Source: Desulfurivibrionaceae bacterium
Lineage (GTDB): Bacteria > Desulfobacterota > Desulfobulbia > Desulfobulbales > UBA5123
Reading direction: 5' to 3'
Length of the DNA stretch: 55,483 nucleotides
Assembly: GCA_030145325.1 (NCBI GenBank)
Contig: JAQYVW010000015.1
Span: forward strand, 1 to 55,483
A program made the position numbers and the translations under genes. This document shows positions 1-55,483 of this stretch, piece by piece (position 1 is the first letter of the stretch; each line of letters begins with the position of its first letter). Below the pieces are notes generated by a model. That model saw only the letters and a program-made list of their open reading frames with translations. It was not told where the DNA came from and ran no database searches.

Positions 1-148
1 GAGGATTTTTGTTCGAGATCAAGGCATGCGAAAAAAATAAGCGCAGGCATATGTTTGATATTCCGAGCATTATTTTTTGAACATAACGCAGAGATCGGGC
101 AGGTAGCGAACCTGTGAGACTCCGAAAAGACCATTTATGGACAGACAC
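1..148 (+). repeat. Dispersed non-coding repeat, copy 1 (left end cut by window)
   Basis: This copy is about 96 percent identical by eye to 4191-4339, differing by a few substitutions and a 2-base indel. Its right end, ATTTATGGACAGACAC at 133-148, is the exact reverse complement of the left end of copy 2, so the intact element has terminal inverted repeats of about 16 bp. It contains a small hairpin (CAGGT/ACCTG at 100-114). No ORF or transposase is present. It is likely a MITE-like or other small dispersed repeat; the left terminus lies outside the window. Confidence 0.85.
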
Positions 149-172
149 CAACTAAGCACTAAAGTCCGCCAA

Positions 173-207
173 GGCGACTGTAGCCAAGTCTAGAGGCTAC
201 AGTCGCC
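173..207. promoter_or_regulatory. Perfect 13-bp hairpin upstream of the HD-domain gene
   Basis: GGCGACTGTAGCC at 173-185 and GGCTACAGTCGCC at 195-207 form a perfect 13-bp inverted repeat with a 9-base loop, 50 bp before the HD gene start. No T-run follows. It could be an upstream terminator, an operator or an mRNA leader structure; the sequence does not decide between these. Confidence 0.55.
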
Positions 208-256
208 CTGGCCGGCACCTTCAACAAACAACCTTTAACCGCAAAGGAGAACCACC

Positions 257-988
257 ATGCAATGCCCTGGTCAAGACAATCGCTACTGGGACGGCAGCGC
301 CGTCTTCGAAGCCCCTTGCCCCGAGTGCGGCCAGACGGTGGAATTCTTCAAGGATGATTCCACCCGCCCCTGCAGCAACTGCGGCCACCGAATCTTCAAT
401 CCGAAGACTGATTTCGGTTGCGCCGCTTACTGCCCGTACGCCAAGCAATGCCTTGGCGACCTGCCCCCGCAGCTCCTGAACCAAAAGCAGGATCTGCTCA
501 AGGACCAGGTGGCCGTGGAAACCCAAAATTACTTTGGCGACGACCAAAAGAGGATTACCCACGCCCTGACGGTCGCCCGCTACGCCGAAGAGATCGGCAA
601 CCAGGAAGAGGCCAATGACGCGATACTGCTCATCGCCGCTTACCTGCACGACATCGGCATCAAGGAAGCGGAGCGCAAGCACAACTCTACCGCCGCCCGC
701 TACCAGCACCAAGAAGGCCCGCCCATTGCCAGGGAGATGTTAAGCAAACTAGAAGCGCCGCCAGGGTTGATCGATGAGGTGTGCGACATCATTGGCCACC
801 ACCACACCCCTAGGCCCGATGAAACCATCAACTTCAAGTGTCTTTACGACGCCGACCTGATCGTCAACCTGGAAGAAAAACAGCAGTTATCACCATCTTC
901 GCCGGAACACCTGGCCAAGGTGATTGCGAAATCATTTCTCACCGCAACTGGCCGGGAATTAGCCACCAAGGTGTTAGATAATCAATAA
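257..988 (+). CDS. HD-domain phosphohydrolase with N-terminal zinc ribbon
   Basis: This 243-residue protein has an N-terminal zinc-ribbon-like region with CPEC (Cys21/Cys24) and CSNC (Cys39/Cys42), then three further cysteines (55, 59, 65) in a conserved-looking CAAYCPYAKQC segment. An HD metal-dependent phosphohydrolase domain follows: His102, the His131-Asp132 pair in YLHDIG, the HHH run at 161-163 and a later YDAD. HD enzymes usually hydrolyse phosphate esters of nucleotides or second messengers; the substrate here is unknown. A strong AAAGGAG lies 7 bases before the ATG. The downstream gene is a ferredoxin-like protein 36 bases away on the same strand, so the two probably form one transcript. 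I recall similar pairs in other anaerobic Desulfobacterota genomes, which hints at a redox- or stress-linked role. That role is inference. Confidence 0.85.
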   Translation: MQCPGQDNRYWDGSAVFEAPCPECGQTVEFFKDDSTRPCSNCGHRIFNPKTDFGCAAYCPYAKQCLGDLPPQLLNQKQDLLKDQVAVETQNYFGDDQKRITHALTVARYAEEIGNQEEANDAILLIAAYLHDIGIKEAERKHNSTAARYQHQEGPPIAREMLSKLEAPPGLIDEVCDIIGHHHTPRPDETINFKCLYDADLIVNLEEKQQLSPSSPEHLAKVIAKSFLTATGRELATKVLDNQ

Positions 989-1024
989 TTTTATCCTTGC
1001 CCCACGGCAATGGAGGGAACAACC

Positions 1025-1792
1025 ATGAGTAAAGTAATGCGCAAGATCATCGAAATTGACGAAGAACTCTGTAACGGTTGCGGCGAATGCGTGCCATCCT
1101 GCGCCGAAGGAGCTCTGGAGATTGTTAATGGCAAGGCAAAAATGATCGCCGAGAAGTACTGCGACGGCCTGGGCGCCTGCTTGGGCGACTGCCCCACCGG
1201 CGCCCTGCAGATCATCGAACGGGAAGCGGATGACTTTGATGAAGAAGCAGTGGAAGAATTACTGGCCAACCAGAAAAAACCAAAATTAGAAGTGGTGGAG
1301 CCCGCCTTGGGTTGTGGTTGCGCAGGAAGCCACATGGAGACCTTTGCCCCCTCCACCCCCTGCCAAACCGCCAACAAACCAGTGGGCGGCATTGCTGCTA
1401 CCCCGGGTTCGGCCTTAAGCCACTGGCCCATCCAGATTCGCTTGGTACCACCATCAGCGCCATTTTTGAAAAACGCCGATCTTCTGGTGGCCGCGGACTG
1501 CACGGCAGCATCCTACGCCGGGTTTCACCAAGATTTACTGGCAGATAAGGTAATGATGATGGGCTGCCCCAAGTTCGATGATGCCGAAAGCTACGTGCAG
1601 AAGTTCGTCGAGGTCTTGCAAACCGCCGATCTTAAGAGCCTGACCATCGCCATCATGGAAGTCCCCTGCTGCGGCAGTATGCGCGGGATTGTTAAAGAGG
1701 CACTGAAACGGAGCGGAATTACCCTGAAAACCGAAGAGGTGGTGATCTCAACCCGCGGCGAGGTGATTAAACGCGGCCCCCTTGGCTTGTAA
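1025..1792 (+). CDS. Ferredoxin-like protein with two [4Fe-4S] motifs and a C-terminal domain
   Basis: This 255-residue protein opens with two 4Fe-4S binding motifs, CNGCGECVPSC and CDGLGACLGDC, each followed by the usual proline or alanine/glycine turn. An acidic linker follows, then a C-terminal domain carrying further cysteines (CGCAGSH, MGCPKFDD, VPCCGS). An upstream ATG at 1010 is in frame, but GGAGGG at 1012-1017 lies inside that extension and is well placed for the ATG at 1025, so I chose 1025. The architecture matches ferredoxin-like proteins found with hybrid cluster protein genes in anaerobes; no hcp gene is visible here. It probably transfers electrons in the cytoplasm and is co-transcribed with the HD-domain gene. 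A strong terminator follows. Confidence 0.85.
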   Translation: MSKVMRKIIEIDEELCNGCGECVPSCAEGALEIVNGKAKMIAEKYCDGLGACLGDCPTGALQIIEREADDFDEEAVEELLANQKKPKLEVVEPALGCGCAGSHMETFAPSTPCQTANKPVGGIAATPGSALSHWPIQIRLVPPSAPFLKNADLLVAADCTAASYAGFHQDLLADKVMMMGCPKFDDAESYVQKFVEVLQTADLKSLTIAIMEVPCCGSMRGIVKEALKRSGITLKTEEVVISTRGEVIKRGPLGL

Positions 1793-1818
1793 AACGCAAC
1801 CACCAGTTGAACCCATAA

Positions 1819-1857
1819 AAAAGCCCGACTTTCCTTGCACAGGAAGGCCGGGCTTTC
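1819..1857. terminator. Rho-independent terminator between ferredoxin gene and maf
   Basis: AAAGCCCG-CTTTCCT pairs with AGGAAGG-CGGGCTTT around a 5-base loop, giving a GC-rich stem bounded by A-run and T-run. It lies between convergent genes, so it can serve both strands. Confidence 0.85.
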
Positions 1858-1939
1858 TCATGGTGACAGGCAATAAGAATTAAGCCAAACAGCCTGATCG
1901 TCTAGTAAACAAAACCGCTCCGACAAATCATCCCCAACC

Positions 1940-2551
1940 TCACCCGGTGGGTTCAATAACCCCGAGCTCCCGCAAATCCGTCACCAATTCAGCCATGGGT
2001 AAGCCCACCACATTGGACCAGGAACCGACAATCCCTGCCACCAGACAGCCACCCCGCCCCTGAATGCCATAACTGCCCGCCTTATCCAACGGTTCGCCGG
2101 TGGCAACATAGGCTGAGGCGGTGGCCCGGTCGAAATCTACAAACTGCACCTCGGTACACACCGCCCGTGCCAATTCTATTTCCGCCTTTACGCCGACCAC
2201 GGCATAGCCTGTCCAGACCAGATGGGTTCGCCCGGCAAGCTGCATGAGCATCTCCACCGCCGCTGCCGGATCTAAGGGCTTGCCGAGAATGATCTCCCCC
2301 AGCACCACCGCCGTATCAGCCGCCAGCACCACCGAGGCGGGACTACTTTTGGCAATAACTCGGGCCTTATCAAGGGCCAACCGCAGGACAAAGGCTTCGG
2401 GATGCTCACCGGCAAGGAAGTCCTCATTCACATCCGCCGACTCCACGGCAAATTGTAGTCCTAGCTCCTCAAGAAACCTGCGCCGTCGAGGCGAAGCAGA
2501 GGCAAGAATCAACGGCTGCCGACCACAAAACATCGCTTTTTCATCAATCAT
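1940..2551 (-). CDS. maf: Maf family nucleoside triphosphate pyrophosphatase
   Basis: This protein of about 203 residues belongs to the Maf/YhdE/YceF family, cytoplasmic pyrophosphatases that hydrolyse non-canonical or canonical NTPs to NMPs. Seen in the sequence: the N-terminal ILASASPRR substrate loop, ESADVNE, the LAADTAVV aspartate region, GKP, and GSYGIQGRGG near the C-terminus. The open frame extends upstream to 2644, but that extension overlaps a repeat-like fragment (2609-2671) and does not look like Maf. I therefore place the start at the ATG at 2551; ATG codons at 2563 and 2533 are alternatives, and none has a strong ribosome site. It reads toward the shared terminator and is followed upstream by the DUF362 gene on the same strand. 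Confidence 0.85.
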   Translation of the reverse strand: MIDEKAMFCGRQPLILASASPRRRRFLEELGLQFAVESADVNEDFLAGEHPEAFVLRLALDKARVIAKSSPASVVLAADTAVVLGEIILGKPLDPAAAVEMLMQLAGRTHLVWTGYAVVGVKAEIELARAVCTEVQFVDFDRATASAYVATGEPLDKAGSYGIQGRGGCLVAGIVGSWSNVVGLPMAELVTDLRELGVIEPTG

Positions 2552-2608
2552 CAAAAATACCATCAGGAAAGAAAAGGATTTAGAAAATGGCTTCGCTAAA
2601 ACAAGTCG

Positions 2609-2671
2609 TACCGCAAAGATCGGGCGAGACAACTGGCTTAACAAGAATCAAAAAACAATTTTTCAAGATTC
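2609..2671 (+). repeat. Possible degenerate fragment of the dispersed repeat family
   Basis: ACCGCAAAGATCGGGC here resembles ACGCAGAGATCGGGC inside copies 1 and 2, and CAATTTTTCAAGATTC at 2656-2671 resembles the right end of the element at 7189-7343. The two blocks are in the same order and orientation as in the longer elements. It is short and diverged, so chance similarity cannot be excluded. Confidence 0.4.
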
Positions 2672-2684
2672 ACTTAATTAAAAA

Positions 2685-3623
2685 CTACCCCCCAAGCCTG
2701 GTCGCCAACCGTTTGATGGCGCCCAACAACAACCGTTGCGGCCTGAAACTTACCGGCGTCAACTGCGACGGCAAGAGAAAATCCTGCACCTGCCCATTGG
2801 TCAGGGGCTCAAGAGACCAGCTCAACACCTCTGGATCACTACCGGGCAATTGCCGCCGCCAACACTCTCGCCACAAAGGCGATTGTTCAGGGGTGACATC
2901 AAGAACTCGCAACAACGCGCTCTCCAACGCCACCGGATTCGCCGAACCCGCCAACAAGCCAAGAGGATAAGGCTCGCCCCCCTGCACCGGCCCATTTTTA
3001 TGCATGGCGACAACACCGTCAGCCAAAGAAAACCCGCCGGGCAACACCGCCAGCAGATCAACCAACACTTCTTCAAAACGGTTACCGATATCACCATGCT
3101 TGGCATGCAACCATGGTTTCCGCCAACCAACCACCACCCCAAAATAATTTTTCACCGCCAAACTCACCAACATCTGACAATGGGCCTTAACCTTCGGCAA
3201 ATTGACGAGGAAATCGCACTCCAAGGCCACCCGCGCCAGACCAACCTTCTCCCCACAGGCAAGACGAACAGACCGCTGTTGGTCAAAGTTCACCCACTCA
3301 ACCGGCAAACCACGTAAAGCCTCATCATAGCCACAGGCAGTCATCACCTGCACCGCACTGCCAAAGGCTGGCGAATCACCCACCGAGACTCTGACATTGT
3401 GATCGCAGAACCATTCCGCCACCGCCGCCACCAGTTGCGGATGGGTGCAGGACAAACCGTCGCGCCGCTTGCCAGTGATCAGATTCGGCTTCAACAAAAC
3501 CTTATCGCCGGATCGCACCACCACCCCGGCCACCTCAAAAATCCCGGCCACAAGATCCTTAAGGGACTCACGCCGATAATCTCGGCAGCGCACCATGGCG
3601 ACATCATTCCCTGCAATCTGCAT
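2685..3623 (-). CDS. DUF362 domain-containing protein
   Basis: This 312-residue protein matches the DUF362 family through LLKPNLITGKRRDGL near the N-terminus, VGDSPAFGS, LVNLPKVKAHCQM and VKNYFGVVVGWRKPWLH, then LADGVVAMHKNGP. Family members are often fused to ferredoxin domains and are common in anaerobes; their biochemical role is not settled. This version is the stand-alone domain with no extra ferredoxin motif. AGGGA lies a few bases upstream of the chosen ATG. It is oriented with maf, about 130 bases away, and may share its transcript. A strong hairpin terminator lies upstream at 3721-3759, isolating this unit from the region to its right. Confidence 0.85.
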   Translation of the reverse strand: MQIAGNDVAMVRCRDYRRESLKDLVAGIFEVAGVVVRSGDKVLLKPNLITGKRRDGLSCTHPQLVAAVAEWFCDHNVRVSVGDSPAFGSAVQVMTACGYDEALRGLPVEWVNFDQQRSVRLACGEKVGLARVALECDFLVNLPKVKAHCQMLVSLAVKNYFGVVVGWRKPWLHAKHGDIGNRFEEVLVDLLAVLPGGFSLADGVVAMHKNGPVQGGEPYPLGLLAGSANPVALESALLRVLDVTPEQSPLWRECWRRQLPGSDPEVLSWSLEPLTNGQVQDFLLPSQLTPVSFRPQRLLLGAIKRLATRLGG

Positions 3624-3720
3624 ATATTTCCCTGACTATTGACCGAGGAGATAAGTTACAAGCAAAACTCAATAAGGGGGAGACAGCACCTGAGACTACA
3701 GGAAGAAGAACACAAAAACA

Positions 3721-3759
3721 AGAAAGCCGCCTTGGCAAGGGGGGCCAAGGCGGCTTTCT
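3721..3759. terminator. Strong 16-bp hairpin terminator
   Basis: AGAAAGCCGCCTTGGC at 3721-3736 and its exact complement at 3744-3759 form a 16-bp perfect stem with a 7-base loop of AAGGGGG. No obvious gene ends next to it on the plus strand, so it may insulate the DUF362 promoter or be left from a lost gene. Confidence 0.7.
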
Positions 3760-4174
3760 AAGGGAGAAAGAGATGAAGTTTTCTTACCTAGGTGATATAG
3801 CAATCAACGTGCCAAACAGCAAACAAACCGCAAAAGATGCTCCCACCTTCACCAAATCAGCTACTTACAGATATTACCCCCTCCCCCCGCCCTGGCCGAA
3901 AAGTTCAATTTTTTTTACCTAAGCAAGGGAACAGTCCCCGGAGAGCGCCGTTTCAGCCCACAAAGCCCCTCCCAGCAACAAAGTTTAATTTTTTATACTC
4001 CCCCTTCAGGAAACAAAACAGGCTCAAAAACACTCCCCATCCCCCATCCTGCTCCTCACCAAACAACAACCACCAAAAACAAGTACAAATTTTAATACAC
4101 CACAAAACAAAACAAGCTGGTTTGTAAACAGGTAGACAAAACAGATACGCGAAGGCGGGTGAGCCTACTAGTTA
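3760..4174. other. Non-coding AC-rich stretch
   Basis: About 415 bases with strong base skew (many CCCC, AAAA and CAAAC runs). An open frame at 3837-4127 has a low-complexity Pro/Asn/Lys-rich translation and no ribosome site, so I do not call it a gene. Two imperfectly repeated blocks, AAAGTTCAATTTTTTTTACC and AAAGTTTAATTTTTTATACT, occur about 80 bases apart. I see no RNA gene. Confidence 0.6.
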
Positions 4175-4339
4175 GTGTCTGTCCATAAATGAGGATTTTT
4201 GTTTGAGATCAAGGCATGCGAAAAAAATATAAGCGCAGGCATATATCTGATATTCCGAGCATTATTTTTTGAACATAACGCAGAGATCGGGCAGGTAGCG
4301 AACCTGTGAGACTCCGAAAAGACCACTTATGGACAGACC
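4175..4339 (+). repeat. Dispersed non-coding repeat, copy 2 (complete)
   Basis: This is a complete 165-bp copy of the element at 1-148, in the same orientation. The ends are inverted repeats: GTGTCTGTCCATAAAT on the left and CACTTATGGACAGACC on the right. The 7-mer CTAGTTA directly flanks both sides (4168-4174 and 4340-4346), which fits a target-site duplication. It has no coding capacity. An internal CAGGT/ACCTG hairpin is kept. A non-autonomous mobile element is the likeliest reading. Confidence 0.85.
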
Positions 4340-4367
4340 CTAGTTACAAAAAACTTTCTCCCAAACC

Positions 4368-4396
4368 TTGCCCCACCGTTAATGGGTGGGTATATA
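4368..4396 (+). promoter_or_regulatory. Candidate sigma-70 promoter of acnB with internal palindrome
   Basis: TTGCCC (4368-4373), a 17-base spacer and TATATA (4391-4396) make a plausible promoter about 115 bp before acnB. Within the spacer CCCACC (4372-4377) and GGTGGG (4385-4390) form a 6-bp inverted repeat, a possible operator. Confidence 0.5.
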
Positions 4397-4510
4397 AAAC
4401 ACACTAAAGAAATTGCCCCATGACCAAGGGGGTTGCGCAAAAACAACCGGTTCCAACCCTCACCTACTCTGACGAACCGCCGCTGCTCATCCATATAAGG
4501 AGATTCATTG

Positions 4511-7042
4511 ATGCTCGCATCCTACCAACAACACGTCAAAGAACGTGCCGACCAGGGGTTGCCCCCTTTACCCCTTTCCACCGCCCAAACCACCGACTTG
4601 ATCCAATTGTTACAAAATCCCGCCAGCGGCACAGAAGCACTGCTGCTGGATCTGCTCACCAACCAAATCGTGCCTGGCGTGGACGACTCTTCCAAGGTAA
4701 AGGCTGATTTTCTGGCAGCAGTGACAATGGCCCAAATAACTTGCCCATTGCTTGACCGCCTTGCCGCCGTCGACCTTCTCGGCACCATGATGGGGGGATA
4801 TAATGTCGCCCCCCTTATCGAACTTCTTGACGACAAGGAGCTGGCCCCTGCAGCTGAGAAAGCCCTCTCCAACACCCTCTTGGTTTACGAGGCCTTTAAC
4901 GAGGTGGTCACCAAAGCAAAAAACAACCCACACGCCAAACAGGTTCTACAAAACTGGGCCGATGCAACCTGGTTCACCTCCCGACCGGAGATGCCGGAAA
5001 CACTCACCGTCACCGTTTTCAAGGTCGCCGGTGAAACCAACACCGATGACCTCTCCCCAGCATCGGAAGCCTGGAGCCGCCCGGACATCCCGTTGCACGC
5101 ACAATCCATGCTTAACAACCGCCAACCCGGCTCCCTGGCGACCATCGCCGCCCTCAAAGAAAAAGGCCACCCCGTCGCCTATGTCGGCGATGTGGTGGGC
5201 ACCGGCTCCTCGCGTAAGTCCGGCGTCAACTCCATGCTTTGGCATATCGGTCGCGACATCCCCTTTGTGCCAGCCAAACGCACCGGCGGAGTGGTGATAG
5301 GTTCCACCATCGCCCCCATCTACTTCAACACGGCCGAAGACTCCGGCATGCTGCCCATCCAGTGCGATGTAGAAAACCTTGCCACCGGCGACGTTATCAC
5401 CATCAATACCAAAGAGGGCACCATCAGCAAGGACGGCCAGGTGGTGACCACCTTCAAGCTGGCCCCAGCCACCTTACCTGACGAAGTGCGAGCCGGAGGC
5501 CGGGTCAACCTGATCATCGGTCGCGGTTTGACCGCTAAAGCCAGAGAGGCCTTGGCTCTGCCCCCCTCAGATCTCTTCCGCGCCCCGGAAATCCCCGCCG
5601 ACACTGGCAAAGGTTACACCCTGGCCCAGAAGATGGTGGGCAAGGCCTGCAACCTGCCCGGCGTCCGCCCCGGCGCATACTGTGAACCAAAGATGACCAC
5701 CGTGGGTTCTCAGGACACCACCGGCCCCATGACCCGCGATGAGATCAAGGAACTTGCCTGCCTGAAATTCTCTGCAGACCTGACCATGCAGTCTTTCTGT
5801 CACACCGCCGCCTACCCAAAGCCGGTGGATGTCATCACCCATCAGACCCTGCCCGGATTCATCAGCGACCGGGGCGGCATTTCCCTCCACCCCGGAGACG
5901 GCGTGGTTCACTCCTGGCTGAACCGAATGGTGCTCCCCGACACGGTGGGCACCGGCGGCGACTCCCATACCCGCTTTCCAATGGGTATCTCCTTTCCCGC
6001 TGGCTCCGGCCTGGTCGCCTTTGCTGCGGCCACTGCCGCCATGCCGCTGGTAATGCCGGAGTCAGTGCTGATTCGTTTCAGCGGTGAGCTGCAACCGGGT
6101 ATCACCTTACGCGATCTGGTCAACGCCATCCCTTACACCGCTATCCAACAAGGCTTGCTCACCGTTGAAAAAGCGGGCAAGAAAAACATCTTTGCCGGTA
6201 CGGTGATCGAGATCGAGGGGCTCCCTGACCTTAAGGTTGAACAAGCCTTCGAACTATCCGACGCCTCAGCTGAACGCTCAGCGGCAGCCTGTACCGTCCG
6301 ACTCAACAAAGAACCAGTGATGGAGTTTCTACACTCAAACGTCATCCTGCTCAAAAACCTTCTTCGCAAAGGGTACCAAGACGCGGAGACCATCAAAAAA
6401 AGAATCAGCGCCATGGAAGAATGGCTTGCCGCCCCCACCCTCCTGGAACCTGACGCCGACGCGGAATACAAGGCGATACTGGAAATCGACCTTAACCAGA
6501 TCACCGAACCAGTGCTGGCCTGCCCCAATGACCCGGACGACGTCAAACTACTCTCCCAGGTGGCCGGTACTGCCATTGACGAGGTTTTTGTCGGCTCCTG
6601 CATGACCAATATTGGCCATTTCCGGGCCGTGGCACAAATCCTCGACGGCCAACCGCAAAGCAAAGGAAGGCTGTGGATCGCCCCACCCACCCGCATGGAT
6701 GAAGAACAGCTCAAAGCTGAGGGGGTCTACAATGTTTTCGCCCGCGCCGGCGCCCGCACCGAAATCCCTGGCTGCTCTCTCTGCATGGGAAATCAAGCCC
6801 GCACCCGCGACAATGCAGTGGCCTTCTCCACCTCCACCCGCAACTTCGACAACCGCATCGGCAACAACACCAAGGTGTATCTCGGCTCCGCCGAACTAGC
6901 CGCCGCCTGCGCTCGTTTAGGGAAAATTCCCACGGTGACGGAATATCAGGCCATGGTGGCGGAACGACTCACCCCCAACACTGAAACGGTATACAAATAT
7001 CTCAACTTTCACCAGATGGATGACTACGAAAACCAGAAGTGA
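4511..7042 (+). CDS. acnB: Aconitate hydratase B (bifunctional with 2-methylisocitrate dehydratase)
   Basis: At 843 residues this is close to the usual length of about 865 for AcnB, the TCA-cycle aconitase with an N-terminal HEAT-like domain. The family pattern is clear: [13 protein letters not shown], the GTGSSRKSG loop, [11 protein letters not shown], then the three cluster-ligand cysteines at 697 (VGSCMTN), 755 and 758 (GCSLCMGN). It interconverts citrate and isocitrate in the cytoplasm with a [4Fe-4S] cluster, and the family often also acts on 2-methylaconitate. An in-frame TTG lies one codon earlier at 4508, but AAGGAG at 4498-4503 fits the ATG at 4511. It stands alone, preceded by its own promoter candidate and followed by a hairpin. 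AcnB apo-proteins can bind RNA in other bacteria; nothing here tests that. Confidence 0.97.
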
Positions 7043-7070
7043 CAACTATTCTACCCATAATGCTACCCTC

Positions 7071-7111
7071 GGCGAAGGAGGCTAACAACTTCAAGTCACT
7101 CCTCCTTCGCC
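7071..7111 (+). terminator. Stem-loop after acnB
   Basis: GGCGAAGGAGG at 7071-7081 is perfectly complementary to CCTCCTTCGCC at 7101-7111, with a 19-base loop. No T-run follows, so it may be a weak terminator or an mRNA-stabilising hairpin. Confidence 0.55.
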
Positions 7112-7188
7112 GACCACCTGCCGATAAATCTAGCTGCGAAGCAACGCTAACCCTGCTAAGCTAACCTTATCGTCATTTTAAATTTAAA

Positions 7189-7343
7189 GGGTATCTTGAA
7201 AAATTAGGCACTTTGTTCGAGAATAAGGCTCAGCCGAAAACAAAAAGCGCCGTAGATTAAGCATATGAGCATTTTTCTTTTCGGTGACAACACCTAGATC
7301 GCGAAGACTTCCATCGAGCAAAAGAGCAATTTTCAAGATTCCT
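7189..7343 (+). repeat. Diverged member of the dispersed repeat family
   Basis: The ends are imperfect inverted repeats: TATCTTGAAAAATT on the left and AATTTTCAAGATTCCT on the right. Internal blocks (TTTGTTCGAGA, AAGGC, CGAAAA, AAGCGC, GAGCATT, AGATCG) occur in the same order as in copies 1 and 2, although the ends are different. It is non-coding and lies between acnB and the lipoprotein gene, accounting for most of that gap; the rest of 7112-7454 shows nothing recognisable. Confidence 0.6.
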
Positions 7344-7454
7344 AAAAGATATAACCTATGAGTCTCACTGCTGCGCCTACCTTATCCCGAACAAAGACCA
7401 GGATAGAATTTTGCCCCCACAGACTCACATTCAACCCACCCCAAGAGGCCTGTC

Positions 7455-7796
7455 ATGAATAATTGTAGATCTTTATTCCCATTGCTGCTGGCGATATTGC
7501 TACTCAACGCAAGCTGTAGCACAGTGAATCAACCCAAGGTACCAGCGGCAACCAAGCTACAAAAAGAGACAACGACAACCATTGCCCAACCACCCGTCGT
7601 CAACAAAAAAAGCCAACTGGATCTACTGATCGACCAACTCACTGCCCAGGCCCAGGAATCACGAAGAAGCCGCCAGGCCAAATTCAAAGATGTGATCGTC
7701 GAAGTAACGCCAATGTGGAGCCTGAACTATCAAGGCGAGGTTCACATCCGGGTTCATGACAACTCCGGCAAAGTGATTCGGGATGAATATCGCTAG
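7455..7796 (+). CDS. Small putative lipoprotein of unknown function
   Basis: This 113-residue product begins with a short polar start, a hydrophobic stretch (FPLLLAILLLNA) and a cysteine at 21, forming a plausible lipoprotein signal (NASC, with a non-standard Asn at -3). The mature part is Thr/Gln/Lys-rich and ends in a small beta-like segment containing VEVTPMW and VHIRVHDNSG. I do not recognise a domain. A weak AGAGG lies before the ATG. The stop codon TAG directly abuts the left end of a repeat element at 7797, so the C-terminus could have been cut short by an insertion. The gene has no operon partner: acnB is upstream across a repeat and fliL starts 427 bases downstream with its own promoter. 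Confidence 0.65.
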   Translation: MNNCRSLFPLLLAILLLNASCSTVNQPKVPAATKLQKETTTTIAQPPVVNKKSQLDLLIDQLTAQAQESRRSRQAKFKDVIVEVTPMWSLNYQGEVHIRVHDNSGKVIRDEYR

Positions 7797-7938
7797 TGTC
7801 GCATCAAGGATGAAATGCCGTAAAATTGGGCAGCGATTTTTTTTACTGCAAGGCACGACTTGGAGAGCATAGTTGTGCGATGTGATTCGAGTTGTAACGA
7901 CGCAGGGTAAAAAATGGCCATCAAGATGCGGCGCTTCA
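7797..7938 (+). repeat. Second type of dispersed repeat, imperfect inverted ends
   Basis: TGTCGCATCAAGGATGAAATG at the left end is loosely complementary to ATGGCCATCAAGATGCGGCG at 7914-7933. Inside, the block order GCAAGGC, GAGAGCAT, TAACGACGCAG mirrors the AAGGC, GAGCAT, AACGCAG order of copies 1 and 2. It has no coding capacity. I recall comparable repeats in other Desulfobacterota genomes, but copy number cannot be judged from this window. Confidence 0.5.
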
Positions 7939-7976
7939 GAGTTGACGTGACAATGAGTAACCTCATCGCGTGGCGT

Positions 7977-8010
7977 TCTTTGACACTCCCCCCCCAAAAA
8001 AAGTCAAAGA
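7977..8010. other. Hairpin with poly-C/poly-A loop
   Basis: TCTTTGAC at 7977-7984 pairs exactly with GTCAAAGA at 8003-8010. The loop carries eight C followed by seven A. It lies upstream of the fliL promoter. The homopolymers are prone to slippage, but no gene overlaps them. Nothing else is recognised between 7939 and the promoter at 8131. Confidence 0.5.
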
Positions 8011-8130
8011 TATGACCAACCAACAGGCTGATCATCCGGGCAGGAAAGAACAAAAGGCATCACCACCGAAGTGATAATACGTTGGGAAACCGACATCTTA
8101 GAATAAGAATCGACACAAAAGCGCCAAGAC

Positions 8131-8145
8131 GGCACGATGCTTGCT
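8131..8145 (+). promoter_or_regulatory. Sigma-54 promoter of the fliL flagellar cluster
   Basis: CGGCACGATGCTTGC has the -24 GG (8132-8133) and -12 GC (8144-8145) separated by exactly 10 bases, and matches the TGGCACG-N4-TTGC consensus at all but the first base. It lies about 79 bp before fliL. RpoN control of middle flagellar genes is common in polar flagellates; the activator gene is not in the window. Confidence 0.8.
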
Positions 8146-8223
8146 TTATTACCAAACATAAATAACAGCACCATTTTGCAACCAAGCAATAGCAACCATC
8201 AGCGGTAACGGGAGAAATTATCC

Positions 8224-8727
8224 ATGGCCGACGAACCGGAAGTCCAGGCGGAAGAAGAAGCACCGCCGAAGAAAAAATCCAAGGCTCTCTTTTTCATTAT
8301 CCTCAGTGTATGCGTAATACTCTTGGGCGGCGGCGGCTTTTTCGCCTACATGAAATTCATGGCCCCACAACAGGACGCAGAGGCAGTAAATGAAAGCAGC
8401 GAACCGGCCCCTCCGGTGGACACGGTGGGCGAAATATTTGCCTTGGAACCTTTTGTCGTCAACCTGGCCGACCCAAAAGGCAGACGCTACCTAAAGGTTC
8501 AACTTAAACTTGAGATCGAGAACCCGGAAGCGCTGGAGCGAACCCAAAAGGCGGCGCCAAAGCTTAGGGATCTGGTTATCATCATGCTAACCAGCCTTAC
8601 CTTTGAAGAGGTCATGACCCCGGAGGGGAAAATCCGCATCCGGGATGAATTACTGGAACGGTTCAACCAGGTGATGCGACCCGACCGGGTCAAGAATATC
8701 TACTTTACCGAGTTCGTGGTACAGTAA
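8224..8727 (+). CDS. fliL: Flagellar basal body-associated protein FliL
   Basis: This 167-residue inner-membrane protein has a short charged cytoplasmic tail rich in Glu and Lys, one membrane helix at about residues 21-43 with a Gly run, and a periplasmic stomatin-like domain ending in the typical YFTEFVVQ. FliL surrounds the stator units and supports torque and stator stability. GGGAGA precedes the ATG. It is the first gene of the flagellar cluster and sits directly behind the sigma-54 promoter. fliM follows after 74 bases in the usual order. Confidence 0.95.
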   Translation: MADEPEVQAEEEAPPKKKSKALFFIILSVCVILLGGGGFFAYMKFMAPQQDAEAVNESSEPAPPVDTVGEIFALEPFVVNLADPKGRRYLKVQLKLEIENPEALERTQKAAPKLRDLVIIMLTSLTFEEVMTPEGKIRIRDELLERFNQVMRPDRVKNIYFTEFVVQ

Positions 8728-8801
8728 CGGTTTAATTGGCTCGGACACCCCATCCCGACTTAATGGTGTCTTGAACAAAACTAGCAAACGCGGCGAGAGA
8801 C

Positions 8802-9791
8802 ATGGAACAGATACTCAGCCAGGACGAGGTAGATGCCCTACTCAAGGGAATCTCCGGCGGCGAAATCGAAGAAACCGAAGAACCGATTGACGCTGAATCA
8901 CTGGCCTACACAGCATACGATTTTTCCCGGCAGGAACGAATCGTTCAGGTCAAAATGCCAGCCTTGGAGTTCATCAACGACTCCTTTCTGCGCTCCATGC
9001 GAGCGTCATTGACCAACTCCCTGCGCCGCATCCTTGACATCACCGCCGTGCCCATGGAGCTTGAGCGGTTCGGTGCCTTTGTCCGCACCCTGCCGGTGCC
9101 CAGCAGCCTGCAAATCTTTAAGATGGAACCGTTTCGCGGCCACGCCCTGTTGGTTCTGGAACCAAAACTGGTCTTCACCCTGGTTGAGAACTTTCTCGGC
9201 GGCACCGGCACCAGAACGGTGCGCATCGAAGGCCGCGACTTCACCGCCATTGAGCAACGCTTGATCCGGCGAGTGGTCAACATCCTCCTCGCCGACCTGG
9301 AAAAGGCGTGGTATTCCTTGCAACCGCTCAAGGTTCAATATGCTCGGAGCGAGATTAACCCCCAGTTCGCCAAGATCTGCGAACCGGAAGACGTGGTGGT
9401 CATCAACCGCTATGATGTCGACATGGATCGCGCCGTGGGCAGTATCACCACTTGCATCCCTCTCGCCAACCTGGAATCGGTGAAGAAAAAACTCTTTTCA
9501 ACCTTCCAGCGCGAGCAGAGCGAAGAGGATATACAGATCCAACGAGTGCTGCAGGAGAATATCAAAAACGTCCCCTTGAAATTCAAGGTCGAGCTGGGCA
9601 AGGCAGAGATCCCAGCCGGAGATGTCTTGGAACTGGATGTGGGTGACATCATTCAGCTTGAACACCGCACCGACGACCTGTTACCCGCCTTTGCCGGCGG
9701 CGTCCGTAAATACATGGGCACTCCGGGAGTGCACCGGGGCAACAAAGCCTTTCTGATTAAACGCAAGGTACTGGACCAGGAAAAAGATTAA
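8802..9791 (+). CDS. fliM: Flagellar motor switch protein FliM
   Basis: At 329 residues it has the normal length. The first residues contain LSQDEVDALLKG, the conserved N-terminal peptide that binds phosphorylated CheY. The middle CheC-like domain has the SLTNSLRR and KMEPFRGHALLVLEP segments, and the C-terminal SpoA domain contains VELGKAEIPAGDVLELDVGD. FliM forms the C-ring with FliG and FliN and receives the direction-switching signal. The cheY gene at 19343 in the same cluster is the likely partner. FliG is not in the window. Confidence 0.97.
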   Translation: MEQILSQDEVDALLKGISGGEIEETEEPIDAESLAYTAYDFSRQERIVQVKMPALEFINDSFLRSMRASLTNSLRRILDITAVPMELERFGAFVRTLPVPSSLQIFKMEPFRGHALLVLEPKLVFTLVENFLGGTGTRTVRIEGRDFTAIEQRLIRRVVNILLADLEKAWYSLQPLKVQYARSEINPQFAKICEPEDVVVINRYDVDMDRAVGSITTCIPLANLESVKKKLFSTFQREQSEEDIQIQRVLQENIKNVPLKFKVELGKAEIPAGDVLELDVGDIIQLEHRTDDLLPAFAGGVRKYMGTPGVHRGNKAFLIKRKVLDQEKD

Positions 9792-9884
9792 CCAACCGCC
9801 AACAAATATTATAAACACTGGGATTGCCTAAATCTGTAACCCCCAGGATATGAATCGAAAACCCCATCACCAGGAGCGACCACC

Positions 9885-10319
9885 ATGGCAGACGAACCCT
9901 TAGACGATGCCTGGGCCGATGCATTGGAAGATAGCAAATCCGCCCCCGCAGCCCCGGCCACGACCGCCTCAGATGACGCCTGGGGAGACAGCGGTGACTC
10001 CGCGCAGGCCGCCAACTTCGCGGACTTAGGCGGCAGCGCCGGCGCAGGACAATCCGGCTCACAAAACCTTGATTTCCTCCTTGACGTGCCACTGGAAGTA
10101 ACGGTGGAACTGGGCCGCACCGACATGATCATCAACAACATGCTGCAACTGACCCAGGGCTCGGTGGTGGAACTGGACAAAGCCGCCGGCGAACCGGTGG
10201 AAATCTTCGTCAACAACAAATTACTGGGCAAAGGCGAGGTTATCGTCGTCAACGAACGTTTCGGAGTAAGAATCACCGAAATAATCAGCCAAGCCGACCG
10301 CATCAAGAACATGGGATGA
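9885..10319 (+). CDS. fliN: Flagellar motor switch protein FliN
   Basis: This 144-residue protein has an Ala/Asp/Ser-rich N-terminal half of low complexity and a C-terminal SpoA domain with DVPLEVTVELGRTDM, the glycine-containing QGSVVELDKAAGEPV and NKLLGKGEVIVVNERFGVRI. It builds the base of the C-ring and binds the export ATPase regulator FliH. AGGAG lies 8 bases before the ATG. The stop codon overlaps the fliO start as ATGA, so the two are translationally coupled. Confidence 0.97.
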   Translation: MADEPLDDAWADALEDSKSAPAAPATTASDDAWGDSGDSAQAANFADLGGSAGAGQSGSQNLDFLLDVPLEVTVELGRTDMIINNMLQLTQGSVVELDKAAGEPVEIFVNNKLLGKGEVIVVNERFGVRITEIISQADRIKNMG

Positions 10320-10885
10320 GCAGCACTGGCAACCATACTCGCTCCCTTGGCCGACCACGATTCAACCTCGTACTATTGCTGCTGGTCTTGACCGGAATAT
10401 TGCTCTGTCACGGCTGGGATACCCCGGCCTGGGCAGCAAATCCGGCTGAACAAGAACCAGCAGTGAGTAAAGGGCAGCCGCAGCCAGATCACGCCATGGA
10501 CAATTTACAAACCGGACCATCCATAGCGATCTACGCTGCCAAGGCGGTGGGCGCTCTGGCGGTGGTTCTCGGCCTGCTAATGCTACTTGCCGCAGCCCTC
10601 AAAAAACTTGGCCTCAGCGGACAACCCATAGGAGGAGGGGGAGTGATAAAGGTGCTGGACACCAAGATGATCGCTCCCAAAAAATATGTCGCGGTGCTGG
10701 ATATCGCCGGCCAGACCATGGCGGTGGGCGTTTCTGAGCAACAAATTACCTTGCTTACCAAACTGGATCCAGACGAAAAGCTGCGAACCCTGGCCGACAA
10801 CCACCCATCCTCTTCCCGTTTTTCCTCTCTCCTCTCAAGAGCCGTCAACAACACCGACAAAACCGCCAGCAAGGATCACTCGTGA
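10316..10885 (+). CDS. fliO: Flagellar biosynthetic protein FliO
   Basis: This 189-residue protein has an N-terminal hydrophobic signal-like helix (about 17-33), a second membrane helix at about 62-82, and a cytoplasmic tail with [17 protein letters not shown] and [20 protein letters not shown], the typical FliO/MopB pattern. FliO helps assemble the FliP pentamer of the flagellar export gate. It overlaps fliN by 4 bases and is followed by fliP one base after its stop. FliO is poorly conserved, so the call rests on these motifs plus position. Confidence 0.9.
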
Positions 10886-10886
10886 G

Positions 10887-11675
10887 ATGAAAATGACTAT
10901 CCACCAGCAAAGGATGAAACCGGCCACCACCCTGCCGATTATCCTCGGCCTCCTCTTCGCCGCCGTTTTCACCCTCCCCTCCTTGTGCCATGCCATCACC
11001 CTGCCCTCGCTCAGGATCGGCCTTGATGAAACATCCAACCCGAAAGAGGTTTCTAATCTGGTTGAGATTCTGCTTATCTTCACCGTCCTCTCCGTAGCCC
11101 CGGCCATCCTCCTGATGATGACCTGTTTCACCCGCCTGATCGTCGCCTTCGGCTTTCTGAAACAGGCCTTGGGCTCCCAGCAAGCTCCCCCTCCCCAGGT
11201 ATTGGTGGGCCTGGCCCTGTTTCTGACCTTTTTTATCATGAGCCCTGTTTTCAACAAGATGAATGACACCGCGGTCAAGCCCTATCTTGCCGAAAAAATC
11301 AATGCCGAACAAGCCATTGCCGAAGGTGTGAAACCATTACGGGCCTTCATGTTTTCCCAGACCAGAGAAAAAGATCTGGGCCTGTTCCTCTCCATCGCCA
11401 AAATAAAAAAACCGAACAACAAAGATGAGGTGCCGATTACAATATTGATCCCCGCCTTCATGATCAGCGAGCTAAAAACCGCTTTTGAGATCGGCTTCAT
11501 CCTCTTTATCCCCTTTTTAATCATCGATATGGTGGTGGCCAGCGTCTTGCTCTCCATGGGGATGATGATGCTACCGCCGGTCATGGTCTCACTTCCGTTC
11601 AAATTGATGCTTTTTGTCCTGGTAGATGGCTGGTACCTTGTGGTCGGCTCCCTGGTCAAGAGTTTCGGAGTATAA
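10887..11675 (+). CDS. fliP: Flagellar export gate protein FliP
   Basis: This 262-residue protein has a cleavable-looking N-terminal signal, then the FliP core: [55 protein letters not shown], the [22 protein letters not shown] signature, and a final helix ending [13 protein letters not shown]. It forms the core of the export channel with FliQ and FliR. The open frame extends far upstream into fliO; I chose the ATG at 10887 next to the fliO stop, with AAGGA at 10871. ATGs at 10893 and 10914 are possible alternatives. Confidence 0.95.
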
Positions 11676-11680
11676 ACCAG

Positions 11681-11950
11681 ATGAACCAGATGCAGATCAT
11701 CACCCTGGCTAAGGATGCGATGCTCGTCACCCTGATGGTGGCAAGTCCGATGCTGCTCATCGGCATGATCGTCGGCGTTGTCATCGCCATTTTTCAATCA
11801 GTGACCCAGATCCAGGAGATGACCCTCACCTTTGTCCCTAAAATCGTCGCCATCATGATCGGGATGCTCTTTTTTGCCTCTTGGATGCTCACCAAACTCA
11901 CCGACTACACGACCAATCTTATTACCCACATCCCGGACATGATCCGGTAA
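11681..11950 (+). CDS. fliQ: Flagellar export gate protein FliQ
   Basis: This 89-residue protein has two membrane helices, the normal size and form of FliQ. Motifs seen are LAKDAMLVTLMVASPMLLIGMIVG and FQSVTQIQEMTLTFVPKI. Four copies wrap the FliP/FliR core of the type III export gate. It starts 5 bases after fliP; GGAG within the fliP end serves as the ribosome site. fliR follows after 18 bases. Confidence 0.97.
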   Translation: MNQMQIITLAKDAMLVTLMVASPMLLIGMIVGVVIAIFQSVTQIQEMTLTFVPKIVAIMIGMLFFASWMLTKLTDYTTNLITHIPDMIR

Positions 11951-11968
11951 TCTTGAGAGACGGTCGCC

Positions 11969-12760
11969 ATGACTGACACCACCCTTCTCAACTGGACCTT
12001 GGCTAACATCATGGTCCTGGTTATTATCATGGCCAGAGTAGGTCCCCTCATTTTCCTGATGCCCATCATCGGCTCACAAAGTATCCCGCCCCAGGCCAAA
12101 GTACTCTTCACCCTGATAACCAGCCTGGTGCTCTTGCCGGTGGTACCGGTAACCGCTGCCGACCTGCCCTCCAGCGCGGTGGGCCTCATCGTTTTCATGG
12201 GCAAGGAAATCCTCTTTGTCGCCATCCTCGCCCTCTTCGCTAATCTTGTCTTTGCGGCGGTTGAAAGCGCCGGACAAATGGTGGCCATCCAGATGGGATT
12301 TTCCATGGCCGGGGTCATGGATCCGCAACACGGCACCCAGGTCGCCATTATCGGTTTTTTCTGGCACATGATTGCCGCTCTGCTTTTTTTAAGCGTCAAC
12401 GGCCACCATCTCTACTTCCGCACCCTGGCTGAAACCTTTACCTGGGTACACCCAGGCTCCCTTAACCTGACCCAGGCTACCTATGCAGGAATCGTCCACG
12501 GGGTCGGCCATATGTTCGTCCTGGCCGTCAAGATCATCGCTCCGGTGGGCACCGTCCTCTTTTTTTCCGATGTCGCCATGGGCATCCTGGCCAAGGTCTC
12601 ACCACAAATCCCGGTGATGATCGTTGCCATGCCGATGAAAATAGCCATTGGCTTCATCTTCATCGGCTTGTCACTCAACCTCTTCATGCCCCTGATGATC
12701 AATAATTTCTACATGCTGGAAAGGCTGCTGCCCAAACTAGCCATGGGCATGGGAGGATAA
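11969..12760 (+). CDS. fliR: Flagellar export gate protein FliR
   Basis: This 263-residue protein is strongly hydrophobic with about six membrane helices. Family features include MARVGPLIFLMPIIGSQSIP near the N-terminus, ESAGQMVAIQMGFSMAGVMDPQ in the middle and PQIPVMIVAMPMKIAIGF toward the end. One copy completes the FliP5-FliQ4-FliR1 gate. The 3' end carries GGGAGG, which is the ribosome site for the TTG-started flhB that begins 3 bases after the stop. Confidence 0.96.
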   Translation: MTDTTLLNWTLANIMVLVIIMARVGPLIFLMPIIGSQSIPPQAKVLFTLITSLVLLPVVPVTAADLPSSAVGLIVFMGKEILFVAILALFANLVFAAVESAGQMVAIQMGFSMAGVMDPQHGTQVAIIGFFWHMIAALLFLSVNGHHLYFRTLAETFTWVHPGSLNLTQATYAGIVHGVGHMFVLAVKIIAPVGTVLFFSDVAMGILAKVSPQIPVMIVAMPMKIAIGFIFIGLSLNLFMPLMINNFYMLERLLPKLAMGMGG

Positions 12761-12763
12761 CCT

Positions 12764-13834
12764 TTGGCGGAGAATGAAAGCGGCCAAGAGAAATCCGAAG
12801 ATCCCACTGGACGACGTCTTGAAGAGGCCAGAGACAAGGGCGACGTCGCCAAAAGCCAAGAAGTGCCGTCAGCCGCCGTTTTGCTGGTCGGTCTGCTTAC
12901 CATCTATGCTCTGGGCAACTATCTCCTGAGCAAATTTTACTTTGTCCTCCGCCACTACCTGGGCAACCTAAACAATATCAAAATCGCCCAAGACAACATG
13001 ACCACCATCAGCAGGGACGCCATGCTCTACGCCCTGGCCATCATCGGCCCTGTGGCCGGAGCAATCTTTCTAGCCGCACTAATCTCCAACTACGCCCAAG
13101 TCGGCATCCTCTTCGCACCGGACAAGCTGGCCCCGAAATTTGAGAAAATTAACCCCATTGCCGGTCTCAAAAATCTGCTCGGGAAACAGGCCCTGGCCAA
13201 TCTGTTTAAATCCCTCGCCAAACTCGCCATCATCTGTATTATCGCCTACAAGGAGATCGTCAAAGCGATCCCTGAGATCCTGATGCTGATGAACCAGGAA
13301 CCCATCACCATTCTTCTCTTTATGTGCCGCATCGCTTTCTGGATCTTCATGAAATCGGCATTATTTATCGCCTTACTGGCGGGAACTGACTACATTTTCC
13401 AGAGAAGACAATTCAACGAAAAAATGAAGATGACCAAACAGGAAGTAAAAGAAGAATCTAAATCCACCGAAGGTGACCCCCAGGTCAAGGGACGCATTCG
13501 CGCCATTCAAATGGAGATGGCCCGCAAGCGGATGATGAGCGAAGTGCCAACCGCTGACGTGGTCATCACCAACCCCACCCATCTCGCCATTGCCCTCAAG
13601 TATGAAGCCATGGCCATGACCGCGCCAAGGGTGGTTGCCATGGGGGCCGGAGTAACCGCCCAGAAGATAAAAGAGATCGCCAAGGAACACGGCGTGGCCA
13701 TCATTGAAGACAAACCCCTGGCCCAAGCCCTTTACAAAACAGCCACGATCGACGAAACAATCCCGGAAAATCTCTTTCAAGCCGTGGCGGAAACGCTGGC
13801 CTATGTGTACAATATAAAAAATAAAATTTCGTAA
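12764..13834 (+). CDS. flhB: Flagellar export specificity switch FlhB (TTG start)
   Basis: This 356-residue protein has a basic/acidic N-terminal tail (SEDPTGRRLEEARDKGDVAKS), four membrane helices and a cytoplasmic domain carrying the autocleavage motif Asn270-Pro-Thr-His. Cleavage between Asn and Pro switches export from rod-hook to filament substrates. The start is TTG at 12764: no ATG fits the conserved N-terminus, and GGGAGG at 12751-12756 is spaced correctly. It lies between fliR and flhA as in most polar flagellates. Confidence 0.96.
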   Translation: MAENESGQEKSEDPTGRRLEEARDKGDVAKSQEVPSAAVLLVGLLTIYALGNYLLSKFYFVLRHYLGNLNNIKIAQDNMTTISRDAMLYALAIIGPVAGAIFLAALISNYAQVGILFAPDKLAPKFEKINPIAGLKNLLGKQALANLFKSLAKLAIICIIAYKEIVKAIPEILMLMNQEPITILLFMCRIAFWIFMKSALFIALLAGTDYIFQRRQFNEKMKMTKQEVKEESKSTEGDPQVKGRIRAIQMEMARKRMMSEVPTADVVITNPTHLAIALKYEAMAMTAPRVVAMGAGVTAQKIKEIAKEHGVAIIEDKPLAQALYKTATIDETIPENLFQAVAETLAYVYNIKNKIS

Positions 13835-13864
13835 CCAAACCACCAACGCAGAACCGGAAAAACA

Positions 13865-15991
13865 ATGGCGAAAGACGATCCCACCAGCGCAACCGCACAG
13901 ACCGGCCTAAAAGCCATCGACATCGACTCCTCCAGTCTGTTCATGGCAGTGGGGGTCGTGGCCATCCTGATGGTCATGATCCTGCCCCTTAAGCCCATCT
14001 TCCTTGATCTGCTGCTATCCACCAACATTACCATCGGCTTGGTCATCTTGATGATCGCCATGTACAACTCCAACCCGCTGGATTTTTCCTCGTTTCCCTC
14101 TTTACTCTTAGTCACCACCCTTTTTCGCCTCTCCCTCAATATCGCCTCCACCAGACTGATCCTTCTTCACGGACACGAGGGGCCGGGGGCGGTGGGATCG
14201 GTAATCAATTCCTTTGGCAACTTTGTGGTGGGCGGCGATTACGCGGTGGGAATGGTCATCTTCCTGATTATGGTTCTGATCAACTTCATCGTCATCACCA
14301 AGGGTTCAGGACGAATCGCCGAGGTGGCGGCCCGCTTCACCCTTGACGCCATGCCCGGCAAGCAAATGGCCATCGACGCCGATCTCAACTCCGGCCTGAT
14401 TGATGAAGAACAAGCAAAGGCACGGCGGAAGGAAATTTCCAGCCAGTCCGAATTTTACGGGGCCATGGACGGCTCCAGCAAATTCGTGCGCGGCGAGGCC
14501 GTGGCCGGGCTGATCATCATGGCCATCAACATCCTCGGCGGCTTTTTCATCGGCGTCATCCGCCAAGGAATGAGCTTAAGCGATGCAGCCACCACCTACA
14601 CCCTGCTCACCATCGGCGACGGCCTGGTTTCACAGATTCCGGCCCTGATCATCTCCACCTCAGCTGGTATCATCGTCAGTCGCGCCGCCTCAGACGTCAG
14701 TATGGGCAAGGAATTCACCCAACAGTTCGGCATGCAACCCCAGGCCTTGGCCGTTTCCTCCGGCATCATCATCCTCTTCGGCATCATCCCCGGCTTACCG
14801 CACATCCCCTTCCTGGCCCTTGGTACCCTGGTGGGCGGCATGGCCTACCTAGCTTTCCAAACCAAGGCAGAAAAAGATATCGCCACCGACAAAGAAGAGA
14901 CAGAAAAGAAACAAGCGGCTGAACTACCAGACGGCTCCCCGGAAACGGTGGAAAGTCTGCTGGGCCTAGACGCCCTTGAACTGGAAGTAGGTTACGGCCT
15001 CATTCCCTTGGTGGACGAAAGCCAAGACGGCGACCTGCTGGAACGAATCCGCTCCATCCGCCGCCAGTTTGCCACCGAAATGGGCGTCATTATCCCTCCC
15101 CTCCATGTCCGCGACAACCTGCAACTTCGCCCCGACCAATATGTACTACAAATTAGAGGGGTGGAGGCCGCTCGCGGTGAGGTAATGGTTGGCTACCAAA
15201 TGGCCATGGACGCCGGCGGCGCCAAACGGAAGATGGAGGGCATTCCCACCACCGAACCAGCCTTTGGCCTCCCAGCGCTGTGGATCCAGTCAGACAAGAA
15301 AGACGAAGCCCAGGTGGCCGGTTATACGGTGGTGGACCCCTCAACGGTGGTCGCCACCCACCTCACCGAGATCCTGCGCAACCAAGCCTCCGAACTGCTT
15401 GGTCGCCAGGATACCCAAAAGCTCCTTGATCACCTGGCCGAATCACAGCCGAAGGTGGTGGAAGAACTGGTTCCCAACCTACTCACCTTGGGCGGGGTGC
15501 AAAAGGTCTTGCAAAATCTGTTGCGGGAACGGGTTTCCGTCCGCGACCTGCTGACCATCTGCGAGACCCTTGCCGACCATGCCCCCTTGAGTAAAGATCC
15601 AGATATTCTTACCGAGTATGTCCGCCAAAAACTGGCCCGCTCAATCATTGCTTCTTTCCTTGATGACCAGGGCAACCTGCCGGTTCTAACCCTGGAGACC
15701 AGAACAGAGGACATCCTCCGTGAATCCATCCGGCAAACGGATCAAGGCACCTACCTCTCCCTTGAACCAAACCTTGCCCAGCGCTTGCTGGAAGCCATTG
15801 AAGCCACTGCAGACAAAATTACCGGCGAGGGGTATCAACCCATCATCATCACCACCGCCATTCTCCGCCGACACCTGCGCCAGCTCCTTGAACGCTTCAT
15901 GCCCCAGGTTCTGGTTCTCTCCCATAATGAGCTGACCACCACCACTAAAATTCAATCTTTGGGGTCCATCGACATCAACCCAAAAAGATAA
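13865..15991 (+). CDS. flhA: Flagellar export gate and docking protein FlhA
   Basis: At 708 residues it has full family length. About eight N-terminal membrane helices are followed by the FHIPEP signature region (RFTLDAMPGKQMAIDADLN, then DEEQAKARR) and a large cytoplasmic domain that docks chaperone-substrate complexes, with LELEVGYGLIPLVD and LTEILRNQASELLGRQD. FlhA forms a nonameric ring under the FliPQR gate and couples proton flow to export. It starts 30 bases after flhB. The ribosome site is weak. A gap of 133 bases with a promoter candidate separates it from flhF. Confidence 0.97.
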   Translation: MAKDDPTSATAQTGLKAIDIDSSSLFMAVGVVAILMVMILPLKPIFLDLLLSTNITIGLVILMIAMYNSNPLDFSSFPSLLLVTTLFRLSLNIASTRLILLHGHEGPGAVGSVINSFGNFVVGGDYAVGMVIFLIMVLINFIVITKGSGRIAEVAARFTLDAMPGKQMAIDADLNSGLIDEEQAKARRKEISSQSEFYGAMDGSSKFVRGEAVAGLIIMAINILGGFFIGVIRQGMSLSDAATTYTLLTIGDGLVSQIPALIISTSAGIIVSRAASDVSMGKEFTQQFGMQPQALAVSSGIIILFGIIPGLPHIPFLALGTLVGGMAYLAFQTKAEKDIATDKEETEKKQAAELPDGSPETVESLLGLDALELEVGYGLIPLVDESQDGDLLERIRSIRRQFATEMGVIIPPLHVRDNLQLRPDQYVLQIRGVEAARGEVMVGYQMAMDAGGAKRKMEGIPTTEPAFGLPALWIQSDKKDEAQVAGYTVVDPSTVVATHLTEILRNQASELLGRQDTQKLLDHLAESQPKVVEELVPNLLTLGGVQKVLQNLLRERVSVRDLLTICETLADHAPLSKDPDILTEYVRQKLARSIIASFLDDQGNLPVLTLETRTEDILRESIRQTDQGTYLSLEPNLAQRLLEAIEATADKITGEGYQPIIITTAILRRHLRQLLERFMPQVLVLSHNELTTTTKIQSLGSIDINPKR

Positions 15992-16012
15992 TCAGAGAAA
16001 TACTGGTATCGG

Positions 16013-16041
16013 TTGAAAAAAACGTCATTTTTAGATATTAT
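16013..16041 (+). promoter_or_regulatory. Candidate sigma-70 promoter for flhF-flhG-fliA
   Basis: TTGAAA (16013-16018), a 17-base spacer and TATTAT (16036-16041) give a good housekeeping-type promoter about 84 bp before flhF. It could allow the placement and sigma-28 genes to be expressed independently of the sigma-54 promoter. Confidence 0.55.
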
Positions 16042-16124
16042 GCCATGTTAACAGGATACTCGGGGTTCCCTTGCCAATCCGGCAAAACCACTATCCCAAC
16101 AGCAAACTGACCGGTTGAACACCT

Positions 16125-17318
16125 ATGCGGATAAAAAGATTCGAGGCTCCTGACGCCGCCACCGCCCTGGCCATGGTTAAAGCAGAGATGGGCGAAGACG
16201 CCGTTATCCTTGCCACCAAAACCATTGGCGCCAGTCGCGGCAATATCGTCAAGAAGGGACAGGAAACCAAGGTTGAGGTTGTTGCCGCCCTGGACTATGA
16301 CCTTGACTCCCTGACTGACAGCGAACCGAAGCCAGCGCAGACCTACTCCAGACCCGCAGCAACCAAACCGTCACCACCGGTAACACCTCCCCCCGTAGCC
16401 CCTCCTAAACCAGAAGAACAATACGAACCGTCGACAATCTCCATCGCCGACAGCAACAAACACAGCCACCTTGAAGCCCATGACCTGCGCATGCGCTTTG
16501 CCGGGATGCTCAAACGACAACCAGGTCAAGAAACACAGTCAGCAGCTAAACCAGAGAAAACCTCCCGCCCCAACCAACAAGAAGTATCGCAGTGGCGCGA
16601 CAAATTAATCGACCAACTCTCCATCAGCCCGCTGCCCGAAACAACCAACCCTGACGGGCCGACCATCATAGCCCTGGTGGGCGCCACCGGCGTCGGCAAG
16701 ACCACCACTGCCGCCAAACTTGCGGCGTGGTTCAGCCTGCACCAAGGCCTATCGGTGGCAATGCTCTCCATGGATTGCTATCGGATCGGCGCCACCGACC
16801 AATTACGCACCTACGCAAAAATCATGCGGCTGCCCTGCGAAATCGTCCTCCGCAAACAAGACATGGACTCTGCCATCGCCAGACATACCGACAAAGACGT
16901 GATCATCATCGACACTGCCGGCAAGAGCCCCTATGACCAGCAACATATCGACGAACTACAGGACTGGTTTGGGCACTCCAGAAACATCCATCCCTATTTG
17001 GTTTTGAGCGCCACCACCAAGAAGGAGGATCTGGCCAGCACCGTTGCCGGTTATCGACCATTAACTATCAGTGGCCTGATTTTAACCAAGATCGACGAAA
17101 CCAGAACCTACGCCACCCTCTGTCAACAGGTGGTTGCCTCACAGTTGCCGGTGGCTTCAATCTGCACCGGCCAGCGGGTTCCTGAAGATTTCATGATCGC
17201 CAGCAAAATATTCCTCGCCAAATTATTCCGCCACGGCTGGGATGCAATTATCGATGAGCGAGCAATTATCGCCGAACGGGATGACTGGACCGCGCAACCG
17301 CACAGGAGCGCATCATGA
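16125..17318 (+). CDS. flhF: Flagellar placement GTPase FlhF
   Basis: This 397-residue SRP-type GTPase has a basic N-terminal domain beginning MRIKRFEAPDAATALAMVKAE, a Pro-rich linker (about 65-105), and NG domains with the P-loop GATGVGKTTTAAKL around residue 186, the MDCYRIGATDQL switch, IIDTAGKSPYD and LTKIDETRTY. FlhF marks the site, usually a pole, where the flagellum is built. It overlaps flhG by 4 bases, and the FlhF/FlhG pair normally sets flagellar number and position. Confidence 0.96.
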   Translation: MRIKRFEAPDAATALAMVKAEMGEDAVILATKTIGASRGNIVKKGQETKVEVVAALDYDLDSLTDSEPKPAQTYSRPAATKPSPPVTPPPVAPPKPEEQYEPSTISIADSNKHSHLEAHDLRMRFAGMLKRQPGQETQSAAKPEKTSRPNQQEVSQWRDKLIDQLSISPLPETTNPDGPTIIALVGATGVGKTTTAAKLAAWFSLHQGLSVAMLSMDCYRIGATDQLRTYAKIMRLPCEIVLRKQDMDSAIARHTDKDVIIIDTAGKSPYDQQHIDELQDWFGHSRNIHPYLVLSATTKKEDLASTVAGYRPLTISGLILTKIDETRTYATLCQQVVASQLPVASICTGQRVPEDFMIASKIFLAKLFRHGWDAIIDERAIIAERDDWTAQPHRSAS

Positions 17319-18202
17319 ACCAAGCCTCAACCCTGCAAACAATGATGGATCGCGCCGACAGCAAAAAAAGGGCACAACGCTCCCCAAAAATCGGCACCCC
17401 GCCACGGGTAATATGTGTCTCCAGCGGCAAGGGCGGAGTTGGTAAAACCAATATCGTCACCAATCTTGCCTACTGTCTGGCCAAGCAGGGCCAGAAGGTC
17501 CTGATCCTTGACGCCGACCTGAATCTCGCCAACGTCGATGTCCTACTGGGCCTCACCCCCCGGTACAATTTACATCATGTTCTCCTGGGCGAGAAATCAT
17601 TAACCGAAATCCTGGTGAATGGACCGGGAGGCTTCAAACTTCTCCCTGCCAGTTCTGGAATTATGGAACTGGCCAGCCTCACCGAAAGCCAGAAACTATA
17701 TTTCATGACCGAGATGGAAACGGTGGACGACAAGGTCGACATCATGCTGGTGGATACCGGTGCCGGCATCAATGACAACGTTGTCTATTTCAATCTGGCC
17801 GCCCAGGAACGAATCATCGTCCTTACCCCGGAACCAACCTCCCTCACCGACGCTTACGCCCTGATCAAGGTGCTGTCTGGTCGCCATGATGTCAAACGGT
17901 TCCGAATCCTCGTCAACAACGCCGATTCGGAAAAAGAGGCCCTGGCCGTTTTCCGCAAACTGAGTATTGTCGCCGACCGCTTCCTCAACACCATTTCTTT
18001 GGATCTAGTCGGCTTCATCCCCTTTGATCGGAAACTTCCCAAAGCGGTGCGCAGCCAAAAACTGGTCAGCGAACTGTTTCCCAATGCCGACTCAAGCCGC
18101 ATGTTCAAAACCCTTTCCACCCAGATGATAGCTGAGAAACCAGAACAGCACAGTGACGGCAACATCAAATTCTTTTGGCAAGGGTTGCTTGATCTGTCAT
18201 AA
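17315..18202 (+). CDS. flhG: Flagellar number regulator FlhG (MinD-like ATPase)
   Basis: This 295-residue ParA/MinD ATPase has the deviant Walker A SGKGGVGKTN at 37-46, LILDADLNLANVDVLLG and MLVDTGAGINDNV. FlhG (FleN/YlxH) stimulates the FlhF GTPase and limits flagellar number. The N-terminal segment before the P-loop contains LQTMMDRADSKKR, which resembles the short helix family members use to activate FlhF. The ATG overlaps the flhF stop. Confidence 0.95.
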   Translation: MNQASTLQTMMDRADSKKRAQRSPKIGTPPRVICVSSGKGGVGKTNIVTNLAYCLAKQGQKVLILDADLNLANVDVLLGLTPRYNLHHVLLGEKSLTEILVNGPGGFKLLPASSGIMELASLTESQKLYFMTEMETVDDKVDIMLVDTGAGINDNVVYFNLAAQERIIVLTPEPTSLTDAYALIKVLSGRHDVKRFRILVNNADSEKEALAVFRKLSIVADRFLNTISLDLVGFIPFDRKLPKAVRSQKLVSELFPNADSSRMFKTLSTQMIAEKPEQHSDGNIKFFWQGLLDLS

Positions 18203-18276
18203 TACCCACATACAACAAATCTCGGTGGGCGCTTCGCTCCATACCGCTACCGGCGCAGACGTCCAGAGAATCCATA

Positions 18277-19062
18277 ATGAACAAGAAACCAACCTCGAAA
18301 TTTAAAGATTACACTCAGGCCTACTTCAGCCAAGGTGGACAACTTGATCAGGCGACCCGTAGCGACCTCATCCTCAACTACACCCCGCTGATCAAATACA
18401 TTGCCATCCGTCTCTCCTCCAGGCTTCCGGCCCAGGTTGCCCTTGACGACCTGATCAGTTGCGGAACCATCGGCCTGATCGATGCCATTGAAAAGTTTAA
18501 CCCAGCCAAGAAGGTACAGTTCAAAACCTATGCGGAATTCCGCATCAAAGGCGCGATGCTTGACGAACTGCGCTCCCTGGACTGGGTACCACGCTCGGTT
18601 CGCCGCAAAGTGACCGATCTCGAGAAAGTATATAGCGAACTGGAAAAAAAGTTGGGACGTCCTGCCACCGACGAAGAGACAGCCGCAGCCCTTAATCTAG
18701 ACCTAAACGGCTTCCACAAACTCCTTGATGAGACAAAAACGGTTTCCTTCATGGACATCGACATGATGCGAAACAAAAATCCGATTCCCGATGACAGGGG
18801 CAGTCTCGCTGAAACCTTTGCTGCCGATGGCACCGACCCTTTTGCCGCCCTGAACGTTGCTGAAATCCGCAATGTGATCGCCAAGGCCATCACATCCCTG
18901 CCGGAAAAAGAGAAACTTACCGTCTCCCTGTACTACTTTGAGGAACTAACCATGAAGGAGATTGGCGAAGTTCTTGGCTATACAGAATCGCGAATCTCCC
19001 AGATGCACAGCAAGGCCATGTTACGCCTACGCTCTAAACTAAAAAACAAACTCACCAGCTAA
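18277..19062 (+). CDS. fliA: Flagellar sigma factor sigma-28 (FliA/WhiG family)
   Basis: This 261-residue sigma factor has region 2 (DDLISCGTIGLIDAIEKFNP and FKTYAEFRIKGAMLDELRS with the following DWVPRSVR), region 3 and region 4 (LTMKEIGEVLGYTESRISQMHSKAM). The DWVPR motif is typical of the FliA/WhiG group. It should drive late flagellar and chemotaxis genes. It follows flhG by 74 bases. The AT-rich gap of 280 bases after it contains a small TTTCAG/CTGAAA hairpin but no clear terminator. Confidence 0.95.
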   Translation: MNKKPTSKFKDYTQAYFSQGGQLDQATRSDLILNYTPLIKYIAIRLSSRLPAQVALDDLISCGTIGLIDAIEKFNPAKKVQFKTYAEFRIKGAMLDELRSLDWVPRSVRRKVTDLEKVYSELEKKLGRPATDEETAAALNLDLNGFHKLLDETKTVSFMDIDMMRNKNPIPDDRGSLAETFAADGTDPFAALNVAEIRNVIAKAITSLPEKEKLTVSLYYFEELTMKEIGEVLGYTESRISQMHSKAMLRLRSKLKNKLTS

Positions 19063-19342
19063 ACATTCGACATCATATAATTTCCTTTTTTTTCAGCTTT
19101 ACTGAAACGATAAAATACGCTACTTAGTAATCTTGTATTATTATTTAACTATTGTTTTATAGTAGCTGACTAGTTTATTAACAATCTTTCGGTGAAGATA
19201 AGACTGCCCCACAACCATTATCGATTAACGCCGACAGCGAAACAAAAAGCCCGAGAACAGCTGTTGTAGAGACGGCAGACCGACGCACCGATACAATCAA
19301 AAATAGTAATACGTTTCAAGAAACGTTTATAGGGAGGAAACA

Positions 19343-19726
19343 ATGCCTGATAATGCTAGCATGAAGGTTCTTGTTGTTGATGACTTCGCCACCATGCGGA
19401 GAATTGTCAAAAATATTCTTGTCCAATTGGGCTTCAAAAATATAATCGAAGCGGATGATGGAACCAGTGCCTTAGAAATTCTACAGAAAGAAAAGGTCGA
19501 CTTAATTATCTCTGACTGGAACATGCCCAAGATGACCGGCCTTGACCTGCTAAAAACGGTGCGCGCAGATGCCAACCTTGCCGCCACTCCATTTATCATG
19601 GTAACGGCTGAGGCGCAGCAGGATAACATCATTGCCGCCGTCAAGGCCAAGGTAAGCCAGTACATCGTAAAGCCTTTCACGGCTGACACCTTGTCTGAAA
19701 AACTGGATAAGATTTTCGGCAGCTAA
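19343..19726 (+). CDS. cheY: Chemotaxis response regulator CheY
   Basis: This 127-residue protein is a stand-alone receiver domain with all key residues: Asp13/Asp14, the phospho-acceptor Asp58 (SDWNMP), Thr88 and Lys110 (VKPF). It resembles enterobacterial CheY closely, including the [12 protein letters not shown] loop. Phosphorylated CheY would bind the FliM peptide encoded in the same cluster. GGGAGG precedes the ATG. No cheA, cheW or cheZ gene lies in the window. Confidence 0.93.
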
Positions 19727-19748
19727 CGTGCCGATTTAACGAACTCCA

Positions 19749-20624
19749 ATGGGAGACGACTCTCAACAAAATGATGTAGCGCCGGACAACATTGACGATG
19801 ATCTGGCCAGTGACTGGGAGTCCGCTTTTCAGGCCGACGACTTCTCCTTCTCACCCGAGGATGGGGGGGATGATTTCTTCCTTGGCGACGAAACAGAATT
19901 CACCTCTGCAACCAGCACTTCCTACGACTTCACCCCCCCTTCCGAAAAAGAACTTAATGACCTCCCCGATCTCGATGAGGAGGCCTTTGCTCCCCAGCAG
20001 GAAGAAGCCCTTACAGATGTTGCCGCCACCACCCACAAAAGCACGGCGGCAACACTGCCAACCAGACTGGCTTCCCTGTATCACTCCGCCAAACTTCGCT
20101 TACAACTCCTCTCCCGTAAGCAGCAAATCGTCGCCGGAGTTGCCATCCTTGCTCTGCTACTCCTACCACTGCTAATCCCAGAGTCAGGTAAAGATAATAC
20201 AGTCACCACCGAATCGACAGCGGTCGATGTTACCGCTGTTGAAGATTCGGCGCCCACCGAGATACCAGCCGAAGAACTGCCCCCGCCGGTGGAAGTCCAT
20301 GAGAAAGTCCGAGTTAAATGGAAGTTCCCTGCTTTTCTTATCCCTGCCCCGCAACGCAAAGACACTCCACGCAAAACCAACTTCGTCCAGACCGACATCA
20401 CCCTTGTTCTCCTCCTTGACGAAGGAGAAAAGCCCCCGGCGGACAAAGAACTTATGGTTCGAGAAATCATCTATCAATTCTACAGCAACCAACCGTTGAA
20501 CACCCTGCGCCGCTTCGCTCTCGCCCGCGGAGACATGAACCGCGCCCTCCGCGCCTGGATCGAAAAGCAATGGCCCCATGCCCCCGTCGAGGCCATCATG
20601 TTTAATCGCTACCAAGTCATTTAA
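19749..20624 (+). CDS. Single-pass membrane protein with FliL-like layout, unknown function
   Basis: This 291-residue product is not one I recognise. Residues 1-95 are very acidic (many Asp/Glu/Ser) and probably cytoplasmic. A single membrane helix lies at about 126-144, preceded by basic residues, and the remainder would be periplasmic. The C-terminal 80 residues have a beta strand (TDITLVLLLDEG), a helix, then a helix and terminal strand ending FNRYQVI. This order is reminiscent of the FliL periplasmic domain, whose end in this genome is YFTEFVVQ. It starts 22 bases after cheY and ends the flagellar cluster, so a motor- or stator-associated role is plausible but inferred. No clear ribosome site precedes the ATG; coupling to cheY is possible. 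Confidence 0.7.
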   Translation: MGDDSQQNDVAPDNIDDDLASDWESAFQADDFSFSPEDGGDDFFLGDETEFTSATSTSYDFTPPSEKELNDLPDLDEEAFAPQQEEALTDVAATTHKSTAATLPTRLASLYHSAKLRLQLLSRKQQIVAGVAILALLLLPLLIPESGKDNTVTTESTAVDVTAVEDSAPTEIPAEELPPPVEVHEKVRVKWKFPAFLIPAPQRKDTPRKTNFVQTDITLVLLLDEGEKPPADKELMVREIIYQFYSNQPLNTLRRFALARGDMNRALRAWIEKQWPHAPVEAIMFNRYQVI

Positions 20625-20781
20625 GCCCAAAACCCACCCCGCTAAAAAACAAAACTATCTTACATTTTTGTGCCACCAACCGCCATTGCTCACAAAATTG
20701 AAAAACTAACCCCCAACCAGCGCATCACCACCACCATAAAATCCCTAGACATATCAGCCACATCCACAGAACAAGAACATA
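20625..20781. other. Non-coding gap before the amtB promoter
   Basis: About 157 bases, AC-rich, between the end of the flagellar cluster and the sigma-54 promoter of amtB. I see no gene, hairpin terminator or repeat. NtrC-type enhancer sites would be expected here but I could not identify a convincing palindrome. Confidence 0.5.
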
Positions 20782-20796
20782 TGGCACACGCATTGC
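20782..20796 (+). promoter_or_regulatory. Sigma-54 promoter of amtB-glnB-glnD
   Basis: TGGCACACGCATTGC matches TGGCAC-N5-TTGC at every consensus base, with GG (20783-20784) and GC (20795-20796) 10 bases apart. It lies 165 bp before the chosen amtB start. A second, weaker GG-N10-GC candidate (GGCACC...AAAAGC) lies at 20828-20841. Control by an NtrC-type activator under nitrogen limitation is the expected use. Confidence 0.85.
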
Positions 20797-20960
20797 TTAA
20801 GAAGCGGTGAAGATTGTCGCCTGGCCAGGCACCCCAAAAGCACCACCGTATGTTGCGCCGACCACTAGCGGTGGCCGACGTAACCAAAATCAACAGGTAT
20901 CACGAAAAATAGTTTTTCGCCGTGATGGCCCCCAAAGTTAACATTAAAGAGGTTTCTCCA

Positions 20961-22175
<1,215 letters not shown>

Positions 22176-22187
22176 TAATTAAGTTAG

Positions 22188-22550
<363 letters not shown>

Positions 22551-25118
22551 ATGGAAAAGGGCGAACTGCGTGCCAGGCGGGACGCCCTTGAGGCCTTTTG
22601 GCGACAAGGGCTGGAAGGACGAAAACTCCTCCAAAAACAGACCCAGCTCCTTGACAAATACATCAGACATTATCATGAAAAATGTCCGCAGGAATTACGC
22701 TCGCACATCACTCTGGTCGCCTTAGGCGGCTACGGGCGCTGCGAGCAGTTTCCGTTTTCGGATGTTGACATTCTTCTCCTCCACCAGCCGGAGGTCACAG
22801 AACAACTTGACATCATTACCGAAACCATCTTTTATCCGCTCTGGGATGCTGGACTTGAGGTGGGGCACGGGGTGCGCACCATTGAGGCTTGCCTGGTCGA
22901 TGCTAACAAAGACTTTTTCTTCCAAGTCGCCCTACTGGATGCCAGATTCCTTTGCGGTAACGAAAGATTATTTGCAGATCTTGAGAAACAATACCGGCAA
23001 GGCTTTGTCGAAGGCCAACGACGAACCTTCTTTGAAAACATGATAAACAGCCGCCAGCAACGTCAACAACGATTCGGGATGCACAGCTACCTTCTTGAGC
23101 CGCATATCAAGGAAAGTCGGGGCGGCTTACGTGATATTCACGCTATGATGTGGACGGCCAAGGCTCTCTTCGGCCTCTCGTCCCTTGAGGATATGTATGA
23201 TTCAGGGCTGTTAAGCAAACAGGAACAAATCGACTTCACCTCGGCCTGGGACCACCTCGTAAAAACTCGCAACCGCTTGCATTTCCTGAGCAGCCGCAAA
23301 AACGATCAGCTCTATTTTGAATACCAGGAAGAAATGGCCAACGACTTGCAATTTCGTAACACCAAGGATCTGCTCGGGGTAGAGCAATTCATGCGCGACC
23401 TTTACGGCCACCTGCAAAAGGTGGCTGTGGGCACCGACCTGTTCTTTGAACATGTGGAGGAGTCCCTGGCCCTTGCTGCCCCCTCCACCACCAAGGCCGC
23501 AAAGAAAACCACGAACAATTGCATAATCATCCGCCACAACCATCTCCACCTGGAGCTGGACGACTCAAGCCAGTTGCCAAGCAAACCTTATCTCCTCATG
23601 CAGGTTTTCGCCCAAGCGGCAAAAACCGGCCTCCCCATCCACTATCGCACCAAGAAACTGATCACCGCCAACCTTAACCTGATCGATGAGCGAAGCCGCA
23701 GTTCCAAACGAATGGCCAAGGCCTTCCTTGCCGCCCTCAGTGAAGCTGCGGAACCACTGCCGGTTCTCACCACCATGCTTGAAACTGGCCTCTTGACCGC
23801 TTACCTTCCAGAACTGGGCAAGATCGCTTCCCTTGCCCAGCACGACGTGTACCACATCTACACCGTTGACCGCCACCTCCTCCAAACCGTGGCCGAAACG
23901 GTGCTCCTGCGCCAAGAGGAAGCAGCGGTTTTTATGGCTTTGGCCTCACCCAATGTTCTTTTTCTTGCCGCCCTCCTCCATGATATCGGTAAAGGGCAGG
24001 GCGGCAAGCACGCCGAACTGGGCGCCGAACAGGCTGCGGCCATCGGCAAACGAATGGGCTGGTCGGATGCTGACACCGCTTGTCTCTGTTACCTGATCAA
24101 AAACCATCTATTCCTCACCGAAACCGCCCTCAGACGAGATCTTGAAGACGAATTATTCATCATCCGCTGTGCCCGTAAAATCGAAGATCAGGATCGCCTC
24201 AACATGCTCTTTCTTCTTTCCATTGCCGATGCGCGGGCCACCGGCCCCACCGCCTGGAACGACTGGAAAGCATCGTTATTACTTGAACTCTATCAGCGCA
24301 TCACCAATCTCATCGGCAACACCGATCACCTAACCGCCCCGGATCAGCACCTCAGCGTCGACTGGATGCGTTCCCAAATTGCTGCCATGTTGGCCCCGGC
24401 CCAAGCCAAGACCATGGCTAAGGTTCTCAACCACCTTCCCGACGACTACCTGCTCAGCTTCGGCGCCGACGAGGTCATGGAACACCTTGCCATGCACCAG
24501 CGACTGCAAGGGAAAAAAGCCCTCATCGCCGCCACCGACCACGGTGATGCCTGGACCATCCGGATCATGGCCAAGGACCGGCCAGGACTGCTGGCCAAGA
24601 TTTGTGGCACCCTAGCGCTACACAACCTTACCGTCTTGTCAGCCCAAATCTGGACCTGGCCTGACAACACTGCCGTTGACGTGCTCAAAGTCAGCTCCCA
24701 ACAGGGTGACTCCTGGCTGGAACAAGACTGGACGAAACTTGCCAATGACCTGAACCTGGCCCTGGCCAACCGCCTGGCCTTGGCGCACCGCCTAATGGAG
24801 AAAAGGTCAACAATTTCATCCCGGCACCACCGCATGGGTGTCCGCCCCAACCCGCGCGTCCAGATCAACGACACCACCTCAGACCGCTACACGGTTATTG
24901 AGGTGTTTGCCGATAACCATCTCGGCCTCTTGCACGACGTCACCAGATGTTTGGCCGAACTGGACATCAATATTCATCAGGCGAAAATCGCCACCGAGAA
25001 AGAAAGACTGGTGGATGTTTTTTACGTTCTTGACAGCGAAGGAAATAAGATTGAAGATGATTTTTTTCGTAAAGAGATAAGCAAAGCGCTTCTGCATGTT
25101 GCGCATAACAACAGATAA
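22551..25118 (+). CDS. glnD: Bifunctional uridylyltransferase/uridylyl-removing enzyme GlnD
   Basis: This 855-residue protein has the four-part GlnD architecture. The nucleotidyltransferase motif GGYGRCEQFPFSDVD at 59-73 carries the metal-binding Asp71/Asp73. The HD domain has His477-Asp478 in LLHDIGKGQGG. Two C-terminal ACT domains begin near RIMAKDRPGLLAKI and EVFADNHLGLLHDVTR. It uridylylates PII at Tyr51 when glutamine is low and removes UMP when glutamine is high. Its ATG follows the glnB stop with no gap, so sensor and target are translationally coupled. The frame is intact throughout. Confidence 0.97.
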   Translation: MEKGELRARRDALEAFWRQGLEGRKLLQKQTQLLDKYIRHYHEKCPQELRSHITLVALGGYGRCEQFPFSDVDILLLHQPEVTEQLDIITETIFYPLWDAGLEVGHGVRTIEACLVDANKDFFFQVALLDARFLCGNERLFADLEKQYRQGFVEGQRRTFFENMINSRQQRQQRFGMHSYLLEPHIKESRGGLRDIHAMMWTAKALFGLSSLEDMYDSGLLSKQEQIDFTSAWDHLVKTRNRLHFLSSRKNDQLYFEYQEEMANDLQFRNTKDLLGVEQFMRDLYGHLQKVAVGTDLFFEHVEESLALAAPSTTKAAKKTTNNCIIIRHNHLHLELDDSSQLPSKPYLLMQVFAQAAKTGLPIHYRTKKLITANLNLIDERSRSSKRMAKAFLAALSEAAEPLPVLTTMLETGLLTAYLPELGKIASLAQHDVYHIYTVDRHLLQTVAETVLLRQEEAAVFMALASPNVLFLAALLHDIGKGQGGKHAELGAEQAAAIGKRMGWSDADTACLCYLIKNHLFLTETALRRDLEDELFIIRCARKIEDQDRLNMLFLLSIADARATGPTAWNDWKASLLLELYQRITNLIGNTDHLTAPDQHLSVDWMRSQIAAMLAPAQAKTMAKVLNHLPDDYLLSFGADEVMEHLAMHQRLQGKKALIAATDHGDAWTIRIMAKDRPGLLAKICGTLALHNLTVLSAQIWTWPDNTAVDVLKVSSQQGDSWLEQDWTKLANDLNLALANRLALAHRLMEKRSTISSRHHRMGVRPNPRVQINDTTSDRYTVIEVFADNHLGLLHDVTRCLAELDINIHQAKIATEKERLVDVFYVLDSEGNKIEDDFFRKEISKALLHVAHNNR

Positions 25119-25120
25119 CC

Positions 25121-25154
25121 TGTGGGTAATGGCTGCAAAGCCAGATTACCCACA
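25121..25154 (+). terminator. Stem-loop terminator after glnD
   Basis: TGTGGGTAATGGCT pairs with AGCC-ATTACCCACA across a GCAA loop, leaving a 2-base bulge. It follows the glnD stop by two bases. The T-run is absent, so termination may be partial and allow read-through to the glutamine synthetase gene. Confidence 0.6.
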
Positions 25155-25283
25155 ATAATACATGTAACACCCAGTGTCCCGTCCCTTACCGGCGTGACCT
25201 GACAAATTTCCACTTCCCTTTTGCGGATGGCATGAGGCGTGGCTAACTAACATTTAAGAATCAAATTTCAAGGAGGCAGGAAA

Positions 25284-27413
25284 ATGTGCAAAGAATGCAA
25301 CTGTGGCAATGGCAACCCAATCATCGCCATCCCTCAACTGTTCGGAGGCAACGTCTTTAACGATAAGGCGATGAAAGAGCGGCTGCCCAAGGACACCTAC
25401 AAGGCGTTGAGAAAAACCATCAACACCGGCTCATCATTACAGCCTGAGGTTGCTGATGTAGTTGCCAATGCCATGAAAGACTGGGCCATCGAGAAGGGCG
25501 CCAGCCATTACACCCATTGGTTCCAACCGCTCACCGGCGCCACCGCCGAGAAGCATGACTCCTTCATCGACCCCACCAGCGACGGCAGTGTGATCATGGA
25601 GTTCTCTGGAAAGCAACTGATCCAGGGCGAGCCCGATGCCTCCTCCTTCCCCAGCGGCGGCCTGCGGGTCACCTTTGAGGCCCGAGGCTACACCGCTTGG
25701 GACTGCACCTCTCCGGCCTTTCTGAAAACCGATGCCGCCGGTGACGTCACCCTCTGCATCCCCACCGCCTTCTGCTCTTACAAGGGCGAAGCGCTGGACA
25801 AGAAAACCCCGTTGCTTCGTTCAATGAACGCGGTTTCCGGCCAGGCCATGCGCGTTTTGAAAGCACTGGGCAACACCACCTCCTCCAGCGTCACCGCTAA
25901 CGTCGGCTCCGAGCAAGAGTACTTCCTCGTGGAAAAAGATTACTTTCTGCAACGATTGGACATGATGAGCTGCGGTCGTTCCCTGTTCGGCGCTGCCGCT
26001 CCCAAGGGCCAAGAACTGGACGACCAGTACTTCGGCGCCATCAAGGATCGTGTTTCCGCGTACATGAAGGATCTGGACGTGGAACTGTGGAAGATGGGCA
26101 TCACCTCCAAGACCAAACATAATGAGGTTGCCCCTGGACAGTTCGAGATGGCTCCGGTTTTCTCCACCACCAACATCGCTGCCGACCAGAATCAGCTGAC
26201 CATGGAAACCATGCAGAAAGTCGCCTTACGGCAGGGCATGGTCTGCATGCTGCACGAAAAACCCTATGGCGGCGTCAACGGCTCCGGCAAGCACAACAAC
26301 TGGTCCCTGGGCACCGACGACGGCATCAATCTCCTTGACCCAGGCGACACCCCGGAGGACAACGCCCAGTTCCTGGTCTTCCTCTGCGCCATGATTAAAG
26401 CGGTGGATACCCATGCCGACATCATGCGCGGCACCTGCGCCAGCGCCGGTAACGACCATCGTCTCGGCGCCAACGAAGCGCCACCGGCGATCATCTCCAT
26501 CTTCCTGGGTCAGGCCCTTTCCGACGTTCTGGAGAACCTTGCCAGCGGCAAAAAGATCTGCAAGAAAGACGCCTGCGATTTCCTCACCATCGGCGTTGAC
26601 ACCCTCCCCAATCTGCCCAAGGACAACACTGACCGTAACCGCACCTCACCCTTTGCCTTCACCGGCAACCGCTTTGAGTTCCGGATGTGCGGCTCAGCCC
26701 AGTCCATCTCCGGCCCCAACGTGGCCCTGAATACCATTGCTGCCGAGGCTTTGGACGAGATTGCCACTCGCCTGGAGAAGGCCAAGGACGTTAACAAAGA
26801 GATCCTGACCATTGTTAAGGACACCGTTAAGAATCACAACCGAGTGGTCTTCAACGGCAACAATTACGCCGACGAGTGGGTCAAGGAAGCCAAGAAACGC
26901 GGCCTTCCCAACCTTCGCTCCACCCCTGAGGCGATCAAAACCTTCGTCACCAAGAAGGCCATCGACCTGTTCGGCAAATACAATGTTTTGAGCAAGGACG
27001 AACTGGAATCCCGCTTCGAGATCTACACCGAGCAGTATGCCCAGCACCGCAACATTGAGGCTCAGGCCGCGATCCAGATGGTCAAGCGGCAATACATCCC
27101 CACCGCCATCCGCTTTATGACCGAACTGGGCAACTCGGTTAACGCCGCCGGCAAGTATGGTTCAGTACAAAAGGAGCTTCTTGCCCAGGTTTCCAAACTC
27201 ACCGCTTCGGCGAACAAGAAACTTGCCAAGCTGGAAACCGAAACATCAAAAGCACAAGGCATCGCCAAGGTAGACAAACAAGCCGTTGCTTACCTGGACA
27301 AGGTTCTGCCCGCAATGGAAAGCCTGCGCGAGGACATTGATGCCATTGAGGACATCGTCCCCGCAGATCTCTGGCCGGTACCGACCTATAACGATATGAT
27401 GTTCAAGTTGTAA
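25284..27413 (+). CDS. glnN: Glutamine synthetase type III (GlnN)
   Basis: This 709-residue protein has the size and sequence of GSIII, much longer than the usual GlnA of about 470. Seen: [68 protein letters not shown] (ATP/glutamate site) and [17 protein letters not shown]. It condenses glutamate and ammonia in the cytoplasm. The N-terminus is unusual, with Cys2, Cys5 and Cys7 within [14 protein letters not shown] precedes the ATG. It follows amtB-glnB-glnD on the same strand behind a partial terminator, so ammonium uptake, sensing and fixation sit together. A strong terminator follows. Confidence 0.96.
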
Positions 27414-27437
27414 GTTTTTTCATTACCGAAGCACCTT

Positions 27438-27478
27438 AAAAAAGGAGGGCGTCCGATAACGGACTCCCTCCTTTTTTT
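27438..27478 (+). terminator. Rho-independent terminator after glnN
   Basis: AAAAAAGGAGGG-GTCCG and CGGAC-CCCTCCTTTTTTT form a long, nearly perfect stem with an ATAA loop and a run of seven T. It is the clearest terminator in the window. Confidence 0.95.
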
Positions 27479-27572
27479 ATCCATCCACCATCACAACCGG
27501 AAGCTAGACAACATATTGAATATTTAATAGGATAAATTGACTTACTAATTAACCAACAAAACAGACCTCTCC

Positions 27573-30392
27573 ATGGCGAACAAGCGACAACAAAGCTTCA
27601 GCAAGCTCTACCAGCTTAGTATCTTGATTATCCTCACCCTGCTTTTTATAACCCTAGGCACGGTCTGGATCTTACACGAATACAACAGCCACCGAGACAG
27701 CCTTGCAAAAATGCGTGAAGACTATATATCCACCCGCAAGCAGGAGGTGATGCAAGAGGTTAACATTCACCTCGAAGACATCCGCTTTCAAATATCCACG
27801 ATGGAATCACAGCTTCGCCACAAACTGCAAGCACAAACCGAAAATGGCTGGGCCATTGCCGACAACATCTACCGCCATAACGCTGGCACATTAAGCGACC
27901 GCCAGATCAAAAAACTAATCATTGAGGCCCTGATGCCGCAGCGTTTTTTTAATGGTCGGGGGTATTACTGGATTCTCGACACCGACCACAAGATGGTTGC
28001 TCATCCCTTCAACTCCAACTTGGTCGGTAAAAGCCAAGCGGACCTTACTGACCGAGAAGGGCAGAAATTCATCCGCAATTCGGTCAGGGTAGCGCAAGAA
28101 AATGAGCAAGGAGGTTTTGTCTCATATTTCTGGAACAAGCCTGGGGTCGGAGAACGTTTGTCTATCGAAAAAGGGGAACATAAAATCGCCTTTCTCAAAC
28201 TGTTCAAACCCTTTAACTGGATAATCGGCACCGGCGAATATGTCCATGACGTTGAGAAAGAGCTCCAAAACAAATTCCTGGCGCGGATGAACTCCATTCA
28301 ATCCAGCAAAAAAGGCTACATCTTCACCCACACCTTCGAAGGGGTCTGCCTTTCCCATCCCAACAGAAACAATATTGGCAAGAATCGATGGAATTACCAA
28401 GACGCCAACGGCAAAAAGGTAGTGCAGGAGGTGATCCAGATCGGCCAACAACCCGGCGGCGGTTTTGTTGAGTATCTATCTTCCTTGGATCCCAAAAGCG
28501 GCAAACCGTCTCCAAAAATCAGTTTCGTCAATTCCCTTCCCCAGTGGAGATGGGTTCTCGGTGCTGGCGTCTACCTTAACGACATCAACAAAACAATGGC
28601 CGGATTTAGGCAGGACTTACGCTCCGAACTAATTCATCGATCCCTGACCACCATAATCCTTATTCTCGGGGCTTTGGCCTTGGGGATCTGGCTTAGTTAC
28701 CTGTTCGGTAAACGATTAACCCGCGAACTAAATATTTTTTCAACGTTTTTCAAGCAGTCCGCGACCCAGCCCCAAACAATCAACGCCGACCAGATGACCA
28801 TCAGTGAATTTGGCGATCTAGCCCGTGCCGCCAACCAGATGGTAGAAGAACGGCAGAGAATACAATTCGACCTGCAACAATCTAAAGAAGTTTGGGAAAA
28901 GTCATTCAACGCCATCAGCGACTTCGTCACCATCCATGACAAAGACTCACGCATCATTCGCACCAATAACGCCGTCTGCAAGTTCCTTAACAAACAACCT
29001 GAAGAAATTGTCGGCAAACTATGCCACGAGGTTTTTCAACAAAATGCAGAAAGATGTCCAAACTGCCCAGGCCGAAAGACCTTGATTGACAAACACAGCC
29101 ATACTGCGGCAGTACCCTTCCCGAAAGTAGACAAAACTTTTCAGGTCTCCACGGCCCCAACCTTTGACGACCAGGACCAACTTGAATACATTGTCCATGT
29201 GGCCAAGGATATTACCGAACAGAAACGGCTGGAGGAAGAACTGCTCCATTCTCGGAAGATGGAAGCAATGGGCACCCTGGCTGGCGGCATTGCCCATGAC
29301 TTTAACAACATCCTTACTTCATTACTGGGCTATGCTGATCTCGCCGAAGAAAATACCCGCAACCACGACAAAACAAACTCCTACATCCAGCAAGTAATAA
29401 TGGCAGGAAACAGAGCTGCCGAGTTGGTCAAACAGATCCTCGCCTTCAGTCGTAAATCGGAACAATCCCTTACCCATATCTCCCCATCCCGCATTGTCGC
29501 CGAGGCGCTAAAATTAATCCGCGCCGCCTGCCCGACCACCATTAAAATTCAAGTTGAGATCGTCCAAAGTGATGACTACATCCTCGCCGACCCAACCAAA
29601 ATACATCAGGTGGTGATCAACCTCTGCACCAACGCTTTACACTCCATGGAAAACCAGCAAGGCACCATGAGTATCCGCCTGATCCGCAAAGAATTAACCG
29701 CAGAGGAACTCCAAGACCAAACAGGCATCGCCCCCGGCCCCTTTATGGAACTCACCATCGCTGACACAGGCCACGGCATAGAGGCAAACATTATCGGTCA
29801 CGTCTTTGACCCCTATTTCACCACCAAGGAGGTGGGGAAAGGTGTCGGCATGGGCCTGGCCATGGTTCATGGCATCGTCAAAGAATATGGTGGTCTGATT
29901 AAGGTGGAAAGTAAACTCATGCATGGCACCACCTTTCGCGTCTACCTACCCATCACCGCCAACAATGCTCCACCGCAAATATCCACCCCCATTGAGCCTC
30001 TGCCCAACGGCAATGAACAAATTATGGTCATCGATGACGAAAAAAGCATCTGCTACATGCTGAAGGGCAGTCTAGAAAGATTCGGGTACCGAATTACGGC
30101 CATAACAAACAGCCAGGAAGCACTGACAGAGTTCACCACCAACCCCGACAAATTTGACCTCATTATCACCGACCAGAACATGCCCAAACTATCCGGCATG
30201 GCCTTGGCTCAGGAGGTCTTAAAACTGCGACCGTCATTGCCGATAATTATTTATTCCGGCTTCAACGATCAAACCTCTGAAATGAAAGCACTGGAACTTG
30301 GGATTAAGAAATTTTTGCTTAAACCCATCGACAGCAAAACTATGGCGGTACATATCCGCAAGCTACTGGACGAAAGGCAAGCACCGGCATGA
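27573..30392 (+). CDS. Cache-domain sensor histidine kinase with C-terminal receiver
   Basis: This 939-residue protein has an N-terminal membrane helix (about 13-33) and a periplasmic region with two single-Cache modules, recognised by GYYWILDTDHKMVAHP with FNWIIGTGEYVHDVE and by GYIFTHTFEGVCLSHP with WRWVLGAGVYLND. A second membrane helix (about 356-372) leads to a linker, a PAS domain with a CPNC motif, a HisKA domain with phospho-acceptor His575 (GGIAHDFNNIL), an ATPase domain (CTNALHS, DTGHGI, GVGMGLAMVHG) and a receiver with Asp867 (TDQNMPK). It probably senses a small organic ligand outside the membrane. The cognate regulator is unknown; the attached receiver suggests a phosphorelay. 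It stands alone, convergent with another Cache kinase. The start lacks a good ribosome site. Confidence 0.9.
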   Translation: MANKRQQSFSKLYQLSILIILTLLFITLGTVWILHEYNSHRDSLAKMREDYISTRKQEVMQEVNIHLEDIRFQISTMESQLRHKLQAQTENGWAIADNIYRHNAGTLSDRQIKKLIIEALMPQRFFNGRGYYWILDTDHKMVAHPFNSNLVGKSQADLTDREGQKFIRNSVRVAQENEQGGFVSYFWNKPGVGERLSIEKGEHKIAFLKLFKPFNWIIGTGEYVHDVEKELQNKFLARMNSIQSSKKGYIFTHTFEGVCLSHPNRNNIGKNRWNYQDANGKKVVQEVIQIGQQPGGGFVEYLSSLDPKSGKPSPKISFVNSLPQWRWVLGAGVYLNDINKTMAGFRQDLRSELIHRSLTTIILILGALALGIWLSYLFGKRLTRELNIFSTFFKQSATQPQTINADQMTISEFGDLARAANQMVEERQRIQFDLQQSKEVWEKSFNAISDFVTIHDKDSRIIRTNNAVCKFLNKQPEEIVGKLCHEVFQQNAERCPNCPGRKTLIDKHSHTAAVPFPKVDKTFQVSTAPTFDDQDQLEYIVHVAKDITEQKRLEEELLHSRKMEAMGTLAGGIAHDFNNILTSLLGYADLAEENTRNHDKTNSYIQQVIMAGNRAAELVKQILAFSRKSEQSLTHISPSRIVAEALKLIRAACPTTIKIQVEIVQSDDYILADPTKIHQVVINLCTNALHSMENQQGTMSIRLIRKELTAEELQDQTGIAPGPFMELTIADTGHGIEANIIGHVFDPYFTTKEVGKGVGMGLAMVHGIVKEYGGLIKVESKLMHGTTFRVYLPITANNAPPQISTPIEPLPNGNEQIMVIDDEKSICYMLKGSLERFGYRITAITNSQEALTEFTTNPDKFDLIITDQNMPKLSGMALAQEVLKLRPSLPIIIYSGFNDQTSEMKALELGIKKFLLKPIDSKTMAVHIRKLLDERQAPA

Positions 30393-30614
30393 ATCAATAA
30401 AACAGAATTGTACCCTATGGAATTGGCACAAGTTATGTACTGTCGCCTCACCAAACGCAATGATGTAGCAACAACACTGATCAGGGGGGATGCGAACAGA
30501 CACAGACCCATGCGAGCCAGCGAGACAAAAAGCGCGTACCCAAGATAGGCGCGACTGCAAAAGTGCTGTGGTTAGTTGCGAAGAAGAGCAAGAAGAGAGG
30601 AACACACCAAGGAT

Positions 30615-33600
30615 CTAACCACACATATCACAATCAGCACCGTTTTCACGTAAGAGGATCCGATCAAGGACGGCAAAAAGGTTTTCCGGAATAATCGGCT
30701 TAGAAAGATACTCATCCATTCCGGCGGCAAGACATCGTTCCCGATCATCCTTCATGGCATGGGCAGTCATGGCGACAATGGGCGTCCGTCGTCCACCTTC
30801 CTTTTCCTTTTCCTGTTTACGAATGATGGTCGTAGCCTCAAGACCGTCCATCTCCGGCATCTGCACATCCATCAGGATCAGATCAAACTTGATCTCGCCC
30901 ATGGCCGCCAAAACCTCCAGACCATTCTCCGCCAGAGTCACCCGCCACCCTTCTTTTTCTAGCAGAATCATGGCCAGGGTTTGATTGATATGTTCATCTT
31001 CGGCCAGGAGAATATGTTTACTTTGGCGCCGTTCCCTAGGCATAAAACTAACCACCGCCTCCGGAGTGCACTCTCCAGGGGCAATGGAACTGACCGCCTC
31101 CTGAATGGCCCGTAAAAGATCAGACTGACTCACCGGTTTCATCAGGTAACTACTCACCAATTCCTTAATCCGGCCAGGGTCACCATCCCGCTGAAAGACC
31201 GGCGGGGTCAACATAATCAGATGCGGAGGAGATGGCCCGCAGAAGTCCCGAACCTTTTGGGCCAAGACAAACCCATCCAGATCTGGAAGTTGCAGATCAG
31301 TAAAAACGATATCAAACGAATCGCTACTCAAAGCAGCCAAGGCGGCCTCAGCACACTTGGTGGTTTGCACCCTTCCCAGCCAACCGGCAAGCATTTCCGC
31401 AAGAATATGCCGACAAGTATCATTTTCAACCACCACCAGAGCGGACAACTCCATAAATTTTTCCACGGAAAGCGCGGCCAGTTTTTTCGCTGCGGCCGGT
31501 TGTTGCTTAAACATTGCGGTAAAATAAAAAGTGGCCCCCTCTCCAGGCAAACTATCCACCCAAATTGCCCCTCCCATCAGCCGTACCAACTGCGAGGAAA
31601 TGGTCAAACCAAGGCCGGTACCACCGTATTTACGAGCCATGGAGGCGTCAGCCTGGGAAAACGACTCAAAGATCAGCACCTTCTTGCCGTCGGGAATGCC
31701 CACCCCGGTATCCCGTACCGAAAATTGCAGTTTAACCACCCCATCTGCGCCCTTCTCAACCACCTCCACCCTGGCAACAACCTCTCCGTGGTGAGTAAAT
31801 TTGAGGGCATTACCGATTAAATTTACAAATATCTGCCGCAGTCGCCCAGAATCACCGATTAAGCCATCCGGCACATCATCCATGACATGATAAATCAGCT
31901 CCAGCCCTTTTTCGTTGGCCTTGATGGCCAGAATCTTCAAAGCCTCATCAAGCATCACGCGAAGACTAAAAGGAGTGAAATCCAGTTCAAACTTGCCAGC
32001 TTCAATCTTTGAAAAATCTAGAATATCATTGATGATATCAAGGAGACGCACCGAAGCGGTTTTGACCATTTCAAGATACGATTTCGCCTCTCCCGGCAGC
32101 TCAAGACCAAGAATCAGATCCGTGTAGCCAATTATCCCATTCATGGGCGTCCTGATCTCGTGACTCATATTGGCAAGAAACTCACTCTTGGCCTGACTAG
32201 CCACCCCTGCCGCCTCCTCAGCGCGCTTACGAACAATAATCTCTTCCTGCAAGTCGGTGTTGGATCTTGCCAGTGCTGCGGTGCGCTCCTCAACCCTCTT
32301 TTCAAGATGGGCGTGGGCTTGCTTTATAGCCTCCTCACTACGACGACGATCGGTAATGTCGCGGGCAATGCCGACAATTACCCAGCCATTCTCCATTTTC
32401 ATGGCCGCCAATGACAGTTCGATAGGAAATTGTTCACCACTCCTTTTAAACGCTTCGAGCTCAACAGTTCCCTCTGCGTTACGGCCAGTTGCGGAATTTT
32501 CAATGGTCCCATCAAGCCATTGCCGGTAAAAACCACGATAACTCTCTTCACCAAGGAGAAGGTGTACCTCCATGCCGCGTAATTCATCTTCCGAATAGCC
32601 AAAAATGTGGCTGGCAGCAGGATTAGTAAAAGAGATCCGCCCCTCACCATCAATCATCATAATCGCATCCTGAGCAGTATCGGCGATGGTGCGATACTTC
32701 TCTTCACTAAGATGCAGGGCCGCCTCCGCCCGCCGCCGCTCTTCAATATCACTTAGCAGCCGAGCCAGCATGGCATTAAAGGCACTAGCCAGGGAACCGA
32801 TTTCATCATCCCCTTCCACCTGGGCCTTGCGCTCAAGATCACCACCACTGATGGCCTGGGCGGTGGCGGCAAGGGACTCAATGGGACGCACAATCCGGCG
32901 CACCGCTGAAAACCCGAGACCAATACTGCCCAACAAGGACAGCGCCAAAAACGCCACCATGGTCATTAAGGCCTTGAACGACAACGCCATGGCTTCACTA
33001 AACGGTATCTCAACCACCACGTAAAATTGTTGTCCACCTAGGTTAAACTCGGCACAGGAACGAACTACCTTCCGACCATCACTGGTGATCTGCACCCCCT
33101 CACAAGCGCCAAGATCAAAGATCGTACTGCGAAAAACCACCGACGAATTGGGATGGGCCACAATCATACCGGTGCTGTCGGTTATGGTGACGATTCCATT
33201 CTTGCCATATGGATGCTGAACCACCTCATCCCAGACCATATACAAACGAAGCCGCGCCACCATCACCCCTTTAACCGCCTGAGTCCTGAGATCAACAATA
33301 GGCAGGGAAACGGTAATAAAAGGTTCAGCAGTCACCATATCAAGCATGACCGAACTGTAATAAACCCGCCCAGTGGTTGAGGGCACCACAAACTCTTCTT
33401 CCTGACTTCTTTCGCCAAGATCGCTCGGGGCAAAATTCTTCACCCTGGAAACCCGAGCCAGCTCGTTGCCGTTGCCATCAAGAAGAGTCAATTCATCGAT
33501 ATAGTCACGATGCAAAACATCGTCAAAGGATCGTATCAGGGAAAGAATACGGAACTGCTGACGCTGCCCAAGAGCAAAAAGGTCAGCTGTGGAGCAGGCA

Positions 33601-33809
33601 AGCCGTAAACGCATTTCAACTTCATGACTCCCCATCTGAATCTCTTCAATGGAGCGCGACAACACCTCATTTTGCAAGTCGGCAATCTGCTCCTTCTGGG
33701 TGGAAAAGATCAACCAGGAAAGAACCAGACCCAACAACAACAATGGGCAAGTGGTTAAAATAATAAAGGTTACGCTCAACCTTTTCCTGATACTGTCCTT
33801 TATCTGCAT
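30615..33809 (-). CDS. Hybrid sensor histidine kinase: dCache-HAMP-PAS-HK-REC-REC
   Basis: This 1064-residue protein has a first membrane helix (about 13-33), a double-Cache-like periplasmic region (DGNGNELARVSRVK, ITDSTGMIVAHP), a second helix, HAMP, and a PAS domain (EKYRTIADTAQDAIMMIDGEG). Next come a coiled linker, HisKA with His550 (ANMSHEIRTPMNG), an ATPase domain (NLIGNALKFTHHG, DTGVGIP, GGTGLGLTI) and two receivers. The second receiver is complete (LLAEDEHINQ, LMDVQMPEMDG, MTAHAM, SKPI). The first has EN where the acidic pair should be (VVVENDTCR) but keeps the FTDLQLPD aspartate, so it may be poorly phosphorylated. No Hpt domain is present, so a separate phosphotransfer protein is needed. 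AGGGA precedes the ATG. No partner gene is adjacent. Confidence 0.92.
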   Translation of the reverse strand: MQIKDSIRKRLSVTFIILTTCPLLLLGLVLSWLIFSTQKEQIADLQNEVLSRSIEEIQMGSHEVEMRLRLACSTADLFALGQRQQFRILSLIRSFDDVLHRDYIDELTLLDGNGNELARVSRVKNFAPSDLGERSQEEEFVVPSTTGRVYYSSVMLDMVTAEPFITVSLPIVDLRTQAVKGVMVARLRLYMVWDEVVQHPYGKNGIVTITDSTGMIVAHPNSSVVFRSTIFDLGACEGVQITSDGRKVVRSCAEFNLGGQQFYVVVEIPFSEAMALSFKALMTMVAFLALSLLGSIGLGFSAVRRIVRPIESLAATAQAISGGDLERKAQVEGDDEIGSLASAFNAMLARLLSDIEERRRAEAALHLSEEKYRTIADTAQDAIMMIDGEGRISFTNPAASHIFGYSEDELRGMEVHLLLGEESYRGFYRQWLDGTIENSATGRNAEGTVELEAFKRSGEQFPIELSLAAMKMENGWVIVGIARDITDRRRSEEAIKQAHAHLEKRVEERTAALARSNTDLQEEIIVRKRAEEAAGVASQAKSEFLANMSHEIRTPMNGIIGYTDLILGLELPGEAKSYLEMVKTASVRLLDIINDILDFSKIEAGKFELDFTPFSLRVMLDEALKILAIKANEKGLELIYHVMDDVPDGLIGDSGRLRQIFVNLIGNALKFTHHGEVVARVEVVEKGADGVVKLQFSVRDTGVGIPDGKKVLIFESFSQADASMARKYGGTGLGLTISSQLVRLMGGAIWVDSLPGEGATFYFTAMFKQQPAAAKKLAALSVEKFMELSALVVVENDTCRHILAEMLAGWLGRVQTTKCAEAALAALSSDSFDIVFTDLQLPDLDGFVLAQKVRDFCGPSPPHLIMLTPPVFQRDGDPGRIKELVSSYLMKPVSQSDLLRAIQEAVSSIAPGECTPEAVVSFMPRERRQSKHILLAEDEHINQTLAMILLEKEGWRVTLAENGLEVLAAMGEIKFDLILMDVQMPEMDGLEATTIIRKQEKEKEGGRRTPIVAMTAHAMKDDRERCLAAGMDEYLSKPIIPENLFAVLDRILLRENGADCDMCG

Positions 33810-34073
33810 GATATCCCTAACAAATTAATAACAAACAACCTACTTCCGCAGCCATAAAAGGGCACAATGTAACCACTACAGTTTTAACAATAGTTAGCCT
33901 AATCAGGATGCACTATTTAGATCATTCCTTCAACTTTTTCTCGCAGAAACAACAACATCTCCCTCACCGAAGGTACAAATTAAGCTTGCGCTTAATCTCT
34001 CCCCGGAGTATTCAACCCCCTACTCCAATTTACCCAAAAGCTGGCATTACAACCATTTAGGTCCCCAAAGCAA

Positions 34074-34715
34074 ATGAGCCGCAGAAAAAAAGGCACCCAT
34101 ATCCCGGCAACTTTGCCCATCCTTGCCAAACTGAGCCACGAATACGGCCATGAAGATCCAACCTCCGCCCAAAACGGCTCGGATTCGTGCAAACATCCCT
34201 TTACCGTGGCGCAATGGCGAGATCTCACCAGTAAATTAAAGGAAAATTTCTCCCAGACAGATCGGGAGCGCATGCAAACCCTGGCCCTAGGAATCAGGGA
34301 AGGGCTGCTCTGGTGCGACGAGACCATGGATCGCTATTGCGGTCTCACCTGCCATGGTTGTCGTGATTTCTGCTGCGATGCTGATGGCATCTATTTCGAT
34401 GACGCCGACCTCATCTACCTCCTAATCCTTGACAACGATCTACCCGCCAACCAAACCCGCGCCAAAGCAGGTCTGGCCTGCCGCTACCTCTCCATAACAG
34501 GATGCATCCTGCCCAGGATGTGCCGACCCTTCATCTGTACCTGGTATCTCTGCGAACCACAAATGGAGTTACTTACCGCCGAACCCCTCCCCCTCCAAAA
34601 ACAATTTACCGCTGTGATGCAGATGGTACGACGCTGCCGCCAACAACTTCTCGCCCTCCACAACAAACCATCACCAGCAATCAAAAACCTCGCAGCCCCA
34701 CTTCCTTGCCAGTAA
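34074..34715 (+). CDS. Cysteine-rich YkgJ-like (CxxCxxxCC) protein
   Basis: This 213-residue protein carries twelve cysteines before the C-terminal tail, at 39, 81, 89, 93, 96, 100, 101, 136, 144, 150, 155 and 160. The core pattern CGLTCHGCRDFCC, then CRYL...C and MCRPFIC, resembles the YkgJ/UPF0153 putative zinc- or iron-chelating family, although it is longer at both ends. No membrane segment is seen, so it is probably cytoplasmic. Its function is not established. The ribosome site is weak. It is convergent with the EamA transporter gene, and its upstream region of 264 bases is shared with the divergently transcribed hybrid kinase; I saw no firm promoter there. Confidence 0.7.
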   Translation: MSRRKKGTHIPATLPILAKLSHEYGHEDPTSAQNGSDSCKHPFTVAQWRDLTSKLKENFSQTDRERMQTLALGIREGLLWCDETMDRYCGLTCHGCRDFCCDADGIYFDDADLIYLLILDNDLPANQTRAKAGLACRYLSITGCILPRMCRPFICTWYLCEPQMELLTAEPLPLQKQFTAVMQMVRRCRQQLLALHNKPSPAIKNLAAPLPCQ

Positions 34716-34760
34716 AGCACCGAAGCAGAAAACTCTAACCTTGAGCTGACAAGAAAGCTT

Positions 34761-35684
34761 CTACACCTGACGACGACTATCAGCAAGGCTATAGGCAACA
34801 ATGGCCACTGCGATGATGATCATCCCCAGCACCGATGCCGACTGGGGCGATTCTCCAGGCAACAACATCCAGCTCAACAGCGCCCCACAAACCGGAATAA
34901 TAAATTTCCAGAGATTAAGACGTGACACCGAAACCGCCGGGTCTTTAAGCAATACAAACCACAGTGAAAAAGCCACCGCCGACAATACCGCCAACCAAAT
35001 AAGCGCTCCATAATAGGCCATCGGCAATGAAAACTGAGGCACCCCTTCCAAGGGCAACGAGACCAAAAAAAGAAAAAAACCGCCGATACAGATCTGGAGG
35101 GAATTCAACATCACCGGATCAATGCGAACCTTCTCCTGGGCCACCAAAACATTACCAAAACCACTGGCAATAGTGGACAAAAGCAATAAGACAATCCCAC
35201 CAATCACCCTCACCCCTTCCGGCGATGACCACGGCTGCCGACTAACGCTGACCAACGCCACCCCCACCACCCCAAGAGCAAGGCTGAACAGTTTAGGGGC
35301 ACTCATGGGTTCATTTTCCATACAGAAATGCGCCAAGACGGCAGTAATAAGAGGTGAGGCGCCGATAATGATCGCCGCCAACGCCCCCGACACCATACTG
35401 ATCCCGAGATAGAAGAGGCCATACAGAACAAAGGTCTGGCAAAACGAAACCTTGAGGACCAGCGGTAAATTCTTCCTGACCTCCATAAGCACCCCTTGCC
35501 GCCACCAGAACGGCACCAACAAGAGCCCGGCAAGCATAAAGCGCTGCCCGGCAAAAGAAAATGGCGCCGAATAACGTAAACCAATCTTGATCCCGACAAA
35601 GGCGGTGGACCAGAGCAGGCAAGCAAAAATGGCCAGGAAGGTGGAAGTAAGGGGCGAACGAACGCCTGGGGAAAGCTCAGCCAT
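34761..35684 (-). CDS. EamA/DMT-family transporter
   Basis: This protein of about 307 residues has ten predicted membrane helices in two five-helix EamA repeats: ACLLWSTAFVGIKIGLRYSAP opens the first and LLSTIASGFGNVLVAQEKV the second. DMT transporters export metabolites such as amino acids; the substrate cannot be told here. The open frame starts at a TTG at 35705 with a GGTGAG-like site; I prefer the ATG at 35684, which overlaps the end of the upstream DUF3786 gene by 8 bases. The two genes are therefore probably co-transcribed and coupled. Confidence 0.88.
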   Translation of the reverse strand: MAELSPGVRSPLTSTFLAIFACLLWSTAFVGIKIGLRYSAPFSFAGQRFMLAGLLLVPFWWRQGVLMEVRKNLPLVLKVSFCQTFVLYGLFYLGISMVSGALAAIIIGASPLITAVLAHFCMENEPMSAPKLFSLALGVVGVALVSVSRQPWSSPEGVRVIGGIVLLLLSTIASGFGNVLVAQEKVRIDPVMLNSLQICIGGFFLFLVSLPLEGVPQFSLPMAYYGALIWLAVLSAVAFSLWFVLLKDPAVSVSRLNLWKFIIPVCGALLSWMLLPGESPQSASVLGMIIIAVAIVAYSLADSRRQV

Positions 35685-36477
35685 GTTGATGGCCGATTTT
35701 GGCAAACATGCTCACCATACCAACGCCAAGGGTGTGGAGATATTCCACCGCGAGGTTACGATCAGCGCTGCGATCAAAATAGATACTTAACCGGGACTCA
35801 AGATCATCCTCGGCGCGCCAGTAACAGATCAAGATCGGTACTTTGGGAAGTGGAGCAAGAATAATGGCAATGTCGGCAGCAAAAACAGGCGCGGAATTAC
35901 GGCCACTGAAAATACCAATCAAATCCGCAAACAGTCGCGAATTGGCGTCAGCAAGGTTTCTCAACACCATTTCGCAACGGTGGGCAAAGAGCGCATTCCA
36001 GGTCGGCCCATCAACAAGTTCGCGCATGGACACCCATTGCCCCACCGGATTTTCACCTGCGCCCTCTAAAACGTAAGAAAGCAGTGGCACCGTCACCCAC
36101 GGATTAATATGGCACTGGGAAGTAACCGTCCCGTCAGGATGGACAAAGAAATCCTTGCCGAGGCAAGTGAGGGCGAGTTTTGCCCCCACCATCCGCCCGC
36201 CCACGGCTTCAGCGCGAGCAGACAGGTCCATGGCAACGACATCCTTCTGCAAAAGGATAAAAACATCCTCCATGTTACGATCCATGGAGGTCCGTGCTTC
36301 CACCCGACCAGCAAATTGCGCCGCCACCTCAGGGGCAAGAAAGGGACACTGGGCAAGTTTTTTGGCCCCCTTAAGCACCGCCGTGGCAAAAGCCAAACAA
36401 GACGGCAGATGACACTGACGACAATTCGTCTGCGGTAAAAGTTTATATATTTCGAACGGCGTTGACAATTTCGCCAT
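35677..36477 (-). CDS. DUF3786 protein with N-terminal [4Fe-4S] domain
   Basis: This 266-residue protein begins with a four-cysteine iron-sulfur module, Cys19-x2-Cys22-x4-Cys27-x16-Cys44 (NCRQCHLPSC...QCP), the spacing seen in corrinoid/iron-sulfur protein subunits and RnfB/Nqr-like domains. The rest matches the DUF3786 family of anaerobes, with WVTVPLLSYVLEGAG, and FAADIAIILAPLPKVPILICYWRAEDD near the end. The role is unknown; redox or corrinoid-related chemistry is a guess. AAGGGG lies 8 bases before the ATG. The EamA transporter gene overlaps its 3' end and the TMTC-like gene ends 63 bases downstream on the same strand. Confidence 0.85.
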   Translation of the reverse strand: MAKLSTPFEIYKLLPQTNCRQCHLPSCLAFATAVLKGAKKLAQCPFLAPEVAAQFAGRVEARTSMDRNMEDVFILLQKDVVAMDLSARAEAVGGRMVGAKLALTCLGKDFFVHPDGTVTSQCHINPWVTVPLLSYVLEGAGENPVGQWVSMRELVDGPTWNALFAHRCEMVLRNLADANSRLFADLIGIFSGRNSAPVFAADIAIILAPLPKVPILICYWRAEDDLESRLSIYFDRSADRNLAVEYLHTLGVGMVSMFAKIGHQHG

Positions 36478-36540
36478 TGCGGAACACCCCTTACGGTGAT
36501 TGTGGAAAAAATATGAATATCAAGGAAGTAACCCCGATAC

Positions 36541-38412
36541 TTAACGTTGGCGCTGACGTTGCTTTTGCTGCAACTGCATGGCCAAGGTCATTTCCCGCTG
36601 CGCCTCTGCCCTCATCCCCTGACTGCCATAGGCAATGCCAAGATTATAATGACTCTCCGCATGCTCAGGATCAATGGCCAATGAACGTTGAAAAAGGTTA
36701 ATCGCCTGGTCAATCCGTCCAAGACTAAAACAACTCACCCCCCAATTATTAAACAGATCAACGGACTGATCCCCCCTAACGTTAGCCGCCACATACATGG
36801 CAACAGCCTTCCCGGACTGACCGCTATGCTCAAAACAAATACCCTTGGTTACCATGGCCATGGTGTTGTCTGGATCAACCTTGAGCGCCAGTTCGGCCTT
36901 CGCAAATGATTCTCGCCAGCGCCCGGTCTTCCAATAGATCGTTCCCAGCGAAGCCAAGGCCTTAGCTCTATTTAGCGCCGCGTAACTACCAGGCCTACTG
37001 GTCCCATTTCTCTGCCTCCCCACCTCCAAACCCTGCAAAAGCAACAACTCCGCCTTTTTATATTGACCATCATTCAAAAATACCTGACTCAAATTATGAT
37101 ATCCCCGGGTTAGTCGCGGCGACTTGGCAACCACATCCTCCCAGAAAACCCGTTCATTCACCCAATCCTTATTCCGTTGCCAAGTAAAAAAAACCGAGGC
37201 AACCACCAAAACAACGATAAGCAAACGACGTAAAACCAACCGCTGGCTCGAAAAACGATACCCGGCAGCAACAACGGCGAGAAAGAGAACGGTGGAGGGG
37301 AGATAGAGGCGATGCTCAAAAATCAACTCCAAGGGAACAACGGTTGATTCGATGAGCAGATTACCGAAAAACCAAAAAATGGCGAAGGACGCCAACCGGT
37401 CACGGCGAAAAAGGTACGCCGCCAGAACAACTACCGCCAACAGAGAAAACAGGGCCAAAGCGGTCTGCGGAGGAGAAAATAAACTCCGGGAAAGAACAAT
37501 ATCATGGCAGAGATTTAGCCGCGATGGCAACGGGACGACCAGCAAACTTAAGTAAAAGAACAACACTCGGGATTCAGTAAGAAGCCGCTCGCCAAGGGTA
37601 AATTCTCTCACCCGGTAGCCAGCAAGAAGGGATGCAAATAGATCCCAGCCAAAATAAGCAACCGCAAACAACAAAACAATACTCACCGCCATGCCCACGG
37701 CTAAAACCTTCTTTTGCCAATTACATTTAAAGGACGACTCAGATAGCAAAAAAATCTCGTACCCCACAATCATAACCGGCAACATCACCGCATTTTCTTT
37801 ACTAATTACCGCTAAGCCCCAACAGCATAGAGAAGCGGCAAAGAAATACACACGACGGCGGCTCTTCGCCCGCAACCGCCCCTGAACATAGAGCAACACC
37901 GAGGCAAGAAAAAACAAAGCGGACAAACTGGTCATCCGCTGGACAATATAGGTTACAGCATTAATCTGCACCGGGTGAAGAGCCCAGAGAATGGTGGCAA
38001 CAAGGGCAATTTCACGGGCCCGAAGATAGCGATTATTGAAGATGGGCAACGTCAGGGTAGTAACCGCGAGGATAAAAAAAACGCAAGAGACAGCAAGATG
38101 AATTGCCAAATTAACGAGATGGAAACCCCACACCTCACCATGGTCGGCAAAATAATAATTGAAAGCAAAAGAGATATTAGGGAGCCAACGATTTGACGAA
38201 GGCGAACTGGTGGCGGCGGTTAATAAATTTTCTGGGGTGATTTTATCAATATGTAACGACTGATTACTAACGAGATTAGAAAGATCATCAAAAAGGAATG
38301 GCACCTGCAGAGTATTGCTGTAAGCGACAGCCATTAATACCGCAATCAGCAATACGGGTAATATCACTCGCGGCACAAAACCGCTTCTTTCAAGAAACCC
38401 ACCGCTCTGCAT
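36541..38412 (-). CDS. TMTC/PMT-like membrane glycosyltransferase with C-terminal TPRs
   Basis: This 623-residue membrane protein has about ten hydrophobic helices in the first 390 residues. A first periplasmic loop carries the acidic VPFLFDDLSNL motif typical of GT-C enzymes that use lipid-linked sugars, and SSNRWLPNISFAFNYYF follows. The C-terminal 200 residues are tetratricopeptide repeats (LALKVDPDNTMAMVTKGICF, LFNNWGVSCFSLGRIDQAI, LAIDPEHAESHYNLGIAYG). This matches the DUF1736/TMTC-type layout, suggesting transfer of a sugar to a protein or lipid in the periplasm. GGAAGGAT precedes the ATG. The extreme C-terminus is Gln/Arg-rich (MQLQQKQRQRQR). The neighbours do not reveal the acceptor. 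Confidence 0.85.
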   Translation of the reverse strand: MQSGGFLERSGFVPRVILPVLLIAVLMAVAYSNTLQVPFLFDDLSNLVSNQSLHIDKITPENLLTAATSSPSSNRWLPNISFAFNYYFADHGEVWGFHLVNLAIHLAVSCVFFILAVTTLTLPIFNNRYLRAREIALVATILWALHPVQINAVTYIVQRMTSLSALFFLASVLLYVQGRLRAKSRRRVYFFAASLCCWGLAVISKENAVMLPVMIVGYEIFLLSESSFKCNWQKKVLAVGMAVSIVLLFAVAYFGWDLFASLLAGYRVREFTLGERLLTESRVLFFYLSLLVVPLPSRLNLCHDIVLSRSLFSPPQTALALFSLLAVVVLAAYLFRRDRLASFAIFWFFGNLLIESTVVPLELIFEHRLYLPSTVLFLAVVAAGYRFSSQRLVLRRLLIVVLVVASVFFTWQRNKDWVNERVFWEDVVAKSPRLTRGYHNLSQVFLNDGQYKKAELLLLQGLEVGRQRNGTSRPGSYAALNRAKALASLGTIYWKTGRWRESFAKAELALKVDPDNTMAMVTKGICFEHSGQSGKAVAMYVAANVRGDQSVDLFNNWGVSCFSLGRIDQAINLFQRSLAIDPEHAESHYNLGIAYGSQGMRAEAQREMTLAMQLQQKQRQRQR

Positions 38413-38540
38413 ATCCTTCCCAAGAAAATCAGCTCATCAGATCTCGTTTGCCCATCCCGCCCGCCACCTCAAGGAAGACCCAAGTAAGTCGTCAGGACAG
38501 ATCCACCCACAACAACCAGACTTAGACCAAACCTCCGCCA

Positions 38541-38554
38541 GCCCCTGAAGGGGC
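38541..38554 (-). terminator. Small hairpin downstream of cobS
   Basis: GCCCCT and AGGGGC form a perfect 6-bp stem with a 2-base loop, 22 bases past the cobS stop. It lacks a T-run on the minus strand, so terminator function is uncertain. Confidence 0.35.
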
Positions 38555-38575
38555 AGAAACAAAGAGAAAAAACAT

Positions 38576-39367
38576 TCAAGTCGAGCCTAATACCACAAAA
38601 ACAACGCCCAGCCAGCCAGCGGCTTCGCCAAGTTCACAGGCGGCGCCAAGAACATCACCAGTGATCCCGCCCAGAGCCCGGTTACACTTAAAACGTAGCC
38701 ACACCGCAGGAAGTTGCGCACAGAGGATGCCGACATAAGCCGGCCGCGGCGCCAAAACCAGAAAGGGAAAAAGAAAGAACAACCCGACCACCAGGTGTCC
38801 AGCCCGCACCTGACCGACAAAGGCATGCCCGGTGCCGATCTCCCGTGGATACCGCGACCCAAAAGCAAGGGCAGCCATACTCCATCGTGCTGCCGTGGGC
38901 ACCACAATGATCCCGACCAAGGCCGGCAGGGTGAGGGAGAGATAACCGCAACTGGCGGGAAACAGCGCATTCTCAAGGATGGCGGCAAGAGCAGCAACCT
39001 TGAGCAACAAAAGCAAGACCAGACCGATGGCCCCGAAGGCGCCGGTGGCCGAATCCTTCATGATCTCCAGCCGCCGGGCCGGTTGGTGGCTGCCGCCAAG
39101 GCCGTCGCAGAGATCAGCCACCCCGTCCAAGTGCAATCCCCCGGTCAACCAGGCCGCCACTGCCACACTCAACACTGCTGCCAGCAGTGGCGTCCCGCCC
39201 ATCACCATTACCGCCCAAGCGGCTATGGCGACAACGCCACCAACCAACCAACCCACCAGCGGGAAAAACGTGGCGCTGCGAGCCAGAAAAGTACCCGGCA
39301 GATCCGCAGGGATCGGCACCGGTATCCGGGTCAAAAAGGCAAAGGCAATCCGCAGTGCGTTCCACAT
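38576..39367 (-). CDS. cobS: Adenosylcobinamide-GDP ribazoletransferase CobS
   Basis: This 263-residue integral membrane protein has the family motifs FLTRIPVP near the N-terminus and GGLHLDGVADLCDGLGG, whose aspartates bind metal, followed by DSATGAFG. It joins adenosylcobinamide-GDP to alpha-ribazole phosphate, completing the nucleotide loop of cobalamin-type cofactors. It is the last gene of the minus-strand run, 60 bases after cobT. GGTGA precedes the ATG. No cobU or cobC gene is in the window, so they must lie elsewhere. Confidence 0.95.
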   Translation of the reverse strand: MWNALRIAFAFLTRIPVPIPADLPGTFLARSATFFPLVGWLVGGVVAIAAWAVMVMGGTPLLAAVLSVAVAAWLTGGLHLDGVADLCDGLGGSHQPARRLEIMKDSATGAFGAIGLVLLLLLKVAALAAILENALFPASCGYLSLTLPALVGIIVVPTAARWSMAALAFGSRYPREIGTGHAFVGQVRAGHLVVGLFFLFPFLVLAPRPAYVGILCAQLPAVWLRFKCNRALGGITGDVLGAACELGEAAGWLGVVFVVLGST

Positions 39368-39427
39368 CCGTTATTCACCATCGAGTACAACAGATCAATT
39401 TTTTTCAGAGCAACAACCGAGCAAAAC

Positions 39428-40489
39428 TCACTCCGATTCGCTGACCCCGGCCTCGCCAAAAGTGGCCATCTCATTCATGATCTTGAGCCCCGCTTCCACC
39501 AAACCCATGGACAACGCGGCGCCAGTGCCCTCGCCCAAGCGCAGGCCAAGATGCAATAAGGGCTCGAGCCCCATGGATTCAAAAAAGATCCGGTGCCCTT
39601 GTTCAGCCGACATATGGCTAAAGAAACAGTAATCCTTGATCTTGTCGTTGAGGCGGATAGCCACCAGGGCCGCAGCGGTGGAAATAAAACCATCAACCAC
39701 CACCGGGATCCGGCACCGAGCCGCTTCAATGATCGCCCCACAGATGGCGGCGATTTCAAAACCACCCACCGCTGCCAGTGCTTCCAAAGGCGAACCGAGA
39801 CGATCGCTGTTAACCGCCAGTGCTTTTTCGATCACCCTAATCTTGTTCTGTAAAGCCGCATCATTGATGCCGGTACCACGACCAGTAACCTCTTCCACCT
39901 TGGCGGGCAGCAAGGCGGCAAAGAGAGCCGCAGAGGGAGTAGTGTTACCGATCCCCATGTCACCAGTGCCGATGATCTCAGCGCCATCGGCGATGGCATC
40001 GCGGGCGACCTCCATGCCGGCCTTGATCGCCGCCAACGCTTCTGTCACTGCCATGGCCGGACCTTTGGCCATATTATCAGTGCCCCGGCGAACATTTTTG
40101 ACGATCAGACCTTCGCCATTAACCTCCGAGGCAACTCCCACATCAATCACCCTTACCTCAGCGCCGACATGCTTGGCAAGCACGTTAACCCCGGCCCCAC
40201 CGGCAAGAAAATTCAAGACCATCTGCGGCGTCACCTCCTGCGGGAAGGCGCTCACCCCCTCCGCCACCACCCCGTGATCTCCGGCAAAGGTAAGGATCGT
40301 CTTCCGATCTACCTTGGCGGCCAGATCCTTCTTGATCGCACAGGTACGGGCTGCCAACCACTCTAACTTGCCCAAACTGCCCTGGGGTTTGGTAAGATTA
40401 TCCAGTCGCGCCTGCGCCTTAACTTCTACTTCAGCGTCAATGGAAAGGATCTCGGCAACAATTTGTTGTAAATCTTCAACGCTGTTCAT
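39428..40489 (-). CDS. cobT: Nicotinate-nucleotide:dimethylbenzimidazole phosphoribosyltransferase CobT
   Basis: This 353-residue protein matches CobT throughout: LTKPQGSLGKLEWLA, FAGDHGVVAEGVSAFPQEV, FLAGGAGVNVLAKH, GDMGIGNTTPSAAL and the C-terminal RLGEGTGAALSM with the catalytic glutamate region. It activates a lower-ligand base to its alpha-ribazole phosphate for loading onto cobinamide. AGGAG precedes the ATG. It lies 9 bases after cbiR, so ligand activation and corrinoid remodelling are co-expressed. Confidence 0.97.
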   Translation of the reverse strand: MNSVEDLQQIVAEILSIDAEVEVKAQARLDNLTKPQGSLGKLEWLAARTCAIKKDLAAKVDRKTILTFAGDHGVVAEGVSAFPQEVTPQMVLNFLAGGAGVNVLAKHVGAEVRVIDVGVASEVNGEGLIVKNVRRGTDNMAKGPAMAVTEALAAIKAGMEVARDAIADGAEIIGTGDMGIGNTTPSAALFAALLPAKVEEVTGRGTGINDAALQNKIRVIEKALAVNSDRLGSPLEALAAVGGFEIAAICGAIIEAARCRIPVVVDGFISTAAALVAIRLNDKIKDYCFFSHMSAEQGHRIFFESMGLEPLLHLGLRLGEGTGAALSMGLVEAGLKIMNEMATFGEAGVSESE

Positions 40490-40498
40490 GGTTCACTC

Positions 40499-41299
40499 CT
40501 AAGAATAATCGTCCCACCGCGAAGAAAGCTCCCGCAAGGACGTTTGTAATTTAGCAAATTCATACATTTCAAGGGTTACCACCCCGGAAAAACCACTCCG
40601 GGCCATGGCACTCCCCAAAACACCACTAACCACAGCCTGCTCTTTTACCACAGCCTGGTGATCCTTGCCAGCAATGACCCCGTGATAATGGATATGGCGG
40701 GCACGAGGCAAATAACTTTCCAGCCCGGCCTGCCACCCATGATTATAACGAAGCAAATGACCCACATCCAGACAGAGCGAAAAACCATGCTCGCCTAGCA
40801 ACCCTTCTACTTTGGCAAAGGAATAATCGATATTTTCGATACAGATCCGCTTTTTCTCACTGCCCAGCCGTGCCGCCAGGGATGCCAGAGACCAATTAAT
40901 ATTGGCCAACCACTCCTCCTCGGCAAGATCGGGTTCTCGGGGCAAATGCAGATCAAAAGAAGTAACCTCTAGTGGCGCCAACTCAGCAAGTAAACGGCTA
41001 ATCTCGTCTATCCCAGCCTGCCGCTCATCCCGCTCCGCAGCCCCCAAACGTATATCGCCAGGCAGATGCGCGGTATACGAGAGACCACTTTCCTCGGCAA
41101 CATCTTTTAAGGCGGCGATATCCACAGGGTGAGGCAAGCCCGCCTTGGCGCGGCTTTCAAAAAAGAGAAGCTGCACGTCATCAACCAGCCCAGCCAACAA
41201 CCGGACATTGGCAAGCAGGTCAGCCGGTATCACAAAAGAGGTGGCCCCCAGCCGCCACGGATACTTCTGCTGCCGATAGTCAGGAGGCATAGCCATCAC
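40499..41299 (-). CDS. cbiR: Cobamide-remodelling phosphodiesterase CbiR (sugar isomerase/AP-endonuclease fold)
   Basis: This 266-residue TIM-barrel protein belongs to the xylose isomerase-like/AP endonuclease 2 fold, with WRLGATSFVIPADLLANVRLLA, FFESR, AHLPGDIRLG, SFDLHLP, ICIENIDYSF, LCLDVGHLLRY and RHIHYHGVIAGKDH. CbiR is the enzyme, first described in Akkermansia, that hydrolyses cobamides so that the lower ligand can be replaced. The N-terminal pattern and the location 9 bases before cobT, with cobS next, support that assignment. A generic sugar phosphate isomerase is the alternative. Its ATG overlaps the upstream MBL stop as ATGA. Confidence 0.8.
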   Translation of the reverse strand: MMAMPPDYRQQKYPWRLGATSFVIPADLLANVRLLAGLVDDVQLLFFESRAKAGLPHPVDIAALKDVAEESGLSYTAHLPGDIRLGAAERDERQAGIDEISRLLAELAPLEVTSFDLHLPREPDLAEEEWLANINWSLASLAARLGSEKKRICIENIDYSFAKVEGLLGEHGFSLCLDVGHLLRYNHGWQAGLESYLPRARHIHYHGVIAGKDHQAVVKEQAVVSGVLGSAMARSGFSGVVTLEMYEFAKLQTSLRELSSRWDDYS

Positions 41300-42096
41300 C
41301 GTTCTCCCCCCGCCAACGAAACCACCGTCCCCACCTGTTCCTGAGAGGCCAGCGAGATAAGGGGCAGGTGCTCCCCCTGCCCATTAGCAGCCCCAGGCAT
41401 CACTGCCAACATCGCAGCCCAAACTAGATCTGGATGGTTATTGGTTTCACTGATATGGGCCAGCACCACATGATGCAACAGTTCATGCCGGAGGCTATCA
41501 ATAAAATCCGCCGCCTCATGATTGGGCAAATGGCCAATATTGGAACGAACCCGTTGCTTAAGATATTCTGGATAGGGGCCGGTTTTAAGCATCAGCGGAT
41601 CGTGATTACTCTCAAGAATCAAACCATGGCAACCGGCCAGGCGATGCCGCATCAGATGGGAAACCTTGCCAGTATCAGTACAATATCCAAGTGAACATTT
41701 GCCATCATCAAGGCAAAAGCCCACCGGTTCGGCGGCATCATGAGAGATACTAAAGGGATGAATGGCAAGATCCTGAAACGAAAAGGTCTCACCGGTAACA
41801 ACAGGCTGCCAGCGGGCAAGTTTTTGCAGGGTTTTACCACCGGCGGCCAAGGTAAGTTCATTGACCAAAACCGGCAGTTGAAAACGACGCGAGAGGACGC
41901 CCACCCCGCAGATATGATCGTGATGTTCGTGGGTGACGATGATTGCAGACAGAGAGGCAGGATCGACCTGGATAGCAGCAAGCCGCCGCTCTATCTCTTT
42001 ACCGGAGAGACCGGCATCGATGAGAATCCGGGTTGCACCCGATTCAACATAGGTGGAATTACCCTTGCTGCCGCTTGCCAGAACACAGAAACGCAT
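41296..42096 (-). CDS. Metallo-beta-lactamase-fold hydrolase (YycJ/WalJ-like)
   Basis: This 266-residue protein opens MRFCVLASGSKGNSTYVESG, typical of the YycJ group, and carries the metal motif THEHHDH at 55-61 with a later SISHDAAEPVGF, TDTGKV and LAHISETNNHP. Such proteins bind two metal ions and include nucleases with roles in DNA repair. The substrate here is unknown. It lies between dut and cbiR, overlapping cbiR by 4 bases and 45 bases after dut, so it is part of the minus-strand run. Confidence 0.88.
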   Translation of the reverse strand: MRFCVLASGSKGNSTYVESGATRILIDAGLSGKEIERRLAAIQVDPASLSAIIVTHEHHDHICGVGVLSRRFQLPVLVNELTLAAGGKTLQKLARWQPVVTGETFSFQDLAIHPFSISHDAAEPVGFCLDDGKCSLGYCTDTGKVSHLMRHRLAGCHGLILESNHDPLMLKTGPYPEYLKQRVRSNIGHLPNHEAADFIDSLRHELLHHVVLAHISETNNHPDLVWAAMLAVMPGAANGQGEHLPLISLASQEQVGTVVSLAGGER

Positions 42097-42141
42097 GACA
42101 CTGCCGGGGGTCGTTTGCGGCCTTACGGGCCGGAGAGAATA

Positions 42142-42600
42142 TTAAAGGCCGGTATGCCCGAAACCGCCGTCATTGCGGGCGGTGACATCCAGTTCGGCGA
42201 CAACGCTGAGTTCAGCCCGCACCACCGGGGCCAAGACCAGTTGCGCGATGCGGTCACCACGCCTGATGGTAAAAGGTTCCTTGCCAAGATTGATCAAGCC
42301 CACCTTCACCTCGCCGCGATAATCGGCATCAATGGTGCCAGGGGCGTTGACCACCGTCACCCCGTGCTTGATAGCCAAACCGCTGCGGGGCCGCACCTGC
42401 ACCTCGTAACCAGGCGGAATGGCCATGGCCAAACCGGTGGACACCAAAACGATTTCACCCTTCGCCAAGAGCAAAGGGGCAGTGATGGCGGCGGCAACAT
42501 CCATACCAGCGGCTAGTTCGGAATGATAAGCGGGAAGAGGTAAATCGCTATCTCGCTCAGGATCAAGCCTTCGTATCTGTAAGGTTACGGATTTATTCAT
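42142..42600 (-). CDS. dut: Deoxyuridine 5'-triphosphate nucleotidohydrolase
   Basis: This 152-residue trimeric-type dUTPase has all five motifs: AGMDV (31-35), PRSGLA (71-76), [10 protein letters not shown] (88-97), RGDRIAQ (114-120) and [10 protein letters not shown] (142-151). In motif 5 His replaces the more common Ser, and Asn-Asp replaces Gly-x. It converts dUTP to dUMP, keeping uracil out of DNA. Its ATG overlaps the M16 peptidase stop as ATGA. Confidence 0.96.
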
Positions 42601-43859
42601 TGGTCAAGAAATCGCCAGTCTATTTGATCATCATCCAGAGAACCAATGGCAGCCCCAGCCAAAGGTCGGGAAAGGAGCTGCTTACCCAACGCCCGGACAT
42701 CATCACCGGTAATTTGCGCAAAGGCCTGCGCCACTTCGTCTAAGGAAACAAAACGTCCAAAACAAAATTCATTACGCGCTAGTCTGGTCATCCGCGCATC
42801 CATATTGTCGGCAGAGAGATAGAGCCCGGCCCGCACATATTCCTTGGCATTAACCAGTTCTTCATCAGCGACAAGTTCCTCACCAAAACGGCGCACCTCA
42901 CGCCCCACCAGTTCCAGAACCTGATTAGCGGAACCAGGCTCAATCCCCATGGAGACGGAGAGATAGCCGGAATCGCTGTAGCCGGAGACATCAGAGTTAA
43001 TGGAATAGGCCAACCCCCGTTTTTCGCGAATCTCCTGAAAGAGCCGCGAACTCATGTTGCCGCCCAACAGCACATTAAGGAGATATAACCCATACCGATC
43101 CGGCGAGGTCAAGGGCAGACCGTAGGTGCCAAGAACCAGATGCAACTGCTCAAGAGGTTTCGTATACACCTTGCGGCACACCGGCTGCGCGGTGGGCTGT
43201 TGGCGAGGCGGAGGGGAAGCTTCCGCCCCTAACGTCGTCTTGGCAAAAAACTGCTGCCAGAGATCCACAAAGCGGTCATGATCAATATTGCCGGCCGCCG
43301 CAATGACAATCTTGCCCGGCGCATAGACTTGCTGGACATAATGGTGAAGTTTAGCCGAATCCATGGCTGCCACCACCTCACGGATCCCCAGCACCGGAAA
43401 ACCCAAGGGATGACCACCCCAGAGATCGGCAACAAAGAGATCGTGCAGTTGCTCGTCCGGGGTATCTTCCACCATGGCAAATTCCTGCAAGATTACCTGC
43501 CGCTCCCGCTCCACCTCATCCTCACTGAAAAGGGAATGAAGAAAGAGATCGCCAAACAGCTCCACCAGTTGCGGGAGATGGCTATCGAGGACGGTGGCGT
43601 AAAAACAGGTATTTTCGCGGCTGGTATAGGCGTTGGCGGTGCCGCCAAGGATGTCCAGCTCTTGCGCGATCTGCTGAGCGGATCGTTTAGCGGTACCCTT
43701 AAAAAACATGTGCTCCACAAAATGGGCACAACCATTATTCAGGTTATGCTCATCCCGGGAGCCCACGTCTACCCAGATCCCAACCGCGGCGGTGCGGCAA
43801 TGTGCTACCTTTTCGGTAACAATGCGCACGCCGTTGTCGAGAACTGTTTTATTATGCAT
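42597..43859 (-). CDS. M16 family zinc peptidase (processing peptidase-like)
   Basis: This 420-residue protein has the inverted zinc motif His46-x-x-Glu49-His50 ([11 protein letters not shown]), the SREN segment, [12 protein letters not shown], and the second-domain [22 protein letters not shown] substrate-binding region. It is close to the PqqL/MPP-beta-like single-domain M16B enzymes that often sit next to pnp and dut. The frame starts with a TTG at 43862; the ATG at 43859 is the likelier start. It begins 10 bases after the pnp stop and overlaps dut. Confidence 0.93.
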
Positions 43860-43869
43860 CAAGTCGGCG

Positions 43870-45963
43870 TTACTCAGAAGATTGCTCTTCGAGGGCAGCC
43901 TTACGGCTCAAACGAATCTTGCCGTTGTTGTCAACATTGAGCACCTTGACCATAACTTCCTCACCCTCTTTAAGGACGTCGGTAACCTTCTCAACCCGAC
44001 GATTCTCAAGCTCGGAGATATGAACCAGACCATCGGTGCCGGGCATGATCTCGACAAAAGCGCCGAAATCCATAATCTTACGGACGGTGCCCTTGTAGAT
44101 TTTACCGATCTCGGCTTCTTTGGTCAGCTCGTCAACCCTGGCAACAACCAGATCAGCTACTTCTCCGCTGGGAGCAAAGATCGTTACCTTGCCGGAATCC
44201 TCAACGTCGAGCTTAACGCCAAACTCAGCGGTAATGCTCTTGATCACCTTGCCGCCGGGACCAATGAGATCACGAATCTTGTCCGGATTAATCTGCAATT
44301 GGAAAAGTTTCGGCGCATGTTTAGGAACATCCGACCGGCCCTCAGTCAAGGTCTCGGCCATCTTGCCGAGGATATGGATACGACCGGCCTTGGCCTGAGC
44401 AAGAGCCTGCTCCATGATCTCACGGGAAACACCCTCGATCTTGATATCCATCTGCAAAGCGGTGATACCTTCGTCGGTACCAGTGACCTTGAAATCCATG
44501 TCGCCGAGATGGTCCTCGTCGCCAAGGATATCGGAAAGAACAACCACATCGTCGCCTTCCTTGATCAAGCCCATGGCGATCCCGGAAACAGGCTTGCGAA
44601 GCGGTACGCCTGCATCCATCAGAGCCAGAGAACCACCACAAACAGTGGCCATGGAAGAAGAACCGTTGGACTCCATGATCTCGGAAACCACCCGAATGGT
44701 GTAAGGGAAGCTGCCATCCTGAGGCAACATCGCCCGCAGAGAACGCTCAGCCAAAGCACCATGACCGATGTCACGACGGCTGGGGCCACGCAGAAAACGA
44801 CACTCGCCTACACAGTAAGGAGGGAAGTTGTAATGAAGCATGAAAGATTTAAAAGTATCGCCGTACAGAGAGTCAACCCGCTGCTCATCCTGGGTAGAAC
44901 CCAAGGTGGCGGTAACCATGGCCTGAGTCTCGCCACGGGTGAAGAGCGCCGAACCATGGGTCCGGGGCAGAGCCTTAACCTGGCTTGAGATGGGGCGAAT
45001 CTCATCAAAACGACGACCATCGATACGTTGTTTTTCCTTAACAATCCGGTCGCGCATCATGGTTTTCTTGAGACTACTGAGATAACCCTTGGCCTCGCTG
45101 GCAGAATCGGCATACTCGTCACCGAGTTGCGCTACCATCTGCTGCGCCAACTCACGGTAAGCGTCGGTACGCTCCATCTTGTCAACGGTGGTGATAACCT
45201 TCTGCATATCCTGACCGGCAATCTCGGCTACCTTGGCCTGCAGAGCTTCGTCTATCGTGGGTGCTTCCACCACCAGCTTGGTTTTACCAACAGCACCCCG
45301 CAGCTCATCCTGAATATCGAAGATCGGCTTCAAAGCGTCATGGCCGAAGTAAATAGCCTCAAGGATCTCTTTCTCAGAGAGTGAGTCAGTACCACCCTCA
45401 ACCATAACCACCGCGTTCCGGGTACCGGCAACCACCAGATCCAGACGAGAATCTTCCATCTGATCCTTGGTGGGGTTCAATACATATTCACCGTTGATAT
45501 AACCAACCCGAATGCCGGCGATGGGGCCGTTAAAAGGGATATCGGAAACGGTTAAGGCACAAGAAGCGCCAATCAAAGCCAGCATATCCGGCTCATTCTG
45601 CTGGTCGGCAGAAAAGACGGTGGCGATAACCTGGGTCTCGCACTGGTATCCTTTAGCAAACAGCGGCCGCAAGGGCCGATCGATGAAGCGGCAGGTAAGA
45701 ACCTCTTTTTCACTGGGACGTCCAATCTCACGACGGAAGAAACTTCCCGGAATCCGACCGGATGCGTACATCCGTTCCTGATACTCAACGGTAAGGGGCA
45801 GAAAATCGATATTTTCCTTGGGATCCTGCGCCCGGGTGGCGGTTACCAGAACCACGGTCTCACCATAGGTTACAAGAACTGAACCACCGGCCTGCTTGGC
45901 CAGTCGACCAGTTTCAACAGTAAGGGTACGCCCACCAACTTCAACTTCTACTTGCTTAAACAT
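43870..45963 (-). CDS. pnp: Polyribonucleotide nucleotidyltransferase (PNPase)
   Basis: This 697-residue protein has two RNase PH domains (RPLRPLFAKGYQCETQV and YNFPPYCVGECRFLRGPSRRDIGHG), a KH domain (LQINPDKIRDLIGPGGKVIKS) and an S1 domain (GKIYKGTVRKIMDFGAFVEIMPG). It degrades RNA phosphorolytically from the 3' end and is a degradosome component in many bacteria. AAGGAG precedes the ATG. It follows rpsO across a structured 280-base gap, the conserved rpsO-pnp order. Confidence 0.98.
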   Translation of the reverse strand: MFKQVEVEVGGRTLTVETGRLAKQAGGSVLVTYGETVVLVTATRAQDPKENIDFLPLTVEYQERMYASGRIPGSFFRREIGRPSEKEVLTCRFIDRPLRPLFAKGYQCETQVIATVFSADQQNEPDMLALIGASCALTVSDIPFNGPIAGIRVGYINGEYVLNPTKDQMEDSRLDLVVAGTRNAVVMVEGGTDSLSEKEILEAIYFGHDALKPIFDIQDELRGAVGKTKLVVEAPTIDEALQAKVAEIAGQDMQKVITTVDKMERTDAYRELAQQMVAQLGDEYADSASEAKGYLSSLKKTMMRDRIVKEKQRIDGRRFDEIRPISSQVKALPRTHGSALFTRGETQAMVTATLGSTQDEQRVDSLYGDTFKSFMLHYNFPPYCVGECRFLRGPSRRDIGHGALAERSLRAMLPQDGSFPYTIRVVSEIMESNGSSSMATVCGGSLALMDAGVPLRKPVSGIAMGLIKEGDDVVVLSDILGDEDHLGDMDFKVTGTDEGITALQMDIKIEGVSREIMEQALAQAKAGRIHILGKMAETLTEGRSDVPKHAPKLFQLQINPDKIRDLIGPGGKVIKSITAEFGVKLDVEDSGKVTIFAPSGEVADLVVARVDELTKEAEIGKIYKGTVRKIMDFGAFVEIMPGTDGLVHISELENRRVEKVTDVLKEGEEVMVKVLNVDNNGKIRLSRKAALEEQSSE

Positions 45964-46073
45964 TCATTCTCCTTCGGCTGCATCAACAGCCGGCGTCCGG
46001 TAGCGCGCCATCGCGACAAAACCGGTATTGGCCGGAAAACATCACAAACGACCCCTGCCGTTTGCCTTTCCAA

Positions 46074-46139
46074 GCCTCTCGGGTAACGGCAACTGCCGTC
46101 AACAACAAATTTCCCGGTCGCAAATCAGAATCCCGAGGG
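46074..46139 (-). other. Structured rpsO-pnp intergenic RNA region
   Basis: CTCTCGGG near 46076 can pair with CCCGAGGG near 46131, and inside it ACGGCA and TGCCGT around 46087-46100 form a small hairpin. In E. coli the pnp leader holds an RNase III-processed stem used for autocontrol. A similar role here is inferred from position only. Confidence 0.35.
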
Positions 46140-46164
46140 ATCCCTTAACTTGGCCGGGAAACGA

Positions 46165-46209
46165 CAAAACCGCCTCCCATCCCTATTAAAAAAATGGGGA
46201 CGAAGGCGG
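46165..46209 (-). terminator. Terminator-like hairpin after rpsO
   Basis: On the minus strand CCGCCT-CCCCAT and AT-GGGATGGGAGGCGG pair imperfectly around an AT-rich loop, followed by TTTTG. It lies 35 bases past the rpsO stop and may terminate partially, leaving read-through into pnp. Confidence 0.5.
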
Positions 46210-46243
46210 GAATTACGACGATCGAGAGAAAACTATCGAATCG

Positions 46244-46513
46244 TTATTTTCTAATGCCGAGTTCACTGATCAACGACAGGTATTTCGCAGCGTTTTTACG
46301 CTTTAAATACTTGAGCAAAGAACGCCGTTGACCAACAAGTTTCAACAACCCACGACGAGAGTGATGGTCTTTTTTGTGGGTCTTGAAGTGCTCAGTCAAA
46401 TAGGTGATCCGTTCGCTCAGCAATGCCACTTGAACCTCGGGCGAGCCGGTATCGGTTTCATGGGTGGCAAACTTATTGATGATTTCTTGTTTCTGTCCAG
46501 CGTGAAGTGTCAC
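46244..46513 (-). CDS. rpsO: 30S ribosomal protein S15 (GTG start)
   Basis: This 89-residue protein is of canonical size, with [37 protein letters not shown] and [12 protein letters not shown]. It binds 16S rRNA early in 30S assembly. The start is GTG at 46513, preceded by AGGAGG at ideal distance. It lies between truB and pnp in the conserved order. Confidence 0.98.
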
Positions 46514-46560
46514 AGTTTTCCTCCTGCAAATTTTTCCGTAGCCAAGTCAATAGCGACCTG

Positions 46561-46589
46561 ATTATACATATTTCTTTAAAATACTCACT
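46561..46589 (-). promoter_or_regulatory. Candidate rpsO promoter
   Basis: On the minus strand a consensus TATAAT (complement of 46561-46566) lies about 48 bases before the rpsO start. The matching -35 region is weak (AGTGAG at 17-base spacing). rpsO could thus be transcribed on its own as well as from upstream genes. Confidence 0.4.
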
Positions 46590-46601
46590 AATTTTTTATT
46601 T

Positions 46602-47396
46602 CTAAAGCTGCCCAAGCACCTCGTCAACGGACATCCAGTACTTTTTCAGCTGTATTTTAGCCTCCTCCCGACCCTCAAGACAATCACCGGGGAGCGCATC
46701 TTTAACGGAAAACGACCCACTTTGCAAGCGTCGTAATGCTGTTAAATGTGCGCCGCAACCCAAAACATTGCCAATATCTGCGGCCAAGGTTCGCACATAG
46801 GTTCCTTTGCCGCAAAGAACCCTGATCGTCAACCAGTCTGAACCTAGATCAAGAAGAGCCAGCTCCCTGATCATAATCGGCCGGGCCTCCTTGACCACCT
46901 CCACCCCCTTCCGGGCATAGTAATAAAGCGGCTTGCCCTTGTGCTTCAAGGCTGAATAGCGGGGCGGAATCTGCATCCCCTCACCAAGAAAACCATGCAG
47001 GCACTCTTCCACCACTGTCCGGGAAAGATCGCCCACCGGTCGTTGATTCACCACCTCGCCTTCAAGATCCTGGGTGTCGGTTTCAACGCCCAGTTGCAAG
47101 GTGGCCTCATACAACTTATCACCGCCCATCAACTGGTCAATAATTCTGGTGGCTGGTCGCCCAGCGCAGAGGATCAATAACCCGGAAGCAAAGGGATCAA
47201 GGGTGCCAGCATGACCGACCTTCTTGATTCCCAAAGCTCGACGCACCTGCTGCACCATCCGAAAGGAGGTCGGGCCCACCGGTTTGTCGATTAAAAAAAC
47301 TCCGGCCACAATGCCTTGCCCACCGTCAGGATCGGGCTTGGTGTTAACTTCGGTGGCAGTTGACGGCTCAAGGGAATGAATCTGCACCCCGCTCAT
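46602..47396 (-). CDS. truB: tRNA pseudouridine(55) synthase TruB
   Basis: This 264-residue protein has FLIDKPVGPTSF, the catalytic Asp67 in GHAGTLDPFASG, RGKGTYVR-like LCGKGTYVRTLA and the DIG motif. It makes pseudouridine 55 in the T-loop of tRNAs. About 30 residues before the core are unusual for TruB (Pro/Asp/Gly-rich), but the only upstream ATG is at 47396, overlapping the nrnA stop as ATGA, so this start is likely. Confidence 0.95.
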   Translation of the reverse strand: MSGVQIHSLEPSTATEVNTKPDPDGGQGIVAGVFLIDKPVGPTSFRMVQQVRRALGIKKVGHAGTLDPFASGLLILCAGRPATRIIDQLMGGDKLYEATLQLGVETDTQDLEGEVVNQRPVGDLSRTVVEECLHGFLGEGMQIPPRYSALKHKGKPLYYYARKGVEVVKEARPIMIRELALLDLGSDWLTIRVLCGKGTYVRTLAADIGNVLGCGAHLTALRRLQSGSFSVKDALPGDCLEGREEAKIQLKKYWMSVDEVLGQL

Positions 47397-48373
47397 CCCT
47401 TGCCAGCTTCAACCACGGCCATAAGTTCCGGTAACAACTCAACCCAAACCGCCGCAATGGTTGAATCCGGCCACTTACATCCAGCAGCATTACGATGCCC
47501 GCCACCACCAAACTTGGCCGCAACCTGCGCCACGTCATAATGGCCCTTGGATCGCATGCTCACCGAGATCATGCCCTCCGGTGCTTCCTTGATAAAGGCC
47601 GCAACTTTTACCGTTTTCAAGGACCGAGGGTAATTAATAAAGGTTTCGGTGTCAGCAGAATCGGTGATGGTTTCGGCAAACATCGCCTGGGTGACAGAGA
47701 TCATTGCGATCTTATCGTCATCATACAGGTTCATGGTCTCAAGAACATTGGCCATCAAGCGCAGCCTATTGACCGAAAAATTATCGAACAGCTTGCCCGC
47801 CACATCAGATGGTTTAACCCCCTTACCGATCAGCTGCCCGGCAACCCGGAAAGTCTCAGCGGTGGTAGAGGAATACCTGAAAGAACCGGTGTCGGAAACA
47901 ATGGCGGTATAGAGGCAGTATGCCGCCTCATATGACAGATCAACCCCCAGCCCTTCAGCCAGATCATAGACCATCTCACCAGTGGAGGCCCGATGCGGAT
48001 CCACCCAGCGCAAGGTGCCAAAATCCTTGTGTCCAGCATGATGATCAATCACCACCACCGAACCTGAAGCCAACAGCTCCTCCCTCTTCAAACCGAGTCG
48101 GAAACAGTCACCACAGTCGAGAGCCAAAACACAGTCAAAGCTAGCGAGATCGGGCAACTCGGTCTGAAGCTTTTCACCTCCGGGCAAAAACGCATAGAGG
48201 TGGGAAATCTCACATTCACTGTACAGCGTAACCTGCTTACCCAAGGCGGAAAGTATTTCACCCATGGCCAGTTGCGACCCCAAAGCATCGCCGTCAGGGT
48301 GGATATGGGTCGTCACCAGAATCCGCTTAGCAGCACGAATAACGGCAACTATCTGCTCAAGGGGTTGACTCAT
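47393..48373 (-). CDS. nrnA: DHH/DHHA1 phosphoesterase NrnA (oligoribonuclease/pAp phosphatase)
   Basis: This 326-residue protein has the DHH-family motifs THIHPDGDALGS (about 22-33), LDCGDCFR, VVIDHHAGH and the C-terminal GGGGHRNAAGC. It degrades short oligonucleotides and, in many bacteria, removes the 3' phosphate from pAp. The open frame continues upstream to 48526, overlapping rbfA heavily; I chose the ATG at 48373, preceded by GAAGAG and giving the usual MSQPLEQIV start. This overlaps rbfA by 17 bases. The rbfA-nrnA-truB order is common. Confidence 0.95.
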   Translation of the reverse strand: MSQPLEQIVAVIRAAKRILVTTHIHPDGDALGSQLAMGEILSALGKQVTLYSECEISHLYAFLPGGEKLQTELPDLASFDCVLALDCGDCFRLGLKREELLASGSVVVIDHHAGHKDFGTLRWVDPHRASTGEMVYDLAEGLGVDLSYEAAYCLYTAIVSDTGSFRYSSTTAETFRVAGQLIGKGVKPSDVAGKLFDNFSVNRLRLMANVLETMNLYDDDKIAMISVTQAMFAETITDSADTETFINYPRSLKTVKVAAFIKEAPEGMISVSMRSKGHYDVAQVAAKFGGGGHRNAAGCKWPDSTIAAVWVELLPELMAVVEAGKG

Positions 48374-48764
48374 TCTCTTCATCCTTGATTTCCGCCAGTA
48401 ATTGCTCAATCCGTTCCTGCTTGGCCACGGTCTTATCAAGCTTGAATACCGGCTGCGGAGCATGTCGGAGCTGTAATTGCTTGGCCAAATAGCTGCGAAT
48501 AAAGCCCTTGGCTCGCTCCCAACCAAGAGCCGCCTCTTTTTCCTGCCAAGGCGTACCTGCTACCGTATAATAAATAACCGCCTGACGGAGGTCGTCGGTC
48601 ATTGACACCCTGGTCACGGTCACGTTCAACAACCGCGGCTCCTTGATGCCCTGCAGAAACAACATGGCCAGTTCTTCCCTGACCATATCCGCCACCCGGG
48701 CTGGACGACGCTTCGGCTGACGGCCAAGGCCAAGGGGCAAAGCGATGTCTTTTGTTTTCTTCAC
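48357..48764 (-). CDS. rbfA: Ribosome-binding factor A (GTG start)
   Basis: This 135-residue KH-like protein has RVADMVREELAMLFLQGIKEPRL, VTVTRVSMTDDLRQAVIYY and the LRHAPQPVFKLDKT C-terminal segment of RbfA, a 30S maturation and cold-shock factor. The start is GTG at 48764; no ATG lies upstream at a plausible distance. It begins 92 bases after infB and overlaps nrnA. Confidence 0.95.
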   Translation of the reverse strand: MKKTKDIALPLGLGRQPKRRPARVADMVREELAMLFLQGIKEPRLLNVTVTRVSMTDDLRQAVIYYTVAGTPWQEKEAALGWERAKGFIRSYLAKQLQLRHAPQPVFKLDKTVAKQERIEQLLAEIKDEENESTP

Positions 48765-48856
48765 AAGCCGTATTCCAATATTTTCTATTATGCGCCAAGG
48801 TAGCGATCAGAAGCAAGTCAACAACAAATAATCACCCCCGCCTGCCACCATAAAGA

Positions 48857-51616
48857 TTACAGGACACCAGCAATCTCTTTAAGGATGAAAATCTCGAGAA
48901 TGTCATCGACTTTGATATCATTATAATTCTCAACCCCGATACCACACTCGTAACCAGACTGGACTTCCTTGGCATCGTCTTTGAACCGCCGTAAGGAAGA
49001 AAGCTTGCCGGTATGAAGAACCACGCCCTCCCGAAGCACCCGAACCTGCGCGTTACGCTCCACCTTACCGGTGGTCACATAACAGCCGCCGATGGTCCCG
49101 ATCTTGGGAACACTGAAGGTCTCACGCACCTCGGCAGCACCGATAACCTCTTCTTCATAGGTGGGATCAAGCATCCCGACCATGGCGCTTTTAACATCCT
49201 CAAGGGCATGATAGATAACATCGTAGGTGCGAATATCCACCTTCTCGCTCTTGGCTAACTCCTGCACCTTGGTGCTGGGCCGAACATTGAAGCCAATGAT
49301 CAAAGCTTCCGAAGCAGCGGCCAGCAAGACATCCGATTCGATGATGGTACCGGTGCCCTGATGGAGAATCTTCACCTTAATCGCGTCGGTACTGAGTTTT
49401 TTCAACGACTCACCAAAGGCCTCCAAAGTACCCTGCACATCGGCCCGCAGCAATACTTTCAGCTCCTTGACCTCCGCTTCCTCCATCCGCTCAAAGAGGT
49501 TATCCAGCGATATTTTGGAACCACTGGCCAGTTCATTTTCACGGCTCTTCATCTGCCGCTCGGCACTAACGGTTTTGGCCGTCTTCTCATCGGCGACAAC
49601 GATAAACTCGTCACCAGCCCGCGGCACTCCGCTCAAGCCCTGAACCTCAACCGGGGTTGAAGGCCCAGCCTCCTGCACAGTCTCCCCCTTGTCATTCAAC
49701 AAAGATCGTACCCGACCATGGTGCAAGCCAGCAACGCAGTTATCACCCACTCGTAAGGTGCCATGCTGGACAAGAACCGTGGCCACGGCACCGCGCCCTT
49801 TATGTAACTGCGCCTCAACAACCCAGCCGCGCGCTTTCCGGTCTGCATCGGCTTTCAACTCGAGGATTTCAGCTTGGAGCAAAATCTGCTCCAACAATTC
49901 CTCAATGCCAATATTCTGCTTGGCAGAGGTTTGGCAAAAAATAGTATCGCCACCCCACTCTTCGGGAACCAAATTAAATTCAGCCAGTTCACGCAGAACT
50001 CGATCCGGGTTGGCGTTTTCCTTATCAATCTTATTAACCGCGACAACGATGGGCACCTCAGCGGCGCGAGCATGGTTGATCGCTTCCTTGGTCTGATTCA
50101 TCACCCCGTCATCAGCGGCAACCACCAGCACCACCACATCGGTGACCTTGGCTCCACGAGAACGCATCTCGGTAAAAGCGGCATGACCAGGCGTATCAAG
50201 GAAGACGACATCGCCCTGAGCCGAACGAACATAATGGGCGCCTATATGCTGGGTAATACCACCAGCTTCGCCCGCAGCCACATCGGTCTTACGAATGGCA
50301 TCAAGGATCGAGGTCTTACCATGATCAACATGGCCCATAACCGTTACAACCGGTGGCCGAGGTTTCTCTTCGCCGCCCTTCTCCTTATCTTCAATACCGA
50401 GAACAATCAGTTCTTCAGTGACCCCCTGCTCAACCTCATAACCGAAATCGCTGGCCACCAAGGTAGCAGTATCCACATCCAATGACTGATTCAAGGTCGC
50501 CATCACCCCAAGACCCATGAGTTTAGCAATAATTTCGTTAGACTTGACCCCCATCCGATGGGCAAAATCTCCCACCGAAATGGTTTCAAAAACCTTGATC
50601 CGTTTCTTGATTGCCTTGGTTTCAGCCACATCCATCTGACCGCCACCAGACATTTTTTTCTTCTTAGGGCCACCTCCGCGACGACCACGACCAAGACGCA
50701 TGCCTGCGGCGGGCATCCGCCCGCCCAACTCTTGAACCTCGTCAGCGTCGATAACCACTCCGCCCTTTCGCTTGCCACCACCCTTCTTGGCCCGCTCCCG
50801 CTCATCGGTCTCCCGGAAAGCCACAAAGCGCTTGCCCTTCTTGCCTTTCTTGGCTGCATCCCCAGCTGGAGCCGGTCCTCCTCCCGGTCTTACTGTAGCA
50901 GCACCAGCAGCAGCAACCGGCTTCCGCTTGGGTCGTTCTGGACGAGGTGCTCTGGGCCTTGGGGTAGGGGTTTCCGGAATAATAATCGCGGCTCTTTTAA
51001 TCACTTTGGCCAGACCTCTTCGGGCTGGATCAGGCGGAGCCGGTTTTTCTTCCTTTACCTCCGGCTGGCTTTCAGCTACCGGGGTCACGGCTTCAGCTTG
51101 CTCAGGCACACCGGCAACTTCCGGTGCGGCAACTCCTACCTCAGCAGGTTCAGCAACAACCTCTCCCCCGGGCTCTACTTCTCCAACCGGCGCTGCGGTT
51201 TCAACCTTTGCCGCCTCGGACTCGACAACAACCCCAGACTCGGCCTCGGCCTTAACAGGTTCAAGTTCTGCATCTGGTTCTGAATCTGGCTCCGGCTCTG
51301 GCTCCACAACCTTAGCCCGCCGACGAATAATCGTGGTCTGCCCCTGGCGCTGAATACGTTTTTCACCGTTATCCAAAGAGCTGACATCACCAGAATCGTC
51401 CTCGCTCTCAGCTTTGTCTACAACCGATGACGACTCAACCACGGCGGCAGCTACGGTTTTGCCAAGCACCCGCTTGCGAATATCATTAGCCGCATCCGCT
51501 TCCAGAGTAGAATTGTAAGCTTTTACGTCATAGCCCAGTTCTATGAGTTTGGCCGTCAAAACCTTGCTTTCTATCCCAGCCTCTTTAGCCAACTCGTAAA
51601 CCCTGATCTTACTCAT
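48857..51616 (-). CDS. infB: Translation initiation factor IF-2
   Basis: This 919-residue protein has the N-terminal IF2-N motif ([22 protein letters not shown]), a long low-complexity stretch rich in Glu, Val, Pro and Ala (about 75-200), a basic Arg/Gly/Lys-rich segment, a second IF2-N-like helix, then the GTPase domain with GHVDHGKTS at about 428 and DTPGHAAF, and C-terminal domains that bind initiator tRNA. Two ATGs lie in tandem; AGAGG is better spaced for the second (51616). It overlaps the end of ylxR. Confidence 0.98.
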
Positions 51617-51875
51617 CATTCACCTCTGAAAAAGCCTTCAGCTCTTCGCTCCATGCAAGATCTCCCCTGCGAAACGCCCGAGAGACCTTCTTTTTATACC
51701 GATGGAGCTTTCGCAAACAGAACGTATTATTACAGCAGTAGGCACCTCGGCCACCCACTTGCCGATCATGATCAATCACCAAAACATCCGCATCATCAAC
51801 CCCCAGTCGTAACAAGCTTTTTTTAGCAAGTTTACAACCACAGGCCAGACAGGTCCGAAGCGTATCTCCTACCAT
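51609..51875 (-). CDS. ylxR: YlxR/DUF448 family RNA-binding protein
   Basis: This 88-residue basic protein has RTCLACG near the start, then GRGAYCCN with further cysteines (CCNNTFC), the pattern of YlxR. In Bacillus this protein (RnpM) binds RNase P RNA. Between nusA and infB is its standard position. Its ATG shares one base with the nusA stop (TAATG), and its 3' end overlaps infB. Confidence 0.92.
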
Positions 51876-53245
51876 TATTTCTCGACTGACGACTCCCCTT
51901 CCACCCCGGAAGCCTCATCCTCTGCCACCGGGGCATCTTCTGCCTCCAGAGCCTCTTCAACAACCTCTGTCACCTCTGGGGTCTCTTCCCCGTCGGCCAC
52001 AACATCCATCACGGTGGCACAATGCTCCTTGGCAGCATTGATGAGGGTGAGAGCAGCATCGCTATCATCACCGACCATCTCAACGATGTCTTCAACCACG
52101 GCATCAGCCAATTCCTGCGCAGAAGAAATACCACTCTCGTAGAGAGCGTCAGCAAGATTTTCACGAACCCCAGCCACCTGAAGCAAGGACTTGTAGCCGT
52201 CTTCAATGGACTTATTGTATTTTAACTCACTACAGACATCAATCCGCCAGCCAAGCAATTGCGAGGCAAGGCGCACATTCTGCCCACCTCGACCAATGGC
52301 CAATGACAACTGATCATCTGGAACCACGACCTGCAAGGTTTTATTATCTTCATCAACTATAACCATGGAAACCATGGCCGGAGCTAAAGCATTGGAAACA
52401 TATTTGGCAGGATCAGGACTCCATGGAACAATATCGATCCTTTCCCCCTGCAACTCCTGGACAACATTCTGCACCCGCGAACCTTTCATGCCCACACATG
52501 CTCCCACTGGATCAACATCCGATTCGGAAGAGGAGACTGCAATTTTACCGCGTACCCCAGGCTCCCGCACCGCATTCATGATAGTGACGATCCCGTCGGA
52601 AACCTCCGGCACCTCCATATCAAACAGCTTAACCAAAAATTCATTACTGGTACGACTTAAAACCAACTGCGGATCACGAGACGATTCACGAACATCAAGA
52701 AGTAAAGCGCGAATCCTATCGCCTTGCCGGTACGAACGGCGCGGCATCTGCTCGCTGGAAGGCAAGATAGCATCAGTGCGACCAAGGTTGACAATAATAT
52801 TGCCACGCTCGAAACGCTGCACGATACCGTGAATCACTTCACCCTTACGATCCTTATACATATCGAAAATGACGCCAGACTCAGCATCCTTCATCCGTTG
52901 AATAATAACCTGTTTGGCTGACTGGGCGGCAATACGGCCCAAATCGACTATCTCCATCTTAGAACCCAACTCATCACCAAGCTGGACATCTGGATCAAGT
53001 TTGGCAGCATCGATAAGGGATACTTCGGTCTGCTCGTCCTCAACTTCTTCCACCACATTCCGGAACTGAAAAACCTCGACCTCGCCAAGATCTTCATTGA
53101 ACCGCACCTCAATCTCACGCCGTTGGCCGTATTTCTTCTTGGCCGCCGAGGCCACCGCCTCTTCCAACGCTTCAATGAGCAAAGCCCGGTCTATTCCCTT
53201 ATCCCTACTGATCTGATCAATAATTCTGCGCAAATCTGATAACAT
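51875..53245 (-). CDS. nusA: Transcription termination/antitermination factor NusA
   Basis: This 456-residue protein has the N-terminal RNA polymerase-binding domain (ISRDKGIDRALLIEALEEAV), S1 (GVIFDMYKDRKGEVIHGIVQRF), two KH domains (DPVGACVGMKGSRVQNVVQEL and LSLAIGRGGQNVRLASQL) and a short helix-hairpin-helix tail followed by an acidic, Glu/Val-rich C-terminus. The frame opens at 53290, but GGAGAG is spaced for the ATG at 53245, giving the normal MLSDLRRIID start. It follows rimP by 130 bases. In E. coli NusA regulates this same operon through its leader. Confidence 0.97.
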   Translation of the reverse strand: MLSDLRRIIDQISRDKGIDRALLIEALEEAVASAAKKKYGQRREIEVRFNEDLGEVEVFQFRNVVEEVEDEQTEVSLIDAAKLDPDVQLGDELGSKMEIVDLGRIAAQSAKQVIIQRMKDAESGVIFDMYKDRKGEVIHGIVQRFERGNIIVNLGRTDAILPSSEQMPRRSYRQGDRIRALLLDVRESSRDPQLVLSRTSNEFLVKLFDMEVPEVSDGIVTIMNAVREPGVRGKIAVSSSESDVDPVGACVGMKGSRVQNVVQELQGERIDIVPWSPDPAKYVSNALAPAMVSMVIVDEDNKTLQVVVPDDQLSLAIGRGGQNVRLASQLLGWRIDVCSELKYNKSIEDGYKSLLQVAGVRENLADALYESGISSAQELADAVVEDIVEMVGDDSDAALTLINAAKEHCATVMDVVADGEETPEVTEVVEEALEAEDAPVAEDEASGVEGESSVEK

Positions 53246-53375
53246 ATTTCTCTCCATCGCATAACACTTAAGCCGAAAGGGCCGCGCCATACCATGTTTC
53301 CATTATCAGCTCCTCTCGGGGAGCCACTCAACAATCCATGCAGTGAAATCACTGCCGGATCACGATTATATCATC

Positions 53376-53861
53376 TCAAAATTCAACAACCAACTTGGCC
53401 TTGGCGACAATCGTCAGGGGAATAACAACGTTCTCACCCTCAACAGTAAAGGTAACAGAGTCGTCTGCCACAGCCTTAATAACGCCAATAACCATTGACC
53501 CATACCCCTCAAGAGGTTCAGAGGTGGTCACCTTGGCCTTTTTACCCAGACAACGCTGGAAATCTTTCAGATTCCGCAACGGTCGATCCATACCCGGCGA
53601 TGAAACCTCCAGCCGGTAGGCATGACCAACCATATCCTCAACATCAAGGAGATCACTTACCGCCCGGCTCACCGCAGTGCAATGATCCAGGGTAATACCT
53701 GACTCACCGTCGATGATCAACCGCAGCACCCACCCTCCTGACTCAGGCCGGAATTGCACCTCCACCAGTTCAAGGTCAAGTTCATCAATCACCGGCGCCA
53801 CTGCATCGCTTACCGCCGCAATCACTCCGAGCTGCGCTTCTGTCTGAATCACTTTTTTCAT
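53376..53861 (-). CDS. rimP: Ribosome maturation factor RimP
   Basis: This 161-residue protein has VSDAVAPVIDELDLELVEVQF, GWVLRLIIDGESGITLDHC, the conserved LEVSSPGMDRPLR and the C-terminal Sm-like barrel. It is needed for 30S maturation. The frame extends upstream to 54056 through the tRNA leader; I chose the ATG at 53861 where family similarity begins. A terminator lies 20 bases upstream of it, so expression needs read-through or antitermination. Confidence 0.96.
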   Translation of the reverse strand: MKKVIQTEAQLGVIAAVSDAVAPVIDELDLELVEVQFRPESGGWVLRLIIDGESGITLDHCTAVSRAVSDLLDVEDMVGHAYRLEVSSPGMDRPLRNLKDFQRCLGKKAKVTTSEPLEGYGSMVIGVIKAVADDSVTFTVEGENVVIPLTIVAKAKLVVEF

Positions 53862-53880
53862 ATAATAAAGCCGTGCCCAA

Positions 53881-53912
53881 AAAACAAAAAAAGCGGGCTT
53901 ACGGCCCACTTT
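53881..53912 (-). terminator. Terminator between tRNA-Gly and rimP
   Basis: On the minus strand AAAGTGGGC and GCCCGCTTT pair (one G-U) around a 5-base loop and are followed by a seven-T run. It would end the tRNA transcript or act as an attenuator ahead of rimP-nusA-infB. Confidence 0.85.
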
Positions 53913-53934
53913 CTCTAAAAACATGGACACTGGC

Positions 53935-54008
53935 GACGCCACTGTCCGCAGAGATGGTGTGTTATTCAAGTCCAGCCAAAGCATGAGCCATGAACAACAG
54001 GTGGCGTC
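53935..54008 (-). promoter_or_regulatory. Structured leader between tRNA-Gly and rimP
   Basis: GACGCCAC (53935-53942) and GTGGCGTC (54001-54008) are perfect complements 58 bases apart, and GGTGG/CCACC near 54000-54017 offers a competing stem. These lie just upstream of the terminator. Alternative pairing controlling that terminator is possible but unproven. Confidence 0.4.
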
Positions 54009-54060
54009 AGCTCCACCTAGAGAATATCGCCATAAACGTGGCGACAGAACCCGCAATTAT

Positions 54061-54136
54061 TGGAGCGGACAACGAGATTCGAACTCGCGACACCAAGCTT
54101 GGGAAGCTTGTACTCTACCAACTGAGCTATGTCCGC
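54061..54136 (-). tRNA. tRNA-Gly (anticodon CCC)
   Basis: This is a 76-base cloverleaf with encoded CCA. The acceptor arms GCGGACA and TGTCCGC pair in all seven positions. The D-arm contains AGCTCAGTTGGTAGAGT, the anticodon stem CAAGC/GCTTG encloses TTCCCAA, and the T-arm contains GTTCGAATC. Anticodon CCC reads GGG glycine codons. It lies at the head of the rimP-nusA-infB run with its own promoter directly upstream. Confidence 0.97.
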
Positions 54137-54154
54137 TCATTAATCGCGTTCGCC

Positions 54155-54182
54155 AATATACCAGAATATCCCCCCCTGTCAA
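54155..54182 (-). promoter_or_regulatory. Strong sigma-70 promoter of tRNA-Gly
   Basis: On the minus strand a perfect TTGACA (complement of 54177-54182), a 16-base spacer and TATATT (complement of 54155-54160) with an upstream TGG extended -10. Transcription would begin about 12 bases before the tRNA. The -35 box lies inside the hairpin that ends nuoN. Confidence 0.8.
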
Positions 54183-54196
54183 GGGGGCGACAGGGG
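54173..54196 (-). terminator. Hairpin after nuoN overlapping the tRNA promoter
   Basis: CCCCTGTC (54173-54180) and GACAGGGG (54189-54196) form a perfect 8-bp GC-rich stem 20 bases past the nuoN stop. No T-run follows on the minus strand. It shares bases with the -35 element of the tRNA promoter. Confidence 0.5.
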
Positions 54197-54215
54197 AAGT
54201 GAAGACAGGAACGTC

Positions 54216-55483
54216 TTAAAGGATGGAATGGAGAGCCTTGGCAGCCACTTCAAGAACCCCACTGGGAGCCACGCCCATGGCGACAATAACCACCATCAGA
54301 CAGACACTCACCAGCCGCGTCATACCGCTTACCACCACCTCGGGCCGTTCTTCAGGATCATTACAAAAAACTACCCGAACCACAGAGAGATAATAGTAAA
54401 TGGCGATGGCGGTATTCAGAGCCGCCAAAATGACCAAGAGCAGATGCCCCTGATTCAAAGCACCGGCCAACAGCATAAATTTACCCATAAAACCGACGAA
54501 GGGAGGAATCCCGGCCAAGGCGAACATACCCACCGCCATGGTCAGCGCCAACAAGGGTGCCCGCTTATGGAGGCCACTTAAATCCTCAATCTGCACATTC
54601 TCGCCCTCACGAGAAACGTTACAGATAACCAGAAAACAGGCAAGGTTCATGACTACATAACCAAAGATATAATACATGGAGGTGGCATAGCCACTCTCCT
54701 TTAAGGTAAGCAATCCTAGTAAAACAAAACCAGCATGGGCGATGCCGGAAAACCCGAGCATCCGCTTAATATCTTTCTGCACCAAGGCAGCCAGATTACC
54801 ATAAAACATTGAAGCCACAGCCAGCACCATCAACAGATTAACCACCATCTCACTACCTGGCGCAACCAAAGTGGTGATCCGAATCAACATCGCCACGGCA
54901 CCGAGCTTAGGCACTGAGGCGATAAAGGCGGTGGTCTCGTTGGAACTGCCCTGATATACATCCGGTACCCAGAAGTGGAAGGGGAAGACTCCAAGCTTGT
55001 AGAAGAAACCACCCATAACCATCACAATCCCCACCAATGCCGCAGGCTGACTACCCAAAGCGTGCAATTTCGGAAGGAGTTCGCTGAAATAAGTGGTGCC
55101 GGTGAGGCCGAAGAGATAGCTCATCCCAAAGAGCATGACGCCAGTGGCCACAACGCCAAAGAGGATATACTTGATGGCCGCTTCCATTTGACTGCGCAGA
55201 CCGGTGCGATCATCACGCATGGGCACCAACAGATACAAGGAATAGGAAGAGAGCTCCAAAGCAATGAAGAAAGAAAGCAACTCTACACAGCTAACCAACA
55301 TCACCAGTCCCAAGGTAGAGAGCAAGAGGAAAAGGTAATACTCAGGACGAACATCCTTGTCCACCCCTTTCAGGTCAACGCTGAAGAGCAGCACCACCAC
55401 CAGCCCGGCGATGATAAGAAGTTTGAACAACTGCGAAAAGTGATCCACTTGATAAGCGCCATAAAACAGGGTGCCTTGCTGGC
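54216..55483 (-). CDS. nuoN: NADH-quinone oxidoreductase subunit N, 5' part outside window
   Basis: This is a partial gene: the frame stays open through the right edge, reading QQGTLFYGAYQVDHFSQLFK before the first internal GTG, so the true start is beyond 55483. The visible 422 residues contain the proton-pumping antiporter-like module: MEAAIKYILFGVVATGVMLFG, FFYKLGVFPFHFWVPDVYQGS, VPKLGAVAMLIRI, VQKDIKRMLGFSGIAHAGF and GIPPFVGFMGKF. NuoN is a membrane subunit of complex I and normally the last gene of the nuo operon, consistent with a hairpin following it. Confidence 0.96.
   Translation of the reverse strand, partial: QQGTLFYGAYQVDHFSQLFKLLIIAGLVVVLLFSVDLKGVDKDVRPEYYLFLLLSTLGLVMLVSCVELLSFFIALELSSYSLYLLVPMRDDRTGLRSQMEAAIKYILFGVVATGVMLFGMSYLFGLTGTTYFSELLPKLHALGSQPAALVGIVMVMGGFFYKLGVFPFHFWVPDVYQGSSNETTAFIASVPKLGAVAMLIRITTLVAPGSEMVVNLLMVLAVASMFYGNLAALVQKDIKRMLGFSGIAHAGFVLLGLLTLKESGYATSMYYIFGYVVMNLACFLVICNVSREGENVQIEDLSGLHKRAPLLALTMAVGMFALAGIPPFVGFMGKFMLLAGALNQGHLLLVILAALNTAIAIYYYLSVVRVVFCNDPEERPEVVVSGMTRLVSVCLMVVIVAMGVAPSGVLEVAAKALHSIL

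Follow-up and report, generated by a model that had tools for sequence, protein, structure and literature searches.

The gene that closes the flagellar cluster in the window (the whole stretch of DNA analysed, 55,483 nucleotides) encodes, with little room for doubt, a divergent FliL paralog, here called FLX, for which the name FliL2 would be possible. FLX occupies positions 19749..20624 on the forward strand (291 residues), as judged from the open reading frame, its relatives and its fold. It is a second FliL-type gene beside the canonical fliL, the first FliL of the cluster (8224..8727, + strand), as the initial annotation had proposed, and fold and intermediate sequences together bear this out. 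As the homology is seen through fold and intermediates while the Pfam cut-off is missed, we speak of a FliL paralog and not of FliL. The new element of FLX is the motif in its long cytoplasmic tail, FliL paralogs as such being already known. Taken as a whole, the explanation we think probable is that of a second FliL at the stator with a tail that docks a FliN- or CheY-type partner.

FLX starts with an ATG codon, 22 nucleotides beyond the stop (19726) of cheY (19343..19726, + strand), the gene directly upstream of it wherever the locus is readable. The next gene downstream, amtB at 20922, marks the end of the flagellar cluster. Both the position directly after cheY and the closing place in the cluster had been correctly read before. 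Upstream, the cluster runs fliL, fliM, fliN, fliO, fliP, fliR, flhB, flhA, flhF, flhG, fliA (18277..19062, + strand) and cheY, with gene names in the window assigned from the sequences and the matching order in relatives established by BLAST. The nitrogen regulation genes amtB-glnK-glnD follow FLX in the window (20922-25118) and in most readable FLX loci, which makes them an unusually constant neighbour of a flagellar cluster.

The N-terminal tail of the protein (residues 1-102; 19749..20054, + strand) is acidic, with 29 D/E against 2 K/R in residues 1-100, and probably disordered, pLDDT being mostly below 70. It contains the conserved motif at residues 15-32 (19791..19844, + strand; family consensus GxDWESAFQAED). 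A single membrane-spanning helix lies at residues ~127-145 (20127..20183, + strand; 123-142 in the model). Residues 127-145 form the best 19-residue hydrophobic window (mean hydropathy 2.46) and are preceded by basic residues, and in 37 of 42 family members there are more K/R before the span than behind it, which fits a predicted N-in/C-out arrangement. From these sequence features FLX is predicted to have one span with its N-terminus inside, as in FliL, and the acidic cytoplasmic region and lone membrane helix described in the initial annotation are both recovered. At ~120 residues (median 122, range 77-145) the cytoplasmic tail is longer than that of the local canonical FliL, which has 21 (16-23). 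A Pro/Ala-rich periplasmic linker of low conservation (residues 146-185; 20184..20303, + strand) leads to the predicted FliL/SPFH-like domain (residues 186-291; 20304..20621, + strand), identified by Foldseek, VIA-align and a Pfam FliL match below cut-off.

AlphaFold2, given a 42-sequence alignment, models residues 186-291 with pLDDT mostly around 95 and the order E-E-H-H-H-E, in line with the FliL-like final helix-strand order noticed earlier. Foldseek found ten matches at E <0.001, nine of them FliL chains (6ahq_C with E 1.7e-4) and one a chain of the Campylobacter motor scaffold. Alignment with VIA gave Z scores of 12.2 (6ahq_N; 99 residues, 2.4 A), 11.8 and 11.6 against FliL, compared to 9.6 or less against SPFH proteins. 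As a control, a model of the window's canonical FliL made without an alignment scored 13.3 (6ahq_N), 15.8 (7sgn_E) and 12.6 (6ahp_A), so that by these models the FLX fold is slightly further from FliL than that of canonical FliL. The modelled periplasmic domain is FliL/SPFH-like, and the comparison with FliL proposed along with the initial annotation returned FliL structures as the best matches in both programs. The FLX profile, run against the sequences of solved structures, gave no match, and the link to FliL structures is thus one of fold alone.

Compared directly by sequence, FLX and FliL are weakly similar. The window's FLX scores 17.8 bits (E 0.0049) with the Pfam FliL model (PF03748) and does not reach the curated cut-off of 24.6 bits; the canonical FliL of the window scores 97.2 bits. 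At E<=0.1 the model matches 15 of 32 FLX members, no other family being matched by many members, and in three of the 34 genomes with FLX the score exceeds the model's own cut-off. NCBIfam showed no consistent family (GltJ in 4/32 members, best 8.5e-4), and hhalign of the FLX profile against local canonical FliL was not significant (1.1% and 0.3%).

Intermediates come from elsewhere in the phylum. When 395 phylum genomes were searched with the FLX profile, 15 weak matches were found, five of them right after fliA or fliA-cheY, with the other ten resembling composition matches or unrelated proteins. Weak matches off flagellar loci (G054:C22, G324:C1 and others) include Ala/Pro-rich linkers of a kinase-like and an FHA-like protein, apparently matched for their composition. 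fliA is present in 275 of the 395 genomes, and we surveyed 60 stretches downstream of it, spread over families; 54 had a candidate ORF, three ended early and three had no ORF. Among the 24 candidates that follow a cheY, ten match Pfam FliL at E<=0.01 and 11 match a profile built from canonical FliL only; the corresponding counts for the 30 candidates without a cheY are seven and six, and the canonical profile matched none of 252 opposite-strand ORFs. Further candidates after fliA are clearly of other kinds, such as HEAT repeats, histidine kinases, DUF2802-type proteins, FliM/FliN and response regulators. One locus (L207, in G106) has cheY, then a 323-residue HEAT-repeat protein and only then a FliL-type gene. 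By hhalign, 24 second FliLs of the phylum match FLX (98.4%, E 6.7e-14) and also canonical FliL (99.2%, E 2.1e-18), though this set was chosen for matching either the FLX or the canonical profile, a choice that favours a bridge. A control using the FLX tails gave a probability of ~0. Given weak direct similarity that is bridged by these proteins, FLX is best described as a divergent paralog rather than a recent local copy.

We also considered FLX as a recent duplicate of the local fliL, and ruled this out by means of a tree (77 rows, 110 columns, including 16 of the 42 rows of alignment A2 and 8 of the 23 rows of A3) that has few columns and long branches and is read for this point solely. FLX forms one group (98/98) on its own side of the branch, a branch that is not starred (89/84) has canonical FliL on one side, and the local canonical FliL nests among the canonical FliL of the phylum. 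On the same tree the post-cheY rows need two changes and the post-fliA rows three.

By protein search, FLX occurs in 34 of 58 genomes of its own genus, family and order, all 34 of which have flhA, and in none of the 12 genomes that lack flhA. An ORF with relatives in this many genomes of the order, always together with flhA, is not a chance one. The immediate upstream neighbour of FLX is cheY, on the same strand, in 32 of the 33 relatives' loci read, with the other locus beginning at a contig end. A scan of GTDB contigs with the window's FLX protein singly found no relative, whereas an alignment query (A1, omitting the truncated L048 and L061) found 46 FLX records, many on contigs already in the first set, which are labelled as belonging to Desulfobulbaceae, Desulfurivibrio, Desulfobia, Desulfocapsa and unclassified deltaproteobacterial or proteobacterial MAGs. 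The order fliA-cheY-FLX holds in 45 of the 46 loci, the remaining one being cut inside FLX by the contig end. Alignment A2 (42 rows) takes in 41 of the 46 loci, leaving out L083, L087, L098, L099 and L122 (truncated, near-copies or at a contig end). Every readable relative is thus found in a flagellar cluster after cheY and not away from flagellar loci, as the initial annotation anticipated. The second FliL that it placed "in this lineage" is indeed present there, and the kind is not confined to the lineage: other families of the phylum also have second FliL-type genes behind fliA or fliA-cheY.

Twelve flagellated relatives are without FLX, and in two of them the sequence ends at or just past fliA. 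In all of the ten that can be read, a short protein comes next after fliA, ahead of flgF/flgG-like genes (names that are our own assignment), and neither cheY nor an FLX profile match is seen there. Within the order, FLX therefore goes with one of two types of flagellar cluster. In loci of the second type (L066, L068-L076), the short protein was DUF6115/DUF2802-like in one of two scanned and the genes beyond are rod-type; their FliN lacks the W motif described below, and several start with a PEE(L/I)KELL-type segment.

The most conserved of the FLX stretches compared lies in the tail. Residues 15-32 carry on average 3.19 bits, above the FliL-like domain with 2.45, the membrane span with 1.59 and the linker (residues 143-185) with 1.08, and D22, W23, A26 and F27 are invariant in 42 rows. 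When a matrix of this motif was run over 2118 ORFs, 34 of them FLX, seven fliN were among the best 20 of the 2084 others, 28 fliN being present in all; the hypergeometric value of 2e-9 for this enrichment is overstated, since the fliN copies are related and not independent. In FLX genomes the start of FliN is a GDDWAAAL-type segment, DDAWADAL in the window (9903..9926, + strand). Leaving out L038, L051 and L058, whose frames are not closed within the locus, the pattern [DE]x(0,1)WxxA[LMFIV] is found in 23 of 26 full FliN starts of FLX genomes (22 of 25 relatives, plus the window), in FliN of none of 11 flagellated relatives without FLX, and in two of eight from others of the phylum. Presence or absence of the FliN motif follows cluster type, possibly by one ancestral split, and its link to the FLX motif is a weak one. 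The motif is not peculiar to bacteria with FLX, as DDLWAEAL in E. coli FliN shows. Elsewhere in the phylum, second FliLs bear, by eye, different acidic-hydrophobic tail motifs, for instance DDELWDE...LFEE. Also by eye, the tails of the second FliLs in L175, L176, L186 and L220 have a DExxLAEI-like segment that recalls the CheY-binding EIDALL motif of FliM.

From its sequence, the tail motif hints that the tail docks onto something in the cytoplasm, for example CheY-P or the C-ring. A discussion passage in PMC9126983 treats the N-termini of FliM and FliN(Y) as capture sites for CheY-P. Against this, the part of PMC11528121 that describes the CheY-bound C-ring structure has CheY making no contact with FliN. 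A phrase-based literature search on the FliN N-terminus found nothing. That the motif binds a FliN/CheY-type partner is, on the basis of sequence, a tentative proposal with less than an even chance.

By analogy to FliL, FLX probably works at the stator. The stator interaction and the docking tail raised in the initial annotation both gain in plausibility. According to an excerpt of PMC10127578, FliL rings lie between MotA and the peptidoglycan-binding domain of MotB, and the same paper argues that canonical FliL is able to inhibit the motor through its N-terminal region. The periplasmic domain of FLX would most likely sit with or beside canonical FliL around stator units, with the acidic tail hanging in the cytoplasm and presenting its FliN-like DWxxAF motif to CheY-P or a C-ring component. 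Stator engagement could then be tuned by switch state, chemotaxis state or C-ring assembly, and the tail may link membrane parts of the motor to cytoplasmic control parts. The most specific version, in which FLX is a membrane-tethered FliN mimic coupling a stator-side FliL ring to CheY-P or C-ring subunits, we hold to be distinctly unlikely.

A role at the stator has to be weighed against other uses of the same parts. FipA-type single-span proteins (DUF2802/DUF6115), with genes close to this place, are thought to recruit C-ring or FlhF/FlhG components, and FLX might likewise be a FliL-fold protein for flagellar assembly or placement, a membrane anchor recruiting such components through its tail. 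Its constant place adjoining flhF-flhG-fliA-cheY would suit this, as would the tail motif being the best-conserved part of the protein and the ten readable loci without cheY-FLX, where a short, mostly single-span-looking protein follows fliA instead; of two such proteins scanned, one gave a weak DUF6115/DUF2802 match and the other no match. However, FliL-type and DUF6115/DUF2802-type genes coexist within one stretch in other families of the phylum (L167, L176 and L217), which speaks against simple replacement, and the domain is that of FliL, whose known place, in the part of PMC10127578 cited above, is the stator. We consider an assembly role rather unlikely. It is more improbable that canonical FliL serves one stator while FLX is reserved for another, built from an alternative MotAB. 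Several FliL and MotAB pairs coexist in Bdellovibrio, where a FliL that bound one MotB did not bind a second (in a portion of PMC11323537). A lone MotB_plug match is seen in 13 of the 34 FLX genomes, among them that of the window, and FLX therefore does not need a second stator set.

CheZ follows fliA-cheY in some gammaproteobacteria, and the position of FLX directly after cheY in all readable loci, along with its acidic tail motif, could be taken to mean that it stands in functionally for CheZ by removing or sequestering CheY-P. This we rejected as highly improbable, as FLX has no CheZ match (PF04344) at E up to 10 and CheZ-type matches are found elsewhere in 27 of the 34 FLX genomes, including its own. 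In the latter, a 513-residue frame (G000:C14:4318-5622, - strand) matches CheZ (PF04344) in two halves with ~240 residues between them, and similar CheZ-type frames of 503-570 residues occur in many relatives, possibly CheZ with a large insertion.

The closest known system to the favoured stator-side FLX is FliL itself (PF03748; 6ahq/6ahp, 7sgn), with which it shares, as predicted, a single N-in span, a periplasmic FliL/SPFH fold and a gene in the flagellar cluster. Unlike FliL, its gene follows cheY, the place directly before fliM being taken by canonical fliL, its sequence is below the Pfam cut-off, and its cytoplasmic part has ~120 residues compared to N-termini of 2-28 residues in FliL (as given in part of PMC10127578). 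SPFH proteins (stomatin, prohibitin, HflK/C) share the fold of the FLX domain with lower scores than FliL (Z 9.6 or less versus 12.2). FliN resembles FLX in a short linear motif (GDDWxxA[LM] in FLX genomes and DDLWAEAL in E. coli, versus GxDWxxAF in FLX), and no further similarity to FliN was seen in FLX. We know of no flagellar linkage of SPFH proteins.

The second FliLs of the phylum are alike in their place after fliA or fliA-cheY, long acidic tail, single span and FliL-type domain, and differ in their tail motifs and in that the two scanned exceed the Pfam FliL cut-off (64.4 and 36 bits). In Desulfovibrio vulgaris, DVU3227 is probably a second FliL too, judging by its numbering two genes from fliA; DVU3228 is presumably cheY, and our literature search found no source naming it. 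From portions of the respective papers, fliA of this species is DVU3229 (PMC3944678), and DVU3227 has the annotation "flagellar basal body-associated protein, putative" (PMC11784015) and is termed motility-associated in a study where evolved lines accumulated frameshift, missense and nonsense mutations in it (PMC8319347). The protein had been called unrecognised, which is fair for FLX and not wholly so for its kind, given that annotation of a position-equivalent gene. MotF of Sinorhizobium and Agrobacterium, compared here by description, is likewise a second FliL-type protein beside FliL; in an excerpt of PMC9812332 it is needed for motility, has motA suppressors, and unlike FLX is reported as confined to Alphaproteobacteria, mostly Rhizobiaceae. 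Several FliLs are also mentioned for Bdellovibrio relatives (three; PMC11323537, in part) and Rhodobacter (two; PMC10746153, in part).

The role of FliL is still disputed, and FLX offers a natural variant with an enlarged cytoplasmic part, encoded beside cheY. That part, of ~120 residues, carries the most conserved motif of the protein and thus provides four residues and a peptide as targets, and the analysis identifies a hypothetical protein to include in the parts list of these flagellar motors. If FLX were indeed a FliN mimic, it would act on the stator as a brake or clutch gated by chemotaxis or assembly. Such a device would be shared by much of an order, and second FliLs from other parts of the phylum bear comparable tails.
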